64,000 nucleotides of DNA from assembly GCF_001592965.1 (NCBI RefSeq), contig NZ_LRPC01000012.1, positions 1 through 64,000 of the forward strand. Reading direction: 5' to 3'. Of the stretch, positions 1-64,000 are shown in pieces (the stretch's first letter is position 1; each line of letters starts with the position of its first letter). The DNA is from Roseivirga spongicola (lineage in GTDB: Bacteria > Bacteroidota > Bacteroidia > Cytophagales > Cyclobacteriaceae). The translations under genes were made by a program, and so were the position numbers. The notes under the pieces are model-generated. The model saw nothing but the letters and a program-made list of their open reading frames with translations. It was not told the DNA's origin and ran no database searches.

Positions 1-1
1 G

Positions 2-169
2 TTGAACATCCAGATGATCAGCCCAACGGGAGTGAGCAGACTAGAGAAAGAAGGTTATGACAAGTCGGAGCTGACTATCGATGTAACCAACTTTGAAAGT
101 GGTCTGTACATTATCCAGTTCAGCAATGAGAGATCACTTGTGAGAAAGAAAGTACTCATTAGAAAGTAG
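2..169 (+). CDS. 3' end of a secreted protein with a type IX sorting tail (partial)
   Basis: The window opens inside a gene. Frame 2 runs 55 codons to a TAG at 167-169. The visible tail contains SPTGVSRLEKEG, then DVTNFESGLYIIQFSN, then a basic end VRKKVLIRK. This pattern (a short hydrophobic strand, GLYIIQF, and a C-terminal K/R-rich strand) is that of the Por secretion system / T9SS C-terminal sorting domain, which directs proteins through the outer membrane and is cleaved by the sortase PorU. The domain that gives this protein its function lies upstream of the window and cannot be judged. Confidence 0.75.
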   Translation: MNIQMISPTGVSRLEKEGYDKSELTIDVTNFESGLYIIQFSNERSLVRKKVLIRK

Positions 170-251
170 TAACAGAAGTAAGTAGAATATACCAACCCCA
201 CGTCCTCCCAACTTTTGGGAGGGCAGGGTGAGGATAAAACATACAACCAAG

Positions 252-686
252 ATGAAAATAAAGAGCATATACACCCTCACACTAATAGCAGTAATGGCTT
301 TGTTGTCGTTAGGCTGCGAGCAGAAAGATGACGGTACGGGGCCAAGCATTCAAGACCTTGCTTACGAGAAGCTGGCTGGTCAGTGGACGCTAGGTGAGTT
401 TGGGAGCATCAAGCTAGAAGGAGCAGATGTTAGCCCCAACTATCCAGGCTTTGCCCTGTCTTTTGCAGATGGCACATACACCACCACCAATGCTGGCGAC
501 CTGTTCAGTGCCAGTGGCACATGGGAATGGGCTGATGAGTCAGCCGCAGTGGTAAACCTAGACGATGGCAAAGTTTTGAACATCCAACAGCTCACCTTTA
601 GCAAGTTTGTGTTCAGCTTTACCAAGTCCGATGGGCCGGTAAGAGCTGGCATGGCCGGTAACTACGTGATCAGGGTAGAAAAATAA
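252..686 (+). CDS. Small lipoprotein, lipocalin-like fold suspected
   Basis: A 144-residue lipoprotein. The ATG at 252 was chosen over an upstream in-frame start because it gives a clean signal peptide (MKIKSIYTL...), and the lipobox LSLGC puts the lipidated Cys near residue 22. The rest is about 120 residues rich in short beta strands with the pattern KLAGQWTL...FADGTYTTT...GTWEWADE...VLNIQQLT, which resembles lipocalin-like (DUF5004/DUF4923-type) lipoproteins of Bacteroidota. The function is not known. The gene follows a T9SS substrate and ends just before a strong hairpin terminator. Confidence 0.7.
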   Translation: MKIKSIYTLTLIAVMALLSLGCEQKDDGTGPSIQDLAYEKLAGQWTLGEFGSIKLEGADVSPNYPGFALSFADGTYTTTNAGDLFSASGTWEWADESAAVVNLDDGKVLNIQQLTFSKFVFSFTKSDGPVRAGMAGNYVIRVEK

Positions 687-716
687 ATTGTTGATCATAT
701 TTATGTTGTTGTTTGG

Positions 717-746
717 GCCTGCAATAGAAATATTGCAGGCTCTTTT
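717..746 (+). terminator. Rho-independent terminator after the small lipoprotein gene
   Basis: A perfect 9-bp stem (717-725 gcctgcaat with 732-740 attgcaggc), a 6-base loop and then tctttt. It lies 30 bases after the stop at 686. Confidence 0.85.
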
Positions 747-832
747 AATATTAAAGCATCCAAAAAAATGAATGAGGAGATTTGCCTTTGATTTGGCTTC
801 AGAAAGTGCATATTAGTAACCTATAACTGTAC

Positions 833-2458
833 TTGCCTGTGCTAAAAAATCGAGTTAGCGTCTCTTTCTGCCTGCTCTTGCTCTGTGTCATGTCCCTCAA
901 TGCCTTTCAGGTTAATGAGCAGATAGTGCAGTTTTCTGATATGGATAGAGCTTATAAAGTCAACGATTTTGTGAGCGTTTATCAAACTCCCGACACCATT
1001 TCGGCACAAGAAGCATGGCGAAGAATTCAAGCGGGCATCTTGGAAGAGGTTCCGTACCAAGGGAATCCGGGAATGACTAATTCAGATGTAGCCTATTGGT
1101 TGGTGTTTCAAGTCTATAATAGCCTAACGGACAACGCTCAATTTTACTTAGAGCTTTCATATCCGCAGTTAGATGCTGTGAGCCTCTCGGAAATTCATGG
1201 TGAAAGTGCTAAGCTGCTTTTTGCTACAGGAGATAAGTTCAAATTCAGTCAGAGGTCCGTAGACAATAGAAACTTTGTGTTTCCGATCAGCATTTCTTCT
1301 AAAGAGCAAAAGACCTTTCTATTAAATGCGGATAAGCGCAATTCTGCTGTTAGGTTTCCGCTACGATTATACAGTCAATCTCATTTTTTAGAAACAGCCA
1401 ATAGAGAGCAGATTTACCTTTCTGTATACTATATATTCTTGGCTGTTTTGGTTATTTCTTCATTGATGGTAGGGCTTGGGCTTAGCAATAAGGTGTTTGT
1501 TTGGTATGCCGTTAGTGTGTTTTGTTATGGGTTGTGGCTGTTTACTTGGCAGGGATTCTCCTATCAATACATTACCTCTAATTGGCCTGAGTTCAACAGA
1601 CATTTTCTTCCATTTTGTTCTCAGATAGCGATAATGTCTCTATTGATATTTGTGCAGAGCTTTTTTGAAACGAAAAATACGTTGCCTGCTTTCAATAGAA
1701 TAATGAATGGTGTATTGCTGCTCTTTGTTTTAGGAACAGTTGTCTGGGTAATTATTCCTAATACTTATGTAGCCTTTGCGCCTAGGCTCTTTGCTTTGAG
1801 ATACTTTTGCGTAGGGCTCATCTTAGTGTTTTCAGTTACTGCTGCCATAAAATACCGAAAGCAGGGAATGAATAGGTCGGTGATATTCGCCATTTCCTAC
1901 GCTCTCTTTTTCATTACCATTGTTGGTAAAATACTCGATGAGTATGGTTTAATTACTGAGTTCAATTTTGTAGTAGATCCTATTCTCATAGGGAATTTAA
2001 TGCAGGTTACAGGGCTTTCCGTTGCTATGATGATAATGCTCATAAAGGTGTTGAGAGAAAAGGAGCTACTTAAAACCACTAATATGGAGTTAGCTAGGTC
2101 TTTAGAGCAGACTAAGCGCGAAGCTTCAGAAGAGCCATTGGTACCTAAGTTTGAATACTTAACCTTAAAAAGTAAAGCCGTCATTAACTTGGCCGATATA
2201 GAATACATCTCATCAGATGGTGGCTATTGCGAGTTCCACATAAGAAATAAAGAGCATCCAGAAATTGATCGTAGATCGCTTACGTCATTAGAAGCAGATT
2301 TGCCTGAGTATTTTGTTAGAATCCACAGATCTACCATTATCAATTTAAACCATGCTCGACAGGTCAAGTCTAGTGCGGTGGTACTTACCTCTGGAGTTAA
2401 ATTGGTGGTTTCCAGAACCTACAAAGAGGCGCTTTTAGAGGCGGCAGGGAAGAGCTAA
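833..2458 (+). CDS. 7TMR-DISM membrane receptor with C-terminal LytTR DNA-binding domain
   Basis: A 541-residue one-component receptor. It has an N-terminal signal sequence (residues 1-25), an extracytoplasmic 7TMR-DISM extracellular-type domain (about 30-190), seven predicted membrane segments (about 195-400), a short coiled linker and a LytTR domain (about 440-535). The LytTR hallmarks are INLADIEYISSDGGYCEFH and FVRIHRSTIINLNHA. In this family ligand sensing outside the membrane is thought to pass to a DNA-binding domain held at the membrane. The start is uncertain: TTG at 833 or GTG at 839 both give the signal peptide. The gene is convergent with the NarL-type regulator gene, with only two bases between the stops. 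Confidence 0.85.
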   Translation: MPVLKNRVSVSFCLLLLCVMSLNAFQVNEQIVQFSDMDRAYKVNDFVSVYQTPDTISAQEAWRRIQAGILEEVPYQGNPGMTNSDVAYWLVFQVYNSLTDNAQFYLELSYPQLDAVSLSEIHGESAKLLFATGDKFKFSQRSVDNRNFVFPISISSKEQKTFLLNADKRNSAVRFPLRLYSQSHFLETANREQIYLSVYYIFLAVLVISSLMVGLGLSNKVFVWYAVSVFCYGLWLFTWQGFSYQYITSNWPEFNRHFLPFCSQIAIMSLLIFVQSFFETKNTLPAFNRIMNGVLLLFVLGTVVWVIIPNTYVAFAPRLFALRYFCVGLILVFSVTAAIKYRKQGMNRSVIFAISYALFFITIVGKILDEYGLITEFNFVVDPILIGNLMQVTGLSVAMMIMLIKVLREKELLKTTNMELARSLEQTKREASEEPLVPKFEYLTLKSKAVINLADIEYISSDGGYCEFHIRNKEHPEIDRRSLTSLEADLPEYFVRIHRSTIINLNHARQVKSSAVVLTSGVKLVVSRTYKEALLEAAGKS

Positions 2459-2460
2459 AC

Positions 2461-3108
2461 CTAAAGGTTGATCACTTCATTTTGAATAGCCCATTTGACT
2501 AAGCCGACCGAATTTTTTAGCTCGAGCTTTAACAGAATGTTTGACCTATGACTTTCTACGGTGTGTACGCTTATGGATAGTTCTTCGGCTATTTCTCCTG
2601 TGGTTTTTTCATCACAAATCAGCTGAATGATTTCCAGTTCGCGCTTGGTGAGCAAGTCTTTTTTAGCGAAGGAGCTAGAAGATTTCTGGTTGTCAAAGTC
2701 TAGGAAGTTCTGCATTAGCAACGGATCGAAGTAATTTCTGCCTTGCATTACATCTCTTATCGCTTCAAGTATTTTCTCTTTGTTGGAGTTTTTAAGCAAG
2801 AAACCGAAAGCCCCATTTTTAATCATCCGCTTGGCCAAGCGCGGGTTATCGTGCATACTCAAAGCGATTACCCTAATCTGTGGATAATGCTTGTTGAGAT
2901 AGGTTGTACATTCCAAACCATCCATTTCTGGCATATTAATATCCATTAGCACTAGGTCTATGGTTTTAGTTTCAACAGCCTCAATAACTTGATTGCCATT
3001 GAGTGCTCCGCCCGCAAACGATAGATCGGAAACACCATTAATAATGGCTTCCATTCCATCTATTATTACCTGATGGTCGTCTGCTACCAGAATATTCGTT
3101 TTATTCAT
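2461..3108 (-). CDS. NarL/FixJ-family response regulator
   Basis: A 215-residue regulator with a receiver domain (acidic pair D10/D11, phosphoacceptor D56 in VLMDINMPEMDG, conserved K106 in FGFLLKNS) and a C-terminal LuxR-type helix-turn-helix (about 150-210, LTKRELEIIQLICDEKTTGE and HTVESHRSNIL). Its start overlaps the end of the upstream histidine kinase gene by 8 bases, so the pair is translationally coupled and is very likely a cognate two-component system. Targets are unknown. The inverted repeat at 5440-5463 upstream of the operon is a possible site. Confidence 0.93.
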   Translation of the reverse strand: MNKTNILVADDHQVIIDGMEAIINGVSDLSFAGGALNGNQVIEAVETKTIDLVLMDINMPEMDGLECTTYLNKHYPQIRVIALSMHDNPRLAKRMIKNGAFGFLLKNSNKEKILEAIRDVMQGRNYFDPLLMQNFLDFDNQKSSSSFAKKDLLTKRELEIIQLICDEKTTGEIAEELSISVHTVESHRSNILLKLELKNSVGLVKWAIQNEVINL

Positions 3109-4858
3109 CGATAGGTATGTTTATGTTAAATTCTGCCCCATTGCCAGGAGCGCTCTGAATTTGGAGTTTTCCTCTTAGAATGTCTACCCTAGAGGCAATA
3201 CTCTTCAGGCCTAAGCCTTCCTTAATTTCAGTTTTATCAAAGCCTTTTCCATCATCTTTATATTGAATGGATAGTGTAGAGTTGCTTAGTTTCACTGACA
3301 AGGCTATGGTTTGAGCATGAGCATATTTCATGCTATTGTTAATGAGCTCCTGAATAATGCGATAGATCAGCACTTCTTTTTCTTCATCAATAATGCCTTC
3401 TTCTACTGCAATTTCTTCTTTAACCTTTAGTTGGGTTGAAGCCTTTACATTGTCTAGCAGGTCTAAGATGGCTTCTGCTAGCCCAAGCTTTGTTAAGCTG
3501 GCTGGTACCATGTTGTGCGAAATTCGTCTCACTTCGGTACATGCGTTGTCAATTTGCTCCAATGATTTTCGATAGCCTTCTCGATCTTCTACTTTATCTT
3601 CAAAATTACTGAGCCTCAACTTTACACTTGTCAATAACACCCCGATACCATCATGAAGGTCTTTTGCTACACGCTTGCGTTCTTGTTCTTCGCCCATAAC
3701 CATGGCCTGTAGGTTTTCTAGTTTCTTTTTTTGCAAGGTTTGAATAAAGATGAGGTAAGAAATGAGCAAGGCTATGACCAAGATTATCAGTCCGATACTA
3801 AACAGGCGAGCCTTTCGGCTAGCAAAGAACGCGGTTTGTTCAGCTTGGTCAAGCTGTTTATCTGTTCTGTAATCTTCGGTTATTTGAGCTACTCTGGTTC
3901 GTTCCTTTTCCATCAGAATTCCAATAACTTCAGAATATCTTTGATTACTGTAGGTTAATGCCTTTCTAAAATCTCCCACCAGTTCATAAGCCCTAGAAAG
4001 GCGGGTAAATGTGGTGGCGTAAACCTCATGTTCCATTTTATGTCCTCGACTTTTTTCTAGTCTATCAATTAACTCTACAGACTCTAGCAGAACGGCAATA
4101 GCAGCTGGGCCATTTTCTTGCTGAGTGTAAATACTACCGAGCAATGAATTTACTTGAATGGTGCCTAACGTGTCGCCTGCATTAGTATATAGGTGTTTAG
4201 AGGCTTTTGCATGATATACTGCGGAGTCTAAATAAGTGTCTAGGTTGCCGGGTACTTCGTCTATTAAAAAATTGTAGGCCGATCCGAGCCAAAAATGACA
4301 CTTAGCTATATCTGTTGCTGACCTATTTCCTTCAAGTAGCGTCAATGCCTTTCTGTTGAAGTCTATGCAATCAGCTAGCTTTCCGAACCTGTAGCTATTA
4401 ATGCCTAAGTTGATGTAAGATTTATATAGCTCTTCTTTTAGGTTGTACTCAATTCTGAGATTATAGGCGCTCTGAAAATAGATTTTCGAAGATTCCTTTT
4501 GGCGCATCAGGTCATACACCTCACCTATTTTGTCATTAAGTTCGGCCATTATCAGTGCATTCTCTTCTGTTGCTTTCAATAGCTTGAGGGCTTCGATTAA
4601 GAAGTTAATGGCGCGTTCTCGATTGTTTGAAGTATTGCTCTTTAAATGGGCATCACTGATTAGGCTGAGGTATTTTACTCTTTGGTAAGTACTTGTGCTG
4701 GATGTGTCTATTTTTTGAATGATAATGAAAGTACTATCAGTATCACCATTTGCCAATTGTTGGTTTGCAGCGAAAAATAGTGAGTCGAAAGTATATTCTT
4801 GAGAAGAGGCATTCTTCATTAAGAAGAACGCCAGTAAGATCATAAAGAGTTGCCTCAT
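3101..4858 (-). CDS. TPR-containing sensor histidine kinase (HisKA_3 type)
   Basis: A 585-residue membrane kinase of a type common in Bacteroidota. It has a signal peptide (1-19), a periplasmic array of TPR-like helical repeats (about 30-320), a coiled segment, a membrane helix (about 352-372), a HisKA_3 dimerisation helix with the phosphoacceptor H402 in RVAKDLHDGIG, and an HATPase domain with the N box ELINNSMKYAHA, DDGKGFD and GLGLKSIASRVDILRGKL. It should phosphorylate the NarL-type regulator encoded directly downstream. Two bases separate it from the upstream hypothetical gene, so the three genes probably form one operon. Confidence 0.92.
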   Translation of the reverse strand: MRQLFMILLAFFLMKNASSQEYTFDSLFFAANQQLANGDTDSTFIIIQKIDTSSTSTYQRVKYLSLISDAHLKSNTSNNRERAINFLIEALKLLKATEENALIMAELNDKIGEVYDLMRQKESSKIYFQSAYNLRIEYNLKEELYKSYINLGINSYRFGKLADCIDFNRKALTLLEGNRSATDIAKCHFWLGSAYNFLIDEVPGNLDTYLDSAVYHAKASKHLYTNAGDTLGTIQVNSLLGSIYTQQENGPAAIAVLLESVELIDRLEKSRGHKMEHEVYATTFTRLSRAYELVGDFRKALTYSNQRYSEVIGILMEKERTRVAQITEDYRTDKQLDQAEQTAFFASRKARLFSIGLIILVIALLISYLIFIQTLQKKKLENLQAMVMGEEQERKRVAKDLHDGIGVLLTSVKLRLSNFEDKVEDREGYRKSLEQIDNACTEVRRISHNMVPASLTKLGLAEAILDLLDNVKASTQLKVKEEIAVEEGIIDEEKEVLIYRIIQELINNSMKYAHAQTIALSVKLSNSTLSIQYKDDGKGFDKTEIKEGLGLKSIASRVDILRGKLQIQSAPGNGAEFNINIPIDE

Positions 4859-4860
4859 TC

Positions 4861-5340
4861 TTATTGAACAGGGGGAATATCGGTTTCACAATATTTATCG
4901 TCCCAAACAACCAAAGCAGACTCCGCATCTTTTTTGTTTGACTTTTCAAACACCTGCATAAGTAGCTTTTTTCCACTCAGGTTTTCATGGAAGAATATGG
5001 TATGCTTTACCATGAGCAGCTTTACCTTTCCAGACTGATTGTCAAAATCTCGCTTTATGAATTCTAAGTATACATTTCCATCGGCATCTGCATTGTTTAT
5101 GGAGTATACCTCATGGTTTTTGGGTGAAAGTAAATGGTGTTCCATGTCCCATTTATTATGGAAGGCCATAAAGGTTGCTTTTACATATTTGCCAGGAATC
5201 GCTGCAACATCTTTAGGTAGTTCAGAACTGTCGAGTATTCCATTTATTCCAGTATGAAAATGGATATACGCTTTACTATTTACCAAGTCATTGACCTGGG
5301 CTAAGTCTTCAGCTTTCTTAATTGGTTTGCCAAGTTTCAT
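4861..5340 (-). CDS. Conserved-looking hypothetical protein, first gene of the kinase operon
   Basis: A 159-residue protein that I do not recognise. There is no signal peptide or membrane segment, so it should be cytoplasmic. The second half looks like an antiparallel beta sheet (GNVYLEFIKRDF, KVKLLMVKHTIFF, KKLLMQVFEK) and it ends in a charged, Pro-containing tail. It is the first gene of an operon with the TPR kinase and the NarL-type regulator (gap of two bases to the kinase), which suggests a role in that signalling pathway. This is inference from context only. Confidence 0.65.
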   Translation of the reverse strand: MKLGKPIKKAEDLAQVNDLVNSKAYIHFHTGINGILDSSELPKDVAAIPGKYVKATFMAFHNKWDMEHHLLSPKNHEVYSINNADADGNVYLEFIKRDFDNQSGKVKLLMVKHTIFFHENLSGKKLLMQVFEKSNKKDAESALVVWDDKYCETDIPPVQ

Positions 5341-5439
5341 GGTTACGTTATTTGTTGATGGTTGATTATACTTTAAAGATAGAAGTTTGTAAAAGATTTA
5401 AAATCAGCAGCTTCTGTGATGTGGGTAAATGGCAGAAAA

Positions 5440-5463
5440 CCACTACCCGAATTAGGGTAGTGG
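5440..5463. promoter_or_regulatory. Perfect 9-bp inverted repeat between divergent regulatory genes
   Basis: ccactaccc (5440-5448), a 6-base AT-rich spacer gaatta, then gggtagtgg (5455-5463). It sits 100 bases upstream of the kinase operon start (5340) and 89 bases upstream of the LuxR-type HTH gene (5552). There is no T-run on either side, so a dimeric operator is more likely than a terminator. LuxR/NarL-type regulators bind inverted repeats of this size, so either the local response regulator or the small HTH protein is a candidate ligand (inference). Confidence 0.5.
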
Positions 5464-5551
5464 AAAACTACTAATTCTTTCTTTCGGAACTTTCATTGAA
5501 AGAACTGATCTATAAAATGGCTCACTTTGGTTCTACTAAACCGATAGTATT

Positions 5552-5764
5552 ATGAATGCCGTGCAGATTAATGAACAGTTTACTGACAGAGAATTCGAAA
5601 TTATTAGCCTTATGGCTGAAGGGGCTAGCGCTAAAGAAATTGCAAATCACTTATTTGTTTCCATCAATACGGTTACTACCCACCGCAAAAATATTTTGGG
5701 CAAAACAACAGCGCCAAATACCACGGCCTTGGTGGCTAAGTGTATTCGGCTTGGATGGATATAA
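5552..5764 (+). CDS. Stand-alone LuxR/GerE-type helix-turn-helix protein
   Basis: A 70-residue protein consisting almost only of a GerE-like DNA-binding domain: FTDREFEIISLMAEGASAKE, then ANHLFVSINTVTTHRKNIL and ALVAKCIRLGWI. It has no receiver or ligand-binding domain. Family members of this length (such as GerE itself) bind DNA as dimers. It is divergent from the kinase operon and closely resembles the HTH half of NarL-type regulators in Bacteroidota, so it may compete for or co-regulate the same sites. The ATG at 5552 fits the start of the conserved domain. Confidence 0.8.
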   Translation: MNAVQINEQFTDREFEIISLMAEGASAKEIANHLFVSINTVTTHRKNILGKTTAPNTTALVAKCIRLGWI

Positions 5765-5810
5765 CTGGAGTAGCATTAACGGAGACTCAAAGTCTGATAG
5801 AAGAGCATAA

Positions 5811-5912
5811 AAAAAGCTGTTTCAAAAGAGTGCATCCTCGTCATTCCCCATTTTGCGAAAACCACAATTCAGGGTTATGAATAACGGGTAACCTCTTGAA
5901 ACAGCCTTTTTA
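5811..5912. repeat. Long-arm inverted repeat, probable bidirectional terminator
   Basis: aaaaagctgtttcaaaagag (5811-5830) is nearly complementary to ctcttgaaacagccttttt (about 5893-5911). About 60 bases lie between the arms, including cgtcattcccc. It sits between convergent genes and each arm carries an A- or T-run, so it could terminate both. The long loop is unusual for a plain terminator and may be a small dispersed repeat. Confidence 0.5.
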
Positions 5913-5930
5913 GTTATTGTTAAGGCTTGT

Positions 5931-6662
5931 TTAGAGCTCTCTTATCCAGATATTTCTATACCTCACTGGGTTGCCATGGTCTTGTAGAGCAATTGGGCCA
6001 GGGCCGTGAGCAGGATTTTGTGGAAGACCAATGTATGGAGTAGTGCCAGATAATATGTGATGATTCTGTACTACCACACCGTTGTGTAAAACAGTAACTG
6101 TTCCACTGGCTACTTTAATGCCATCTTCATTGAAGCGAGGCGCCTTGTAAATAATGTCGTAAACGTTCCACTCGCCAGGGGCAACAGTGGCATTTACCAA
6201 AGGCATAGCCTGCTTATAAATGGCTGCAGCTTGACCATTGGAGTAAGTTTTAGACTCGTAGCTATCTAATACTTGCACTTCATAAATTCCCTGAAGAAAT
6301 ACGCCAGAATTACCTCGCCCTTGGCCTTCGCCCACAATTACAGTTGGTGCAGACCATTCAATATGTAGCTGGAAATCTTCAAACTCTTGTTTGGTTTGAA
6401 TGTCTCCAGTGCGAGCTACAACTTCCATATAGCCGTTTTCTACTTTCCAAGCAGCGGGCTTTCCTTCATTTTTAGATTCCCAAGCATTTAGATTCTTACC
6501 ATCGAAAAGAACAATGGCATCTGAAGGGGCAGCTCCATTTTTGCCAGGGGTAATTTTTCTAGGAACGGGGTCCCATACTTCGGTGGCTTTTGGGTCGGTA
6601 ATTTGAGCCATCAACCCTGCTCCAAAGCAAATTAAAGTAAGTGTCAACGCAATCTTTTTCAT
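5931..6662 (-). CDS. Secreted DUF1080 (3-keto-disaccharide hydrolase-like) protein
   Basis: A 243-residue exported protein with a signal peptide (MKKIALTLTLICFGAGLMAQ) and a DUF1080 concanavalin-like domain (about 45-240). Motifs typical of the family are IVLFDGKNLNAWESKNEG, the GNSGVFLQGIYEVQVLDSYE region and ALQDHGNPVRYRNIWIREL. Several family members have been shown to hydrolyse 3-keto-glycosides. ATG 6662 is preferred to the TTG at 6671, which would overlap the preceding gene's stop. It is the last gene of the minus-strand carbohydrate operon and the second DUF1080 protein in it. Confidence 0.85.
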   Translation of the reverse strand: MKKIALTLTLICFGAGLMAQITDPKATEVWDPVPRKITPGKNGAAPSDAIVLFDGKNLNAWESKNEGKPAAWKVENGYMEVVARTGDIQTKQEFEDFQLHIEWSAPTVIVGEGQGRGNSGVFLQGIYEVQVLDSYESKTYSNGQAAAIYKQAMPLVNATVAPGEWNVYDIIYKAPRFNEDGIKVASGTVTVLHNGVVVQNHHILSGTTPYIGLPQNPAHGPGPIALQDHGNPVRYRNIWIREL

Positions 6663-6667
6663 ATCAA

Positions 6668-7720
6668 TCAATTATCTATTCCTAATAGTTTTTTGAATTC
6701 ATCATCTGAAATACCAGCATCGGCAAAATCATCGAAGTTTTTCTGAGTTGCCTCTATAATGAACTGGCTAATATATTCTGCACCCTCTCTGGCTCCTTGC
6801 TCAGGAGATTTAATGCAGCATTCCCATTCTAAAACAGCCCAACCGTCATATCCATACTGTGTTAGTTTTGAGAAGATGCCCTGAAAATCTACTTGCCCAT
6901 CGCCAATAGATCTGAACCTTCCCGGACGGTCTATCCAGTCCTGATAGCCACCGTATACACCCGATTTGCCATTCATGTTGAATTCGGCATCCTTTACATG
7001 GAACATGCGAATGAACTCATGGTAATGATCTATATAGGCCAGGTAGTCTAACTGCTGAAGTACAAAGTGAGATGGATCATAAAGTAGCTTTACTCTATTG
7101 TGTTTACCAGTAGCTTCATAGAACATCTCAAAAGTAGTTCCATCATGAAGGTCTTCACCAGCATGAACTTCGTAACAAACATCTACACCTTGTTCATCAA
7201 AATGATTAAGAATAGGTTGCCATCTATTCGCTAGCTCGGCAAACCCTTTTTCAATTAGGCCGGCTGGTCGCTGTGGCCAATTGTAGAAATATGGCCAAAC
7301 TAATGCGCCAGAGAATGTAGCGTGTACATCTATACCCAAGTTTTTAGAAGCTACGGCAGCCTTTTTTACCTGATCTATAGCCCACTCATTTCTTTGTTTG
7401 GCATTCATTCCTTTTGGTGCAAAGCCTTTGAAAAGCTCTTCGTAAGCAGGGTGAACAGCTATGAGTTGCCCTTGTAAATGGGTGGATAGTTCACTTACCT
7501 CCAAGCCATACTCGGCTAATGTGCCCTTAAGCTCATCGCAGTAAGTTTTACTTTCTGCCGCTTTGTCTAAATCTATAAGGCGAGCATCCCAAGTTGGTAT
7601 TTGCACTGCCTTATAGCCTAAATCGCTTGCCCATTTAGCAATATTAGGTAAGCTGTTGAACGGTGCCTGGTCATCTGCAAACTGTGCTAAGAATACAGCT
7701 GGTCCTTTTATTGTTTTCAT
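6668..7720 (-). CDS. Sugar phosphate isomerase/epimerase-like TIM barrel
   Basis: A 350-residue cytoplasmic protein of the xylose isomerase-like / AP endonuclease 2 TIM-barrel superfamily. Metal-ligand regions visible are CYEVHAGEDLHDG, KLLYDPSHFVLQQLDY, MFHVKDAEFN and WAVLEWECC near the C-terminus. Members isomerise, epimerise or lyse keto sugars and inositols. It lies between the Gfo/Idh oxidoreductase (gap of one base) and the DUF1080 gene, so it is most likely part of a 3-keto-sugar pathway. The exact substrate cannot be read from the sequence. Confidence 0.85.
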   Translation of the reverse strand: MKTIKGPAVFLAQFADDQAPFNSLPNIAKWASDLGYKAVQIPTWDARLIDLDKAAESKTYCDELKGTLAEYGLEVSELSTHLQGQLIAVHPAYEELFKGFAPKGMNAKQRNEWAIDQVKKAAVASKNLGIDVHATFSGALVWPYFYNWPQRPAGLIEKGFAELANRWQPILNHFDEQGVDVCYEVHAGEDLHDGTTFEMFYEATGKHNRVKLLYDPSHFVLQQLDYLAYIDHYHEFIRMFHVKDAEFNMNGKSGVYGGYQDWIDRPGRFRSIGDGQVDFQGIFSKLTQYGYDGWAVLEWECCIKSPEQGAREGAEYISQFIIEATQKNFDDFADAGISDDEFKKLLGIDN

Positions 7721-7721
7721 C

Positions 7722-8867
7722 TTAATCTTCTATTTCTGTCCACACATTACCGTTTTTAGACGATGCTAAAACGGCTTCAATAAACTTCATTCCTCTCACC
7801 CCTTCGTGTACTGTAGGGAAAGCACCTTCTAAATACTCTTCGCCCCGAATGGCTTTGGCTGCTCCAGAATAAATATTTCCCATAGAGTCGAAAATGCCCT
7901 CTGGGTGCCCTGGAGCTATTTTGGTACTTATAGCGGAAAGTTCGCTGTTGTATTCATGCCCTGGCTTGAGCACCTGAACTGGCTTTCCTTCTTCCATAAA
8001 ATAGAGGTAGTTAGGGTTTTCTTGTTCCCACTTTATACCTGCTTTGGTACCATAAACCGCTATGCAGAGATTATTTTCTTCGCTGGTGGCAATTTGGCTA
8101 GCTCTTACTAGGCCTTTCGCGCCATTATCGAACTGACACATAGCAGTTCCATCAATATCTAATGGATTGTCTTCGTAAAGTGTATTTAGGTCTGCTAATA
8201 CTTTGGTGGTTTTTAGCCCAGTGGTGTACTCTACCATGTTAAAGGCATGAACGCCAATATCTCCCATACAACAGCTTTGCCCTGCTTTTTCTGGGTTTAA
8301 CCGCCAAACGCCAGCTCTTTTTTCCTTGTCGTGAATAACAGGGTTAATCCAGCCTTGGTAGTATTGAGCATCAACCTTCTGAATTTTACCAAGTACCCCT
8401 TCGGCTATCATACTTTTCATTTGGCGTACCATTGGGTAGCCAGTGTAGGTGTGGGTTAGGGCAAAAGAAACACCATGCTTCTTGGTTAGAGATTCTAGCT
8501 CCATAGCTTCTGCAGCGGTATTGGTAATTGGTTTTTCACAGATTACGTGGAAACCGTTTTCAATTAGCTGTTTGGCCATTGGGTAGTGAAGAAAGTTTGG
8601 TGTTACCACCACTACTACTTCAATCCTTTCTTCGGCTGGTAAAGCCAGTTCTTTTTCTACAAAAGTATCTATATCAGCATATGTTCTGCTTAGGTCTAGC
8701 TCTAGCTTTTTTGCAAACTTCTGACCGTTTTCAAAGTTGGAATCGAATACTCCTCCAACTAAAGTATACTCTTCGCCAATATATGAGGCTATTCTATGAA
8801 CAATACCGATGAAGGAGTTGAGTCCTCCACCCATCATGCCCATTCTAATTTTCCTTTGTGTAGACAT
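7722..8867 (-). CDS. Gfo/Idh/MocA-family NAD(P)-dependent oxidoreductase
   Basis: A 381-residue enzyme with an N-terminal Rossmann fold (MGMMGGGLNSFIGIVHR, about residues 9-25), the family motif CEKPITNTAAEA (about 110-121), and a C-terminal alpha/beta domain with CCMGDIGVHAFNMVEY, in which G-D-I-G-x-H is the usual catalytic region. Relatives oxidise sugar hydroxyls, including glucosides at C3. With the DUF1080 hydrolases and the TIM-barrel isomerase in the same operon, a 3-keto-glycoside route is the simplest reading. Confidence 0.9.
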   Translation of the reverse strand: MSTQRKIRMGMMGGGLNSFIGIVHRIASYIGEEYTLVGGVFDSNFENGQKFAKKLELDLSRTYADIDTFVEKELALPAEERIEVVVVVTPNFLHYPMAKQLIENGFHVICEKPITNTAAEAMELESLTKKHGVSFALTHTYTGYPMVRQMKSMIAEGVLGKIQKVDAQYYQGWINPVIHDKEKRAGVWRLNPEKAGQSCCMGDIGVHAFNMVEYTTGLKTTKVLADLNTLYEDNPLDIDGTAMCQFDNGAKGLVRASQIATSEENNLCIAVYGTKAGIKWEQENPNYLYFMEEGKPVQVLKPGHEYNSELSAISTKIAPGHPEGIFDSMGNIYSGAAKAIRGEEYLEGAFPTVHEGVRGMKFIEAVLASSKNGNVWTEIED

Positions 8868-8900
8868 AAATTTTGAAGTTTTATAATTTGGGTTCTACTC

Positions 8901-10133
8901 TTAGTCTTGTTTGTAAGCTACTTTCTCGTTTTTGAAGAAAATAGAGAAGAGGATGAATACTAACACAGAGAAGCCTGCAGGTAATAACCAAATGTTCTCC
9001 CAAGTGTGAGTTCCGTCTGCATTGGTGTACATTCCTGAAATTTGGCCAGCAGCCCAGAAACCGATTAACATACCCACACCGTAGGTAGCAAGAGTGATAA
9101 GCCCTTGGGCGGCACTTTGGAATTTGGCTCCAGCTTTAGAGTCAGTATATATCTGACCAGATACAAAGAAGAAGTCATAGCATATTCCATGAAGTGCAAT
9201 ACCTAATAGTAGCATCCAGGTGCCAGAATCTGCATTTCCGTAGGCAAATAGTACGTATCTAATTGCCCAAGCTAGCATTCCGAATAGTAAAGTCTTTTTT
9301 ATGCCATAACGAGTTAAAAAGACCGGTAGTAATAGCATAAAGGCTATTTCTGATATTTGACCGATAGCTTGCTTTCCTGTGGCGTTAGTCATGCCAATCT
9401 CTAAAAGGAAAGGGTTGGTCATTTGATAGTAAAATGCTAGCGGAATACAGATAAGAACCGATGAAAAGAAGAATACAGCAAAGTTCTTATTGGCCAAAAG
9501 CTTAAGTGCGTCTAGTCCAAGAATATCAGAAACCTTAATTTTTTCACCCTTGTCAACTTGCGGTGGAGTTTTAGGTAGGGTAAAGCTGAATATACCAAGA
9601 ACGGCAGAAGCTGCTGCTACCATTAAGAAGGTGTTTTTTAACATACCCGCCTGAGCTGCTTCTTGAGAGTCCCAAGAGAGCGCACTGATTACAAACCCAG
9701 CGATAACCCAACCAATGGTTCCGAATACTCTAATTTTAGAGAACTGTTTAGAAGGGTCAGTTAACTGTCTGAATGAAACAGAATTTACAAGGGCCAAAGT
9801 AGGCATGTAAAGAATCATGTATGCTAATACGTATGGGTAAAAGCTGGCAAAATCTGTGGCCTGATACATCATGTACATCAGTACTGCACCAGCAAGGTGT
9901 AATACGCCAAGAATACGTTCGGCATTAAAAAACCTATCGGCAATAAGGCCAATAATAAAAGGTGCTATAATGGCTCCCCAAGATTGTGTTGAAAAAGCCA
10001 TGCTGGCTTGAGCATCGGTAGTTTGGAGGTTGTTGCCCAAATAAGAGCCTAGTGTTACAAACCAGCCACCCCAAATAAAAAATTGGAGAAACATCATAAC
10101 GCTAAGTCTGATAGAGATTCCCGTTTGGTTCAT
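8901..10133 (-). CDS. Nucleoside:H+ symporter-like MFS transporter
   Basis: A 410-residue major facilitator protein with about 12 membrane helices. The opening (RLSVMMFLQFFIWGGWFVTL), the loop IGLIADRFFNAERILG and the helix GICYDFFFVSGQIYTD match the Nuc_H_symport/NupG-XapB family. In Bacteroidota many such proteins sit in sugar-utilisation operons and probably carry sugars or glycosides, not nucleosides. ATG 10133 fits the family start better than the TTG 9 bases upstream. It lies in the operon between two sugar-metabolism genes. Confidence 0.85.
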   Translation of the reverse strand: MNQTGISIRLSVMMFLQFFIWGGWFVTLGSYLGNNLQTTDAQASMAFSTQSWGAIIAPFIIGLIADRFFNAERILGVLHLAGAVLMYMMYQATDFASFYPYVLAYMILYMPTLALVNSVSFRQLTDPSKQFSKIRVFGTIGWVIAGFVISALSWDSQEAAQAGMLKNTFLMVAAASAVLGIFSFTLPKTPPQVDKGEKIKVSDILGLDALKLLANKNFAVFFFSSVLICIPLAFYYQMTNPFLLEIGMTNATGKQAIGQISEIAFMLLLPVFLTRYGIKKTLLFGMLAWAIRYVLFAYGNADSGTWMLLLGIALHGICYDFFFVSGQIYTDSKAGAKFQSAAQGLITLATYGVGMLIGFWAAGQISGMYTNADGTHTWENIWLLPAGFSVLVFILFSIFFKNEKVAYKQD

Positions 10134-10167
10134 AGTTATCAAGTTTATGTATTTGTCTGTAGTTGAA

Positions 10168-10956
10168 TTAGTCTTTTAATTGTTTGATCATCACCTTTCT
10201 GAATTGCACAGGATGACTCTCACTTTGAAGTGCAAAATAACCGCCATTGAGCGGTTTGCCATCTTCCATAATATTGTCTTTTAGGTTACTTACCATTCCA
10301 ATGCCCATTACAGGATTGCTATATTTCATTACGGTATCGCCTTCCACCACATGAGCGATTTCGCCATTGGCTCTCGCCACTATATCCATGGTAATCCATT
10401 GGTCTCCATCATAAGTTTTGGCAGTTGAGGTAATACAATGGTCAGTGATCTGAACTCCATCAATATCTACGTGGGTTCCAGGAGTACAAAGGCCGCCAGT
10501 AGGCCTAGGGTTGCCATCGCTTAGGCCTCCTAAAAACTGAGCTTCTAAAGAAATGGGGAAGTCTTGTTGTTCTCCCATGGTTTCTGGTGCCTGTGAGTGA
10601 AACATCACTCCACTATTTCTAGTGGCCCATGCGGCTCCACCTTCTACTTGTTCTCCAATAAATCGGTACTCTACTCTTAGAACATAATTAGAGAATGGCT
10701 TTTCATAAAAAAGATGTCCAAAACGGTTGTCGAACCTGTAGTACTTGTCATAAGAAACGGTAAGAAGACCGTCTTCTACTCTGAAAGTCTCCCCATAATT
10801 TTCACCAGCCGGATAGCCAGTTATTTTAGGTGTCCATCCTTCTAAGTCCTTGCCATTGAACAGGTTCTCCCATTCGTTTTTGTTTTGAGGGGTACAGCCT
10901 AAGACTAATAAGAGTACTGCCACACCAAGAAGGGTGGTTAATTTTGCGCGTTCCAT
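10168..10956 (-). CDS. DUF1080 lipoprotein (3-keto-disaccharide hydrolase-like)
   Basis: A 262-residue lipoprotein. ATG 10956 gives a signal peptide ending in the lipobox LVLGC (Cys near residue 21). The DUF1080 domain follows: WENLFNGKDLEGWTPKITG, then RVEYRFIGEQVEGG, then NSGVMFHSQAP and the closing FALQSESHPVQFRKVMIKQL. It is the first gene of the carbohydrate operon and is paralogous to the secreted DUF1080 protein at the operon's end. It probably acts at the cell envelope on the same class of glycosides. Confidence 0.87.
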   Translation of the reverse strand: MERAKLTTLLGVAVLLLVLGCTPQNKNEWENLFNGKDLEGWTPKITGYPAGENYGETFRVEDGLLTVSYDKYYRFDNRFGHLFYEKPFSNYVLRVEYRFIGEQVEGGAAWATRNSGVMFHSQAPETMGEQQDFPISLEAQFLGGLSDGNPRPTGGLCTPGTHVDIDGVQITDHCITSTAKTYDGDQWITMDIVARANGEIAHVVEGDTVMKYSNPVMGIGMVSNLKDNIMEDGKPLNGGYFALQSESHPVQFRKVMIKQLKD

Positions 10957-11010
10957 AGTAAAATTTAGGAGCAATAAGTTAGCTAAAATCTTATTCTTAG
11001 CAAGCCTAGT

Positions 11011-11673
11011 TTATGCCTTCAGTAGAGTTTCGGCAACAAGTAAATCTTCTGGAGTAGTTATTTTTATGTTTTTATAGTCGCCCTCTATTAAGTTAATACT
11101 GTGGCCTGCTTGTTCTAAAACTGAAGCATCGTCTGTAAAGCTGGGAGTGTATTCTTGTTCAAACGCCCTTTTAATGAGTTGAATTTTAAAGGCTTGAGGG
11201 GTTTGAATTAGCCTGAAGTTAGTCCTGTCTTCTTGTCGGTTAGCGTGTGGAGTAATGGATCTAATAGAATCTTTGAGTTGAATTGACGCAATGGCGTTCC
11301 CTGCCCGTTCCGCTTGTTCAAAAGACTCAGAAATTATTTGACGTTTTATTAATGGTCTAACACCATCATGAATGGCTACTAATCCATCGTCTGCCTTTAT
11401 ACTAGAAAGACCATTTTTTACAGAATGAAAGCGCTGTTCGCCACCAGCTATAATGTTATGAGGAATTTTGAATTGATGTTCATCAACTAACTCCTTCCAG
11501 TAAGGAATCTGACTCTCTGGAAGCACGAGGATAATTTGAATATCATCAAAATGGAATGCCTCAAGCGTGTGCATAAGAATAGGCTTCCCTGCCAGCTTTA
11601 TAAACTGCTTCGGTAGTTCGCTTTTCATGCGGGTTCCGCTTCCTCCTGCTACTACGATGGCGTATTTCTGCAT
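11011..11673 (-). CDS. ispD: 2-C-methyl-D-erythritol 4-phosphate cytidylyltransferase
   Basis: A 220-residue nucleotidyltransferase of the MEP isoprenoid pathway that joins CTP and MEP to make CDP-ME in the cytoplasm. The nucleotide-binding motif VVAGGSGTRMKSELPKQF is at residues 7-24, HDGVRPLI supplies the catalytic-loop Arg, and QTPQAFKIQLIKRAFE and FTDDASVLEQAG are characteristic later motifs. It starts 16-18 bases after the queA terminator and 54 bases upstream of the DUF1080 lipoprotein, so it may be co-transcribed with the sugar operon. Confidence 0.95.
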   Translation of the reverse strand: MQKYAIVVAGGSGTRMKSELPKQFIKLAGKPILMHTLEAFHFDDIQIILVLPESQIPYWKELVDEHQFKIPHNIIAGGEQRFHSVKNGLSSIKADDGLVAIHDGVRPLIKRQIISESFEQAERAGNAIASIQLKDSIRSITPHANRQEDRTNFRLIQTPQAFKIQLIKRAFEQEYTPSFTDDASVLEQAGHSINLIEGDYKNIKITTPEDLLVAETLLKA

Positions 11674-11690
11674 AGCACAATATTAAACAA

Positions 11691-11719
11691 AAAAGCCTTC
11701 CTGAATCAGGAAGGCTTTT
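11691..11719 (-). terminator. Terminator downstream of queA
   Basis: aaaagccttcct (11691-11702) pairs with aggaaggctttt (11708-11719) around a 5-base loop. The A-run to the left gives a T-run in the minus-strand transcript that leaves queA. The T-rich right side could also stop plus-strand transcripts. Confidence 0.85.
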
Positions 11720-11740
11720 CTTTAGCACTGCTTTATTATC

Positions 11741-12787
11741 TTAGATAATTAGCATGGCATCACCATAGCTGAAGAATCTATATTTCTCTTTGATAGCCTC
11801 TTTGTAGGCTTTCATTACATTCTCGTAACCACCAAAAGCGGCTGCCTGCATCAATAATGTAGACTCAGGTAAGTGGAAGTTAGTCACTAAGGCATTACAG
11901 ATTTTGAACTCGTAAGGAGGGAAGATAAACTTATCTGTCCATGCTGAGTTCGCTTTTAACCTGCCTCCCGCTGAAACCGAAGATTCTAATGCTCTCATTG
12001 AAGTTGTTCCAATAGAAACCACTCTTTTCTTCTCATCTAGCGCTCTGTTTACTAGCTGAGCAGTTGGTTCTCCAATGCTGTAGTTTTCAGAGTCCATTTT
12101 GTGCTTAGTTAGGTCTTCAACATCTACCGGACGGAAGGTGCCTAAGCCAATATGAAGCGTAATTGGAGTAACATCAATGCCTTTAATTTCCAATCTCTTT
12201 AAAACCTGCATGGTAAAATGGAGGCCAGCTACTGGTGCAGCCACTGCTCCTACATGCTTAGCATAAATTGTTTGGAAACGCTCTCTATCCTCTGGCTCTG
12301 TGTCTCTTGGGATAGTTCTTGGGAGCGGAGTCTCGCCTAAAGTATCGATGGTTTTGTAGAATTCTTCATCGGTACCATCGAACAGGAATCTGATGGTTCT
12401 ACCTCTAGATGTAGTGTTGTCGATAACCTCAGCTACCAACTCACCTTCTCCGAAGTAGAGCTTATTACCTACACGGATTTTTCTAGCAGGATCTACCAAC
12501 ACATCCCAAAGGTGCATTTCCTGGTTGAGTTCTCTCAAAAGGAATACCTCAATTTGGGCGCCTGTCTTCTCTTTTTGGCCATAAAGCCTAGCAGGGAAAA
12601 CTTTAGTGTCGTTGTTAACCATCACATCACCTTCATCGAAATAGTCCACAATGTCTTTAAAGACCTTGTGTTCAATTTCTCCAGTGTCGCGGTGCAACAC
12701 CAACATTCTTGACTCGTCTCTGTTTTCGGCTGGATATTTGGCAATTCGGTCTTGAGGTAACTCAAACTTGAATGCCGATAATTTCAT
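11741..12787 (-). CDS. queA: S-adenosylmethionine:tRNA ribosyltransferase-isomerase
   Basis: A 348-residue enzyme that transfers the ribosyl part of SAM to 7-aminomethyl-7-deazaguanine in tRNA to form epoxyqueuosine. ATG 12787 gives the standard family start ([19 protein letters not shown]); the longer open frame upstream is not needed. Motifs present are [39 protein letters not shown] and [17 protein letters not shown]. It has its own promoter-like box upstream and a strong terminator downstream. Confidence 0.96.
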
Positions 12788-12827
12788 TTTCTCGATACTC
12801 AATTCTCCTGTCTTTTGAAATAGCTGG

Positions 12828-12835
12828 CAAAGATA
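12828..12835 (-). promoter_or_regulatory. Possible queA promoter (-7 box only)
   Basis: caaagata on the plus strand reads TATCTTTG on the minus strand, a full match to the Bacteroidota -7 consensus TAnnTTTG, 41 bases upstream of the queA ATG. No convincing -33 TTG lies at the usual distance, so support is partial. Confidence 0.4.
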
Positions 12836-13039
12836 AAAAATAAATAATGAGCGACATAAGGTAAGTTGAGCAAATGAATAATTCAAGTAAAGAATTAAAG
12901 AAGTAGTGCTTCTCCACTCAACCACCTTAACTTCCTTTCGCTCCATGAATTCACTTTTTTAACCATTAAAGGTTTGAGCATGTTTACTTTTTCCGATTCT
13001 TTACGTTGCAATAGTAACCACTAAAAGCTAGGTCGATTT

Positions 13040-14302
13040 ATGCGCTTTGGTATCTTTTTGAAATTAATGGGCGAAAGTATTCGCTTTGCAATTCAGGTCT
13101 TAACTACAAACCTCCTCAGAACAACGCTCTCTTTGTTAGGTGTAACCATTGGTATTATGCTGATTATTTCGGTATTCACCATGGTGGATTCATTGGAGAA
13201 AAATATTCGCGATAGCCTCGATTTTCTTGGCTCAAACGTGGTTACTGTAGATAAATTCCCGTTCGGAACAGGGCCAGACCCTAATTATCCGTGGTGGAAA
13301 TACTTCAGAAGACCCAATAATAGCTACTCTGAATTTGAGTTTTTGCAGGCTAATTTAAAGAATGCTGCCGCTATTACTATTGTAGGGCAAGCTTCTACAA
13401 CCGCCAGATATGGTAGTAGTAGTTTGGGAGGAACAGACCTTTGGGGAATGACCTACCAGTATAAAGATGTATATGAGGTAGATATTGCTCAAGGTAGATA
13501 TTTCACTCAGCAAGAAATAGAAGGGGGGAGAAATGTGGCGATCATCGGTGATGAAATTGCCCAAACACTTTTTCCTAATGAAAGTGCTATAGGGAAAGAT
13601 ATTAAGGTTCGGGGCTTTAAGGTTCGGGTAATTGGAATAATGACCAAAGAAGGCGAGAGCTTTATAGGTACACCAAGTAGTGACGACCGAATATATATTC
13701 CTTATAAGATGTTTAACAAAATGTACTACATCGGTTCAAGATGGGGTATAAACCCTTCTCTAGCTGTGAAAGGCTTTGAAGACGATATAGGAATGGTGGA
13801 ACTTCAAAATGAGATGGAAGGGCTGCTTAGAAAAGTTCGTGGACTTCGTCCTAAAGAAGAATCTAATTTTGCGCTAAACAGGCCAGAAGCTATTGCTGAA
13901 GCATTGGGTGGTATTTTTGATGTGCTAGGTCTTGCTGGTTGGGTAATCGGAGGTTTTGCCATTTTGGTAGGAGGCTTCGGAATTATGAACATCATGTTTG
14001 TGTCTGTACAAGAAAGAACCAAGCTTATAGGAATTCAAAAGTCGCTTGGGGCTAAAAATTATTTCATTCTATTCCAATTCTTGTTCGAATCTGTTTTTCT
14101 ATGCTTGTTCGGAGGAGCCATTGGGGTATTCATTGTCTTCCTACTTACATTCATTCCGTTCGGCACCTTAGAAGTTACATTGAGTGTTAAGAATATTTTA
14201 TTGGGTGTAGTGGTGTCTAGTATAATTGGGGTGGTTTCTGGAATTATCCCTTCTGCAAAAGCAGCTAGACTAGACCCGGTAGAAGCTATGAGAGCTGGTT
14301 AA
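13040..14302 (+). CDS. ABC transporter permease of the MacB/FtsX type
   Basis: A 420-residue permease with one N-terminal membrane helix (about 22-45, LRTTLSLLGVTIGIMLIISV), a large periplasmic MacB-type domain (about 50-270) and three C-terminal helices forming the FtsX domain, with the hallmarks GGFGIMNIMFVSVQERTKLI, GIQKSLGAK and IPSAKAARLDPVEAMRAG. It would pair with an ATPase not encoded in the neighbourhood. Relatives act in lipoprotein or peptide export by mechanotransmission. It forms a single-gene unit ending at a shared bidirectional terminator with recA. Confidence 0.9.
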   Translation: MRFGIFLKLMGESIRFAIQVLTTNLLRTTLSLLGVTIGIMLIISVFTMVDSLEKNIRDSLDFLGSNVVTVDKFPFGTGPDPNYPWWKYFRRPNNSYSEFEFLQANLKNAAAITIVGQASTTARYGSSSLGGTDLWGMTYQYKDVYEVDIAQGRYFTQQEIEGGRNVAIIGDEIAQTLFPNESAIGKDIKVRGFKVRVIGIMTKEGESFIGTPSSDDRIYIPYKMFNKMYYIGSRWGINPSLAVKGFEDDIGMVELQNEMEGLLRKVRGLRPKEESNFALNRPEAIAEALGGIFDVLGLAGWVIGGFAILVGGFGIMNIMFVSVQERTKLIGIQKSLGAKNYFILFQFLFESVFLCLFGGAIGVFIVFLLTFIPFGTLEVTLSVKNILLGVVVSSIIGVVSGIIPSAKAARLDPVEAMRAG

Positions 14303-14324
14303 GAATTTGATTGTTTAAAATAAG

Positions 14325-14349
14325 AAAGGCTACTCATCGAGTAGCCTTT
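14325..14349. terminator. Bidirectional terminator between the ABC permease gene and recA
   Basis: A perfect 11-bp stem aaaggctactc / gagtagccttt with loop atc. A-rich sequence on the left and T-rich on the right suit both convergent transcripts. Confidence 0.9.
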
Positions 14350-14372
14350 TCTGTTTCTATTTTAGAGTAATA

Positions 14373-15392
14373 TTATTCCTCTCCTTCGGCAGGAACTTCG
14401 CCACTGATGTGAGCCTTAATTTTACCCTCAAGCTCTTCTGATAATTCAGGGTTGTCTTCAATGAGCGATTTTACTGCATCGCGCCCTTGGCCAAGCTTTT
14501 CGTTGCCATAAGAGAACCATGAACCAGCTTTCTTAATAATGCCTAATTCAACCCCAATGTCTAGAATTTCACCTGACTTTGAGATTCCCTGACCATACAT
14601 AATGTCAAACTCAACCACTTTGAATGGAGGCGCTACTTTGTTTTTCACAACCTTTACTCTAGTGCGGTTACCCATAATGTTGTCTGCACTCTCTTTAATC
14701 TGACCGATTCGTCTAATATCTAAACGAACAGAAGCATAGAATTTAAGGGCGTTACCACCAGTTGTGGTTTCTGGGTTTCCAAACATTACGCCAATCTTCT
14801 CTCTTAACTGGTTAATGAAAATACACGCACAACCCGTCTTATTAATGGTACCTGTTAGTTTTCTTAATGCTTGTGACATTAAGCGAGCTTGAAGCCCCAT
14901 TTTGCTGTCGCCCATTTCTCCTTCAAGTTCACCTTTAGGAACCAAGGCGGCTACTGAGTCAATAACAATAATGTCTAATGCACCAGAACGAATTAAGTGT
15001 TCTGCAATTTCTAAGGCTTGTTCTCCATTGTCTGGCTGAGAGATCAATAGGTTTTCAGTATCTATTCCTAATTTCTCTGCATATGTTTTGTCAAAGGCAT
15101 GCTCTGCATCAATAAAAGCGGCTAAGCCTCCTTTTTTCTGTGCTTCGGCAATGCAATGCATGGTTAGTGTGGTTTTACCAGAAGATTCTGGCCCGTAGAT
15201 TTCAATCACTCTTCCGCGAGGAATACCACCAATGCCCAAGGCAATGTCTAGCCCTAGTGAACCGGTTGGTATAGAAGGGAGGTCAACAACTTTTTCATCA
15301 CTTAGCTTCATTACAGTGCCCTTGCCGTAAGATTTTTCCAACTTGTCTATAGTGAGCTGAAGTGCTTTTAGTTTTTCTTTATTATCACTCAT
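14373..15392 (-). CDS. recA: Recombinase A
   Basis: A 339-residue RecA. ATG 15392 gives the conserved beginning [20 protein letters not shown]. The Walker A motif is GPESSGKTT, Walker B is [12 protein letters not shown], with the L2 region [20 protein letters not shown] and the C-terminal acidic tail. It catalyses homologous pairing and strand exchange and stimulates LexA-type cleavage where that exists. The frame is open upstream for 21 more codons, but these do not match the family. Confidence 0.98.
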
Positions 15393-15491
15393 GTTAATTG
15401 GGTAAGACTTGAAAGATGTGCGTTTAGAGTGTGAAGATAGCAGTAAAGCCTGCAATACACAACCATATAATCTTTGTAATTTCGCTGCCCT

Positions 15492-16532
15492 ATGAAGGTC
15501 AAGAAAATCTTAAAATGGGTAGGCTTAAGTCTATTGCTGATAATCATAGTTTTAGGAGTTTGGCAGCGAGAACTTGTTGCTTATGGGTGGCTTCAACTCA
15601 AAGGGCAGCTTAACGTAGTGAATAATGCTATTCCATTAGAAGAGTTTATGGAGTTGCCAACTACCACTGAAGAGCAAAAGAAAAAGGTAGAGATAGTACT
15701 AGAGGCTAAGCAATTTGCTTTTGAGGAATTGGGGATTAATTATTCCGAAAACTATTCTAAGATATTTGATCAGCAGGGAAAGCCATCTATGTATGTAGTA
15801 ACTGCTTGCGATCCGTATTATTTCAGACCCAGAATGTGGAAGTTTCCTGTGGTGGGTAGTGTGCCTTATAAAGGGTTCTTTGAATTAGAGAAAGCTAGGG
15901 AAGAAGCAAATAGAATAAAGACTGAAGAAGCAATAGAGGTAGATATCAGAACAGCCGGTGGATGGTCGACATTAGGTTGGTTTCAAGACCCTGTGCTTAG
16001 CAATATGCTCAATAGGTCTGAAGGAGATTTGGCTAGTTTAATTATTCATGAGCTAACCCATGGAACCCTCTTTGTGAAAGATTCTGTCACTTTCAATGAA
16101 AACCTCGCATCTTTTATAGGAGATAAAGGAGCAGTAATGTTCTTGGAGAAAAAATATGGTAAAGGTTCTGCTCAAGTGACGGACTATCAGCAGAGTCTTA
16201 AAGATGAAGTTACTTTTAAAAACTACATGCTAGGTGCGGCACAGCACCTAGATTCTGTTTATAAGGCAATGGTAGACTTATCGATAGATGAAAAGGAACA
16301 ATTGAAATCTGATGCGTTACTAAGAATAAGAAACAATTATGATACGTTATCGTTTGGTTCTGAGGTATATCAGGGTTACTTTAAAGAACGTACGCCTAAA
16401 AACACTTTCTTCATGTCCATGCTTCGGTACAACAGTCAGCAAGAAGAATTGGAAAGACAATTGCAAGACGACTTTGGAGGAGATTTACTGGCTTATTTGA
16501 CTTACTTAAAAAAACGCTTTCCTTCGCTATAA
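15492..16532 (+). CDS. Predicted zinc aminopeptidase (COG4324 family)
   Basis: A 346-residue membrane-anchored protein with an N-terminal membrane helix (about 8-24) and a peptidase domain carrying HELTH at residues 186-190 and a downstream Glu in [10 protein letters not shown] (E203) that fits the third zinc ligand of gluzincins. [18 protein letters not shown] and [14 protein letters not shown] are typical of the predicted aminopeptidase family. It probably faces the periplasm. The substrate is unknown. It is divergent from recA and followed by a DUF3108 gene. Confidence 0.8.
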
Positions 16533-16576
16533 CTTTTTTTGGTATGGCCTTTGTCAAGTGAAGGGTAAAAGAAGAA

Positions 16577-17380
16577 ATGAAAAAGACACTACTTGCCATA
16601 TTTCTACTAACTGCTTTCGGTTTGAAGGCACAGAAATATGAACTTTCAAAAGAAATTCCCTTTCAACCAGGAGAGAAAATTGAGTTGAAAGCTACTGTCG
16701 GTTTCATAAGAGCTGCAGAAGCAACCTTTTCTGTTAGCGATGTAATTTATACTATTAATAATAAGCCTACTTGGAAGATAGATATCAATGCTAAAACGGT
16801 AGGTGTTTTCGAGTTTTTCTCTTCAGTCAGAGATAATTGGGGTACTTATTATGATACCACCAGTTTAGTGCCTCAGCAGTTTTATAGATACATAAAAGAA
16901 GGAAGGTTTCGTAAAAATGAGATTCTTTACTTCGATCATGATAAAGATTCAGTAACTGTAGCTAAGCTTCATAAAGAAACCATGAAGCTGGAGAGTCAAA
17001 AAGATCACGCTATTCCTGAAAACGTTCAGGATATGGTAAGTGGCTATTATTATCTGCGTTCCATTGATTTCGATAAGATTAAGGAGGGAGAATTGATTGT
17101 GATCAATACTTTCTTTGACGACAAGCAAAAGCCTTTTGCGGTAAAATTCATGGGTAGAGAGGTGCTCAAGACCAAACTGGGAGATGTGAATGCCCTCGTA
17201 CTTGTGCCAATGATGAAAAAGGATAGCCTGTTTGAAGAAGATAACACCCTTAAAATTTGGTTATCTGACGACCTAAATAAAATTCCATTGAAGGTTCAGG
17301 CTAAAATCTATGTTGGTTATCTCAATGTAGAACTGAAAAATGTCGAGAATTTGCGACATCCACTCTCAATCATAGAGTAA
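16577..17380 (+). CDS. DUF3108 secreted protein
   Basis: A 267-residue exported protein with a signal peptide (1-19, ending KAQ) and a DUF3108 beta-rich domain over most of its length. Typical parts are FQPGEKIELKATVGFIRAAE, YYLRSIDFDKIKEGELIVIN and LKIWLSDDLNKIPLKVQAKI. DUF3108 proteins are periplasmic or outer-membrane-associated and resemble lipid-binding folds, but no biochemical role is established. It follows the aminopeptidase gene by 44 bases and is probably co-transcribed with it. Confidence 0.8.
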   Translation: MKKTLLAIFLLTAFGLKAQKYELSKEIPFQPGEKIELKATVGFIRAAEATFSVSDVIYTINNKPTWKIDINAKTVGVFEFFSSVRDNWGTYYDTTSLVPQQFYRYIKEGRFRKNEILYFDHDKDSVTVAKLHKETMKLESQKDHAIPENVQDMVSGYYYLRSIDFDKIKEGELIVINTFFDDKQKPFAVKFMGREVLKTKLGDVNALVLVPMMKKDSLFEEDNTLKIWLSDDLNKIPLKVQAKIYVGYLNVELKNVENLRHPLSIIE

Positions 17381-17395
17381 ACTATCAAATACATG

Positions 17396-17427
17396 TTGCC
17401 TAAAAGCTTTCAAAAACTATATCTTTG
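17396..17427 (+). promoter_or_regulatory. Promoter of the OmpR/PhoR-type operon
   Basis: TTG at 17396-17398, 21 bases, then TATCTTTG at 17420-17427, a full match to the TAnnTTTG -7 box of Bacteroidota. It would start transcription about 15 bases before the regulator's ATG at 17448. Confidence 0.65.
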
Positions 17428-17447
17428 AGCAATTAATAAGACAACTC

Positions 17448-18134
17448 ATGGCGAATAAGCAGAGCCCCAAGGTCTTGGTGGTAGATGATGATCCGGATAT
17501 TCTGGAGCTTTTAAAGTACAACCTCAAGAAGGAAGGATACGATGTTGAAACTGCTGAAGACGGAATGAAAGGAGTTTCAATTGCTAAAAGATTTACTCCA
17601 GAGCTCATTTTGTTAGATATAATGATGCCTCAGCAAGATGGTGTAGAGACTTGTCGTCAAATTAGGGAGATTCCTGAAATGGCAGATGCTCATATCATTT
17701 TCCTAACTGCAAGGGCTGAAGAATATTCAGAGGTAGCCGCTTTTGAAGCTGGAGCAGATGACTACATCACAAAGCCTATTAAGCCTAGAGCTTTAATGAG
17801 TAGAATTAGTGCCCTTTTTAGAAAAGAAAGTAAGAATAAATCTAAGCCGCAGGTAGTGGCCGGAGATCTTACTATAGATAGGTCTAGTTATACCGTTTCA
17901 GCAAATGGTAACCAGTTTACCTTGCCCAAGAAAGAGTTCGAACTCCTTTACTTTTTGGCTCAGAACCCTAATAAGGTTTATAGCAGAGACGAATTGCTTC
18001 AAAATATTTGGGGTACAGACGTTTATGTATTAGCCAGAACAGTTGATGTTCACATTAGAAAAGTGCGTGAAAAAATAGGAGATGGCTACATCTCTACAGT
18101 GAAGGGCGTAGGCTACAAGTTCGAAGTCAACTAA
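17448..18134 (+). CDS. OmpR/PhoB-family response regulator
   Basis: A 228-residue regulator with a receiver domain (acidic residues D13-D15, phosphoacceptor D57 in LILLDIMMPQQDG, K near 107 in DDYITKPIKP) and a winged-helix trans_reg_C domain (about 135-228, ELLYFLAQNPNKVYSRDELL and RTVDVHIRKVREKIG). It is immediately followed by its histidine kinase. The pair resembles PhoB/PhoR in layout, but no pho genes are nearby to confirm phosphate control. Confidence 0.93.
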   Translation: MANKQSPKVLVVDDDPDILELLKYNLKKEGYDVETAEDGMKGVSIAKRFTPELILLDIMMPQQDGVETCRQIREIPEMADAHIIFLTARAEEYSEVAAFEAGADDYITKPIKPRALMSRISALFRKESKNKSKPQVVAGDLTIDRSSYTVSANGNQFTLPKKEFELLYFLAQNPNKVYSRDELLQNIWGTDVYVLARTVDVHIRKVREKIGDGYISTVKGVGYKFEVN

Positions 18135-19241
18135 ATGTATTTTAAGTCGAGAGTTGTAGCACTGGTGCTGGCTGCCTTAGTGGCCATAGTTACCACTGCA
18201 TTCTTATCTCTCTTGCCAGATTCTACGCCAACTGTAATGCTGGTGGCTGGCTTGCTCTCTTTTGCAGTTACCTACTTGTTGGTTTATGTGACCTTCGAGT
18301 TTTTGGTTATGAAGGAGATAGGTGAAATCTACAATGTGCTCAATAAGATGCGCAAAAAAGATTTCTCCTTTATAGAAGAATATGATAATGGTAACTCAAA
18401 CCACCCCCTAAAGCGGATTAATCAAGAGATATATAAGTACGGAATTAATCGTCATCGAGAGATTGAGGACCTTAAAAAACTCGAGGCTTTTAGAAGAGAG
18501 TTTTTAGCAGATGTGAGTCACGAGTTGAAGACTCCCGTGTTTGCCGCACAAGGTTTTGTCCATACTCTATTGGACGGAGCTATAGATGATAAAAAGATTC
18601 GTAAGAAATTCTTGAAGCGTGCAGCCAAGAGTTTGGATAATCTCGACTCACTTATTCAAGACTTGCTAACCCTTTCTCAAATTGAAACTGGTGAAATTAA
18701 GATGCATTTCGAGCATTTTAATATTGTTTCAATAGCCGAAGAGGTAATAGATCAGATGGAAAGTAAAGCAGAAGATAAGAACCTTACCGTAAGGTTCGAT
18801 TCTGCTTATGAAACACCCATCTTCGTTCATGCCGATGCAGACAGAATTTATCGAGTGTTAACCAACTTGGTGTCAAACGCTATTAAGTACACGCTAGAAG
18901 GCGGTGTTCAAATAGGCTTTGAGGTAAAAAGTGAAAAAGTGCTCGTATATGTGAAGGATACTGGGGTGGGTATTCCACCAGAGCATCTTACTAGAATCTT
19001 CGAACGATTCTTTAGAGTGGAGAAGTCTAGGTCTAAGGAAATGGGCGGTACGGGACTTGGCCTAGCAATTGTAAAGCATATTCTAGAAGCGCATAACACC
19101 AAAGTCAGTGTAATCAGTACGGTAGGAAAAGGTTCAACCTTCAGCTTTAAGTTGCCAATAGGTCAAAGCGCTGAAGAAATGGAGGAGGAGTTAGAAGAAG
19201 AAAGGCTTGAGCTAGAGTCTTTAGGGGAGGATAATAGATAA
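18135..19241 (+). CDS. PhoR-like sensor histidine kinase
   Basis: A 368-residue kinase with two membrane helices (about 7-27 and 34-56) and almost no periplasmic loop, a HAMP-like linker, HisKA with phosphoacceptor H129 (FLADVSHELKTP) and HATPase_c with NLVSNAIKYT, DTGVGIPPEHLTRIFERFFR and GGTGLGLAIVKHI. The acidic C-terminal tail (EEMEEELEEERLELE) is unusual for the family. Its ATG directly abuts the regulator's stop, and its own stop overlaps the next ATG by one base, so the three genes form one operon. Confidence 0.93.
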   Translation: MYFKSRVVALVLAALVAIVTTAFLSLLPDSTPTVMLVAGLLSFAVTYLLVYVTFEFLVMKEIGEIYNVLNKMRKKDFSFIEEYDNGNSNHPLKRINQEIYKYGINRHREIEDLKKLEAFRREFLADVSHELKTPVFAAQGFVHTLLDGAIDDKKIRKKFLKRAAKSLDNLDSLIQDLLTLSQIETGEIKMHFEHFNIVSIAEEVIDQMESKAEDKNLTVRFDSAYETPIFVHADADRIYRVLTNLVSNAIKYTLEGGVQIGFEVKSEKVLVYVKDTGVGIPPEHLTRIFERFFRVEKSRSKEMGGTGLGLAIVKHILEAHNTKVSVISTVGKGSTFSFKLPIGQSAEEMEEELEEERLELESLGEDNR

Positions 19242-19951
19242 TGAAGCTAGATTTTAAATCGCTAGTCTTATTTGAAGACGATAATTTTTTGGTAGCCAAC
19301 AAGCCTCCGTACATTTCATCGCTAGACGATCGGAACAATGATGTGAATCTTCAGATGCTGGCCAAGCGATATGACGAATCACTTTCTGCCTGTCATAGAT
19401 TAGATAAAGAAACTTCTGGTTGTTTGTTGTTCGCTAAAAATGCCGAGGCTTACCGACATGCCTCCATTCAGTTCGAAAAACGAACCGTAGACAAGGTTTA
19501 CCACGCATTTGTGAATGGTATTCATGAATTCAGAAACCTAAAGGTTGAGCTACCTATACTCTCTTTAAATAAAGGTAGTGTAGTGATAGACTTTAAAGGA
19601 AAGCCTGCAACTACCATTTTCAATACATTGGAGGTTTATAAAAGGCACTCTTTAATAGAGTGTAGACCAGAAACGGGTAGAATGCACCAGATAAGAATTC
19701 ATCTAAGTAAAAAAGAGGCACCTATTATAAACGACCCTTTGTATGGAGGGGCTCCTTTGTTCTTGTCTGAGATTAAAAAGAAGTTCAATTTGGGTAAGTA
19801 TGAAGAGGAGCAACCACTTATTAAACGATTTGCCTTACATGCCTTTGCCTTAAGTTTTCGCTCCTTAAATAACGAAGAGGTAACTGTTCAAGCAGGCTAT
19901 CCGAAAGATTTAAGGGTTATAGAAAAGCAATTAAAAGCTAATAGGTACTAG
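19241..19951 (+). CDS. RluA-family RNA pseudouridine synthase
   Basis: A 236-residue enzyme converting specific uridines in rRNA or tRNA to pseudouridine. The catalytic Asp is D55 in CHRLDKETSGCLLFA, and RMHQIRIHLSKKEAPIINDP is the second core motif. There is no S4 domain, so the substrate (RluA-, RluC- or TruC-like) cannot be assigned. The ATG overlaps the last base of the kinase stop codon, suggesting translational coupling with the two-component system. Confidence 0.9.
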   Translation: MKLDFKSLVLFEDDNFLVANKPPYISSLDDRNNDVNLQMLAKRYDESLSACHRLDKETSGCLLFAKNAEAYRHASIQFEKRTVDKVYHAFVNGIHEFRNLKVELPILSLNKGSVVIDFKGKPATTIFNTLEVYKRHSLIECRPETGRMHQIRIHLSKKEAPIINDPLYGGAPLFLSEIKKKFNLGKYEEEQPLIKRFALHAFALSFRSLNNEEVTVQAGYPKDLRVIEKQLKANRY

Positions 19952-19997
19952 ATTGGGCTCCAATCCCTCTGGTTTTCAATTAATTTGCAAGCCTATG

Positions 19998-20028
19998 TTG
20001 GAATTGAAAAATCAAACTTCTATCTTTG
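19998..20028 (+). promoter_or_regulatory. Promoter of the rplM-rpsI-rpsB operon
   Basis: TTG (19998-20000), 20 bases, TATCTTTG (20021-20028), a full TAnnTTTG match. It leaves a leader of about 50 bases before the GTG of rplM. The leader holds a weak tccc...ggga pairing (about 20031-20046) that could be an autoregulatory element, but this is not convincing by eye. Confidence 0.65.
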
Positions 20029-20086
20029 TGTCCCTTTTTACGGGAAGGTCTGAATAAAGTATTTAAAGTCAATAAATTATACTGAA

Positions 20087-20530
20087 GTGGATACACTAAG
20101 TTATAAGACAGTATCGGCAAACAAAGCGACAGTAGACAAGCAGTGGGTGTTGGTCGATGCCGAGTCTAAAACATTGGGAAGATTGGCCAGCGAAGTGGCT
20201 AAAATCATCAGAGGTAAGAACAAGCCTAGTTTTACTCCACATGTAGATTGTGGTGATAATGTAATTGTTATCAATGCCGATAAAGTAAGACTTACAGGTA
20301 AAAAGTGGACTGACAGAGTATACCTAAGTTATACTGGTTACCCTGGCGGTCAGAAGAGAACTACTCCAAGAGAATTGAAAGCAAAATCTTCTACTCTTCT
20401 AGTGGAAAGAGCTGTAAGGGGTATGTTGCCTAAGAACAGATTGGGAAGAAGTATTTTCCACAACCTGCATGTTTATGAAGGAACAGAGCATCCTCATGAA
20501 GCTCAAAAACCAAAAGTTGTAGAATTATAA
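20087..20530 (+). CDS. rplM: 50S ribosomal protein L13
   Basis: A 147-residue ribosomal protein, full length. GTG at 20087 is the start and gives the family beginning MDTLSYKTVSANKATV. Later motifs are WVLVDAESKTLGRLASEVAK, VINADKVRLTGKKW and VRGMLPKNRLGR. It is the first gene of the L13-S9-S2 unit, 10 bases upstream of rpsI, in the usual bacterial order. Confidence 0.97.
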   Translation: MDTLSYKTVSANKATVDKQWVLVDAESKTLGRLASEVAKIIRGKNKPSFTPHVDCGDNVIVINADKVRLTGKKWTDRVYLSYTGYPGGQKRTTPRELKAKSSTLLVERAVRGMLPKNRLGRSIFHNLHVYEGTEHPHEAQKPKVVEL

Positions 20531-20540
20531 GAAGCCTTCA

Positions 20541-20927
20541 ATGGAAGTAATTAATACTATAGGAAGAAGAAAAACATCAGTTGCAAGATTGTACATGCAA
20601 CCTGGTAAAGGTGAAATCTCTATCAACGGAAGAAACCTTGGTGAATACTTCGGTTCTGATGTGATGGAAATTGTTGTTAAGCAGCCATTGGTTAAAGTTA
20701 ACCAAGAGTCTAACTTTGATCTTAGAATCAATGTAGATGGTGGTGGACCAAAAGGTCAGGCTGAGGCTATTAGAATGGCTATCTCAAGAGCACTTTGCGA
20801 AGCTGATGCAGAATTCAGACCTGCTTTGAAGAGCGAAGGTTTCTTAACTCGTGACCCTAGAATGGTTGAGCGTAAGAAATACGGTAAGAGAAAAGCAAGA
20901 AGATCATTCCAGTTCTCGAAACGTTAA
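20541..20927 (+). CDS. rpsI: 30S ribosomal protein S9
   Basis: A 128-residue protein with the family start IGRRKTSVARLYMQPGKGEI, the central GGGPKGQAEAIRMAISRAL and the conserved basic tail ending FQFSKR, whose terminal Arg reaches the P-site tRNA. It is 24 bases upstream of rpsB. Confidence 0.98.
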   Translation: MEVINTIGRRKTSVARLYMQPGKGEISINGRNLGEYFGSDVMEIVVKQPLVKVNQESNFDLRINVDGGGPKGQAEAIRMAISRALCEADAEFRPALKSEGFLTRDPRMVERKKYGKRKARRSFQFSKR

Positions 20928-20951
20928 TTCGAATTAATTTCAAAATATATA

Positions 20952-21722
20952 ATGTTTAATTTAACTCATAAAGACTTACTTGATGCTGGTGTTCACTTCG
21001 GACACTTAACGAGAAAGTGGGATCCAAGAATGGCTCCGTACATCTTCATGGAGAAGAACGGAATCCATATCATCGATCTTAATCAAACCCTTAGCAGCCT
21101 CGAAGAAGCGTCAAACGCTGTTAAGAACATCGTACGTTCTGGTAGAAAAGTTATGTTCGTAGCTACTAAGAAACAGGCAAGAGCGCTTGTTTCTGAAGAG
21201 GCTAAGAGATTGAACATGCCTTTCGTGACGGAAAGATGGTTAGGTGGTATGTTAACCAACTTCGCGACCATTAGAAAGTCATTAAAGAAGCTTCAGGGAA
21301 TTGATAAGCTCATGAAAGATGAGGCTTACAAAGCTTTGGCTAAGAAAGAAAGATTAATGAAAACCCGTGAAAAAGCTAAATTAGAGAAGCTTTTAGGTGG
21401 TATCACTGATCTTACTAGACTTCCTGCAGCACTTTTCGTTATCGATGTAAAAAGAGAGCACATTGCAGTAGCTGAGGCGCACAAACTAGGTATCCCGGTT
21501 TTTGCACTTTGCGACACTAACTCTAACCCTAACGATGTAGACTTCCCAATTCCTGGTAATGATGATGCGTTCAAGTCGATCGAAATCATTACTCAAGCAT
21601 TCGGTAAGGCTATCGAAGAAGGTCTTGCTCAAAGAAAGGTAGATAAAGAAGAGAGAGAAAGAGAGAAGGCCGAGCAAGAGAAGAAAGATGTTGATGCTCA
21701 ACCAGAAAATCAAGACGCATAA
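20952..21722 (+). CDS. rpsB: 30S ribosomal protein S2
   Basis: A 256-residue protein with HKDLLDAGVHFGHLTRKWDP, ERWLGGMLTNFATIRKS and PALFVIDVKREHIAVAEAHK. It ends in a strongly charged Glu/Lys-rich extension (residues 225-256), common in Bacteroidota S2. It is followed by a hairpin (21748-21776) that may attenuate transcription into tsf. Confidence 0.98.
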   Translation: MFNLTHKDLLDAGVHFGHLTRKWDPRMAPYIFMEKNGIHIIDLNQTLSSLEEASNAVKNIVRSGRKVMFVATKKQARALVSEEAKRLNMPFVTERWLGGMLTNFATIRKSLKKLQGIDKLMKDEAYKALAKKERLMKTREKAKLEKLLGGITDLTRLPAALFVIDVKREHIAVAEAHKLGIPVFALCDTNSNPNDVDFPIPGNDDAFKSIEIITQAFGKAIEEGLAQRKVDKEEREREKAEQEKKDVDAQPENQDA

Positions 21723-21747
21723 TTAATTGACAAAAACTTGATATAAA

Positions 21748-21782
21748 TTGAACATTGAATTCGCTTCGATGTTCAATTTTTG
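21748..21782 (+). terminator. Hairpin terminator/attenuator between rpsB and tsf
   Basis: ttgaacattga (21748-21758) pairs with tcgatgttcaa (21766-21776) with one mismatch, followed by ttttt. It may set the ratio of S2 to EF-Ts or separate the two transcripts. Confidence 0.65.
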
Positions 21783-21818
21783 TTTTAACCAAATTAGGAA
21801 TCATAAATAACTCATAAA

Positions 21819-22652
21819 ATGGCTATTACAGCAACAGACGTTAACAAACTAAGACAAATGACCGGTGCCGGTATGATGGATTGTAAAAAGGCATTGGTTG
21901 AAGCAGATGGCGATTTCGATAAAGCCATTGAAATCCTTCGTAAGAAAGGTCAGAAGCTTTCAGAGAAAAGAGCTGACAGAGAGACAAAAGAAGGTAGCGT
22001 GTTTGTAAGAACTAGTGAAGACAAAACTTCTGCTATCATCATTTCATTCACTTGTGAGACTGACTTCGTAGCTAAAAACGATGACTTCCAATCTTTAGGT
22101 AATGAAATTGCTGATGCTGCAATGGCTAACAAACCTGCCGACCTAGCTGCTTTGAACGAGTTGAGCCTTGGCGAACTTACTGTTCAAGCAAAAGTAACTG
22201 AGTACATCGGTAAAATTGGTGAGAAGCTAGCGGTTAATCACTATGAAACTCTTACTTCTGAGCAAGTTGCTTCATACATTCACTCTAACGGTAAATTAGG
22301 TGTTCTTGTGGCATTGACTGGCACAGATGGTAATGATGTTGCTGAAGCTGGTAAAGATGTTGGAATGCAGATCGCTGCTATGAACCCTGTAGCTGTTGAT
22401 AAAGACGGTGTAGACCAAGCAACTATTGAGAAAGAAGTAGAGATCGGTAAAGAGCAAGCGAGAGCTGAAGGTAAGCCAGAGCAAATCATTGAGAAAATTG
22501 CAATGGGTAAGTTGAACAAGTTCTTCCAAGAGAATACTTTGTTGAGCCAGCCTTTCGTAAAAGATTCTAAGCAATCTGTTCAGCAATACTTAGATTCAGT
22601 AAACAAAGGAATGACCGTTACTGAATTCAAAAGAGTAGCTATCGGAGACTAG
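21819..22652 (+). CDS. tsf: Elongation factor Ts
   Basis: A 277-residue guanine-nucleotide exchange factor for EF-Tu. It has the UBA-like start (VNKLRQMTGAGMMDCKKALV), the exchange motif IISFTCETDFVAKNDDFQSL and two core subdomains, ending TEFKRVAIGD. The last 79 bases of the coding sequence are repeated at 25029-25107 with two synonymous differences, and the two copies then diverge (here GGAGACTAG, there GGATAA). The 3' end of this copy may therefore have been supplied by the segment inserted after it. Confidence 0.97.
   Translation: MAITATDVNKLRQMTGAGMMDCKKALVEADGDFDKAIEILRKKGQKLSEKRADRETKEGSVFVRTSEDKTSAIIISFTCETDFVAKNDDFQSLGNEIADAAMANKPADLAALNELSLGELTVQAKVTEYIGKIGEKLAVNHYETLTSEQVASYIHSNGKLGVLVALTGTDGNDVAEAGKDVGMQIAAMNPVAVDKDGVDQATIEKEVEIGKEQARAEGKPEQIIEKIAMGKLNKFFQENTLLSQPFVKDSKQSVQQYLDSVNKGMTVTEFKRVAIGD
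22568..22646 (+). repeat. Left copy of 79-bp direct repeat (3' end of intact tsf)
   Basis: From taagcaatctgttc to gctatcgga, 79 bases. It matches 25029-25107 at all but two positions, both in third codon positions (CAG/CAA and ACC/ACT). The pair brackets the 2.4-kb AT-rich segment with three minus-strand genes, like attachment-site repeats left by integration at a gene's 3' end. Confidence 0.85.
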
Positions 22653-22675
22653 TTTTCTGATTAAATATAGTGCTT

Positions 22676-22710
22676 AAAAAGCAGTCCCGAGTGATCAGGG
22701 CTGCTTTTTT
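22676..22710 (+). terminator. Terminator after tsf
   Basis: aaaaagcag-t-ccc pairs with ggg-ctgcttttt (one bulged base) followed by six T. The A-run on its left could also stop minus-strand transcription from the accessory genes. Confidence 0.85.
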
Positions 22711-22777
22711 GGCTTTCAGGTAATAGCCCTTTATAGCTGGAATCGTTGTGAAGAAAATAAACTAGGGGAATTGGTCT

Positions 22778-23257
22778 CTATCTCAAGTCTTTCAATCTTA
22801 TAGCCAGAGTATCTAGAGCTTGCTCATTGTATGGAGATACTTCTTCTATTTGGACTGCTTTCTTGTCTTTTAAATATACTATGCTAGGATAAATACTTGC
22901 CAAAGTAGAAGAATAAAATATATTATCCGTATCAACAAAAACATTTTCTCGTTCCACCAAATCTCTACCTAATTTTAGTTTTAATCCCTTTATTGAGGAA
23001 ACTGCTGTAAATATAATGTCTAATTGATTTGTTCTGTCAATATTAGTCATTACAAAATTCTCTGAATTAGTTATGCAGCCTTCGCAGCCAGCATTAGGTA
23101 TAATAAGTATAGCCGTCTCTAAATAGAATTCATGATTTAGATTTCCAGATTTGATAATTGAATTAACTTCTTCAAGCTTAGGGTTTGAATTTTTTGAGCA
23201 AGCGATTACGAGTATAGAAATGAATAGGATGATTATCTTTGACTTATTTTTTAACAT
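22778..23257 (-). CDS. Lipoprotein with a CxxC motif, thioredoxin-like fold suspected
   Basis: A 159-residue lipoprotein with a signal peptide and lipobox LVIAC (Cys at residue 20). The mature part has a strand AILIIPNAGCEGCITNSENF with CEGC placed just after a beta strand, as in thioredoxin-like proteins, then a helix, IIFTAVSS, and SIYPSIVYLKDKKAVQIEEV, which fits the strands after the cis-Pro of that fold. It could reduce or oxidise disulfides in an exported partner. It overlaps the upstream propeller-lipoprotein gene by 14 bases, and the candidate partner, the Cys-containing peptide, is encoded first in the cluster. Confidence 0.65.
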   Translation of the reverse strand: MLKNKSKIIILFISILVIACSKNSNPKLEEVNSIIKSGNLNHEFYLETAILIIPNAGCEGCITNSENFVMTNIDRTNQLDIIFTAVSSIKGLKLKLGRDLVERENVFVDTDNIFYSSTLASIYPSIVYLKDKKAVQIEEVSPYNEQALDTLAIRLKDLR

Positions 23258-24389
23258 AGAGATACTTTTTAAAGACTAGGATATCCTCATTATTTTTTTC
23301 GTAAAGGTTATCTTTAAGATATATTCCATCAACAGTTGCAAATGCTTCGTCATTTAACATGATATCTTTTACTTCTCCTATTTTTTGGAACGAAGAATCT
23401 AACAGTATTACACCTGTAAAGGTGTTGTCATTGGACTTGTTTTTCGATTTACGAGGTTGCTGCATATTTGCTTCTACAGAATTTTCTGTAATCTTAAGGC
23501 CGAACGTAATAGTGCGTAGGTATATTTTTTGATATTCATCATATAGGATGTTACGAAACCAGTTGTTACCTACTTGATATTTATAATTATTGAAATCAGT
23601 GAAAGATCCCTTGAATTTCGGGGGGGCTTCAGCATTATTAGAACCAGCATAATATTTTTTGATTTCATTGGTCTTAAGATCAATAACACTAATGTGACTA
23701 TCAAAGGGGACAGAGCTTACATATTTGTTTTCATGCTTATTTAATGTGCCGAATATTGTTTCATTTTTACCTAAGTATTCTTTGAAGTCATCTTCCCATT
23801 TCATAAGTAGACGTTTTTCTTTTGTACGAAGGTTGTATTCGAGTAATGGTTTATTGTTGTTTTTCGTTGTAAAATTATTATTTCTTACTGGAATATAGAT
23901 TGAATTAGTTAATTCATTATAGTTAAAAGAGTTGCTGAAAGTCTGTATTGAAGGATCTGAGTCGTCATAAGACAATAGAAGTTGACTTCTGACAACTTGA
24001 CCATTGTTGGTAATGACATGAAGTTTATTGGTCAATCTACTAAAAGTGATTATTGAATCTATTCCATCAGTAGTCAGTCTGCTTACCTGCCCAATTCCCG
24101 TAGGACCTTCCTTAAAAAGTTTTATGGTTTTTAACTTAGTTCCATTTGCTAATGAAAAGAAATGGAGTTCATATTTGTAATCATCGAATACATAAATGCT
24201 ATTGGATTTTTTGTCATATCCCACTTTGCTACCGAATCTCTTGGTCGTTGTGTTCAAAGGAAATATTATTCGTTCTTTTAACTCTAAAGTGAGTTTATCT
24301 TCAAAAATCACATCTTCTGGTCTTGAGTTGCATCCAGGTAATAAAATATATAAAATTAAAAGGAGGTAGGTGTTGAGTTTATTAGACAT
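23244..24389 (-). CDS. 6-bladed beta-propeller-like lipoprotein (DUF4221/BF3164-like)
   Basis: A 381-residue lipoprotein (signal peptide, lipobox LLPGC with Cys near 19). The body is made of repeated beta strands with motifs such as GYDKKSNSIYVFDDYKYELH, FSLANGTKLKTIKLFKEGPT and YNYNELTNSIYIPV-like blades, which resemble the TolB-like six-bladed propellers (DUF4221, BF3164) of Bacteroidota. In other genomes such proteins often neighbour short exported peptides. Base composition is clearly AT-richer than the ribosomal genes next door, consistent with acquisition. Confidence 0.65.
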   Translation of the reverse strand: MSNKLNTYLLLILYILLPGCNSRPEDVIFEDKLTLELKERIIFPLNTTTKRFGSKVGYDKKSNSIYVFDDYKYELHFFSLANGTKLKTIKLFKEGPTGIGQVSRLTTDGIDSIITFSRLTNKLHVITNNGQVVRSQLLLSYDDSDPSIQTFSNSFNYNELTNSIYIPVRNNNFTTKNNNKPLLEYNLRTKEKRLLMKWEDDFKEYLGKNETIFGTLNKHENKYVSSVPFDSHISVIDLKTNEIKKYYAGSNNAEAPPKFKGSFTDFNNYKYQVGNNWFRNILYDEYQKIYLRTITFGLKITENSVEANMQQPRKSKNKSNDNTFTGVILLDSSFQKIGEVKDIMLNDEAFATVDGIYLKDNLYEKNNEDILVFKKYLYVKK

Positions 24390-24453
24390 TATGACTGATT
24401 TTGTGAATTATAAGGTCAGGTACTATAGATTTATAATACCTGACTAATAATAT

Positions 24454-24687
24454 TTACTCTGCTTTACGCGGCATCTTGCATTCTCTTGCCGTAGGATCTA
24501 GGGTTCCTTCCTCTTGGCATTTCAAAGATAGCAAGGTTTCACCTTCTTCGTTGGTAGAATAGTCCTTAACGCACCAGTCCTTTGTACCCTCTTTTAAAGT
24601 GCAGGTAGCGTTTGAAATCATAGGTGTAAGTACTCCGCACAACATTAGAACGATTGCCATTGATATCGCTTTGATTCTCTTTTTCAC
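24454..24687 (-). CDS. Short exported peptide with four mature-region cysteines
   Basis: A 77-residue protein with a signal peptide (about 1-27, ending ISNA) and a mature part of about 50 residues carrying four Cys (TCTLKEG, DWCVKD, LKCQEE, RECKMP). The even number and spacing suggest two disulfides. It is the first gene of a minus-strand group with a beta-propeller-like lipoprotein and a CxxC lipoprotein. The layout resembles NVEALA-type peptide loci of Bacteroidota, but the NVEALA motif itself is absent. Function unknown. Confidence 0.6.
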   Translation of the reverse strand: MKKRIKAISMAIVLMLCGVLTPMISNATCTLKEGTKDWCVKDYSTNEEGETLLSLKCQEEGTLDPTARECKMPRKAE

Positions 24688-25028
24688 GTTTTGAATAATT
24701 ATTAGTTAACCTACTCACTTTTGTTCAGGCATTTTCGGCATCCTCCTGTTTTTTTGAGCGGCAATACAAAGGCAGTTGTATACAGGACTGAGAGATGTAT
24801 TGTGTGTGCTCATTCTTCGTTTTGCTTAGCAGCCAGATGAAGTTCTTTTTCTTAAGAATAGTATGAAGTAAGTTATCGAAAACATAAAAGTCAATAAAAA
24901 AGTAAAAAACATAATAAAATTAATTCAATGATATTTGAATGCCTAGAAATGGTAGTAAGAAGTGAACTGCTCTGTTAGTTACTAAACATGATTTATTTGG
25001 GGGGTAGATGTTGAGTTTTAAAAACAGG
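24688..25028. other. AT-rich non-coding stretch upstream of the small peptide gene
   Basis: 341 bases with no supported gene on either strand. It should contain the promoter of the minus-strand peptide-propeller-CxxC group, but I find no full TAnnTTTG match. It ends at the right-hand tsf repeat. The very high AT content supports a foreign origin. Confidence 0.5.
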
Positions 25029-25110
25029 TAAGCAATCTGTTCAACAATACTTAGATTCAGTAAACAAAGGAATGACTGTTACTGAATTCAAAAGAGTAGC
25101 TATCGGATAA
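25029..25110 (+). pseudogene. Remnant of the 3' end of tsf (right copy of the direct repeat)
   Basis: This stretch encodes the last 26 or so residues of EF-Ts (ending EFKRVAIG) followed by TAA at 25108-25110, with no start. It is 77/79 identical to the end of the intact tsf, and both differences are synonymous. It is followed within 80 bases by a strong terminator, so it may be the original 3' end and terminator of tsf, displaced when the 2.4-kb segment was inserted. Confidence 0.8.
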
Positions 25111-25162
25111 TTTTATCCTTCAAGCCCATCAGGCCAAAGGTCAGATGGTATAAAATCAAAAA

Positions 25163-25190
25163 AAAAGCGACTTCGCAAGAGGTCGCTTTT
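25163..25190. terminator. Bidirectional terminator, possibly the ancestral tsf terminator
   Basis: aaaagcgac (25163-25171) pairs with gtcgctttt (25182-25190), with an A-run before it and a T-run after it. It serves the minus-strand metallohydrolase gene ending at 25217 and would also suit the tsf remnant. Confidence 0.85.
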
Positions 25191-25216
25191 TTTGTCTGCT
25201 AGAATTAATACTGATC

Positions 25217-26194
25217 TTACTTTTCCTGGAATCCGAAGATTTGCCCTTGCTGCGCCACATTGAAACCAGCCTGGCTTACTTCTTCATATTCTGGACTATT
25301 CATGTCCAGAATAGGGTTGGTATGATTGGCATGAATAAAATGAACCTTGGCTTTATCTGTTTTTGATAGCTCACTAAAGAGTTCCATACTTTCTTTAGTG
25401 AAAGGATGAGGAATAAGACTCATATCTCTGCCTTCTAGTTCACCGTCTTGGTAGAAGCTGGCATCAATGAGGATGATGTCATTGTTTTTAACTACTTCTC
25501 TAATGTCCACGTCCCACTTATTCCATTTGTCAATATCTGGGATGAAAACAACGGACTTTTGGTTGATCTGAATTTTGAACCCGACAGTTTCACTATACTC
25601 ATCTCTGTGTGGAACAGTAAAGGGCATAACGGAAATATCTTTAGAAAGCTCAACCAAAGTTGAGTCTTGCATGGGTTTAATGCTGATATTATTCAGGCTT
25701 ACTAATTGATTCCATGGGCCATTTTCTTCCAAGAAAGTCTTCATTTTAGGCATGGCGTGTACAGGAACGCCTGCAGTTCCCATCACTTCTCTGCCCAAAT
25801 GCATGAGGCCGGTGTAATGACCAATATGGGCATGAGTAAGAAATATGCCGTCTAATGGATAGTCATTCGTTTCTGAGATTTCATCTAGCATTTGTAGCTG
25901 TTCTTTGAAATCTGGTGTAGCATCGAACAAGTATCGCTTTTTATTGATTGGGTCTATTAGGCCTAAAGATACCGTGTACAGTGGTTTTCTCTGTCCTAAA
26001 TTTATGGCTTTCCATTCTTCTTGATAGCCAGCTTGTGGATAGCCAGCGTCTTGTGCTACACCCAATACCATAATAAAGGGAGTTTTCGGGGCAGTGTTTT
26101 CTACTTGACTTACCTCGGAGCAGCCTAAAAAAATGAATAAAAAAAGAGCCATAAGAGGCTCTAGTTTTTTTGTTGAAGATGATGCTGTTGTCAT
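25217..26194 (-). CDS. PqqB-like metallo-beta-lactamase-fold lipoprotein
   Basis: A 325-residue lipoprotein. ATG 26194 was chosen because it lies one base after the stop of the upstream small ORF (TAATATG), and it gives a lipobox FLGC with Cys24. The metallo-beta-lactamase fold is shown by GIFLTHAHIGHYTGL (H121, H123, H126), VPHRDEYSETVGF, IPDIDKWN and IHANHTNP. The usual HxHxDH metal motif reads HAHIGH, so the Asp is replaced by Gly, as in PqqB-related proteins with altered metal sites. The opening GVAQDAGYPQAG is also PqqB-like. The substrate is unknown; the preceding peptide gene is a candidate partner. Confidence 0.85.
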   Translation of the reverse strand: MTTASSSTKKLEPLMALFLFIFLGCSEVSQVENTAPKTPFIMVLGVAQDAGYPQAGYQEEWKAINLGQRKPLYTVSLGLIDPINKKRYLFDATPDFKEQLQMLDEISETNDYPLDGIFLTHAHIGHYTGLMHLGREVMGTAGVPVHAMPKMKTFLEENGPWNQLVSLNNISIKPMQDSTLVELSKDISVMPFTVPHRDEYSETVGFKIQINQKSVVFIPDIDKWNKWDVDIREVVKNNDIILIDASFYQDGELEGRDMSLIPHPFTKESMELFSELSKTDKAKVHFIHANHTNPILDMNSPEYEEVSQAGFNVAQQGQIFGFQEK

Positions 26195-26195
26195 A

Positions 26196-26369
26196 TTAGC
26201 TACCACAACCTACACAATCAAAATGAGAATCCATAGGTTTAACACCATTCAATTTCATTTTAAGGTTGTGAATTTGGTCTTTAATGTCCATATCATTGAA
26301 CATGTCTCCAGTAAGCTGAGAAGATAGTTCATCTATCTGCTTTTGTAATTGTTCTGCAGTTTGTTCCAT
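26196..26369 (-). CDS. 57-residue protein ending in DCVGCGS, coupled to the metallohydrolase
   Basis: A short ORF read directly from the minus strand: ATG at 26369, TAA at 26196. It begins MEQTAEQLQKQIDELSSQL, a helical, probably coiled-coil segment, continues with DIKDQIHNLKMKL and ends HFDCVGCGS. There is no signal peptide. The stop and the metallohydrolase ATG are one base apart, so the two are translationally coupled. The C-terminal CxxCG could bind a metal or be a modification site. A RiPP-like precursor, a metal-binding adaptor or a redox peptide are all possible. None is shown. Confidence 0.7.
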   Translation of the reverse strand: MEQTAEQLQKQIDELSSQLTGDMFNDMDIKDQIHNLKMKLNGVKPMDSHFDCVGCGS

Positions 26370-26922
26370 TGCTGGGTATTTGTTTAGGGTACGATGATGA
26401 ATTTAAAGCTTCTCAACGTCAAATCAAATAACTCTAGTTCATTAACGATGGCTTAAAATTTAAAATGTTGAAAATTAATTGTCGGCCTTGAGTAGTTTTT
26501 AGCTAGAGTTCATTGATTCATAAATTTGTCTAAACTAGTCTTAAGGTCTCTCTAAGACTTCAGGTAGAAGGTCGAAGCGAGACGCTTTGACCAGAGTCGG
26601 TTTTGGAGATTGGTGCTTGAAAATTGGAATTTAACCCTTGCCCCTTTAGGGGCTCTACATCGGTAGCTTAATGATTAGCAGAATTCATTTTGTGCCTTGA
26701 GGTACAAAACATTATTTCACCTAGCCTTCTGGTGACAAGGTGTTCTGTGTGTTTCAAGATTCTGTTTCGGTAACAGCGCGGCAGGCCCGCCAGAGCAGGC
26801 CTAGGCGCAAGGGTTTGTGCGGCTGGGCGTCCCCAGAAAATAAAGATTGAATAAAATCTTAAATTGTGTGTAACCATTTCCAAATGGTCGGGTTTCCCCC
26901 ACTGAATTCTTAAGACGAAGCA
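26370..26922. other. Intergenic region with several hairpins upstream of the sigma factor gene
   Basis: 553 bases without a supported gene. It holds an imperfect hairpin ggtcgaagcg/cgctttgacc (26570-26592), a short palindrome gcccctttaggggc (26640-26653), a locally GC-rich patch (about 26775-26835) and a perfect palindrome (26873-26888) close to the sigma factor start. Divergent promoters for the peptide/metallohydrolase pair and the sigma operon must lie here. No tRNA-like fold was found. Confidence 0.5.
26873..26888. promoter_or_regulatory. Perfect palindrome upstream of the ECF sigma factor gene
   Basis: accattt-cc-aaatggt, 7-bp arms, ending 34 bases before the TTG start at 26923. Position and symmetry suggest an operator or part of an autoregulated promoter. 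There is no T-run, so it is unlikely to be a terminator. Confidence 0.4.
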
Positions 26923-27489
26923 TTGGATTCAATCTCAGACAACACATTAATGCTAAAGGTTAAGGCCGGCCAACTGGATCAGTTGGGGCTATTGTTTGAA
27001 CGATACAATAGGCCGTTGTATGGGTTCTTCTTTAAGCTCACCTGCGACCAGGAAGTTAGCGAAGACCTTGTGCAGAATGTGTTTGTGAGGATCATCAAAT
27101 ACCGTCACACTTATAAAGGTGACGGTAAGTTTTCTACCTGGATGTACCACATGGCCAGAAACCTTTTTGCGGATCATTATCGAAAGGAAAAGCGAAGGGG
27201 TTATAAAGAAGATGTGGAGACTGCGGACAGGTATTACCAGAATGAAGAAAATGCAGAGCGTTCTAAGATTGCCAGTGAGGAACTGGACATGCTTCAGCTA
27301 GCGCTGAATAAACTGCCGGAGGATAAGAAGGAGATTCTTGTGCTCAGCAAGTATCAGGGCATGAAGTACAAAGACATAGCAGATTTGCTCGATTTAACTG
27401 AAAGTGCCGTGAAGGTGCGAATCTTTCGCGCGCTGAAGGAGCTAAAAGTGTGCTATGAGAAACTTGAATACGAGGTCGTAAAACCATAA
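26923..27489 (+). CDS. ECF RNA polymerase sigma factor
   Basis: A 188-residue sigma-70 family protein with region 2 (FERYNRPLYGFFFKLTCDQE, DLVQNVFVRIIKYRHTY, FSTWMYHMARNLFADHYRKE) and region 4 (LNKLPEDKKEILVLSKYQGM, DIADLLDLTESAVKVRIFRA). TTG 26923 gives the common family start MDSISDNTLMLKVKAG. It is the first gene of a four- or five-gene unit with DUF4097 proteins and a membrane-anchored putative anti-sigma protein, so it probably answers an envelope signal. Confidence 0.93.
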   Translation: MDSISDNTLMLKVKAGQLDQLGLLFERYNRPLYGFFFKLTCDQEVSEDLVQNVFVRIIKYRHTYKGDGKFSTWMYHMARNLFADHYRKEKRRGYKEDVETADRYYQNEENAERSKIASEELDMLQLALNKLPEDKKEILVLSKYQGMKYKDIADLLDLTESAVKVRIFRALKELKVCYEKLEYEVVKP

Positions 27490-27493
27490 GGAA

Positions 27494-28366
27494 ATGAAAA
27501 GGAAATTATTACTCATGTCGGTTGCACTAATGCTTGCCTCAGTGGCATGGGCACAGAGCAAATCGGAAACAATAACCAGGAGCCTGGAGGTCAAAAACAA
27601 GAATATTGAATTCTGGTTCTGCGTGTGCAACATTAACGGCAGTGTTGATGTGGAGGCTTATGATGGCAACACGGTGGAAGTAACATTGGAGAAGCGTGTG
27701 AATGGTAAAAACCAGGCCGATGTGGATTTGGGAATGCAAGAGTTACAGCTCAAGAGTGAGCAGGGCGATGATTTTGCCAAACTATATGTAAGCATGTCTG
27801 GTCAACGCATGACCGAAAAGGCCGATCCGCTTCAGTGTGGCTGGGATTGGAATGGCAATGACAACAGGCGTGACTACTGGTACACTATGGATTATAAGAT
27901 AAAGGTGCCCAAAGGCATTAGTGTAAAACTCTCTACTGTGAACAAGGGAGATGTCTTTGCCAAGGGCGTAACAGGAAATATTTATGCTTCTAATGTGAAT
28001 GGAGATGTAACCTTGGAGGGAGTTCAAGGTGATACTAAAGCAAATACGGTAAATGGCAAAGTGGAGGTTTCTTATGTGAAGATGCCTAAGGAGTTTGCCA
28101 GTTTCAAAACTGTGAATGGAGATATTGAAATTTTTGTACCATCGGGCGGAAACGGAGTGTTCAACTTCCAGAGTCAGTGGGGCGAAATTTACAGTGACCT
28201 TGAGTTTAGCGAGAAGTTGGCACCTAAGGTGACCAAGACTTCAGCAGGAAATGGAACGAAGTATAAAGTATCTAACTCCAACAGCTACCAGTATGGCAGC
28301 TCGGGTGGAGCAAGCTTTGAGTTTGAGACACTCAATGGAGATGTATATCTAAGAAAGCAAAAATGA
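27494..28366 (+). CDS. DUF4097-family secreted beta-helix protein
   Basis: A 290-residue exported protein with a signal peptide (1-20, ending AWAQ). The body carries a DUF4097 (putative adhesin) repeat pattern of turns spaced by about 20 residues: NINGSVDVEAYDGN, STVNKGDVFAKGVTGNIYA, NVNGDVTLEGVQGDTKANTV, KTVNGDIEIFVP and LNGDVYLRKQK. Such repeats form a beta-helix or beta-solenoid. It lies 4 bases after the sigma factor stop. Its own stop overlaps the next ATG by four bases. Confidence 0.85.
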   Translation: MKRKLLLMSVALMLASVAWAQSKSETITRSLEVKNKNIEFWFCVCNINGSVDVEAYDGNTVEVTLEKRVNGKNQADVDLGMQELQLKSEQGDDFAKLYVSMSGQRMTEKADPLQCGWDWNGNDNRRDYWYTMDYKIKVPKGISVKLSTVNKGDVFAKGVTGNIYASNVNGDVTLEGVQGDTKANTVNGKVEVSYVKMPKEFASFKTVNGDIEIFVPSGGNGVFNFQSQWGEIYSDLEFSEKLAPKVTKTSAGNGTKYKVSNSNSYQYGSSGGASFEFETLNGDVYLRKQK

Positions 28367-29166
28367 TGGAGATGGACGATAAGTACATGTCTTTGATTAC
28401 CGAATATATTGATGGAACACTCACAGAGGTTCGAAGAGAAGAATTCGAGACTTACGTAAAAGATGGGTTCATTGATATGAAAGAGTTGGAAGAGCTGGCC
28501 AGCATGCAAGAGCAGATGTTGCAGGCTCCTGAGCCAGAGCCTTCGGAAGCCTTAAGAACTAACTTCTACCAAATGCTTGCAGAAGAGAATCGTAAGCTGA
28601 AGAAACGCAGCAGTCGTGACCTGTTCGGTGAGTTTGTTCAAGCCCTGTTCTCAACAAACAAAGGCAGGCTAGCTTTCGGCTTCAGTGTATTGATGCTCGG
28701 TCTTTTTATGGGAAATGTTTTCTCTAGGTCTGCATACACTGGTCAGGTAGAAAGCCTTAGCAACCAGATGGCAGACATGAAAGAGGTAATGATGATGACC
28801 ATGCTCGAAGGTGAGTCTGTAAGCCAGAGGCTTAAGGGGGTTCAGATGAGCAGTGGGTTGGTGAGCGAAAATAAGGATGTAACCGATGCTCTTTTGCTGA
28901 CCCTGAATAATGATGAGAACACCAATGTGAGATTGGCCGCTTTGGCTTCATTGGCAGAATATGCCGAAGATCCTGCTATAAGGGAGGGCTTGGTGAGCAG
29001 TATAACACAACAAAAATCGCCATTGGTTATGGTGGCAATGGCAGAGCTGATGGTCGAATTACAGGAGTCGCAAGCCAAAAAGGAATTTGAGCCTATTCTA
29101 AATGCTGAAAATACACCAGATGATGTGAAATCAGCGCTTCGTCAGAATTTAGATAAAATCATGTAA
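28363..29166 (+). CDS. Membrane-anchored putative anti-sigma protein with HEAT-like repeats
   Basis: A 267-residue protein. The N-terminal ~90 residues (YMSLITEYIDGTLTEVRREE...) match the zinc-finger-less anti-sigma/sensor arrangement of Bacteroidota, one membrane helix follows (about 104-120, GRLAFGFSVLMLGLFMGNVF), then a periplasmic part with HEAT-like helical repeats (DALLLTLNNDENTNVRLAAL, LASLAEYAEDPAIREGLVSS). It probably binds and restrains the sigma factor through its N-terminus and senses an envelope signal outside. It overlaps the preceding DUF4097 gene by ATGA. Confidence 0.75.
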   Translation: MMEMDDKYMSLITEYIDGTLTEVRREEFETYVKDGFIDMKELEELASMQEQMLQAPEPEPSEALRTNFYQMLAEENRKLKKRSSRDLFGEFVQALFSTNKGRLAFGFSVLMLGLFMGNVFSRSAYTGQVESLSNQMADMKEVMMMTMLEGESVSQRLKGVQMSSGLVSENKDVTDALLLTLNNDENTNVRLAALASLAEYAEDPAIREGLVSSITQQKSPLVMVAMAELMVELQESQAKKEFEPILNAENTPDDVKSALRQNLDKIM

Positions 29167-29174
29167 CAGAAAAG

Positions 29175-30218
29175 ATGAAAGAAATGAGAATTACAAGATC
29201 ACTATTGTGTGGAGTGCTAGTGTTCGCTTTAGTAGCGCCTACAATGGCACAGAACGAAGAGGTGAAGGTAGATCAGAAGTTGAAAGTGAAAGCTGACCCA
29301 AATGTACAAGTAGAAGTAGATCCGGTCATTGATCTAAATTTTGATACAAACATTGAGGTGGGGTCCGATTTTGAAGCGAACATTCAGGCTTTTGCTGAAA
29401 GTACCGTTGAGCGCGTGTTGGATGGTTTTGGAATGGCCAACTTAGAAAAGGACAAGCAAAAAAATAAAGCTGAATACCAAGAAACTACTCAAGAGGTAGA
29501 GATTCCACTTTCTAAGCCAGGCGAAAGAGGTGTGCTTGATGTAGATACTAAGAATGGTAAGATAAAAATCACTGCTTATGACGGGCCTACTGTTAAGGTT
29601 AAAATGACTAAGTATGAGAAGAAGGTAAAGAAAGATGAGTCTGCCGGAGGATTGCGATTGGTGAGTAGTGGTGGTTTTAATTTTGAAGCAAGCGAAAACA
29701 ATAACCTTGTAAAAGTTGAAAACGAAGGCTGGAACGACCGTGTAGATTTTGAAATTCAGGTGCCTAGAAACTTCAATATTAAGGCGGAGGCCTATAATAA
29801 TGGAAGCATTGAAATAGATGGGGTTAATGGCGAACTTAACATAGAAAGTTATAATGGCCCCATTACCTTGAATAATATTTCTGGTTCGGCAAGTGCATCG
29901 ACCTATAACGGGTCTATAGTTGCGGTTTTCACAAAAGTTTCGGCCGATGTAGCCATGGCTTTTAGCACTTACAATGGAGATGTAGATGTTAGTGTGCCGA
30001 ACGGAACCAAGTTCTCTCCTAAGATGAAGACTAATAGGGAGATTTATACTGACTTTGAATCATTCAGCATAAAAGAGTCTAAGCCTGTCACCAAAAAACC
30101 TGCTAAAGGTGGTTTTAATGTGAAATATGAAAACTGGGTAGAGGCCGATTTGAACGGTGGAGGAGCAGAAGTAATGATGAAAACTACTAATGGCAATATT
30201 TTTATTCGAAAGAAATAA
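29175..30218 (+). CDS. Second DUF4097-family secreted protein
   Basis: A 347-residue exported protein (signal peptide 1-25, ending TMAQ). An unusual acidic/Val-rich stretch (VKVDQKLKVKADPNVQVEVD) precedes the DUF4097 domain, whose turns read DVDTKNGKIKITAYDGPTVK, YNNGSIEIDGVNGELNIESY, YNGPITLNNISGSASAS and STYNGDVDVSVPNG. It ends MMKTTNGNIFIRKK, almost as its paralogue two genes upstream does. It is probably another output or sensor component of the sigma factor module. Confidence 0.85.
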   Translation: MKEMRITRSLLCGVLVFALVAPTMAQNEEVKVDQKLKVKADPNVQVEVDPVIDLNFDTNIEVGSDFEANIQAFAESTVERVLDGFGMANLEKDKQKNKAEYQETTQEVEIPLSKPGERGVLDVDTKNGKIKITAYDGPTVKVKMTKYEKKVKKDESAGGLRLVSSGGFNFEASENNNLVKVENEGWNDRVDFEIQVPRNFNIKAEAYNNGSIEIDGVNGELNIESYNGPITLNNISGSASASTYNGSIVAVFTKVSADVAMAFSTYNGDVDVSVPNGTKFSPKMKTNREIYTDFESFSIKESKPVTKKPAKGGFNVKYENWVEADLNGGGAEVMMKTTNGNIFIRKK

Positions 30219-30239
30219 CTGTTAGTCAAATACATTTTT

Positions 30240-30271
30240 AATCCTGTGAATAGCAATTCAAAGGATTTTTC
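30240..30271 (+). terminator. Terminator after the second DUF4097 gene
   Basis: aatcc-tgt-gaat loops onto attc-aaa-ggatt, giving two short stems around a symmetric internal loop, followed by ttttt. A TATTTTTG box right after it (30272-30279) could start the next gene's transcript. Confidence 0.55.
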
Positions 30272-30357
30272 TATTTTTGATATACTCAACCGGTGGAACT
30301 CAATAGCCAGTCAGCTCAATTTGCCCCAACTTTGAAAATTAAGAGCTTTAAAAAATT

Positions 30358-30975
30358 ATGAAGACACTGATGAAATCCGTTACACTGACCCTCTTGCTAT
30401 TGATTGGAGCCAATCTTATGGCTCAAGATGCTACCAGCAAAGTGCAAGAACTTTATAATAAGTACAGCAACATTCCTAAGTATAGAGTAAACGTTGTCTA
30501 TGAGGCTGTAAATGACAACATGGGCTTCAAAAATGTACAAGAGGGAATTTTAGCAGTAGATGGTGAAAAATACATATTGAAGTATGGACCAAATGAAACT
30601 TGGTTAGATGATGGTAAAACCGAGTATATTGGTACCAAAGAGCCAGACCATTCTCAGATAATGTACTTCTGTTCTGGGCAGAATACCGAGGCAATTATTG
30701 ACTTTGGTGAAGCTATGACCTTCTTTGGTTCTGGTCACTCTGGTTCTGTGGATGGTTCAATGTTGAAATTAAAGCCATCTTCAAGTGCTGCCTATAAAGA
30801 AATTCATGTAGAATTTAGTGGTAGCGACATTATGTCTATCACAGCTTTAGACGATTTCGGAACTGCACATAAATACACCTTCTCTAACTTCTCTACTAAC
30901 ACTTCGGGGACTAGCTTTACCATTAACCCTGGAGAGTACTATGAAAAGATAGATGAAAGAAGAGGATGTAATTAA
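30358..30975 (+). CDS. LolA-like secreted protein
   Basis: A 205-residue exported protein (signal peptide 1-22, ending LMAQ). The fold pattern resembles LolA/LolB-type lipoprotein carriers: DATSKVQELYNKYSNIPKYR, EGILAVDGEKYILKYGPNET, WLDDGKTEYIGTKEP and a C-terminal Asn/Thr-rich strand. Bacteroidota have many such proteins beyond the true carrier, and the cargo is unknown. It may form the last gene of the sigma factor module or have its own promoter (TATTTTTG at 30272). Confidence 0.65.
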   Translation: MKTLMKSVTLTLLLLIGANLMAQDATSKVQELYNKYSNIPKYRVNVVYEAVNDNMGFKNVQEGILAVDGEKYILKYGPNETWLDDGKTEYIGTKEPDHSQIMYFCSGQNTEAIIDFGEAMTFFGSGHSGSVDGSMLKLKPSSSAAYKEIHVEFSGSDIMSITALDDFGTAHKYTFSNFSTNTSGTSFTINPGEYYEKIDERRGCN

Positions 30976-31008
30976 GAATTTGAATTTGCCAAGCAACTAA
31001 ACCAATGG

Positions 31009-31037
31009 GCCGAGATCGTAGATTTCGGCTTTTTTTA
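31009..31037 (+). terminator. Terminator after the LolA-like gene
   Basis: gccgaga (31009-31015) pairs with tttcggc (31023-31029) followed by a T-run. It overlaps the end of the convergent nitrilase gene. Confidence 0.75.
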
Positions 31038-31970
31038 TTTTCTAGTTTGATTAATGCTCAAATCGAACACATCATTTCTCTGATAGTGACCAGTTACATC
31101 CAGAGCCATCTTTTCCTCAATACAGCGGGTTAAGTCCACTTCTTTCACAAAAACACCCTCCTTGTCCCAAATCGGCTCCATTATATAGTGCCCGTCAGGG
31201 CCAACAATACAGCTGCCACCGTTCAGCAACATGTGCTCGGGTTTGTCTTGGAGTTCTGTCGGTAGGTTCAGTTCTTTTGGGATGTCTTTTACTCTCATAA
31301 TCTGACCTACTCCAACAGCGTAACAGCGCCCCTCAAAAGCGTATGATCTAGTGGCTATTTGCAGCATCTCATGAACCTTCGGCCAAACAGCCACATGAAT
31401 GTGCTCTCCTGAGTTGTGCATGGTTTGGCGAGTTAAAGGCATCCAATGCTCCCAACAGATTAAACCGCCAACTCTACCAGTGCTAGTTTCTACCGCCTGA
31501 AGTCCTTTTCCATCACCTTGGCCATAAATAAGCTTCTCGGTGTAGGTTGGCATTAGCTTGCGGTGGTGGTTTGCTAGCTCACCCTTTTGGTTCCAGGTAA
31601 GCAAACTGTTATAGATAGTACCGTTACCAAGTCCAGAATTTACTTTTTCATTGATGCCCATAACAATGGAAAGGTTGAATTCTTTAGCCCAATGGCCTAT
31701 TTGGGCAACCTCTGGTCCAGTAATATCTAAACTGTTTTCATAAGTTCTGGCGAACACCTCCTTGGTGGGTTTAAAATCCCACTTCGCGTATTCATCGCAG
31801 TAGTCAATCCAAGCTGGATAGCCAGTAAACCAAGTTTCTCCAAATGTGGCTAACTGAGCACCTTGTTCCGCAGCTTCTTTTAGCAGTGACTCTACTTTAG
31901 CAAGTGAATCGGCAACGTTTAGATAGGAAGGTGCGGATTGTACAACCGCAATTCTTGGTTTCTTATTCAT
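31035..31970 (-). CDS. Nitrilase-family carbon-nitrogen hydrolase
   Basis: A 311-residue cytoplasmic enzyme. The catalytic triad is complete: E45 (TFGETWFTGYP), K138 (HHRKLMPTYTEKL) and C172 (GLICWEHWMPL). CWEHW is the signature of true nitrilases, which hydrolyse nitriles to carboxylic acids and ammonia, as opposed to the amidase branches. The additional motif ATRSYAFEGRCYAVGVGQ fits. It is followed on the minus strand by no gene until the LolA-like terminator and preceded by a lipoprotein gene 4 bases away. Confidence 0.9.
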   Translation of the reverse strand: MNKKPRIAVVQSAPSYLNVADSLAKVESLLKEAAEQGAQLATFGETWFTGYPAWIDYCDEYAKWDFKPTKEVFARTYENSLDITGPEVAQIGHWAKEFNLSIVMGINEKVNSGLGNGTIYNSLLTWNQKGELANHHRKLMPTYTEKLIYGQGDGKGLQAVETSTGRVGGLICWEHWMPLTRQTMHNSGEHIHVAVWPKVHEMLQIATRSYAFEGRCYAVGVGQIMRVKDIPKELNLPTELQDKPEHMLLNGGSCIVGPDGHYIMEPIWDKEGVFVKEVDLTRCIEEKMALDVTGHYQRNDVFDLSINQTRK

Positions 31971-31974
31971 TTGA

Positions 31975-32742
31975 TCACTTTATACTAATTGCTACACCTT
32001 CGTTAATTATTCGAGAGAGTTCTTCTAGCTCTCCATTCTCATAAAGTTCGCTGATGTTATTGATGTCCATAGATTCATCTTCAGGCTTGAAGTTGATGTA
32101 ATCTTGAATCAACACATCATTAACTCTTCTCGGATTAATAGCCTCTCTAAAGCGCATGCCGCCACCATCGGTGTGGTAAAGGTAGGCTAGGTAGTCCATG
32201 CTGTAGTCTTCGGTGTCGAACCAGTAGAGAAATACATCATCAAAATCCTCTCCACCGCCAGATTGCTTGAAGGTTACCCGGATTTCATGATAGTCTTTTC
32301 CTTTGATGCTGGTAGTTCCTTGGTACTCTTTAATTACCGCTTCATCATTCAGCCCAAATGGCAATCGAAAGAAATAAATTACTGAATTCACTGAGCGTGA
32401 ATAAGCGGCTCTCTTTTCTTCTTCTAATTCAACTGAGTCTCCATTGATATATCGAGTTAAACCCTCGTTAGTTAGAACATCATATACTTCTTGGTCAATA
32501 GAATCTGTTTGTGTTCTGGTGTATTTGTAAAGGCCGTTCTGGAGGCTGTATGTATAGCTCATATCACGAAAAGTCAGGGAGAATTCAGCGTGATCAAGCT
32601 GTTCCATGCCATGATGGGAAATAGATTTGTCTACTATGTCTTGAGCCTCTGATTTCGGTGGGGTTTGCTTGTCTTCTTTTTGTGGGGAGCTACATGAGAT
32701 TAAAAGAACGAATAATAAGAAAAGTACAACTCGGTTTTGCAT
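31975..32742 (-). CDS. Lipoprotein of the DUF6503-like type
   Basis: A 255-residue lipoprotein with lipobox LLISC (Cys17) followed by a Lys/Gln/Pro-rich linker. The mature domain starts QDIVDKSISHHGMEQLDHAE and contains FEFTF-like strands such as AEFSLTFRDMSYTYSLQNGL, then DYHEIRVTFKQSGG and DVFLYWFDTEDYSMDYLAYL, which look like the outer-membrane-lipoprotein-sorting-like domains named DUF6503. The function is unknown. It is just upstream of the nitrilase and probably co-transcribed with it. Confidence 0.6.
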   Translation of the reverse strand: MQNRVVLFLLFVLLISCSSPQKEDKQTPPKSEAQDIVDKSISHHGMEQLDHAEFSLTFRDMSYTYSLQNGLYKYTRTQTDSIDQEVYDVLTNEGLTRYINGDSVELEEEKRAAYSRSVNSVIYFFRLPFGLNDEAVIKEYQGTTSIKGKDYHEIRVTFKQSGGGEDFDDVFLYWFDTEDYSMDYLAYLYHTDGGGMRFREAINPRRVNDVLIQDYINFKPEDESMDINNISELYENGELEELSRIINEGVAISIK

Positions 32743-33064
32743 AGTTCAATTTATCAGAATTACAGCCGAAGTTAACGATAAGTTCAATGTGAATTCAGCT
32801 TCTGGGGTCTAATTGAAAGATAACCGACACTTTTGGAATAGGCATAAAAAAACCATCCCGATCTCTCGGGATGGCCAATAAACACACACAATACCAGAGG
32901 ATTGGAACCTCCAGGTCTCTTTAATTTCTTTTGATGCTTCGAAGTAATACTAAAAAAATGTTACCTGCAAGCGATTTGGTATATAAACTATAAAGTAGAT
33001 GTTTTGGTTTCAAAGATTCTAAAAATAATTCAAAATACTTTGGAAAAAAGATTGTGATGCTGAT
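32743..33064. other. Intergenic region with a possible small RNA or long 3' UTR on the minus strand
   Basis: 322 bases without a gene. On the minus strand it contains a hairpin acctggagg-ttccaat-cctctggt (in the region 32893-32920), then a rho-independent terminator (32846-32874). Upstream lies an AT-rich segment with an AATCTTTG box. This could be the 3' UTR of the HMA-MauE gene or a separate small RNA. The T-arm-like hairpin is not part of a tRNA that I can fold. Confidence 0.3.
32846..32874 (-). terminator. Rho-independent terminator, minus strand
   Basis: A perfect 9-bp stem ccatcccga/tcgggatgg with loop tctc, preceded on the plus strand by seven A, which read as a T-run on the minus strand. 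It lies 190 bases after the HMA-MauE stop. Confidence 0.85.
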
Positions 33065-33784
33065 TTAGAGTAGCATCACAGCGGCCATTGCCACCATGGT
33101 AACATCTTCAATTATGGTTACTTTACTCATGGGTAAATTGAAAACATCACCTAGGCAGGCACATTTTATTTTCTTCTTATCTAGGTTGCTTTTGATAACT
33201 CCAATGGAACTTGCCCCTAAAACTATAACAGTAATGAGGTTTGTAGTTGTTGGGTAAATGTTGATTAGATATGCGATTCCGAGGGCCAATTCTACAAATG
33301 GATAAATCTTTCCCCAATGGCTCCATTTTTTAGCTATGATGTCATACATCTTGTAACTGTTAGAAAAGCCTTGAATGTTTAGCAGTTTGAAGAATGAGAA
33401 CACAATAAAGAATCCAGCCATAAAGTGTCTCATCCATAGCCTTCCATTAAATGAATCAAATGGATACTGTGTCAGAGTACTAATAAGAATAATGAAGAAG
33501 GCGATTAGGAGTAGAGGCTTGTAGGTTGAGAAAAAGCTTTTTTGTTCTTCTTCAGGTTTGATGGATGAAATGGGCTCTTGCCTAACAATCTGATATTTCG
33601 AATCTCTTCCAATAGCATCCTGAATCTCAGTTTCAGAATAAAGAGCATCTGAGTCGATTATGGTTTTGCCATTGGTCAAGTCAATTTCAACAGATTTGAC
33701 TCCTTTTAATTTTTGGATGTTTCGGGTGACTTTGGCTTTACAGCCTTCGCAAGTCATGCCGGTAATGGTTATTTGCTTTTTCAT
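33065..33784 (-). CDS. Heavy-metal-associated (HMA) domain fused to a MauE/DoxX-like membrane protein
   Basis: A 239-residue protein. ATG 33784 gives an HMA domain (1-70) with MTCEGC (C12, C15) as metal site, then four membrane helices (about 85-220) of the MauE type (SFFKLLNIQGFSNSYKMYDI, YPFVELALGIAYLINIYPTT). A second Cys pair, IKCACLGDVFNLPMSKV, sits near the C-terminus. MauE-like proteins are thought to move reducing equivalents or metal-thiol partners across the membrane. Next to the copper-type efflux genes it probably handles the same metal. Confidence 0.85.
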   Translation of the reverse strand: MKKQITITGMTCEGCKAKVTRNIQKLKGVKSVEIDLTNGKTIIDSDALYSETEIQDAIGRDSKYQIVRQEPISSIKPEEEQKSFFSTYKPLLLIAFFIILISTLTQYPFDSFNGRLWMRHFMAGFFIVFSFFKLLNIQGFSNSYKMYDIIAKKWSHWGKIYPFVELALGIAYLINIYPTTTNLITVIVLGASSIGVIKSNLDKKKIKCACLGDVFNLPMSKVTIIEDVTMVAMAAVMLL

Positions 33785-34267
33785 TGATGGATAATTTTTA
33801 AGCAAATGTCTCCTGTTACAGAGAGGGCTGCGTTACACTATTTCAGTCATAGCGTATGATATTTCGGAGTCTAAGTAACCAGAGTTCAATATAGGAAAGG
33901 ACGTCATGCCGGAAAAATTGGCCTTAAATTCAGACTAAGCCTATTTTATCCGGCATCTCACCGACAGTATCCTTTAGATTCTGGGTGTTTTTCTTCGATG
34001 CTAAAAGAACTTATAAAGAAAAATTCCGGAATGACGGTTTGGGGTGTGTTATAAGGGTTTTCGAAAATTTTACATCGAACTCTGGTTAAGTAAGGTGAGT
34101 TCTACTTAGAGATAAAGAATTGATTACGGAGAGTGACTATAAAGTTCATAGTGGACTTTGTTTGATTTAACCCTAACTCTAAAGGGAAATGAAAGTCGTT
34201 TGAACAGCCCTTTGGGGAATCAAAGGGCCTGTTTGATCACTTTATGGCCACCTAAACCGAACTCAAT
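33785..34267. repeat. Intergenic region with nested inverted repeats
   Basis: 483 bases without a gene. aaccagagttc (33877-33887) and gaactctggtt (34077-34087) are perfectly inverted. Inside them cgtcatgccgga (33902-33913) and tccggaatgacg (34025-34036) are inverted with one mismatch, and tccggcat (33949-33956) pairs with the left inner arm. A further hairpin gccctttg/caaagggc lies at 34207-34228. The CGTCATnCCGGA type of sequence is a common dispersed repeat, so this is probably a REP- or MITE-like element and not a gene. Confidence 0.55.
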
Positions 34268-34831
34268 TTAAACTCTATCTATTGTTCTTCTTTGGCCGAG
34301 ATCTCGGAACTTAGATGGGGTAAGTCCTGTCACTTTTTTGAACTGAGCAGAGAGGTACTGGCCGCTGTTGTATTCCAGCAAATCGGCAATTTCTGCCAGG
34401 CTCATTTGGTCGTAAACCAAGAGCTCTTTCGCCTTTTCAATTTTCTGTAGGGTAATGTATTGGCCAATGGTCTTTCCTTCAATACTGGAAAAGAGGTCGT
34501 TGAGATATGAATAATCGAGCTGTAGTTCTCTGGTAAGGAAGGACGAAAAATTCTCATTACTTCCTTTTCTTCCGCTCTGGTGGTGGATTTCTCGAATGAT
34601 TGCTGTTTTGATGAGCTCCACTTTTTGACTTTTGTCATCATCGAGCAAATCGAACCCCTTCTGTTTTAGTTCCGATCTGAGTTCGGTAAGTGCTTGGTTG
34701 CTTAGGTCGTCTTCCAGCTCAATAGACCCCAAATCTACCCTGCGGACTTTCAGATTGCCCGTTTCATTCAAAATCTGTTCAACCACCATTACACAGCGAT
34801 TGCAAACCATGTGTTTAACAGAGAGTTTCAT
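34268..34831 (-). CDS. AraC-family regulator with N-terminal HMA-like CxxC domain
   Basis: A 187-residue regulator. ATG 34831 gives MKLSVKHMVCNRCVMVVEQI, an HMA-like ferredoxin fold with CNRC at residues 10-13, followed by an AraC HTH domain (about 90-180, LQKIEKAKELLVYDQMSLAE and QYLSAQFKKVTGLTPSKFRD). It has the size and layout of the metal-responsive AraC regulators of Bacteroidota copper islands. Metal binding by the CxxC probably alters DNA binding (inference). It is the last gene of the efflux operon. Confidence 0.85.
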   Translation of the reverse strand: MKLSVKHMVCNRCVMVVEQILNETGNLKVRRVDLGSIELEDDLSNQALTELRSELKQKGFDLLDDDKSQKVELIKTAIIREIHHQSGRKGSNENFSSFLTRELQLDYSYLNDLFSSIEGKTIGQYITLQKIEKAKELLVYDQMSLAEIADLLEYNSGQYLSAQFKKVTGLTPSKFRDLGQRRTIDRV

Positions 34832-34856
34832 TGGTCTCTTTTTTCTGGGAGTATAT

Positions 34857-34890
34857 AAGGCATGCCGTAGCTCAACCTCCGACATGCCTT
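34857..34890. terminator. Hairpin between the DUF3347 gene and the AraC regulator
   Basis: aaggcatgccg (34857-34867) pairs with cgacatgcctt (34880-34890) with one mismatch. There is no strong T-run on the minus strand, so it may attenuate more than fully stop transcription into the regulator gene. Confidence 0.4.
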
Positions 34891-34897
34891 TTATAGT

Positions 34898-35359
34898 TTA
34901 TTGAATCACTTCTTCTACACTTCCGCAGTGAAGCATTAAGTCTCCAAAGTATGGATTGTTCACTTCTTCTTCAGCAGCTAACCAGTAAGCTCCTTGGTTA
35001 TTGAAAGCCATTGGGCAGTACTGCTTGTAAAGTGGGGTTTCATTATTGTTGGCTTTCACTACTTCATACATTTCCATTGAAAGCGTTTCAAAAGCCTGAC
35101 GCTGAATTTTTACATCAGAAGTATTGGCAATGGTTTCTAATGAGCTGTCCAGTTTCTGATTTGAATTGCTTTTTAAGAAAGCTTTGGCTGCTTTGCTCGC
35201 TTCTGCCGCATCGGTTTTCACCAGAGCATCTTTAATGGCCAGATAAGATTCTACCGGATTTGCAGATTCTGTTGCTGTTTCCTGTTTCGTTTCTTTTGCG
35301 CCAGATCCGCAAGAAGTAAGTATTAGAGTTAGTCCTAAAAGTGCTATTAGCTTTTTCAT
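34898..35359 (-). CDS. DUF3347 lipoprotein
   Basis: A 153-residue lipoprotein (lipobox LTSC, Cys17). DUF3347 covers the rest, with helices PVESYLAIKDALVKTDAAEA and the conserved end LYKQYCPMAFNNQGAYWLAA and NPYFGDLMLHCGSVEE. CPM and LHC give Cys, Met and His residues suited to copper. The same domain is fused to the C-terminus of the CusB-like adaptor encoded 19 bases upstream, so the free copy probably acts as a soluble or lipid-anchored metal carrier to the pump. Confidence 0.88.
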   Translation of the reverse strand: MKKLIALLGLTLILTSCGSGAKETKQETATESANPVESYLAIKDALVKTDAAEASKAAKAFLKSNSNQKLDSSLETIANTSDVKIQRQAFETLSMEMYEVVKANNNETPLYKQYCPMAFNNQGAYWLAAEEEVNNPYFGDLMLHCGSVEEVIQ

Positions 35360-35378
35360 TGTACAGGTATTATATCGA

Positions 35379-37139
35379 TTAATTGTTTTCTATGGTGTAT
35401 TCTACATTTCCACAGTGGAGCATCATGTCTCCGAAATATGGATTGATAATTTCTTCGTCCATTGATACCCAGGTGGCTCCTTTGTCATCATTAGCCATTG
35501 GGCAATACTGAACGTAAAGCATGTTTTCTCCTGAGTTGCCAAATGAGTCGAGCGCATTGATCAGTGCCTTAGAGAGGTTGATAAACTGAAGTCGCTGCTC
35601 GTCTCTATCGTCAGAGTTGTTGATTTTTTCTAGGCTTTCTTCCATGGGAGTCAGCAGTGCCATCCAGTGGATATGAGCATCACCCTGAACCAAACTCATG
35701 TCTACCTTGGAAAGTGACGCTTTCACCTTTTCTGCCTGGTCTCTGATTGGTCGTGCATTGCCTTCTACCATGGCATCTTTGAGAGGAATGTAGGCTTTGG
35801 CCACAGCGTTAAGCTGATTTTGGAAAGCCTTTGAAGTGCTAGATTTGAAATCATTAACCTGAGGAATTTCAACCTCTTTGAATCCCGTTTCGGGTGACTT
35901 ACTATTTGAAGATGGGGTCATCATGCTGATTTTACCCTTGAGCTGAGACTCAGCATCTAGTGTAAAGGCTCCGTTGGTTACCACTTCTTCTCCTGCAGAT
36001 AGGCCTGATAGCACTTGGTAATTATTTCCTATAGCTTCTCCGAGTTCTACCTCGCGGAGCTCAAAGCTATTTTCATCGTCTGACTTTACGTAAGTGACTG
36101 ATCTTTTGCCTGTCCATAGTACGGCAGACCTCGGTATGACTAGATCTGCATTTTGAGAGGTGCTCAATTGGGCCTTAATGAACATGTCTGGCTTGAGTGT
36201 TTCGTTGCGGTTTCTTACATCGGTCCTTACCTCAATAATTCTGCTGTTAGCTTCAACTGAAGGTGAAATAAAGCTAACGGTAGACTCATAAACCGTTGGA
36301 CTGCCATTCGGTTTGAATTGAATCTTATCTCCAATTTTCACCTTGCTCAGATCCTTTTCATACACTTCAAATACTGCCCAAACCGTAGATAAATCGGCTA
36401 TCTGGTAAAGGGTTTGCCCTTGCATAAGGTGGGCACCATTATTAGCGAGCTTTTTGGTAATTACTCCATTGTAATTTGAGAGCAGATCGAAGTTTTGCAT
36501 CACTTCTCCAGACTCCTCAATCTGTTTGATCTGTTCATCAGTGACTTTCCAGTACTTGAGCTTTCTGCGTGCAGCTTCAAGCAAAGTTGGGTTAGTGTTC
36601 GAAAGCTTTTTGGCTTCAAGTAACTCGTTTTGGGCAGCCACTAATTCTGGAGAATAAATAGAGGCTACTCTTTCACCTTTTCTTACATATTCGCCCTCAA
36701 AGTCTTTGTAGAGCTTTTCTATTCTTCCTGGGAAATGGGTGGTTTGAGATTGAACTAAACGTTGGTCAGCTTTTATCCGGCCATTTAGAACCAAAGTGGC
36801 ATCTGCATTGAGGCTTCCCACAGTTTGAGTTTGAATATTGGCCAGCGCTATTGCCGAATTAGACATTTTCAAAACCCTCGGATTGTCGTCTTGGGCGGCA
36901 TCTGCTACAGGAATCAAATCCATGCCACAGAAAGGGCAGGAGCCAGGCTCTTCTTGCCGAACTTGTGGGTGCATAGAACAGGTCCATAGGCCTGCTTCGT
37001 TATGCTCACGACTGTGTTCAGCAGAAAGAGATTCTGCCTGATTTTTAGCGCTGTTTCCGCCAAAGAGAATCGCGCCAAGGGCTAGTCCTATCACTAGTGT
37101 TCCCAGCACGGTGTATATCGTTTTTTTATCCAGTTGCAT
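35379..37139 (-). CDS. CusB-type RND periplasmic adaptor with heavy-metal-binding and DUF3347 domains
   Basis: A 586-residue membrane-fusion protein: a membrane anchor (about 8-28), a heavy-metal-binding domain WTCSMHPQVRQEEPGSCPFC (about 52-71), a barrel-sandwich and hairpin adaptor core (about 100-410, FEGEYVRKGERVASIYSPEL, NNGAHLMQGQTLYQIADLST) and a C-terminal DUF3347 (about 440-582, YVQYCPMANDDKGATWVSMD and NPYFGDMMLHCGN). It links the inner-membrane pump to TolC and probably hands metal to it. The adaptor plus DUF3347 fusion is common in Bacteroidota metal islands. Copper or silver is the likely substrate by family. Confidence 0.93.
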   Translation of the reverse strand: MQLDKKTIYTVLGTLVIGLALGAILFGGNSAKNQAESLSAEHSREHNEAGLWTCSMHPQVRQEEPGSCPFCGMDLIPVADAAQDDNPRVLKMSNSAIALANIQTQTVGSLNADATLVLNGRIKADQRLVQSQTTHFPGRIEKLYKDFEGEYVRKGERVASIYSPELVAAQNELLEAKKLSNTNPTLLEAARRKLKYWKVTDEQIKQIEESGEVMQNFDLLSNYNGVITKKLANNGAHLMQGQTLYQIADLSTVWAVFEVYEKDLSKVKIGDKIQFKPNGSPTVYESTVSFISPSVEANSRIIEVRTDVRNRNETLKPDMFIKAQLSTSQNADLVIPRSAVLWTGKRSVTYVKSDDENSFELREVELGEAIGNNYQVLSGLSAGEEVVTNGAFTLDAESQLKGKISMMTPSSNSKSPETGFKEVEIPQVNDFKSSTSKAFQNQLNAVAKAYIPLKDAMVEGNARPIRDQAEKVKASLSKVDMSLVQGDAHIHWMALLTPMEESLEKINNSDDRDEQRLQFINLSKALINALDSFGNSGENMLYVQYCPMANDDKGATWVSMDEEIINPYFGDMMLHCGNVEYTIENN

Positions 37140-37141
37140 GA

Positions 37142-38350
37142 CTAGAAATTAATTTTTGCTGTTTTTATCATCGATTGATCACCGGCCTGAGTCCAGGCCA
37201 TGTAGACATCATCACCATTGCTGGTGATTACCGGAAAACCACTGGCTCTTTCGGCTGTGGTTTCTGCCACTGTCATTTTGTTAATCAGTGCGCCTGAGTT
37301 GTCGTATTCCGCTAGCATAATGGAGGCTTTTTCATCAGCATTGTCCATCCAGCTTACCAGTACATGTCCGTTGTTTAGAGTAGTGGTTCCAACCCTTCCA
37401 CTCGTATTCACTTGGCTTACCATCACAGGTTCACCAAAATTGGCACCACCATCTTTTGAGAAAGCTAGTTTCACTTCTGGCGTTCCGCCTTTAGCCATAA
37501 ACCATGCTACGGCTACATTATTCCCCTTGGCTGTAACCGAAGGGCCATTCACTGGGCAGGCAGGCATTTCCCACAACTCTACCATTAATGGTTTGGGTTG
37601 AGTCCATTCACCATCTACCAATCTCACTACCGACATATCCCTGATTTCGTTTTTAGATCGGTCTCTGTAAATAACCACTATGCCCTCGTCTGTCTGAGCT
37701 GCTGTGGTTTGGCAACAATCACAAACCCTGTCGTCTAACTCCCATTCTTCCAAAGCATTTCCATTCTTATCGAAAATAGCTGCTCTCAAAGACATTGGTC
37801 CACCACCATGGCCGCCATGACTTTCTTCTCCTTCCACTTTGGTGTTTCTGCCATCTAACCAAGTCATAAATGTTCTCTGGTCAGAAAGGGGAAGCATGGT
37901 GACGAAGCCATGTTCTGCGGCAATTCCATCTGTATGTGGAATAAATGAGTCGCTCCACTCACTACCGTTATTGGCAGACATCGCTACTCGCACATCATAG
38001 TCGAAAGTGCCTTTGTCGCTTTTCTGCAACCAATGGGCTGCCATGTGGCTATTGTTCTCAATTACCGATGGAAAATCCGCCCAGTTGACAAACCAATTGT
38101 CGCCTTCTGCTATCAATTTCGGTGCTCCCCATTGCTCGTTCTCCAACTTGGTAAAGTAGAGCTTGGCTACCTTTTCAGGAGTTCTTTCAACATAAGAAAG
38201 GAAGGTTTCTCCCTTGCTGTTGGTGAATAGTCTTGGTAGGCTGCTTGGGTTATCAGTTTGTAAGACAATTTCCTGAACCGGTTGAGGGGGCTGATCTTTG
38301 CATGATGCTAAGAGCGCCATGGACAAAACAATTGTTAGTAGTTTTTTCAT
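37142..38350 (-). CDS. BNR/sialidase-like beta-propeller lipoprotein with Cys/His clusters
   Basis: A 402-residue lipoprotein (lipobox LLASC, Cys17). The body resembles BNR/sialidase propellers (AMSANNGSEWSDSF, AFSKDGGANFGEPVMVSQ, YMAWTQAGDQSMIKTAKI). The catalytic Arg/Tyr/Glu set of true sialidases is not evident. A loop HGGHGGGP (H178, H181) and a cluster VCDCCQ (C210, C212, C213), plus EMPACPVNG, could bind metal. It overlaps tolC by four bases and lies two bases from the adaptor gene, inside the efflux operon, so a metal-related role is more likely than sugar cleavage. Confidence 0.75.
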   Translation of the reverse strand: MKKLLTIVLSMALLASCKDQPPQPVQEIVLQTDNPSSLPRLFTNSKGETFLSYVERTPEKVAKLYFTKLENEQWGAPKLIAEGDNWFVNWADFPSVIENNSHMAAHWLQKSDKGTFDYDVRVAMSANNGSEWSDSFIPHTDGIAAEHGFVTMLPLSDQRTFMTWLDGRNTKVEGEESHGGHGGGPMSLRAAIFDKNGNALEEWELDDRVCDCCQTTAAQTDEGIVVIYRDRSKNEIRDMSVVRLVDGEWTQPKPLMVELWEMPACPVNGPSVTAKGNNVAVAWFMAKGGTPEVKLAFSKDGGANFGEPVMVSQVNTSGRVGTTTLNNGHVLVSWMDNADEKASIMLAEYDNSGALINKMTVAETTAERASGFPVITSNGDDVYMAWTQAGDQSMIKTAKINF

Positions 38351-39582
38351 GGTTTGATAGTTAAAAAGTTTCCGGTTAAATATCTCTTTTGAAGCCAGGC
38401 CTGATGCTGCTTGGTCATGGCTTTTACCTGAGCTATTTGAAGTTGTAAGAGCTGCTGCTGTGTCATTAGCAGTTCTTCAAAATTGCTGCTGTTGTTGCTG
38501 TACTCACTGGTGAGCACGTTAAGAAGGGAACGCGTGTTTCGAATTTCCCTCTCATAAAGTTCTAATTCCCTACTTGAAGTGCTTTCTAAGTACTCCGCTT
38601 TTACCCATTGATTCTTGATGTCGTTTTGAATTCTCTCATTTTGAAGGGATAGACTTTCTTTAACAAGCTCAGTCTCTTTGATAAGCGACCTGTTCTTTTT
38701 ACCGAAAACGGGTAGGCTCAACGATACCATAGGCATGAGTGCATCTTTACCGTTATCTGCCATCGTCATATCCTTGCGCTCACTGATCAGAACATAGTCT
38801 AGGCCTACACCAATGTTGGGTCTACGTTTCAATTCTACCAGTTTCAATTGAGTATCTGCTCCAGCAATGTCCTTCTGATTGGCCTTGATTTTCGGGTTAT
38901 TCGCCAATGCAGAATCAAGACTGGAAGTGATAGTGTGCTCGGGCAATGGATTGCTAATATCTACCTCGCTGTCTACAGAGCGGTTCAAATAAGTGTTGAA
39001 GTCGCTCACCAAGGGCTTTCTCTTTAGTTCAAGCAGCTCCAGGTTGGTAGCGGCATCCTCAATTTTAATCTGAATCCGAATCAGATCGGCCAATGAAGTT
39101 AGGTTAGATTCGTACTTGGTTTTGGCTATTGGTTCGTAAGTTTTGAGCAGTCTAAGGTTTTCCCTCTTTAGCTCAATCTCTTGTTCCAGTTCGGATAGCA
39201 TCAACCAGGTTTCCGAAACCTTGAGGAATAGGCTGTTTCTGGCCTCTTCGAATTCAGCAAATCTGGCTTCAGCCATTTTTACCGCCAAGTCTTCTCGTGC
39301 GGAGTTGGTGCCCATCCATGGGAACATTTGGTTCAGCGAAATTCTCAATCTTTGCGCCCCCACTCTGGTCTCAACCGGAGAAACAAAGACTCCAAAGCTG
39401 ACTGTTGGATCTGGCAAAGCACCTTGCTGATCTACTCTTTCCAGAGCTGCCAGGTACTGGGTGAACTTGGCTTTTAGTGCAGGATTGTTTTCAGCAGCCA
39501 ACTGCCAATAATCTTCCAGCGACTGTGCCGAAAGACCCATTGCCGTAAAGCTTAGAATGAAAAGTATTACATATTTCTTCAT
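38347..39582 (-). CDS. TolC-family outer membrane efflux protein
   Basis: A 411-residue outer-membrane channel subunit with a signal peptide (1-19). Two copies of the OEP domain are visible, each with long helices: LEDYWQLAAENNPALKAKFT near the start, and DSALANNPKIKANQKDIAG at the beginning of the second half. It would form the trimeric channel for the CusBA-type pump encoded by the adjacent genes. It overlaps both neighbours by 4 bases (ATGA), so expression is tightly coupled. Confidence 0.92.
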   Translation of the reverse strand: MKKYVILFILSFTAMGLSAQSLEDYWQLAAENNPALKAKFTQYLAALERVDQQGALPDPTVSFGVFVSPVETRVGAQRLRISLNQMFPWMGTNSAREDLAVKMAEARFAEFEEARNSLFLKVSETWLMLSELEQEIELKRENLRLLKTYEPIAKTKYESNLTSLADLIRIQIKIEDAATNLELLELKRKPLVSDFNTYLNRSVDSEVDISNPLPEHTITSSLDSALANNPKIKANQKDIAGADTQLKLVELKRRPNIGVGLDYVLISERKDMTMADNGKDALMPMVSLSLPVFGKKNRSLIKETELVKESLSLQNERIQNDIKNQWVKAEYLESTSSRELELYEREIRNTRSLLNVLTSEYSNNSSNFEELLMTQQQLLQLQIAQVKAMTKQHQAWLQKRYLTGNFLTIKP

Positions 39583-40310
39583 GGCTGTGCTGCTTTAGGT
39601 AAATAAATCTTCCAGTTCCCATCAATTTGAAGGTCGTCTACATGTCCCATGAGTGATCCATCTGCTGTTATGAAGTGCAGATGTAGGAAACTCCCATGAT
39701 GGGTGAAAACGCCCTGATGGTTCTTCGAATAGAAGCCAATAATTTCCACCTTCTGACTTTCCAAAACTCCTGTTCTTCCTGACTCTTTGTAGGCCTGATG
39801 GTTCTGTTCTTCGGCCAGTGAGGCATTAATAATATGCCAGTTTAGGATTTTAGGATTGGCTTCAATTTTAAAAGGGATTACATCGTTGGCATTTAGGTTG
39901 GATGTCTCAGCCTGATCTTCAATCACTGACTCTAGCGATTTCAGATCAACCGTTTCATTCATTTCCACTTCCTGCCAATCCTCTACTTCAGTAGTGACTA
40001 AAAGTGCTGCCCCAAAAGCATTTGAGTTTTGAACCAGAATGCTATCAGGATTAGCAACTGATGTAATCACTTCACCTTGAGTGATGAGTATTTCGCCTTG
40101 CAAGCCTTCCATGGCCCCAAGGCCATAACTGTTCTTGCCTAACTGCAAATCATTCAGGTTTACCCTGGCCTGCAACTGATTTTGCTGCATAATCTCTATT
40201 AGCTTTCCATAAACTTGATAGGAGATTTTTACCGACTTCTGTTCGCCTTGACAACCAAGGAGAAGGAAGAAAGCCATAAGCGTTATATGTCTTTTATTGA
40301 TCGATTTCAT
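39579..40310 (-). CDS. Acetolactate-decarboxylase-fold lipoprotein in the efflux operon
   Basis: A 243-residue lipoprotein. ATG 40310 (overlapping the pump's stop as ATGA) gives a lipobox LLGC at Cys20. The mature domain matches alpha-acetolactate decarboxylase: YQVYGKLIEIMQQNQLQARV, DLQLGKNSYGLGAMEGLQGE, VEIIGFYSKNHQGVF and the zinc motif LHLHFITADG...MGHVDDLQ with H210, H212 and H223 in the places of the enzyme's three zinc His. The enzyme's conserved active-site Arg region reads KILNWHIINA here, so catalysis is doubtful. In this setting it may bind metal. No other acetoin genes are nearby. Confidence 0.75.
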   Translation of the reverse strand: MKSINKRHITLMAFFLLLGCQGEQKSVKISYQVYGKLIEIMQQNQLQARVNLNDLQLGKNSYGLGAMEGLQGEILITQGEVITSVANPDSILVQNSNAFGAALLVTTEVEDWQEVEMNETVDLKSLESVIEDQAETSNLNANDVIPFKIEANPKILNWHIINASLAEEQNHQAYKESGRTGVLESQKVEIIGFYSKNHQGVFTHHGSFLHLHFITADGSLMGHVDDLQIDGNWKIYLPKAAQP

Positions 40311-43300
40311 TCTTCTTGATATTTCAACTGTATCTCTTTGTAGGAGGCGTAAAGCACAGGAACTACAAAAAGTGTGATCAAAGCAATGAGCATTCCCCCG
40401 AAAGAAGGAATAGCCATAGGTACCATCACATCGGAGCCACGGCCGGTGCTGGTCAAAATAGGTAACAAAGCCAGTAGTGTAGTGGCTGTAGTCATTAAAC
40501 ATGGGCGAACTCTCTTCTTGCCTGCTTCGATTACTGCCTCTCTGATTTGTGTTTTATCATTTGGTTGGTTTTCTCTGAAAGACTGACCCAGATAAGTTGC
40601 CATCAAAACACCATCATCCGTAGCTATTCCAAATAGCGCGATAAAACCTACCCAAACAGCCACACTAAGGTTGATTGGGTGTATTTGAAATAAATCTCGC
40701 AGGTTAGTTCCGAATAGGTTGAAATTCAGGAAGCCGTCCTGGCCATATAGCCAAAGCATAAGGAAGCCGCCACCAAAAGCAACTGCTACACCACTAAACA
40801 CCATTAGTGAAACAGGAACTGATTTGAACTGGAAGTACAAAATCAAGAAGATGATGATCAGCACAATCGGAATTACAATGCTCAGCCTCGCTTCCGCCCT
40901 GATTTGATTCTGATAGCTTCCGGCAAATTCATAGGAAATTCCCGCAGGTAATTTCAGCTCACCAGTCGAGATTTTTTCATCGATGAGCCTTTGCACATCT
41001 TGTACTACCTGCACTTCTGCTTGCCCGGCTTGCTTATCGAAAATCACATAGCCCACTAGGAAAGTGTCTTCGCTTTTGATCATTTGAGGCCCACGGGTGT
41101 ATTCAATTTCAGCAACCTCACTCAAAGGGATGTTTCTGTTTCCAGCTATTGGAATAAGGATGTTGTTTAAAGCCTCCGGATTATCCCTCAACTCTCTCGG
41201 GTACCTCACACGGATGGGATAGCGCTCTCTGCCTTCAATAGTTGTGGAGAGTTTCATGCCTCCCACCGCTACTTGCAAATAGTCCTGAACCTGAGAAATG
41301 CTCAACCCATAACGAGCCAGGTTGTCTCTTTTCAGATTGATGAGCAGGTAAGGTTTACCAACTATTCGCTCTGCGAAAACCGCCTGTGCTTTTACCGAAG
41401 GCACCTGTCTTAGAATGTCTTCCAACTCCAGTCCAAAGGCTTCAATAGTAGCTAAATCAGAACCTTTCACCTTAATGCCCATTGGCGCACGCATACCGGT
41501 TTGGAGCATCACCAAGCGGGTTTCGATAGGCTGAAGTTTAGGTGCTGAGGTTACACCCGGAAGGGTAGTGGCCTTTACGATTTCCTGCCAAATATCATCT
41601 GGCGACTGAATTTCGTCCCTCCATTGTCTGAAGAATGAACCGTTTTTATCTGGAACCAGGTCGCCATTTGAATCTCTGATGAATTCTCCATCTTTCACTT
41701 TGAATCTGAGCCTGCGGCCATTTTCATCTGTTTTATATTCACTTTTGTAGTTGATCACATTCTCGTACATGGAAATAGGAGCAGGGTCGAGCGCACTTTC
41801 AGTTCTTCCAAATTTGCCCACTACAGATTCAATTTCAGGAATGCCGGTAACAGCCATGTCGAGCATTTTGAGCACCTCTTTGTTTTGCTCAATGCCAGCA
41901 TGAGGCATAGAGGTTGGCATCAAGAGGAAGGCTCCTTCGTCCAATGCTGGCATAAACTCCTTGCCAATTCCAGGCAGGCTGTGGTTTAGTTTTGAGTAGA
42001 GTTTTGTAGTTCTTGTTTCTTCTCCAAAAGCCTTAGGGATAAAGCCAAATACCTTGTCGAAACCTAGCCAAATGGTTATCCCGAAGAGAACAATGAAAGA
42101 AGGAATAATCAAGAAGAGCTTTCGGTTGTTTAGCGTCCAGTTCAGCAAAGTAGGATAGACATTGATAAAGAGGCTAAATACGCCCAAGGTGAAGCCGATG
42201 ATGATAGCGACAAAGAGAAAATTCAACAATGAACCTCCTTGTACCCCTAAAGGCATCCATTCTTCAGCCAAAAGAATGTTAACAGCCAAAAGCGCGATGA
42301 CTAGTGTAGAATGCTTTAAATAGGAACTCGTTTTCGGTACATAGATTTGAACGAGGTTGCAAATGCCTATACCAATGAGCACAAATGCGGCAAGTGCCTG
42401 TCCATTAAATAAGGCAATCGACCCGACAAGCATCGTTATGGCATTCAGGATGATTCTGAAGTTTTTGTTTTTCGGTCTGAAACCAAAGAACCAGTAAGCC
42501 AAGGTTGGTAGAATCAACAGCGCTACCAAAATGGAGGCAATCAACGCGAAAGTTTTGGTAAATGCCAATGGGCGGAAGAGCTTCCCTTCTGCAGCTTCCA
42601 AGGTAAATACCGGAATGAAACTGACCACCGTTGTCATCACTGCTGTAATGATGGCAGGTGCTACTTCTTTGCTGGCTTCGAAAATCAAATCGACCAGCTT
42701 TTGGTCTTTTTTCATCTCCAGATGTCGGCTTACGTTCTCGGTGAGCACAATCCCCACATCTACCATGGTTCCGATGGCAATGGCAATTCCCGAAAGGGCT
42801 ACAATGTTGGCGTCTACTCCAAAATACCGCATGGCAATAAAGCACATGAGTACAGCTATGGGCAAGAGTGAGGAAATGAGAATGGAAGCCCTCAGGTTCA
42901 TCAGCATGACAATCACTACCACCACCGTGATGATGATTTCAAGAGTCAGTGCTTCCTCTAAAGTGCCAATGGTTTCCTGAATTAGCTGGGTTCTATCATA
43001 GAAAGGAACTATGGTGAGCTTCGATTCAGTGCCATCGGACAAAGTTTTTGAAGGCAGGCCAGCAGCAATCTTCTCAATCTTCTCCTTTACATTCTGAATC
43101 ACCTCCATGGGGTTCGATCCGTATCTGGCTACCACCACACCGCCAACCGCTTCTGCTCCTGATTTATCTAAAGCTCCTCTGCGTGAAGCGGAGCCAAGCG
43201 AAACAAAGGCTACATCCTTCACCCTAATTGGCGTGTTGTTGACGGTTTGGACAACTGCATTCTCCAAGTCTTCCAGACTCTTTACATAACCCAAACCACG

Positions 43301-44044
43301 AACTAGGTACTCAGCCTGGTTGATTTCCATGGTTTTGGCACCAATGTCTCGGTTGCTTTCTCGAACGGCCTTGGTAATTTCCATCAGCGTGACTCCAAAA
43401 CCCTTCATGGCTTCCGGGTCGATATCTATTTGATATTCCTTCACGAAGCCACCAACTGAAGCCACTTCAGAAACACCAGGTGCCGAACTCAGTGCATACT
43501 TCACTGTGTAATCCTGCACAGAGCGAATCTCCTGAGGATCCCAACCGCCAACAGGGTTGCCGTTTTTATCCCGTCCTTCGATGGTGTACCAGAATATCTG
43601 GCCAAGAGCCGTTGCATCAGGGCCAAGGGAGGGTTGAACGCCATCGGGAAGTAGGTTCTGAGGCAAGGCACTGAGTTTTTCAAGAATTCGGCTTCTGCTC
43701 CAGTAAAACTCTATGCCATCTTCGAAAATGATGTAGATGGAGGAGGCTCCAAACATGCTGGAGCTTCGAATAGTTTTCACGCCCGGAAGCCCCAATAGAG
43801 TGGAGGTAAGCGGGTACGTGATTTGGTCTTCTATGTCTTGGGGTGAGCGACCTGCCCACTCTGTAAATACTATTTGCTGATTCTCTCCAATGTCTGGAAT
43901 GGCATCTACGGGCACAGGGTCTTTTGGCAAATTTACCTGCCAATCGAATGGTGCCGTTACCAGCCCCCAACCTATGAGAATGACCAAAAGCAAGAAGGTC
44001 ACCAGTCGGTTGTAGAGAAAGAACTTAATAAGGTTATTGATCAT
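40307..44044 (-). CDS. CusA/CzcA-type heavy-metal RND efflux pump
   Basis: A 1245-residue inner-membrane pump. ATG 44044 gives the family start NLIKFFLYNRLVTFLLL. It shows the heavy-metal RND features PVPVDAIPDIGENQQIVFTE, MVDVGIVLTENVSRHLEM in TM4 (D, E), and FGIATDDGVLMATYL in TM10. It is longer than E. coli CusA (about 1047 residues) because of an extra segment of about 160 residues with several hydrophobic helices (about 560-720) and a longer periplasmic loop. It exports Cu/Ag-like or Co/Zn/Cd-like ions. The adjacent CusB/HYC proteins favour copper. Confidence 0.93.
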   Translation of the reverse strand: MINNLIKFFLYNRLVTFLLLVILIGWGLVTAPFDWQVNLPKDPVPVDAIPDIGENQQIVFTEWAGRSPQDIEDQITYPLTSTLLGLPGVKTIRSSSMFGASSIYIIFEDGIEFYWSRSRILEKLSALPQNLLPDGVQPSLGPDATALGQIFWYTIEGRDKNGNPVGGWDPQEIRSVQDYTVKYALSSAPGVSEVASVGGFVKEYQIDIDPEAMKGFGVTLMEITKAVRESNRDIGAKTMEINQAEYLVRGLGYVKSLEDLENAVVQTVNNTPIRVKDVAFVSLGSASRRGALDKSGAEAVGGVVVARYGSNPMEVIQNVKEKIEKIAAGLPSKTLSDGTESKLTIVPFYDRTQLIQETIGTLEEALTLEIIITVVVVIVMLMNLRASILISSLLPIAVLMCFIAMRYFGVDANIVALSGIAIAIGTMVDVGIVLTENVSRHLEMKKDQKLVDLIFEASKEVAPAIITAVMTTVVSFIPVFTLEAAEGKLFRPLAFTKTFALIASILVALLILPTLAYWFFGFRPKNKNFRIILNAITMLVGSIALFNGQALAAFVLIGIGICNLVQIYVPKTSSYLKHSTLVIALLAVNILLAEEWMPLGVQGGSLLNFLFVAIIIGFTLGVFSLFINVYPTLLNWTLNNRKLFLIIPSFIVLFGITIWLGFDKVFGFIPKAFGEETRTTKLYSKLNHSLPGIGKEFMPALDEGAFLLMPTSMPHAGIEQNKEVLKMLDMAVTGIPEIESVVGKFGRTESALDPAPISMYENVINYKSEYKTDENGRRLRFKVKDGEFIRDSNGDLVPDKNGSFFRQWRDEIQSPDDIWQEIVKATTLPGVTSAPKLQPIETRLVMLQTGMRAPMGIKVKGSDLATIEAFGLELEDILRQVPSVKAQAVFAERIVGKPYLLINLKRDNLARYGLSISQVQDYLQVAVGGMKLSTTIEGRERYPIRVRYPRELRDNPEALNNILIPIAGNRNIPLSEVAEIEYTRGPQMIKSEDTFLVGYVIFDKQAGQAEVQVVQDVQRLIDEKISTGELKLPAGISYEFAGSYQNQIRAEARLSIVIPIVLIIIFLILYFQFKSVPVSLMVFSGVAVAFGGGFLMLWLYGQDGFLNFNLFGTNLRDLFQIHPINLSVAVWVGFIALFGIATDDGVLMATYLGQSFRENQPNDKTQIREAVIEAGKKRVRPCLMTTATTLLALLPILTSTGRGSDVMVPMAIPSFGGMLIALITLFVVPVLYASYKEIQLKYQEE

Positions 44045-44116
44045 TTTTGTGGTTTTACAATCCTGTAATGAATGTGAAGGTACTCGATTAGGAGTACTGA
44101 AGGTGCTTGTAAAACT

Positions 44117-44227
44117 GTCATTGCGATCCCGATTCCCCGATATTTTGGGGCGGGAGAAGCAATCTGTCAAGGTTAATTGGGAGATTCCTTCGTCATGAGC
44201 TCTATCGAGTTCATTCCTCGGAATGAC
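44117..44227. repeat. Dispersed repeat upstream of the pump gene
   Basis: gtcattgcga (44117-44126) and tcggaatgac (44218-44227) are inverted with one mismatch. Between them are gaagcaatctgtcaagg and gggagattccttcgtc, giving a second internal pairing. This ATTGCGA...AAGCAATCT pattern is a widespread intergenic repeat in many bacteria. It lies in the 196-base gap between the HYC_CC_PP gene and the pump and may contain or disturb the pump promoter. Confidence 0.6.
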
Positions 44228-44240
44228 GTGCTTCTACACC

Positions 44241-44651
44241 TTAAGACTGTAAACCAGAAGGGATTTTGAGATTGTGGAAGAAAATGTAGAGTTCGGGTCG
44301 ATGAATATCAGGTGGGCCAGTATTCTTTAGTTCAACCTCATCGTCCTGATCGATTATCAAAGTCACCAATTCTGAAAATGGCGCTTCGTATAAAAGATGG
44401 TAATTAGTGAATGGAGCGTCTTGAAATGCGGTCATCTGTTGCTCATCATCAACCACCTTTAGGCTCCATTGGTCATCACAACAATGATCCATGTCTGTGT
44501 GCATCTCCATACTCATGCCGCACTGCCTTTCCACTTTTTTGAAAAGTGCAGACTCCTTAACTCTACCCATGCAAAGGTGCTCTCCGAACAGAACCCCACT
44601 ACTTGTGATGAAGTAAACGGCTACGAATAATATGGTTAGCGTTCTTTTCAA
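44241..44651 (-). CDS. HYC_CC_PP-family exported protein
   Basis: A 136-residue exported protein with a signal peptide (1-22). The three landmarks of the family are present as GEHLCMG (HYC-like), MDHCCDDQ (CC) and TGPPDIH (PP). The segment between the first two, RQCGMSMEMHTDMDHCC, is rich in Cys, Met and His, typical of copper binding outside the cytoplasm. It lies just upstream of the pump operon and is probably its first gene or a co-regulated unit. Confidence 0.8.
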   Translation of the reverse strand: MKRTLTILFVAVYFITSSGVLFGEHLCMGRVKESALFKKVERQCGMSMEMHTDMDHCCDDQWSLKVVDDEQQMTAFQDAPFTNYHLLYEAPFSELVTLIIDQDDEVELKNTGPPDIHRPELYIFFHNLKIPSGLQS

Positions 44652-44687
44652 GAGTTAAGTTTCTCGAAAGTAAGGAGTGAATAAAAA

Positions 44688-46428
44688 GAGGCCGTCTCAG
44701 AATTAACTGAGTCGGTCTTTTTTATTTTTAGTGGATTGTGGGTTTAGATTGACGGTTTTTATGATTGCCTGTCTTAAGAGATGTGTCTTTTAGGTTAAGC
44801 GGCTCTGAGGTTGCCCATTTTGGAGATGTTGTGGGCGATTGATATGAGGAGTGTCTCTATTTCCACTTTTTCCAATCCCCTTAACATAAAGCGTTTGAAG
44901 CCCTTGTTGTGCTTGATTATGCCGAAGGTTGCTTCTACGTCTGCCGGCCTGTTGGCCCTGTGCCTCAGCCCCTCATCGCTGTGCAGGTTTCTGCGCACCT
45001 TTTCCTTCAGTTTTCTCAAGCCGTGGTTAAGCTGTACTGTGCGGTTCCCTTCGGCCTTGTGGCACCGGGGCCTCAAAGGGCAACCATTGCAGTTTTTGGC
45101 CTTGTATAGGCTAAGGTGCTGTTGGTAACCTGTCTTGGTAAGCCTGGTCTGTTCTCCTGTCTTGTCCATGGGTTGCCCCATGGGGCAATAGAGCTTGTCG
45201 GACTGTTCATCGTAATGCAGGTTGTCTGCCCTGAATGGGTCTTCCTTCCACTTTTTGGTCTGTTCCTTATGGAAGTAGTTGTACTTCACGTAAGGCTCGA
45301 TCTGTTCTTCTTGTAGGTAACTGTAGTTTTCTTCGCTGCCGTAACCGGCATCTGCACAGAGGGACTTTGGTGTGGTTTTATACAGCTGTTTGAACTGCTC
45401 TAGGTGGGGCTTCAGGGTCTGGGTGTCTGTGGTGGTCTGGTGGAGGGTGGTGTTGACGATGAACTGAGAGGAGGTGCTGATCTGCCAGTTGTAGGCCGGT
45501 TTTAGCTGGCCGTTGAGCATGTGGTCGTCCTTCATCCTCATAAAGGTGGCCTCATGGTCGGTCTTTGAGTAACTGTTCCTGTTTTGGAGTATGGCCTGCT
45601 TCTGCTCATACTCCCGGAGCTTTCCCGGCCAGTTCTTTTTGGCGTAGTTGAGCTTCTGCTTTACCTTTTTGCTTACCCGTTTGCCAGAAAGTGCCCTGTC
45701 TATCTTGGCCACCGTCTGTTCTACCTTGTTGGCGTCTATGGCCTTAAAGTCCATCTCTGGGGTGGTCGAAAGCTCTTCTTCTGCCAGTCTTTGGGTGTAT
45801 TCCCACAGTTCTTCCAGTTGTCTGCCAATGCGCTCTTTGCTGGTGTTTATGGCCTTGCCCCATACAAAACTGTAGCGGTTGGCATTGGCCTCTATCTTGG
45901 TGCCATCGGTGTAGAGTTCCTTGATGCCCACCATGCCCTCTTCCACCAGCAACTGCACTACTTGGGCGAAAATCACCTTCAGGTCGTCCTTCAACCGATC
46001 GCTACGGAACCGGGCAAGGGTGTTGTGGTCTGGCTTGCTCATGCCGCTGATCCACATGAAGTGGATGTTCTCTGCCAAAGAGGCCTCCAGCTTGCGGGAT
46101 GAGTAAACATTGCTCAAATAACCATACACCAGTACTTTCAAAAGCATCTTGGGATGGTAGGAAGAACTCCCGCCACCTTTGTACTTCCGCTCCAGCACCT
46201 CTGTGTTCACCCTATCGATCACAGAGTTTACCAACCGTACAGGGTGGTGGGCGCTGATCAGTTCCTCAAGACTGGGGGGCAAAAGCATCAACTGACCTTG
46301 GTGGTAATCCTTGAAGACTTTCCGCTTGTTTGTCATACCTTAAAATAACACTCAAAGGCCTTATCCTAAAGAATTCAAGCAACTAATATCAAGAACATGA
46401 AAAAAGGGTGCCCTTTTGAGACACCCTC
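44688..46428 (-). mobile_element. IS1182-type insertion sequence
   Basis: A 1741-base element with one transposase gene. The ends are imperfect inverted repeats: gaggccgtctcagaa on the left (44688-44702) and, read on the minus strand from 46428, gagggtgtctcaaaa. Each end also contains a hairpin with a T-run that would insulate the element from outside transcription. No clear target-site duplication flanks it (left flank ataaaaa, right flank agataat), so either the ends are slightly misplaced or the copy is old or recombined. Confidence 0.75.
44795..46336 (-). CDS. IS1182-family transposase
   Basis: A 513-residue intact transposase with an N-terminal DUF772 region (PPSLEELISAHHPVRLVNSV, GYLSNVYSSRKLEASLAENI) and a C-terminal DDE_Tnp_1 core. 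Candidate DDE residues are in LYTDGTKIEANANRY, SLCADAGYGSEENY and PADVEATFGIIKHNKGFKRF. A Cys-rich insert (NCNGCPLRPRCHKAEGNR) precedes the last motif, usual for the family. Full length and no frameshift, so possibly active. Confidence 0.93.
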   Translation of the reverse strand: MTNKRKVFKDYHQGQLMLLPPSLEELISAHHPVRLVNSVIDRVNTEVLERKYKGGGSSSYHPKMLLKVLVYGYLSNVYSSRKLEASLAENIHFMWISGMSKPDHNTLARFRSDRLKDDLKVIFAQVVQLLVEEGMVGIKELYTDGTKIEANANRYSFVWGKAINTSKERIGRQLEELWEYTQRLAEEELSTTPEMDFKAIDANKVEQTVAKIDRALSGKRVSKKVKQKLNYAKKNWPGKLREYEQKQAILQNRNSYSKTDHEATFMRMKDDHMLNGQLKPAYNWQISTSSQFIVNTTLHQTTTDTQTLKPHLEQFKQLYKTTPKSLCADAGYGSEENYSYLQEEQIEPYVKYNYFHKEQTKKWKEDPFRADNLHYDEQSDKLYCPMGQPMDKTGEQTRLTKTGYQQHLSLYKAKNCNGCPLRPRCHKAEGNRTVQLNHGLRKLKEKVRRNLHSDEGLRHRANRPADVEATFGIIKHNKGFKRFMLRGLEKVEIETLLISIAHNISKMGNLRAA

Positions 46429-46502
46429 AGATAATTCTTAACTATTAAAGTGATGTTAAGTCTGTATTCATATCAACCTCCTTAATTATAAAACGTTTTA
46501 AA

Positions 46503-47630
46503 TTAAACTTTGTTTACACTATTAAATATAGATTCAATATCTATGCCATCTAGCTCTTCATCCTTAATTGCTAGAGAATAAAGATTAGGGTCTAATTTAA
46601 AAGCTTCTCTAAGATTAGCATTAATGTCTTCCACAAACTTATTAATTATTTTGTTATTATCTACTTTCTCTTCTTGGATGTCTTTCAGCATTCGGTGATA
46701 ATTGCAAGCTAAATTGTAATAAATAGCAGGCCATCCAGGTCTTTGAGTTTTTATAGATTGTAGTATTTCATTGGATCTTCTATGATCTTTTAAATGTTTA
46801 CTGTAGATGAAAGCTTCGTTTAATTTTGGTAAATATAATTCATTATCATCTGTTGAGCCATCAAGTTTAGATAGTCTAAAAATTCTATTCCATAAATTAG
46901 CCGATTTAGTATATTCTTTGATTCTAAATAGTAGTCGTGCGAGTCGCTTTAGTAATTCAATATCTGTAATGTCATTACCAAAATCATGAACATAGTTAAG
47001 TACTGTTTTTCTGTCCTTTTCGTTTAAAATATCCTGTTCTTCAAACTCAGTCAGTCTTTCAGAATTGATGCCCTCACTAACGTGCGATTTAAGTATGTCA
47101 TTTAGATCATTTAATCTTTTCTCACTATTTGCAACAAGGGTAATAATGTCTGTTACAGTCACTAAGTAGCCAGTCATAAAACCTAAACTGAGGAAAAGGG
47201 TAATTAAGCAATAAATTATTGTTACACCATGAGGGTTTATTTCTAAGGATTCAGAAATTTTTAATACTAAATGCTGAAAGAATTCGATAATCTCATTGAA
47301 CTGAACCAAAGAGATACCCACTATAATCTTAGTAAGCCAATCAGAAATCTGTTTAAATGAAGTATTTCTTTCTAATGGAGAATTGGATTCATTTTCTTTA
47401 TAGGAAGGGAAGCCAAATACAAACCCTAGAAGGCAACCTACTAGAGAGCTGGCAAACACCAACATTATAAATGTTGCAGCAATATTCAATCCTTGACTTG
47501 TAGTATCAGAAGTAAAGGAGAATATTACAATTGCAGTTAAAGCTATGATCACTACTCCTGCAACAAAGATTAGATATCCAAAAAGTTGATGTGTGTTTAT
47601 CTGCTTATTCATTTGATGAATAATTTGCAT
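46503..47630 (-). CDS. Membrane protein with two helix pairs and a TPR-like C-terminus
   Basis: A 375-residue protein with two N-terminal membrane helices (about 16-40 and 48-72), the motif FGFPSYKENE, then LERNTSFKQISDWLTKIIVG, two more helices (about 105-125 and 138-165) and a helical, TPR-like soluble domain (about 200-370). The N-T-x-x-x-Q-I-S-D-W-L-T-K-I motif is shared by a membrane module often seen next to predicted sensor or conflict domains (pYEATS-type architectures), which is recalled, not searched. It is AT-rich, starts 4 bases after the upstream gene's stop, and sits beside the insertion sequence. Its role is unknown. Confidence 0.6.
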   Translation of the reverse strand: MQIIHQMNKQINTHQLFGYLIFVAGVVIIALTAIVIFSFTSDTTSQGLNIAATFIMLVFASSLVGCLLGFVFGFPSYKENESNSPLERNTSFKQISDWLTKIIVGISLVQFNEIIEFFQHLVLKISESLEINPHGVTIIYCLITLFLSLGFMTGYLVTVTDIITLVANSEKRLNDLNDILKSHVSEGINSERLTEFEEQDILNEKDRKTVLNYVHDFGNDITDIELLKRLARLLFRIKEYTKSANLWNRIFRLSKLDGSTDDNELYLPKLNEAFIYSKHLKDHRRSNEILQSIKTQRPGWPAIYYNLACNYHRMLKDIQEEKVDNNKIINKFVEDINANLREAFKLDPNLYSLAIKDEELDGIDIESIFNSVNKV

Positions 47631-47634
47631 AAAC

Positions 47635-48126
47635 CTAATTAAGAATTTTTCCTTTTTGAAATTCTTTTTCTCCTAAAGTTCCTCCATTGCTATTGTCTGA
47701 ATCGATGTAGATTTTCCAGACGCCTGATACTTTTTTTAGCGTTACATGAAATTTGCCGTAGTATGATTGAGAACCAGAATCGGTATAGCGGGTCAGCTTG
47801 TAGATTCCTGTTTCGTAAGCCCAATTGGCCTTCTGGATTCTGGAATAAAAGCTGAACTCGATTTTCTGCTTCACCTTAGCCAGATTCCAGCGATTGAAGT
47901 TTTCTAGGTTGGCATCTTTGTATTCCTGCCCAATCATCATACTTCCGCTTTCTTCAGGAATGCGAAGTACATCATTCGTATGAATTTCATTAAACAAACT
48001 AGCATCCAAGTCTTGATAGGCTTGCATAAAATTGAACCAGACATCTTTATTGATAGCTTCAGTTTGGCTCTGAGAGAACAGATTGACTGATATAATGAGC
48101 AGCAGGCTCGAAAAAACAACCTTCAT
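47635..48126 (-). CDS. Exported DUF4440/SnoaL-like (NTF2-fold) protein
   Basis: A 163-residue exported protein (signal peptide 1-18, ending LFSQ). The mature domain fits the NTF2-like cone fold: WFNFMQAYQDLDASLFNEIH, then EFSFYSRIQKANWAYETGIY, YYGKFHVTLKKVSGVWKIYI and DSDNSNGG. Such secreted proteins are usually binding proteins or have unassigned enzymatic roles. It lies just upstream of the membrane/TPR-like gene and may be co-transcribed with it. Confidence 0.75.
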   Translation of the reverse strand: MKVVFSSLLLIISVNLFSQSQTEAINKDVWFNFMQAYQDLDASLFNEIHTNDVLRIPEESGSMMIGQEYKDANLENFNRWNLAKVKQKIEFSFYSRIQKANWAYETGIYKLTRYTDSGSQSYYGKFHVTLKKVSGVWKIYIDSDNSNGGTLGEKEFQKGKILN

Positions 48127-48172
48127 ATTTTAATGACCTTTACTTAGCAACGCCAAATTCCCAGGCTTCTTA

Positions 48173-49822
48173 TTACATGCGTTGTAAAAGAACAGTATTA
48201 GACTTCTCTTTCAGTTTATCTGGATTCATAAAAATGTTAACGGCCTCTCTGTAAACCTCATTGCTGTTGTTGTAGACCTTATAGAAGGCATCGTCATTAT
48301 CAAAAACTTCTCGTGCTATTCTACCTTTTAGTAGATTTTTGAGTAGTTCTTTAGATTTAGTGTACTGCTTTCTGTTAAAGCGAGCTCCATTTTTTTCGCC
48401 CATTGCAATAACCTCTTGAAGCATAGCGTCTGTAATCTCAAAATCGTTAATAAACTCATCTACGCTCATGTTCTTCATTTCAGGATTGTTGTCCCTAAAA
48501 TCGAGTGTATACTCTCTAATGGTGTTGTTTGCTACCAGTCTATTAATGTATGCACTATTATCAGTTGTGTCTAAGGCTACAAAGTAATCTGGCATAATTC
48601 CACCTCCACCGTAGACCGTTCTACCTGAGGCTGTTTTATAGGCTAAATCTTCATCGAAATGGACAGAGTCTTGGGAGAATAATTCCCCAGAAACGAATCT
48701 ATCGTAATAGTCATTATTGTAAACTTCTTCGCCATCTTCATAAGGCTTTTGAATAGACCTACCACTTGGTGTGTAGTATCTAGCGATGGTCATTCGAACT
48801 TCAGAACCATCTTTTAGATCGAATGGGTATTGAACCAAGCCTTTTCCGAAAGACCTTCTGCCCACTACCAATGCTCTGTCGTTATCTTGGAGTGCTCCAG
48901 CTACTATTTCTGAAGCTGAGGCTGAGCCTTCATTAATTAAGACCATTACAGCTCCTTCTTCGAATATACCACCCTCTTCGGCTCTATCTTCCCTGTCATA
49001 CTTTTTGCTTTGTCCTTTTTGGCTTACAATTACGGCTCCTTCTTTTAAGAATTCATCGGCAATGCCAATGGCAGCACTCATGTAACCACCGCCATTGTTC
49101 TGTAAGTCTAAGATTAATTGGCTCATACCTCTCTCTTTAAGATTGCTTAAAGCCTCCTTAAATTCACGGTATGTGGTTTCAGCGAACCTATTGATTTTGA
49201 TGTAGCCTATATTGTCATCAATCATATAGCTCGCATCTAATGAGGTTTGAGGAATGGCTCCGCGCTTCAAATCGTATTCAATAATATCTTCCTGATTTTT
49301 GCGAACAACTCCAACGGTTACTTCCGAACCTCTCGGTCCTCTAAGCATATCGTAAACCATTCTGTTGTTGAGGCCAATGCCTGCTATATTTTCACCGTCT
49401 ACCGATACAATTTTGTCACCTGCCTGAATTCCGGCAGTTTCGGAAGGGCCGCCAGTCAGTGGAGTTACCACGTATAGCGTGTCTCTTAATAAGTTGAATT
49501 CAACTCCAATGCCATCGTAGGTGGCTCTAAGCTGAGACTCCATCAATTCAGCATCTCTTGGTGGTATATAAACTGTATGCGGGTCTAGCTTATCCAACAT
49601 AACTTCGATAGACTCCTCTAAAAGGGAAGCAGTGTTTACGGTGTCTACATAATCGTTTTCTATGTAATCCAATAGCTGAGTAAACTTCTGAATAGACGCC
49701 TGGTACTTTTTGTCTGTTTTGGGTTCGGCAAAATTAGAGCCAATTAAAACGCCTGCAATCAGTGCAATGGCTAAAAGAATAGGTAGTCTTATATGATATG
49801 ATGAATTCTTGTATTCGCTCAC
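48173..49822 (-). CDS. C-terminal processing peptidase (S41 family)
   Basis: A 549-residue protease. The TTG at 49843 cannot be the start because it lies inside the promoter box TATTTTTG, so GTG 49822 (VSEYKNSSYHIRL) is chosen. It has a membrane anchor (about 12-32), a helical region, a PDZ domain (about 95-175, LTGGPSETAGIQAGDKIVSV) and the S41 core with LILDLQNNGGGYMSAAIGIA, the catalytic Ser in NEGSASASEIVAGAL and the Lys in RRSFGKGLVQYPF. It acts in the periplasm on protein C-termini. Confidence 0.94.
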   Translation of the reverse strand: MSEYKNSSYHIRLPILLAIALIAGVLIGSNFAEPKTDKKYQASIQKFTQLLDYIENDYVDTVNTASLLEESIEVMLDKLDPHTVYIPPRDAELMESQLRATYDGIGVEFNLLRDTLYVVTPLTGGPSETAGIQAGDKIVSVDGENIAGIGLNNRMVYDMLRGPRGSEVTVGVVRKNQEDIIEYDLKRGAIPQTSLDASYMIDDNIGYIKINRFAETTYREFKEALSNLKERGMSQLILDLQNNGGGYMSAAIGIADEFLKEGAVIVSQKGQSKKYDREDRAEEGGIFEEGAVMVLINEGSASASEIVAGALQDNDRALVVGRRSFGKGLVQYPFDLKDGSEVRMTIARYYTPSGRSIQKPYEDGEEVYNNDYYDRFVSGELFSQDSVHFDEDLAYKTASGRTVYGGGGIMPDYFVALDTTDNSAYINRLVANNTIREYTLDFRDNNPEMKNMSVDEFINDFEITDAMLQEVIAMGEKNGARFNRKQYTKSKELLKNLLKGRIAREVFDNDDAFYKVYNNSNEVYREAVNIFMNPDKLKEKSNTVLLQRM

Positions 49823-49840
49823 TTTTTTAAAATTTATCCG

Positions 49841-49848
49841 CAAAAATA
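49841..49848 (-). promoter_or_regulatory. -7 promoter box of the S41 protease gene
   Basis: caaaaata on the plus strand reads TATTTTTG on the minus strand, a TAnnTTTG match, ending 19 bases before the GTG start at 49822. The -33 region is weak. It rules out the upstream TTG as a start codon. Confidence 0.5.
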
Positions 49849-49984
49849 TGTAAACCCTTCAAAAACATGGGTAAATGTCATGGTATGAATCTAACGGTAT
49901 GTTTTCATTTGTGTTCACTGAAAAATCTAAGTTGAACATTTACTCTCTTAGTCAAAATTAGTAGATTCGTTAAACCCCAATAAA

Positions 49985-50737
49985 ATGGAAAACCTTCTTA
50001 AAAGAACCATCAATGATTTAGTTACCGAGAACCATGTTAGGGCTTCAGTGCTCTATTATTTTGGGGTGAAGTTCTATGATTACAAAACAGAGACTCTGGC
50101 AGAAGTCTGTTCCAATCATGGCTTAAAAGCAGCTTCTGTAATTAAGGCGTTGGAACTAATAAATGATGATAAGGAAACTACTCAGAGACAACTTCAGTCT
50201 TTGCCTGTTGAGCTTATGGTAGAATACCTAAAGCATGCACACTACTTGTTTGTGAAAAAACGCATTCCTTACATTGCCCAGCTTATTGATGGTGTTACAG
50301 AGGTTGATTTCAGGTACAAAACACTTTCTGCCGACTTGAAGTCGATTTTTCCGCTGTTTGTTCAAGACTTTATAGAGCATATTTATGAGGAAGAAGATAC
50401 CTTCTTTTCTTATGTTAGTCAGCTGTCTAGGTTCTTGAAAGACGATGTTCCTAGTTCAGAAGTATTTTACTTAATGGAGAAAAACTCAGTTCGTGAGTTT
50501 GCTTTAGATCATGAGGTGCATGATAATGAGATGGAGGGTTTTAGAAAATTCACCAATAACTACACTTATTGCGATGAGGCCGATTTACACATTAAGGTGC
50601 TCTATTCTGAATTGGAAAGACTAGAAAAAGACCTCATCTTGCACGCCAAAATTGAAAACGAAATTCTTTTTCCTAAAGCACTTCAGTTGGAGCGCTTGGT
50701 GAAATTGAAATTTCACGACTTGTCTAAAAGCAATTAA
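49985..50737 (+). CDS. RIC/ScdA-like di-iron hemerythrin protein
   Basis: A 250-residue protein with an N-terminal ScdA_N (DUF542) domain (ITDLV-like start NDLVTENHVRASVLYYFGVK, TLAEVCSNHGL) and a hemerythrin domain with His/Glu in YLKHAHYLF, FIEHIYEEEDTFF, LDHEVHDNEM and LHAKIENEILFP. RIC proteins repair Fe-S clusters after oxidative or nitrosative damage. The Cys pair normally seen in the N-terminal domain (FCCGG) is missing and reads FYDYKT, so that domain may not do the usual chemistry. The gene is next to ruvX and def. Confidence 0.8.
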   Translation: MENLLKRTINDLVTENHVRASVLYYFGVKFYDYKTETLAEVCSNHGLKAASVIKALELINDDKETTQRQLQSLPVELMVEYLKHAHYLFVKKRIPYIAQLIDGVTEVDFRYKTLSADLKSIFPLFVQDFIEHIYEEEDTFFSYVSQLSRFLKDDVPSSEVFYLMEKNSVREFALDHEVHDNEMEGFRKFTNNYTYCDEADLHIKVLYSELERLEKDLILHAKIENEILFPKALQLERLVKLKFHDLSKSN

Positions 50738-51153
50738 TGGGTAGAATTATTGCCATAGATTATGGCTCAAAAAGAGTGGGGCTGGCTGTTACAGACCCAC
50801 TTCAGATTATTGCATCTCCGCTAGATACGGTACACTCCAAAGACGTAATTCAGTTTTTAAAAAACTATGATCAGTCAGAAGGTATTGAGTCTTTTGTGCT
50901 TGGTATGCCTAAAAACCTTGATGGGAAGGATACAAATGCTACCCAACAGGTAAGGCAATTTCACAACCTTTTGAAAAAGCAGTTTCCAGAAAAAGCCGTT
51001 TATTTGCATGACGAAAGATTTACCTCCAAAATGGCAATGGATGCAATGATTGCCGGAGGAATGAAAAAGAAGGATAGAAGAGAAAAAGGCAATATAGATA
51101 AGATTAGTGCATCCATAATTCTTCAATCTTATCTGGAAAGCAGAGGCTTATGA
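50737..51153 (+). CDS. ruvX: Holliday junction resolvase-like RuvX/YqgF
   Basis: A 138-residue nuclease-fold protein (RNase H-like) with IIAIDYGSKRVGLAVTD at the start (D7), LGMPKNLDG and YLHDERFTSKMA. It is involved in 16S rRNA 5' processing in some bacteria and is Holliday-junction-related by fold. The start shares one base with the stop of the RIC-like gene, and its own stop overlaps def by four bases. Confidence 0.93.
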   Translation: MGRIIAIDYGSKRVGLAVTDPLQIIASPLDTVHSKDVIQFLKNYDQSEGIESFVLGMPKNLDGKDTNATQQVRQFHNLLKKQFPEKAVYLHDERFTSKMAMDAMIAGGMKKKDRREKGNIDKISASIILQSYLESRGL

Positions 51154-51710
51154 TTTACCCAATTTTAGCATACGGAGATAACATTCTAAGAAAAGAGGCG
51201 GAAGACTTTCCTCAAGACTCCAAAGATTTGACACAACTGGTAGAGAACATGTTCGAAACTATGTACAGTGCCAATGGAGTGGGATTAGCAGCTCCTCAAA
51301 TCGGGTTGTCTAATAGGATTTTCGTTATCGACTCTACTCAAATGGGAGATGAAGAAGATCAGGCAAAAGGGGTGAAGCGTGCCTTTATCAATCCAGAGAT
51401 ACTAGATGAATACGGAAACGAATGGGCTTTCGAAGAAGGCTGTTTAAGTATTCCAGATGTACATGCAGATATTCTCAGACCAGAGAAGTTAACCATTCAT
51501 TATTATGATGAGCTCTGGAATGAACATGAAGAAGAGTTCGATGCATTAACAGCCCGTGTGATTCAGCACGAATATGATCACTTAGACGGTGTGCTTTTTA
51601 CCGATTACATTAAAGGGTTGAAAAAGCAAATGCTTAGATCAAAGCTGGTTAATATTTCTAAAGGGAATATTGATGTCAGATACCGAATGAAATTTCCAAT
51701 CAAGAAATAG
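51150..51710 (+). CDS. def: Peptide deformylase
   Basis: A 186-residue metalloenzyme that removes the formyl group from N-terminal formyl-Met of new proteins. All three motifs are present: GVGLAAPQIGL (43-53), EEGCLSIP with metal ligand C98, and QHEYDHLDG with H140, E141 and H144. The short insertion DSTQMGDEEDQAKGVKRA is normal for Bacteroidota. It overlaps ruvX by 4 bases. Confidence 0.96.
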   Translation: MIYPILAYGDNILRKEAEDFPQDSKDLTQLVENMFETMYSANGVGLAAPQIGLSNRIFVIDSTQMGDEEDQAKGVKRAFINPEILDEYGNEWAFEEGCLSIPDVHADILRPEKLTIHYYDELWNEHEEEFDALTARVIQHEYDHLDGVLFTDYIKGLKKQMLRSKLVNISKGNIDVRYRMKFPIKK

Positions 51711-51745
51711 CTGTCATTTCCATATCTTGACTAAAAGTTCCAGAT

Positions 51746-52129
51746 ATGAAATGGCTATCCCTGTTATTCCTAGCATTCGTTCTTTTAGGTTGTCAGACTG
51801 GAAATTCTGAAGATATAGATCAGTCAGAGCGTCCATTTATTCATTCCGTATACTTTTGGTTCAAGGAAGGGGTGACAGAGGAGCAGAAAGAGCAATTTTT
51901 TGCTGATACCGAGAAGCTGCGAGATATTGAAGTCGTTCAAGTACTTTACACCGGTGTGCCAGCTGAAACCACTCGTCCAATAGTGGGAAGAAGTTATGAT
52001 TTCGCGGTAATTGTTCATTTCAAAGATATTGCAGCGCACGATGTTTATCAGCAACACCCCATTCATTTAGCACTGCTAGAAAATGGAGCTTCTCTCTGGG
52101 ATAAGGTGATGATTACAGATGTGAATTGA
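51746..52129 (+). CDS. Dabb-domain (stress-responsive alpha/beta barrel) lipoprotein
   Basis: A 127-residue lipoprotein (lipobox LLGC, Cys16). The Dabb domain follows: IHSVYFWFKEGVTEEQKEQF, VQVLYTGVPAETTRP, SYDFAVIVHFKDIAAHDVYQ, and HPIHLALLENGASLWDKVMI. Dabb proteins form dimeric barrels; cellular roles are mostly unknown, and an exported lipid-anchored form is a Bacteroidota variant. It is the last gene of the RIC-ruvX-def group. Confidence 0.85.
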   Translation: MKWLSLLFLAFVLLGCQTGNSEDIDQSERPFIHSVYFWFKEGVTEEQKEQFFADTEKLRDIEVVQVLYTGVPAETTRPIVGRSYDFAVIVHFKDIAAHDVYQQHPIHLALLENGASLWDKVMITDVN

Positions 52130-52133
52130 CCTT

Positions 52134-52159
52134 AGCGTCAGTACCGTAGGTCAGACGCG
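52134..52159. repeat. Left REP hairpin of the RAYT locus
   Basis: gcgtc-agtaccgtaggtca-gacgc, a hairpin with an internal loop, starting 5 bases after the Dabb stop. It is the inverted counterpart of the right REP: the left reads GCGTCAGTACCGTAGGTCAG and the right, on the minus strand, CCGTCAGCACCGAAGGTCAG. Confidence 0.75.
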
Positions 52160-52212
52160 TAATCCTATGATTAGATAGCTAATGTGGTTATATTCAGTAT
52201 TCAATAATCACC

Positions 52213-52755
52213 ATGAAGATTTTAGAGGATTTTAGCTACCACGTTTATAACCAATCAAATAATGGAGTGAAGCTATTTTTAGATGATGAGGACTATATTT
52301 ATTTTCTAAATAGAGCAAAGGTTTGGATTGCTGAGAAAGCCGATATTCTTGCCTATTGCATTATGCCAAATCATTTTCACTTTTTAATTCATGCTAATGC
52401 AAAGTCTTCAGAGATTGTAAAGGTTGGTAGTTTAAACCTTAATGGTGTTTCTAATGGCTTTAGACTTTTACAAAGTCAATATGCTCAATATTTCAATCGT
52501 AAATATGGGAAGTCAGGTTCGGTTTTTCGTCCCAAGATTAACTGGAAACCTTTAAATAGCTCCTCTGGAGAATATGTGACTAACTGCTTTAATTACATAC
52601 ACAACAATCCATTAGAAGCTTCTTTGTCAGCTAATCTAGAAGGATGGAAATATTCTTCGTATTTAGAATATTGCGGATTGAAGAAACAGCTGTTAGTTGA
52701 TAAGCAGTTAGCGAAACAGTATGTAAAAGCTGATTGGGAAGACTTTGATTTGTGA
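52213..52755 (+). CDS. REP-associated tyrosine transposase (RAYT)
   Basis: A 180-residue Y1 HUH-type nuclease. The HUH motif is CIMPNHFHFLIHA (H54, H56), and the catalytic Tyr is in LLQSQYAQYFNRKYGKSG (Y93 likely). The domain end YVTNCFNYIHNNPLEASLSA is also typical. These single-copy, domesticated transposases cut and move REP hairpins; the gene is flanked by two inverted REPs, exactly the expected arrangement for the processing substrate. Confidence 0.93.
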   Translation: MKILEDFSYHVYNQSNNGVKLFLDDEDYIYFLNRAKVWIAEKADILAYCIMPNHFHFLIHANAKSSEIVKVGSLNLNGVSNGFRLLQSQYAQYFNRKYGKSGSVFRPKINWKPLNSSSGEYVTNCFNYIHNNPLEASLSANLEGWKYSSYLEYCGLKKQLLVDKQLAKQYVKADWEDFDL

Positions 52756-52759
52756 AAAT

Positions 52760-52785
52760 CCCGTCTGACCTTCGGTGCTGACGGG
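52760..52785. repeat. Right REP hairpin of the RAYT locus
   Basis: cccgtc-tg-acc-ttc-ggt-gct-gacggg, a two-part stem with an internal loop, 5 bases after the RAYT stop. With the left copy it forms an inverted REP pair (REPIN-like) around the transposase. Confidence 0.8.
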
Positions 52786-52817
52786 GTTAAACGACCACTC
52801 CTTAAGCATCTTTTGCC

Positions 52818-52847
52818 TTTGTTCAGAATGGATAATTTCTATTTTTG
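52818..52847 (+). promoter_or_regulatory. Promoter of the alanine symporter gene
   Basis: TTTG (52818-52821), 18 bases, TATTTTTG (52840-52847), full -33 and -7 matches for the Bacteroidota promoter. Start codon 30 bases downstream at 52878. Confidence 0.7.
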
Positions 52848-52877
52848 CAGCATCCATAAAACTAAACAACCTACTTT

Positions 52878-54560
52878 ATGCAGCAACTCAACGATTTTCT
52901 TAAGGTAATCGATAGCTATATTGGTAGCTCTTGGTGGTTTCCTTTTGCACTTTTAGGAACAGGGCTATTCTTTACTATTTACCTTAAGTTTCCACAAATC
53001 AGATATTTCCGCTTTGCCTTTAATGTGGTAAGGGGAAAATACGATAAAGCTGGAGACGAAGGAGATACCTCTCACTTTCAGGCTTTAACTACCGCTCTTT
53101 CTGGTACAGTTGGTACTGGTAATATTGCTGGTGTAGCCTTAGCATTGCACCTTGGTGGCCCTGCTGCATTATTTTGGATGGTTATTACGGCCGCTATAGG
53201 TATGTGTACAAAGTTTGTTGAGGTAACGCTTTCGCACAAATACAGAGAAAAAGCTGCTGATGGTACTATGGCTGGTGGCCCAATGTACTACATGAAGAAT
53301 AAGCTGAACATGAAATGGTTGGCAGTGATTTTTGCTGTAGCAACAGTACTTTCATCGTTCGGAACAGGAAATATGCCTCAGATTAATAGTATTGCTGGGG
53401 CGGTAAAGTCTACTTTTCAGATTGAGCCGTGGATTACAGGAGCTGTTCTTTCTGTAATTCTGGCTTTTGTTATTATCGGTGGTATTAAGAGAATTGCTTC
53501 TGTAACTGAGAAGCTTGTCCCTGCAATGGCTGTAATTTATTTCCTTGGCTGTTTCTCCGTGATCTTCGCCAATTTAGATAATGTAATTCCTTCTATTGTA
53601 TCGGTGTTTTCTAGCTTGTTCACCACTACAGCGGCAACAGGTGGTTTTCTTGGTGCTACAGTAATGTACGCCTTCAACACAGGTGTTGGTAGAGGTTTGT
53701 TCTCAAACGAAGCTGGTCAAGGTTCTGCACCAATTGCTCATGCATCGGCTAAAGCTCATGAGCCTGTTTCAGAGGGTATGGTGGCCATTCTTGAGCCATT
53801 CATTGATACTATAGTTATCTGTTCAATCACAGGTCTGACTCTTCTGTCTTCTGGTGCATGGCAAGACAAGCACTACAATGACTTTGCAGTAACTGACATG
53901 TCTATTTTGGTAGGAACTGAGTATACCGATGATAACAAGGATGATAGAAAAGCCCTTAAAGAGCATTTATCTGGAGAGAACCCTCTCCCTGTTTTTGACG
54001 GAATGCTTCAGGTTGAAAATGGTCAGATTGTTAGTGATGTTACCGTTATTCATGCTCGTTCTGTGGCTGAAGAAGTGGTAGTAAACGAATCTTTCGGAGG
54101 AGACCCACTAACTGGAGAGGTTGAAATTAGGAATGGAATTTTGCAAGATGCAAGCATCTCATTCTACGGGAAATCTCTGGTACATAGTTCACCTCTAACA
54201 GCTATAGCCTTTACCAAAGGTTGGTTAGGTAATGCCGGTCAATATATAGTTTCAATTGGCTTATTGCTTTTCGCTTTTAGTACGGCAATCTCTTGGTCTT
54301 ACTATGGAGATAGAGCCATGACCTTCTTGGCAGGATCCGGCTCAGTGAAGTATTACCGAATTGTATATGTAGCAGGGTTCTTCATTGCAGCGATTGCAGA
54401 TACTACAATTATTTGGACTATTGCTGCTATTGCTATTGCCCTAATGACTCTGCCTAACTTGGTAGGAATTATCATGCTTCGAAAGGACATGAAGAACACG
54501 ATAAACGATTTCTGGTCTGGCTTTAAGAAGGAGTATCCTGACGAAAGAACTCCAGAATAA
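52878..54560 (+). CDS. Sodium:alanine symporter (AlsT/DagA family)
   Basis: A 560-residue membrane transporter. The family signature [19 protein letters not shown] is at 274-292, with [20 protein letters not shown] in the first helix region and GPMYYMKNK. It cotransports small amino acids (alanine, glycine) with Na+. Between the helices [10 protein letters not shown] (about 319-328) and [12 protein letters not shown] (from 440) lies a hydrophilic insert of about 110 residues (329-438) that most family members lack. It has its own promoter and a strong terminator. Confidence 0.92.
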
Positions 54561-54568
54561 GATATAGA

Positions 54569-54595
54569 AAAGCCCTCGTTTGAGGGCTTTTTTTA
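54569..54595 (+). terminator. Terminator of the alanine symporter gene
   Basis: aaagccctc (54569-54577) pairs with gagggcttt (54582-54590) around loop gttt, followed by a T-run. It also faces the convergent DUF427 gene. Confidence 0.88.
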
Positions 54596-54874
54596 TGCTT
54601 CTACACTAACACCTCTCCAAAAGGCTACATAGCCTTTAATTGGTTTGGCTGCTTCTTTCGTTTCGGGATAATACCAAGCGGCATCTTTGTTTTCATTGCC
54701 GTCTACATCGATGGTATAGTAACTAGCCTGACCCTTCCATGGGCACGAGGTGTGAGTGTTGCTCTCCTTAAAGAACTCCTTTTTGATTGAATTTGGCGGA
54801 AAGTAATGATTGCCTTCAATTACAATGGTTTCATCACTTTCTGCCAATACTTGATTGTTCCAAATCGCTTTCAT
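54593..54874 (-). CDS. DUF427 domain protein
   Basis: A 93-residue cytoplasmic protein that is a complete single DUF427 domain: MKAIWNNQVLAESDETIVIE, YFPPNSIKKEFFKESNTHTS, CPWKGQASYYTIDVDGNENK, AAWYYPETKEAAKPIKGYVA and FWRGVSVEA. The conserved T-x-C-P-W-K-G region lies at 41-49. The family is widespread and has no settled function. It is 70 bases downstream of the malic enzyme gene on the same strand. Confidence 0.88.
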   Translation of the reverse strand: MKAIWNNQVLAESDETIVIEGNHYFPPNSIKKEFFKESNTHTSCPWKGQASYYTIDVDGNENKDAAWYYPETKEAAKPIKGYVAFWRGVSVEA

Positions 54875-54944
54875 AATTATACCTTTGAAAGCCTAACAAA
54901 TGGGGTGAATCAATGTTCAGTCAAAGGGTCGTTTTCAAGACCAT

Positions 54945-56168
54945 TTAGTCATTCATTTCTGCTTCGGCCTCAGCTATTTGTTTTTCAAGCTCTCGCTCAG
55001 AATGAGCCGCTTTTTCAACAGCTTGAGCCACTACTTCAGCCAATGATGTATCTAGCGCTGAAGGAATAACTTCATCTGCTGTTGGATTTTCAAGAGAGTT
55101 GGCAATAGCATAAGCTGCCGCTAGTTTCATTTCGGTACTAATTGTACTAGCACGTGCCTTTAGAGCACCTTTGAAGATTCCTGGGAATGCCAATACATTA
55201 TTGATTTGATTAAAGAAATCACTTCTGCCGGTACCAACAATAGCGGCCCCTGCTTCTAATGCATCTGCAGGCATAATTTCAGGAGTTGGGTTTGCCATGG
55301 CGAAAATGATAGGGTTCTCGGCCATGTTTTTAATATCCTCTTTGTTGAGAATGTTTCCTTTGCTCACTCCAATAAACACATCGGCACCTTTTATAACCTC
55401 ATGAATATCTCCTTCCACGTCATCAAAGTTAGAGTACTTCAACAGCTCGGTCTTGGCCTTATTTAAATCGTTACGGAAACGGTGAATAGCACCTTTAGAA
55501 TCACAAACGATGAGTGTTTTTACAGACTGGCAAAGAGGGGAGTCTATATGGAAACACCTTAGAAGTTTAGCAATAGCAATTCCAGCAGCGCCCGCTCCAT
55601 TTATTACTACTTTCAGATCTGTAAGTTTCTTACCCGTAACCTTGCAAGCGTTAATCATGGCTGCAAGGGTTACAATGGCGGTTCCGTGTTGATCGTCATG
55701 AAAAACAGGAATGCCAATATCTTGAAGCGCTTCCTCTATTTCAAAGCTCTCAGGTGCAGCAATATCCTCTAGATTAATACCTCCGAATGAAGGTGCAATT
55801 CTCCTGATTGTCTCAATGATGTGGCGAGTATTTTTGCTGTCAATACAAATTGGAACGGCATTAATGCCTGCAAACTTTTTGAAGAGCATGGCTTTCCCTT
55901 CCATAACAGGAAGAGAAGCTAATGGCCCAATATCTCCAAGGCCTAGCACTGCCGTGCCATTGGTAACAACGGCAATAGTGTTGCCTTTTATAGTTAAGTC
56001 GTATGCCCTCTCAGGGTTCTTCTCAATTTCCAAACATGGTTGAGCAACACCTGGAGAGTATACTAATGATAATTTCTCTTTTGAGTCTACAGGAATCTTA
56101 TTGACCATCTCAATCTTACCCTGCATTTCCTCATGTAATTCAACTGATTTCTTATATACCTCTTCCAT
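54945..56168 (-). CDS. NAD(P)-dependent malic enzyme
   Basis: A 407-residue decarboxylating malate dehydrogenase, malate to pyruvate, CO2 and NAD(P)H. It has the malic N-terminal domain (LSLVYSPGVAQPCLEIEKNP, VTNGTAVLGLGDIGPLASLP, MEGKAMLFKKFAGINAVPIC) and the NAD-binding domain (INGAGAAGIAIAKLL, VFIGVSKGNIL, GRSDFFNQINNVLAFPGIFK). It lacks the C-terminal phosphotransacetylase-like domain of the long MaeB type. The gene is 5 bases from the upstream Rieske/GltS fusion and probably in one operon. Confidence 0.93.
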   Translation of the reverse strand: MEEVYKKSVELHEEMQGKIEMVNKIPVDSKEKLSLVYSPGVAQPCLEIEKNPERAYDLTIKGNTIAVVTNGTAVLGLGDIGPLASLPVMEGKAMLFKKFAGINAVPICIDSKNTRHIIETIRRIAPSFGGINLEDIAAPESFEIEEALQDIGIPVFHDDQHGTAIVTLAAMINACKVTGKKLTDLKVVINGAGAAGIAIAKLLRCFHIDSPLCQSVKTLIVCDSKGAIHRFRNDLNKAKTELLKYSNFDDVEGDIHEVIKGADVFIGVSKGNILNKEDIKNMAENPIIFAMANPTPEIMPADALEAGAAIVGTGRSDFFNQINNVLAFPGIFKGALKARASTISTEMKLAAAYAIANSLENPTADEVIPSALDTSLAEVVAQAVEKAAHSERELEKQIAEAEAEMND

Positions 56169-56173
56169 TCTTT

Positions 56174-57787
56174 CTACGCTTTCGGTCCTGCGAAATTTAT
56201 GGCCGCTAATTTATGCATATCCCAGCTGAATGTGCTGAGGTTATTGGGGTTAAATTTGCTAATGTGGTCATAACCACAAGCTCGTGCTATCACTTTAATT
56301 AGCTCATTAGTAGCTGAAAAGTAGTTGGAGAGTTGCTTGGCAGAAGACTGAATGACCAGTCTGCTTCTTAGTTTCTCTTTTTGCGTTGCAATACCTACTG
56401 GGCAGAAGTTGGTGTGGCATGCTCTCATTCCTAAACATCCAATAGCTTGTAAGGCGGCATTAGATACTGCGATGGCGTCTGCGCCTAGCATCAAGGCTTT
56501 GGCATAGTCTTCCGCCACTCTTAAGCCTCCAGTGATGATGAGACTAACGCCTTTGGCTTCTCGTTGGTCTAAATGCTTTCTTGCTCTCGCTAAAGCAGGA
56601 ATAGTTGGCACATTGATATTATCTCTAAGGATTGCTGGTGCTGCGCCAGTGGCTCCTCCTCTTCCGTCTAGAATGATGTAGTCTACTCCTACTTCTAAGG
56701 CAAAGTCAATGTCTTCTTCTATTCTTGAGGCTGCCATTTTGAATCCAATAGGTATACCTCCTGAGGCTTTCCTTACCTTTTCGGCAACTGCTTTGAAATC
56801 TTCGATAGACCTTAGCTCAGTGAAAGTAGCAGGAGATATTGCTGATTCGCCTTCATCCAAACCCCTGACTTCTGCGATTTTTCCATTCACTTTATTGCCT
56901 GGTAAGTGGCCTCCAGTTCCAGTTTTTGCTCCTTGACCAGCTTTGAAGTGAAAGGCTTGGGCTTTGACCACTTTTTCATACGAGAACCCGAACTTTCCCG
57001 AAGCCAATTCATAGAAATACCTGGAGTTAGCTTCTTGCTCTTCAGGTAACATTCCTCCCTCACCAGAACAAATTCCTGTTCCGGCCATTTCTGCTCCTTT
57101 TGCCAGAGCGATTTTAGCTTCTTCTGATATAGCACCAAATGATATGTCTGAAACAAAGAGTGGTAGGTCTAATTTTAGTGGCTTTTTAGCATTGGGGCCT
57201 ATGATGGTTTCTGTTGCTACTGCATCATCATCCATCAAAGGTTTTGAACCCAATTGGGCTGGCAAAAACTGTATGTCTTCCCATTTGGGTAATGTATTTC
57301 TATCTACGCCCATAGACACTGTAGCCCCATGTTTCCCTACATTGTCAAGGCCGTTTTTGGCAAGTTCTTTTATATGGTCTTTGTGGGGTTCAGTATCTTC
57401 TGGGTTAGTGTCGGCATATATGCCCAAGTAGGCTTCTCTGTCGAATTGAGCGGGGTTGTCAACTTCATAAGCTTCAACATCTGCTTGGTCTATGAAAACT
57501 TGGTCGTCTTTTATTTCCGATTCGAATTTGTGTAGAAACTCTGAGTTGTCGTACTCACTAACTCCTGTGTCGATTCTATAATCCCAATTATGCAGTCCAC
57601 AAATAAGGTTGTGACCATCCACGAAACCATCGGCTAGCAAAGCTCCTCTGTGTAAACAGCGTCCGTAAAGAACGGATACCTCACTGCCATATTTGATAAC
57701 TACTAAGTCGGTTTGGGAAACTAAAGCGTGTGCTGGAGATTTATCTTCAAGCTCTGAGAACTGCGCTACAGAAACTGGTTTTTTCAT
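56174..57787 (-). CDS. Rieske domain fused to a glutamate synthase FMN-domain protein
   Basis: A 537-residue protein. Residues 1-100 form a Rieske [2Fe-2S] domain with GRCLHRGAL (C44, H46) and ICGLHNWDY (C63, H66). Residues 150-537 match the FMN-binding central domain of glutamate synthase (FGAISEEAKIALAKGAEMAG, GEGGMLPEEQ, GFKMAASRIEED, LDGRGGATGAAPAILRD) and CHTNFCPVGIATQ near the end, which holds the Cys set for the 3Fe-4S cluster (C-x5-C). There is no glutaminase domain. The Rieske part may deliver electrons for the reduction step. Confidence 0.88.
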   Translation of the reverse strand: MKKPVSVAQFSELEDKSPAHALVSQTDLVVIKYGSEVSVLYGRCLHRGALLADGFVDGHNLICGLHNWDYRIDTGVSEYDNSEFLHKFESEIKDDQVFIDQADVEAYEVDNPAQFDREAYLGIYADTNPEDTEPHKDHIKELAKNGLDNVGKHGATVSMGVDRNTLPKWEDIQFLPAQLGSKPLMDDDAVATETIIGPNAKKPLKLDLPLFVSDISFGAISEEAKIALAKGAEMAGTGICSGEGGMLPEEQEANSRYFYELASGKFGFSYEKVVKAQAFHFKAGQGAKTGTGGHLPGNKVNGKIAEVRGLDEGESAISPATFTELRSIEDFKAVAEKVRKASGGIPIGFKMAASRIEEDIDFALEVGVDYIILDGRGGATGAAPAILRDNINVPTIPALARARKHLDQREAKGVSLIITGGLRVAEDYAKALMLGADAIAVSNAALQAIGCLGMRACHTNFCPVGIATQKEKLRSRLVIQSSAKQLSNYFSATNELIKVIARACGYDHISKFNPNNLSTFSWDMHKLAAINFAGPKA

Positions 57788-57844
57788 AAGGTTAATTTTT
57801 TATATAAAGCCCCCTATGAAGAAATATGTTTTAGGAACGCCAGA

Positions 57845-58540
57845 TCAGTCCACTTTCAAGTGTTTCTTCTTTAATTCTTTGGTTCTGATAAAATAGAGGT
57901 AGTTCGCAAGGAAATAAGCGCCTATACCAGAGAAAATATGCCAGAGAAAATGGGTGCCTATTGGTATTATACTAGTGTAATAATGGTCGGCTTGTCTGAA
58001 GTATATAGCAAGAACGAAGCAGACCGAACCTAAAACAATACTATACGTTTTCTCCCAATTGTTTTTACGCAGAATCAAAAATATGGGCACCAAAAAGGCT
58101 AAGCCACTTATGGCATAAGAAACGTTCAGACCGCTTTGCCCGCCTATTAGATTTAAGGCTGTAAACCTCATTAGGAAGACTGGTACAACCAGCACAAAGC
58201 TCATCCACTTTTTGGGGAGTACTTTCGACCAGAAATAGATGGTAATTAACAAGGTGAGAATCATGGCAGGAATAAAATCCATATACAGAAGCCATCTAGA
58301 AGTTCTCAAACCATGAAACAAGGTGCTTCCTAACCCATTGAGGAAAAGAAATGGAATAGCTGCTAGTAGAAATGAGTAGTCTTTAGGTTGTTTCCTGATT
58401 TTCCACAAGAAATATACGGCAGGTGCGGCTATGGCTAATGATGAAATAGCATTCCATGGCTCTACTATCAAGGCATCAGTAACATGAGTCTCTGCGTACC
58501 AAGGTCCACCGTCTGTAATTTGTTCTGGTCCTAAAATCAT
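57845..58540 (-). CDS. Ceramidase-like (CREST superfamily) membrane protein
   Basis: A 231-residue membrane protein with seven predicted helices. The CREST residues are present: IVEPWNAISS (E27, N30), GSTLFHGLRT (S72, H76), LLYMDFIP (D88) and GTHFLWHIFSG (H197, H201). This S-x3-H...D...H-x3-H set is the zinc hydrolase signature of alkaline ceramidases and related Per1/hemolysin III proteins. Bacteroidota make sphingolipids, so a ceramide or other lipid amide substrate is plausible (inference). It lies next to the Rieske/GltS fusion gene, without obvious operon coupling. Confidence 0.75.
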   Translation of the reverse strand: MILGPEQITDGGPWYAETHVTDALIVEPWNAISSLAIAAPAVYFLWKIRKQPKDYSFLLAAIPFLFLNGLGSTLFHGLRTSRWLLYMDFIPAMILTLLITIYFWSKVLPKKWMSFVLVVPVFLMRFTALNLIGGQSGLNVSYAISGLAFLVPIFLILRKNNWEKTYSIVLGSVCFVLAIYFRQADHYYTSIIPIGTHFLWHIFSGIGAYFLANYLYFIRTKELKKKHLKVD

Positions 58541-58604
58541 TCCGTATCAGTCAACCACATTGGATAAACGAAAGTTGCAGCTATTCTGGATTTTTAGAGG
58601 TGAT

Positions 58605-59744
58605 CTACAATTCCTTTAATTTATCTGCAGCGGCTTTGAGGGTCTCTTCATTCTTGGCGAAGCAAAACCTAAGCACCTTATTATCTTGCCCGTCTTGATA
58701 GAAAACAGAGGTTGGTATGGCGGCAACGCCAATTTCTTTTGTCAACCATTCTGCCATTTCTATATCTGGTTTGTCAGATATGGCAGAATAGTCCATCAAC
58801 TGAAAGTAAGTACCGCTAGACTTTACAGGTTTGAACCTTGAGCCTTCCATGGCCTTCAAGAAAAAGTCTCTTTTCTCCTGATACATCGCTGCAATAGACT
58901 CGTAATTCTCCGGTGTTTTTAGGTAGTCGGCAATGGCATATTGGCTGGGTGCATGTATAGTGAAGGTGTTGTATTGATGAATCTTCAGTATTTCTTTCAT
59001 AAGAAAATCCGGTCCCACTAAATACCCCATTCTCCACCCTGTGGCATGAAAAGTCTTTCCGAATGAAAAGGTGGCTACAGCTCTTTTTCTTAATTCTTCT
59101 GATGCTAAAATAGAATTGTGCTCTTTGCCATCGAAGACGATGTGTTCATATACTTCATCGGAAAGCACCAGTATTTCAGTGTCTTTAGTCAATCTTTCCA
59201 GTTCCTTTAAATCATCTTTAGAAATGGTAGCTCCGCTCGGGTTGTGCGGAGAGTTGATGATGATCATCCGAGTTTTATCTGTTATGGCTTGTTCAACAGC
59301 TGGCCAATCAATGCTGTAGTCTTTAGGTTGTAAGTTCACCCCAACAGCTTTAGCTCCTTGTAAGTCGATGATGGCTTCGTAGGCATCATAGGCAGGGTTC
59401 ATAATAATCACTTCATCACCGCTATGTACAAATGCGCTAATGGTGTTGAATATTGCCTCAATGGCCCCACAGGTTACTAGAACATTTTCAACTTGAGGTA
59501 ACCAGTCATGACTTCTCTCAATTTTCTCTGCAATGGCTTCCCTCAGGTTCAGAACACCGGCCATTGGCGGATACTGATTCTGGCCTTGCTTCATGTAATG
59601 GCAAACCTTTTCAATAAGCTCTGGGGCAACATCAAAATCCGGAAAGCCCTGAGAGAGGTTAATGGCTCCGTATTCTTGAGCCATTTTCGACATTTTAGTA
59701 AATATGGTAATCCCTACATTGGGTAGCTTCGATTCAATTTGCAT
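58605..59744 (-). CDS. Methionine aminotransferase-like PLP enzyme
   Basis: A 379-residue class I/II aminotransferase. ATG 59744 gives MQIESKLPNVGITIFTKMSK; an upstream TTG/ATG would add 14 unlikely residues. Motifs present are GAINLSQGFPDFD, NSPHNPSGATI, the PLP lysine in FSFGKTFHATGWRMGY and RFCFAKNEET at the end. YbdL/KAT-type enzymes of this length prefer methionine and aromatic 2-oxo acids and act in methionine salvage and kynurenine-type reactions. Single gene, divergent from the DUF6090 gene. Confidence 0.9.
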   Translation of the reverse strand: MQIESKLPNVGITIFTKMSKMAQEYGAINLSQGFPDFDVAPELIEKVCHYMKQGQNQYPPMAGVLNLREAIAEKIERSHDWLPQVENVLVTCGAIEAIFNTISAFVHSGDEVIIMNPAYDAYEAIIDLQGAKAVGVNLQPKDYSIDWPAVEQAITDKTRMIIINSPHNPSGATISKDDLKELERLTKDTEILVLSDEVYEHIVFDGKEHNSILASEELRKRAVATFSFGKTFHATGWRMGYLVGPDFLMKEILKIHQYNTFTIHAPSQYAIADYLKTPENYESIAAMYQEKRDFFLKAMEGSRFKPVKSSGTYFQLMDYSAISDKPDIEMAEWLTKEIGVAAIPTSVFYQDGQDNKVLRFCFAKNEETLKAAADKLKEL

Positions 59745-59830
59745 GGTTGGAATATAGGCATGCGAAGAACCTTTGACAAACTTCAATTGAAAAGAAAGGA
59801 CTAGATTAGGGATTGTTTAAGTATAGGCAG

Positions 59831-60550
59831 ATGAAAAGAAAGCCAAATTTTAAGTTCAATTGGAAATATGCCCTTGGTGAAATTGTGCTCATTTTCATAG
59901 GTATCAGTTTGGCCATGGGTTTTGATAATTGGAGTCAGAATAAAAGAGAAAGGGAACAGTTGGAAGGGTACTTGGAGACCATTAGGAAGAACGTGGTGAG
60001 CGATACGGCAAGTATTGCAGAAACTGATAGTCGTTACAAGAGCTTTCATGAAATAGCCTTGAATCACCTGAATATGGCCATTCACGATGAATATTCTGAA
60101 GAAACTCTTCTAGGGTCGTTACAGGTTTTGGCCGAACAATATGTTGTGATAGACCAATCGGGGTTTGAAGCCTTAAAGAGTTCAGGCTTTATAAAAGACT
60201 TGCAAGGTACTACCTTAGAAGATGCACTTTTTGCCTATTACACCTCTTATTCAAAAGCACTATTGGAAGAAAACAGCCTCAATAATTTCATAGAAAATAT
60301 GGAGGCTGAACTTTATAATTCATCGAGTAAAGAGGTGACACATGTCCTTAAATGGACTTCGGCCAAACAATTAGGCCTAGAGTTAGAAGAAGAAGCTCAA
60401 ATGAATTCCGCATTGAAATGGTTTTTCTCAGAACCTCACCTTTTAGGAATTATTCAACGCTATGCCGATGAAGATAGCCCACGTTACGAGTTAATGCTCT
60501 CCAATGCTAAGGAATTGATTAGCCAAATAGATTTAGAGTTGAAAAACTGA
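59831..60550 (+). CDS. DUF6090 membrane-anchored protein
   Basis: A 239-residue protein with one N-terminal membrane helix in the signature YALGEIVLIFIGISLAMGFD and the conserved DNWSQNKRERE following it, as in the DUF6090 family. The rest is helical and probably outside the cytoplasm. ATG 59831 is preferred over the TTG at 59813 because the conserved region starts just after it. The function is unknown. Confidence 0.8.
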   Translation: MKRKPNFKFNWKYALGEIVLIFIGISLAMGFDNWSQNKREREQLEGYLETIRKNVVSDTASIAETDSRYKSFHEIALNHLNMAIHDEYSEETLLGSLQVLAEQYVVIDQSGFEALKSSGFIKDLQGTTLEDALFAYYTSYSKALLEENSLNNFIENMEAELYNSSSKEVTHVLKWTSAKQLGLELEEEAQMNSALKWFFSEPHLLGIIQRYADEDSPRYELMLSNAKELISQIDLELKN

Positions 60551-60591
60551 TTAAGCCCTAAACAATTTCCTTCAACCTGCTTTATAAATTT

Positions 60592-62061
60592 ATGCCAAAG
60601 CAGGAAGTTTCCATTGTCTGGTTTAAGCGAGATCTTCGACTCACAGATCACTTGCCTCTGAGAAGAGCGATTGAGTCTGGAGATAAGTTGCTTCTGCTTT
60701 ACTGTTTCGACCCAGAACTGATTGCAGACCCACATTATGATGTGCGACATTGGCGATTTATTTGGGAATCTATTGAGGATATGAATGAAATTCTCAAGCC
60801 TTTAGGTCATCAGGTTGAGGTGTTTTACACTGGTTTTCGAAAATCGTTAACCTACTTCTCTGATATCTATCATCTAAAGTCTATATACTCTCACCAAGAA
60901 AGCGGACTTAAGGTTACTTATGATCTAGATAAATGGGTGAAGAAATTCTGCGGTCAGAATGGAGTGCAATGGAATGAGTATTTGCATAATGGTGTGTTAC
61001 GCGGGGCTAAAAACCGGAAAGATTGGCTGAAGGAGTTTCATGGTTACATGAAGTCTGCTTTGGATCGACCAGATTTAGAAAAACTCCAAACAATTGAACT
61101 CGCTGAGTCTGTAAGGCAGAAGTTCGGCAAGCCGGTTCCTAAAGAGTTTCAATCGTACAATCCCAACTTCCAAAAAGGGGGAGCTTCAATTGGTAAGAAG
61201 TATATGAAAAGCTTCTTGACCGATAGAGTGCAGCATTATTCTAAGTCAATCTCAAAACCCGAAGAAAGCAGAAAAGGCTGCAGCCGCTTATCTCCTTATA
61301 TAGCTTGGGGGAATTTGAGTCTCAGAGAAGTCTATCAGGCCAGATTAACTGCTAAAGATCAATTTGGCTTCAAAAGGCAGTTGGCCAACTTTGGTTCTAG
61401 ACTTCAGTGGCATGCGCACTTTGTGCAAAAGTTCGAAATGGAAGACCGTTACGAGTTTGAGAACATCAACCGGGGATATGATTTCTTAGAGAAGGAAGAA
61501 AAACCAGAACTGATTCAAGCTTGGAAAGATGGTAAAACTGGAGTGCCATTGGTAGATGCTTGTATGAGGTGTTTGAAGGAAACGGGCTATATTAATTTCA
61601 GAATGAGAGCCATGCTTGTAAGTTTTCTAACGCACCATTTATGGCAACACTGGAAAGAAGGAGCCCAGTACTTGGCTTCACAGTTTTTAGATTTTGTGCC
61701 GGGTATTCACTATCCACAGTTTCAGATGCAAGCTGGGATGACCGGCATAAATACCATCAGAATCTACAATCCCATCAAGCAAAGCCAAGATCATGATCCT
61801 GAAGGAAAGTTTATCAAGAAATGGGTGCCAGAGCTATCAGATGTGCCTTCTGAGTACATTCATGTGCCTTGGCTGATGCCTCCCTTGGAGGCTCGTATGC
61901 TGAACATAAACCCCGAAGATCTTAAGCCAGTGGTAGATGTTAAAGCCGCGGCTGAAAGAGCTAGAAAAGCACTGTGGTCACATCGCAATCACACTGAAGT
62001 GAGAAAAGAAAACTACCGCATCCTGAAAAAGCATACCATTCCGGGGAGGCGAATGCAGTAG
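60592..62061 (+). CDS. Cryptochrome/DNA photolyase family protein
   Basis: A 489-residue flavoprotein with the photolyase N-terminal alpha/beta domain ([20 protein letters not shown]) and the FAD-binding domain ([60 protein letters not shown]). The motif that reads DWDPASNNGGWQW in classical photolyases is here [20 protein letters not shown], so this belongs to the divergent cryptochrome-like branch seen in Bacteroidota. Repair versus signalling cannot be decided. It is the first gene of the photolyase cluster. Confidence 0.85.
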
Positions 62062-62097
62062 CCAAAACCTTTCCATATACACGGGGTTATTTGCCTA

Positions 62098-62274
62098 ATG
62101 AAAAAAGGACAGTTACCAACCAAGATTTGCCCCGTTTGCAATCGCCCATTTGAGTGGCGCAAGAAATGGAGAAACTGCTGGCAAGAAGTGGTTTACTGTT
62201 CAGAAAAATGTAGAAGAAATAAAACCCCTTCGGTTCATGACGACCTTGCTAATAGAAATGGTGGGCTTTCCTGA
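62098..62274 (+). CDS. DUF2256 small zinc-finger-like protein
   Basis: A 58-residue protein too short for routine ORF calls (ATG 62098, TGA 62272-62274). It matches DUF2256 well: KGQLPTKICPVCNRPFEWRK, then KWRNCWQEVVYCSEKCRRNK. Four Cys (C11, C14, C34, C38) are placed as in a CxxC...CxxxC zinc finger. DUF2256 genes are very often next to cryptochrome/photolyase genes, as here, between two of them. A role in light response or photolyase function is inferred from this association. Confidence 0.85.
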   Translation: MKKGQLPTKICPVCNRPFEWRKKWRNCWQEVVYCSEKCRRNKTPSVHDDLANRNGGLS

Positions 62275-62301
62275 AAGCTGGTAGAATTAAGGTTGGGTAG
62301 T

Positions 62302-62322
62302 GCTCCCATTGATAAGGGGAGC
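62302..62322. repeat. Short inverted repeat upstream of the Fe-S photolyase gene
   Basis: gctccc (62302-62307) and gggagc (62317-62322), followed by ctgtccagaggactgagg. This short stem with its GC-rich right flank is a type of small intergenic repeat common in many Bacteroidota genomes. It may end the DUF2256 transcript partially; there is no T-run. Confidence 0.35.
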
Positions 62323-62351
62323 TGTCCAGAGGACTGAGGGGTAAGGGGTCT

Positions 62352-63881
62352 ATGAAAAAACTAAGACTAATTCTAGGAGATCAGCTGAATCACCAACATT
62401 CTTGGTATCAAGAAAAAGAGGGAAATACGCTTTATGTAATGATGGAGATGGGGCAGGAGCTGACCTACACCATACATCATGTTCAGAAGGTTATCGCATT
62501 CTTTCTAGCCATGCGAGCCTTTGCTGAGCATTTGGAAAAGCAAGGACATCAAGTGCTCTATCTAAAGCTAGATGATGAAAGGAATCAGCAGTCCTTGACA
62601 GATAACCTCTCTTGGATAATAGAGGAGCATAAAATTGAAAAGTTCGAATACCAGATGCCTGATGAATACAGGCTAGATAAGCAACTTCAGGGGTATTGCG
62701 GAGCAATTGAAGCAGACTTCGAAGTCTTCGATACAGAGCATTTCATGACTTCTCGAACTGATCTTGCTGACTTTTTTAAAGGTAAAAAGCAGTTGCTCAT
62801 GGAGTCATTCTACAGAAACATGCGCAAAAAGTATAAGGTGCTAATGGACGAAGGCGAGCCTGTTGGAGGTAAATGGAATTATGACCACGACAATAGGAAC
62901 AAAATGCCAGAAGATACCTATGTACCTGAACCAAAGTCATTTCAAAGAGATGTAACAGACTTGGTTGAGCTGTTAGAGGAAAGAGGTGTTAAAACAATAG
63001 GAAATGTAGATTCTAAAGATTTTCTGTGGCCCGTAACAAGGGAAGAAGGGTTAAAACTCTTCGATTTCTTTCTGAATGATTGTATGCCATTCTTTGGCAA
63101 GTATCAAGATGCCATGACCACCAAAGGTTGGTCTTTATTCCACTCGAGAATATCTTTCTTACTGAATTCGAAAATCCTTTCTCCAGAAGAGATTATTCGA
63201 AAATCTGAAGAATACGGGCGGAATAATGAGGATGTTCCGCTTTCAGCAATCGAGGGCTTTATTAGGCAAATACTAGGTTGGCGAGAGTATATGCGAGGCA
63301 TCTATTGGAAATATATGCCGGACTATGCCAAAGAAAACTTCTTCAACCATAAGAGAAAACTACCAGACTGGTTTTGGACAGGTGAAACCAAAATGAAGTG
63401 CCTTTCTCACACCATCGGACAATCTCTAGATTATGCTTATGCACACCATATTCAGCGATTGATGGTAACGGGGAATTTTGCGCTGTTGGCGGGCATAGAT
63501 CCCGATGAGGTAGATCAATGGTATCTAGGTATTTACATAGATGCAATTGAGTGGGTGGAAATTACCAATACTAGAGGAATGAGCCAGTTTGCTGATGGAG
63601 GTATAGTGGCTACTAAGCCCTACGTTTCTTCTGCCAATTACATGCATAAAATGAGTCATTACTGTGGTTCATGTCATTACAAGTACAAGGAGAAATTAGG
63701 TGAGAAGGCCTGTCCGTTCAACAGTCTATACTGGGATTTTCTCGATAGAAACAGAGAGAAGCTCGAGAAGAATCATCGAATGGGCATGATTTACCGAGTT
63801 TGGGATAAAAATTCTACTGAAAAGAAAAACCAAATCATTGAACAAGCGGCTAAGTACCTGAATAAGATGGAGGAAATATGA
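62352..63881 (+). CDS. Fe-S (6-4) photolyase / FeS-BCP (PhrB type)
   Basis: A 509-residue DNA photolyase-related enzyme of the bacterial iron-sulfur class. The start LRLILGDQLNHQHSWYQ is the hallmark of the DPRP family. Cys at 350 (KMKCLSH), 438 and 441 (YCGSCHY), and 454 (KACPFNS) match the four ligands of the [4Fe-4S] cluster in Agrobacterium PhrB, and HH at 365-366 (YAYAHHIQRL) corresponds to its key active-site His. It repairs (6-4) lesions using light, FAD and a lumazine-type antenna. The stop overlaps the next ATG by four bases. Confidence 0.93.
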   Translation: MKKLRLILGDQLNHQHSWYQEKEGNTLYVMMEMGQELTYTIHHVQKVIAFFLAMRAFAEHLEKQGHQVLYLKLDDERNQQSLTDNLSWIIEEHKIEKFEYQMPDEYRLDKQLQGYCGAIEADFEVFDTEHFMTSRTDLADFFKGKKQLLMESFYRNMRKKYKVLMDEGEPVGGKWNYDHDNRNKMPEDTYVPEPKSFQRDVTDLVELLEERGVKTIGNVDSKDFLWPVTREEGLKLFDFFLNDCMPFFGKYQDAMTTKGWSLFHSRISFLLNSKILSPEEIIRKSEEYGRNNEDVPLSAIEGFIRQILGWREYMRGIYWKYMPDYAKENFFNHKRKLPDWFWTGETKMKCLSHTIGQSLDYAYAHHIQRLMVTGNFALLAGIDPDEVDQWYLGIYIDAIEWVEITNTRGMSQFADGGIVATKPYVSSANYMHKMSHYCGSCHYKYKEKLGEKACPFNSLYWDFLDRNREKLEKNHRMGMIYRVWDKNSTEKKNQIIEQAAKYLNKMEEI

Positions 63882-64000
63882 GCAGGGCGATTTACTGGTT
63901 TCGGAACGATTTGAGGTTGGAGGATAATGAAGTCTTAAACAAGGCTGTTGAGGAGAATCCAGAGATTTTGCCCGTTTATGTTTTTGATGAGAGCCTATTG
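63878..64000 (+). CDS. Start of a third cryptochrome/photolyase gene (partial)
   Basis: The first 41 codons of a gene that runs off the window. It begins MSRAIYWFRNDLRLEDNEVL, the photolyase alpha/beta domain start, and continues YVFDESLL. It is translationally coupled to the Fe-S photolyase gene by ATGA. Which photolyase class it belongs to (DASH-type is possible from WFRNDLRLEDNE) cannot be told from the fragment. Confidence 0.85.
   Translation, partial: MSRAIYWFRNDLRLEDNEVLNKAVEENPEILPVYVFDESLL

Follow-up and report, generated by a model that had tools for sequence, protein, structure and literature searches.

Stranded tsf tails in Roseivirga spongicola and related genomes suggest repeated gene uptake without a recognised integrase

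Introduction

How does the 3′ end of tsf come to stand twice in the chromosome of Roseivirga spongicola, with three genes between the two copies? We addressed this question in a stretch of 64,000 nucleotides (the window). Integrative elements insert at the 3′ ends of tRNA genes and of some protein genes, and the initial annotation had read the locus as the footprint of such an integration, perhaps of a non-autonomous or decayed element. We consider it probable (about 0.66) that the segment is chromosomal DNA of a relative, taken in by homologous recombination in tsf together with an abnormal join on the other side. Below, we set out the geometry of the locus, its flanks and its cargo, followed by the comparable loci found elsewhere in the family.

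The Duplicated tsf End

A second copy of the 79 coding bases that close tsf lies 2461 bases downstream as a direct repeat (Table 1) with 77 of 79 positions identical, and both mismatches (G/A at 22583 and C/T at 22616) are synonymous, as had been described. At the settings used, the 64-kb window holds no other direct repeat of at least 45 nt; a further candidate, D8 (24362–24380 and 25000–25018, 17/19), was taken as chance. The left copy closes an intact tsf of 277 codons that ends in GAC TAG, while at the corresponding point the right copy is followed by TAA (25108–25110). Between them lies the AT-rich DNA with three minus-strand genes noted in the initial annotation, and its GC content (0.328, against 0.406 in tsf and 0.414 downstream) agrees with that description. 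This DNA is single-copy in the window's genome. The repeat analysis of the window found no terminal inverted repeat of the insert, and none of its three ORFs was recognised as a recombinase or integrase by Pfam or NCBIfam, in keeping with the earlier remark that no integrase is present. The hairpin behind the left stop, which has T runs on both sides, possibly acts as a two-way terminator for tsf and for the minus-strand genes; this stretch is unlike the flanks of the two closest relatives.

A short repeat at both joins in a draft genome of 33 contigs would also be expected if the assembly had joined two stretches through the 79-nt repeat. Against this almost negligible prospect stand the presence of both flanks on a single contig of 675,902 bp, a similar layout in five other genomes, and the general knowledge that usual sequencing reads are longer than 79 nt.

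Table 1. Features of the tsf locus in the window, with related tails and cargo in other genomes.
Feature	Position or length	Strand	Basis
Intact tsf (EF-Ts, 277 aa), putatively new 3′ end	21819–22652	+	ORF list; 94% protein identity to G015
Left 79-nt tsf tail copy	22568–22646	+	repeat analysis
Inserted unique DNA, 2382 bases, GC 0.328	22647–25028	.	composition, copy number
tsf stop and hairpin, T runs on both sides	22650–22715	+	inverted repeat I13, 22676–22709
159-aa lipoprotein with CxxC motif	22778–23257	-	ORF list, alignment
Probable DUF4221 propeller-type lipoprotein, 381 aa	23244–24389	-	hhalign, relatives' Pfam matches
Hairpin, 13 pairs, between peptide and propeller genes	24415–24444	-	terminator scan
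77-aa peptide, first cassette gene, GTG start as listed	24454–24687	-	ORF list
Right 79-nt copy, putatively displaced old tsf 3′ end	25029–25107	+	repeat; native flank alignment
Putative ancestral tsf stop (TAA) and terminator	25108–25195	+	alignment with G015, G012, G016
MBL-fold hydrolase (PqqB-like), native neighbour	25217–26206	-	PF12706, 4.4e-23
G320 tsf tail	286 nt		blastn
G077 tsf tail	296 nt		
G240 tsf tail	142–147 nt		
G297 tsf tail	54–57 nt		
G148 tsf tail	135–145 nt		tandem duplication with filler, not acquisition
G320-like cargo in G071	180–892 after stop		another genus
G320-like cargo in G139	187–722		another genus
G320-like cargo in G052	1141–1868		another genus

The Right Flank and the Empty Site

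The closest congeners, G015 and G016 (tsf proteins 94% and 90% identical), have the empty site that the initial annotation had anticipated: in both, the sequence after tsf matches the window's right-hand flank. We regard this flank as native because it aligns with these congeners, in which a relative of the hydrolase directly follows tsf as the next gene (at 340 bp in G015 and 278 bp in G016). The stretch after the right copy aligns with scores of 100 in G015, 89 in G012 and 66 in G016, against a maximum of 37 among 300 shuffled queries, thereby upholding the proposal that its stop and terminator are the ancestral end. More widely, the hydrolase lies behind tsf in 12 congeners (53–81% identity), at an interval of 57–6684 bp that exceeds 900 bp in eight of them; it was not found in the fetched downstream stretch of six others. 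The left flank resembles no relative clearly: its best matches (congener G003 with a score of 40 and G225 with 39) barely exceed the shuffle maximum of 37, and the likeness to G003 was set aside as too weak for use.

By tblastn, none of the three insert proteins was found around tsf in 18 congeners, the stretches of G011, G015 and G017 being only partly covered on account of contig ends, and a second tsf tail was detected at E 1e-5 in none of the 17 congeners having a tsf tail. The locus is thus an insertion and not an old shared duplication, as had been suggested. The same result bears on the idea that tsf as a whole was once duplicated in tandem, that most of the second copy was later lost and that genes were inserted between. 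Such whole-gene duplication does occur in the family, G103 having two adjacent full-length diverged tsf genes; nevertheless, the reading is very improbable here, given the missing second tail in congeners, the native flank of G015 and G016 without a trace of a second copy, and window copies too similar for an old event.

Overall, the alignments support the view that the right tail, stop and terminator would be the ancestral end of tsf and that the left end would have arrived with the insert. At 22583 it is the left copy that shares the base of G015, at 22616 the right copy; this could be the pattern of one crossover between the sites, with two sites being too few to count.

The Cargo Genes

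The 77-aa peptide begins with a signal-like stretch and contains five cysteines, of which four lie beyond that stretch. It falls into no Pfam or NCBIfam family above the cut-off and holds the same position as the peptide in related cassettes. The terminator scan returned two sites where 1.2 were expected from shuffles, so that support for the hairpin behind the peptide gene is weak. Promoters were scanned with a Bacteroidota-type consensus; its four matches in the window (3.2 expected) include none upstream of the cassette.

The 381-aa propeller on its own has no Pfam match up to E 1. Against nine relatives, hhalign gives 99.8% over 351 columns; among four related propellers scanned, three match PF13970 (DUF4221) and the fourth PF17170, and PDB 3s9j, "Member of DUF4221 family", is retrieved with E 9.7e-64 by a profile in which the window's protein is included. 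The relatives in the family are only 20–31% identical. In an alignment of 10 sequences, the lipobox cysteine and further positions are conserved, with C20, G95, P96, D284, R292 and E368 invariant. A single-sequence structure prediction (mean pLDDT 31) was too low to use. The gene of the 159-aa lipoprotein overlaps the end of the propeller gene; its product matches no Pfam family and is 18–35% identical to five downstream neighbours of DUF4221 genes. We considered whether DUF4221 is a regular passenger behind tsf and rejected this, as a profile search of 65 tsf loci (covering a median of about 7 kb downstream of tsf) found the window's copy only. G113, which lies outside these 65 loci, carries a DUF4221 gene behind tsf. 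No paper mentioning DUF4221 or NVEALA was found in the literature searched.

The search for a donor covered genome collections with one genome per species as well as plasmids and viral contigs, and yielded none. No DNA relative of the insert was found in plasmids, and no close protein relative of its genes in genome_contigs or viral_contigs. A phage or plasmid origin was rejected, with no plasmid match, no viral contig and one phage record at 23% identity.

Stranded tsf Tails in Other Genomes

A scan of 344 genomes of the family recovered five further truncated tsf tails of 54 to about 296 nt in three other genera. Each of these genomes has an intact tsf, followed by AT-richer DNA and then the truncated tail, with content between the tails that differs case by case and tail-pair identities across cases of 75% to 98%. 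Inspection by eye found no integrase among the ORFs between the tails of these five genomes. A 26-nt self-match in one further locus (L216, E 0.001, one of 80 loci) was taken as chance. The recurrence of such tails in related genomes suggests that genes have repeatedly been taken up behind tsf without a recognised integrase.

The excess of these tails over controls is modest. They occur in 6 of 330 matching family genomes against 0 of 332 for enolase (Fisher p 0.015), falling to 5/329 without the window genome (p 0.030) and to 4/329 when G148 is also removed (p 0.061). Against 0/275 matching genomes from other families of the order, a hand count made with a tsf profile that is less sensitive there, the same three counts give p 0.034, 0.066 and 0.130. 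These controls are themselves modest and were chosen partly after the fact. In a second control, pgk tails matched in 324 of 330 genomes, with at least two matches in six of them: G240, where the second copy is the scar, and G284, G161, G007, G111 and G245; no second pgk copy appeared in the stretch fetched for G284 and G161.

Pooled over G320, G077 and the window, with G240 and G297 left out, the codon differences comprise 46 synonymous and 12 nonsynonymous ones (79% synonymous), whereas in 5000 simulations of random change in these sequences the synonymous share averaged 21.5% and never exceeded 42%. The tail copies of G320 and G077 differ mostly at synonymous positions and therefore diverged as working genes before they were joined. 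The window pair alone (two of two synonymous, p 0.06) is not significant. Nonsynonymous change is more prominent in G240, with 12 nonsynonymous codons beside 20 synonymous nucleotides, and in G297, with three such codons beside three synonymous nucleotides.

These data bear on a purely intragenomic origin, in which the 79 bp were copied by tandem duplication, or by fill-in at a staggered break, while ectopic DNA was captured and nothing came from a relative's tsf locus. The 97% identity of the window tails, with one apparent change each, would fit, and G148 is a clear case of tandem duplication with filler. We nonetheless hold such an origin to be improbable in the window, in view of the synonymous excess in G320 and G077 (if these are the same kind of event), the difference in cargo between the two sides in G240 and an insert without another copy in its own genome.

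G240 has the order tsf, cargo, pgk tail, tsf tail, other cargo and pgk, with the pgk tail directly adjoining the tsf tail; this order would be expected from a tsf-to-pgk fragment joined end to end or to tsf. Its pgk tail and the resident pgk share 95% identity, while 41 of 147 sites differ between its tsf tails, a gap in divergence that is not explained by one simple event. In G320, nucleotides 121–833 after the left tail recur downstream of tsf in G071, G139 and G052 at 80–84% nucleotide identity (Table 1), and hence cargo is common to the tsf loci of different genera.

The family-wide data also bear on whether the insert might be a non-autonomous integrative element with the tsf 3′ end as its attachment site, mobilised by an integrase in trans, the 79-nt repeats being attL and attR and tsf having been rebuilt. 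A whole gene on the left, an ancestral end on the right, a short near-identical direct repeat and an empty site in relatives are all features of such an element, and all six family tails fall within the last approximately 100 of 276 codons. This is unlikely: neither the window insert nor, on inspection by eye, the five other loci yielded an integrase, the spread of tail lengths and identities leaves no constant core (if the events are of one kind), the content changes each time, and the G240 insert ends in a piece of pgk, a downstream chromosomal gene. With no recombinase recognised and with tail lengths that vary, a site-specific element was set aside as the main reading. Of the earlier interpretation, insertion at the tsf 3′ end with a rebuilt gene thus stands, whereas a defined mobile element with an attachment site is not supported: no recombinase was recognised and no terminal inverted repeat found in the insert, and tail lengths and contents vary in the other five genomes.

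Proposed Course of Events

Uptake of a relative's chromosomal DNA draws together the repeat, the native right flank, the absence of the cargo from the congeners' slot, the recurring stranded tails and the lack of a recognised integrase; from these we infer a donor, a crossover and the way in which the far side was joined. The incoming DNA would have carried a tsf 3′ end with the donor's downstream genes (the peptide, the probable DUF4221 lipoprotein and the CxxC lipoprotein), and this tsf end would have paired with its resident counterpart. Through a homologous crossover within the last part of the gene, the resident tsf would then have gained a new 3′ end, a terminator and the cargo. At its far end, the fragment would have been joined abnormally inside tsf, having either closed into a circle that entered through a single crossover or undergone homology-facilitated illegitimate recombination (HFIR). 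As a result, the former 3′-terminal 79 coding bases would have shifted 2.4 kb downstream along with their stop and terminator, leaving tsf whole. Mosaic analysis, tried as a means of telling circle integration from one-sided joining, gave no signal: in G320, G077, G240 and G297, no similarity switch marking a crossover was found (no positional trend, p 0.26–0.99).

More tentatively, and with considerable doubt, the tsf 3′ end may be a preferred landing site for integrase-free acquisition in the family, where envelope-peptide cassettes and toxin-antitoxin-like pairs would cross genera on a piece of tsf, each abnormal entry leaving an orientated scar. If so, essential housekeeping genes would serve as cargo handles, and the history of one-sided recombination in wild genomes could be read from the tail scars.

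Relation to Known Systems

The insert's 381-aa protein aligns with the DUF4221 family (PF13970; PDB 3s9j), and in the window it belongs to a three-gene set completed by the small peptide and the CxxC lipoprotein. As to the event itself, the tsf case shares with integrative elements at the ends of tRNA and protein genes a gene rebuilt on one side, an ancestral end on the other and a direct repeat; it differs in having no recognised integrase, no constant core and varying content.

The passages on HFIR or "C-terminal displacement" in PMC5361080, which cites Jackson 2009 and Poole 2011, describe T6SS effector and Rhs/CDI loci where the conserved part acts as anchor, a new 3′ end with genes is acquired, the old 3′ part moves downstream and orphan 3′ regions are left. 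Anchored incoming DNA, a new 3′ end with genes and a displaced old end would be common to both, and the window has an intact anchor gene with a putatively new 3′ end, a displaced old one and a native right flank. Unlike in those loci, an essential housekeeping gene serves as the anchor and stays complete, only its tail is displaced, and the cargo is unrelated to it. Natural transformation, according to PMC3784515, makes merodiploids in which incoming DNA partly repeated in the chromosome leads to duplications; the duplicated segments lie in tandem and measure about 100 to 900 kb, whereas the tsf case comprises a gene tail and cargo.

Finally, the sections of PMC5635113 on gene-content hotspots report that many bacterial hotspots are without integrases, with exchange through flanking core genes mostly inferred from core-gene statistics. 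Variable cargo between conserved genes, the lack of an integrase and, on our reading, exchange via a flanking core gene are common to these and to tsf. Each stranded gene tail would be a direct physical trace of one event and show its orientation and breakpoints; such tails can be counted in any genome and could make cargo entry into integrase-free hotspots directly testable. The published exchange model is double recombination at the flanks; in the tsf case, one of the two joins is abnormal and has left a scar that can be counted.

The repeated end of tsf and the origin of the insert

As the initial annotation had described, the end of tsf is repeated further along the window, with AT-rich DNA and three minus-strand genes between the copies. 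The repeat comprises the 79 terminal coding bases, has a spacing of 2461 bases and agrees at 77/79 positions; the 2382 bases in between have 33% GC vs. ~41% in the surroundings. The tsf tail is the sole direct repeat of at least 45 nt detected in the window. The left copy closes an intact tsf with one additional codon (GAC) before TAG, and the right copy is directly followed by TAA and a terminator.

Its further suggestion that the right copy could be the ancestral end is borne out by the congeners. In the two closest by tsf identity (G015, 94%; G016, 90%), the site is empty: the stop of tsf is TAA, behind it stands a terminator whose stem is similar, and then comes a relative of the MBL-fold hydrolase gene that lies past the right copy in the window. 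Alignment of the right flank gave scores of 100 in G015, 89 in G012 and 66 in G016, against a maximum of 37 for 300 shuffled queries, and the best scores of the left flank were 40 (G003) and 39 (G225), against a shuffle maximum of 37. Because the right flank matches congeners and the left flank barely rises above shuffles, the right tail is, on these alignments, the displaced original end of tsf, and the left end most likely arrived together with the insert. Possession of the three genes by relatives, which would speak against an insertion, was not found: tblastn with the three proteins gave no match in the region following tsf in any of 18 congeners, three of which (G011, G015 and G017) were partly covered.

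Recurrence of truncated tsf tails

A profile built on the C-terminus of tsf, 30 columns long, was run at a threshold of 1e-5 against 344 genomes of the family, a sample of draft assemblies with one genome per species. It matched 330 of them, with two matches in seven: the window genome, G320, G077, G240, G297, G148 and G103. In G320, G077, G240, G297 and G148 an intact tsf is followed, 0.5–2.4 kb further on, by a truncated tail, while G103 has two full tsf genes rather than a truncated tail. These two genes are diverged and stand in tandem with ~86 bp between them; it is unusual for a genome to have a second gene for EF-Ts. For comparison of the tails, the last 200 nt of tsf were matched to its own downstream sequence, and for G320 and G077 the last 303 nt as well. 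All six tails fall within the last ~100 of 276 tsf codons; long direct repeats may simply be lost by recombination. An order-wide sample searched at 1e-4 matched in 349/390 genomes, with two matches only in G000, G240, G297 and G320, all from the host's family, and 80 named tsf loci of other Bacteroidota gave no second tail save one 26-nt match at chance level.

Repeated tsf tails and associated features
Feature	Locus and position	Observation
Window tail copies	22568–22646 and 25029–25107	79 nt at 97.5%
Insert	22647–25028	
Hairpin	24415–24444	between peptide and propeller genes
G320 tail		200 nt at 87.5% (200-nt query); 286 nt match (303-nt query)
G077 tail		200 nt at 89.5% (200-nt query); 296 nt match (303-nt query)
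G148 tail		135 nt at 97.8%; tandem duplication
G240 tail		142 nt at 74.6%
G240 pgk and tsf 3' fragments	L102, 2942–3127 and 3129–3275	abutting head to head
G297 tail		54 nt at 90.7%
G297 gene pair	L103, 2826–3418, reverse complement	PIN-domain-like toxin with a small antitoxin-like partner (both by eye), directly after displaced tail
G103 tsf genes	L104 (G103:C7:599000–605000), ends near 1970 and 2883	both full-length
G320 shared cargo	L099, ~2190–2900	HigBA toxin–antitoxin-like pair (by eye); matches L136, L134, L139
G013 cassette	L034, 4909–6401	96-aa peptide; PF17170 propeller lipoprotein (2.3e-36)

As a control, enolase tails were scanned in the same 344 genomes. Of the 332 genomes matched, seven had a second match, always on another contig and lying in open frames of at least 436 aa (six) or 215 aa (one); an adjacent truncated enolase tail was found in 0/332. 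The resulting contrast (tsf 6/330 vs. enolase 0/332, p = 0.015; 0.03 without the window genome and 0.06 also without G148) is no more than suggestive of an excess at tsf.

Codon differences between the copies bear on whether the tails might be decaying duplicates. In the pooled tails of the window, G320 and G077 (G240 and G297 were not pooled, and G148 was excluded as a tandem duplication), 46 synonymous and 12 nonsynonymous codon differences were counted, i.e., 79% synonymous, whereas random change of the same sequences gave a mean of 21.5% and a maximum of 42% in 5000 runs; pairs of functional orthologs gave 23:5, 23:5 and 22:10. Decay of a duplicated gene is rejected for the pooled tails by this synonymous excess, which argues that both tails in G320 and in G077 were parts of working tsf genes from different lineages. 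The window's tails taken alone differ too little (p = 0.06). In G240, with 41 differences over 147 nt and 12 codons changed nonsynonymously, and in G297, with 7 differences over 57 nt, nonsynonymous change is more frequent.

Cargo and the slot behind tsf

The 381-aa protein of the insert had no Pfam match when searched alone, and in hhalign it aligned with nine relatives over 351 columns at 99.8%. Three of four related propellers scanned matched DUF4221 (PF13970) and the fourth PF17170; a profile including the window protein retrieved the solved DUF4221 structure 3s9j. By eye, four of 29 relatives' loci (L058, L064, L068, L069) keep the window's order of a small cysteine-bearing peptide, a DUF4221 gene and a CxxC lipoprotein gene with a few-base overlap, and several other inspected loci have two of the three. 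We infer that the set is an envelope cassette in which both lipoproteins would bind the peptide or process it. The hairpin in the insert could allow excess production of the peptide. A literature search for DUF4221 or NVEALA found no mention.

Both tsf and the hydrolase gene lay within the fetched stretch in 12/18 congeners, separated by 57 to 6684 bp (>900 bp in eight). Seven congeners have in common a 274–285-aa gene in this slot, presumably resembling a small mechanosensitive channel. The cassette in G013 is cargo of similar type from another protein family in the same slot. In G113, of another genus, genes for a 72-aa peptide and a DUF4221 protein lie ~143 and ~368 bases past the tsf stop, with no stranded tsf tail at the locus. 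A habitual link of DUF4221 with tsf is disfavored, since its profile matched only the window's copy among 65 tsf loci. The contig of L049 (G011:C9) ends 97 bp past tsf, and we take these last 97 bases to resemble an insertion-sequence end.

Proposed mechanism and relation to known processes

An incoming piece of a relative's chromosome, reaching from inside tsf into downstream cargo, would pair with the resident tsf, and its far end would become joined inside tsf, either because the piece was already circular or by illegitimate joining. The abutting fragments in G240 may display such a join for a piece that extended into the following gene: ~150–190 bp from the end of pgk directly adjoin the tsf tail, and a full pgk stands further on. 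This pgk tail matches its resident counterpart at 95% identity, whereas the tsf tail bears far less resemblance to the tsf of that genome, so either a later exchange must have taken place or the proposed reading of G240 is incomplete. No switch in similarity was found along the tails of G320, G077, G240 and G297, and this comparison therefore favors neither a circular piece nor one-sided joining. Part of the G320 cargo also lies downstream of tsf in three other genera (G071, G139, G052), at 80–84% nucleotide identity.

A literature search, with most subscription journals outside its coverage, found no paper that pairs elongation factor Ts or tsf with terms for integration sites. Recombination anchored upstream has been described as displacing the old 3' part of T6SS effector and Rhs genes (PMC5361080), and hotspots without an integrase, with recombination at flanking core genes, have also been described (PMC5635113). 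We read the tsf case as the same sort of process, but one in which the anchor is an essential housekeeping gene, the cargo is unrelated, and several genera are affected.
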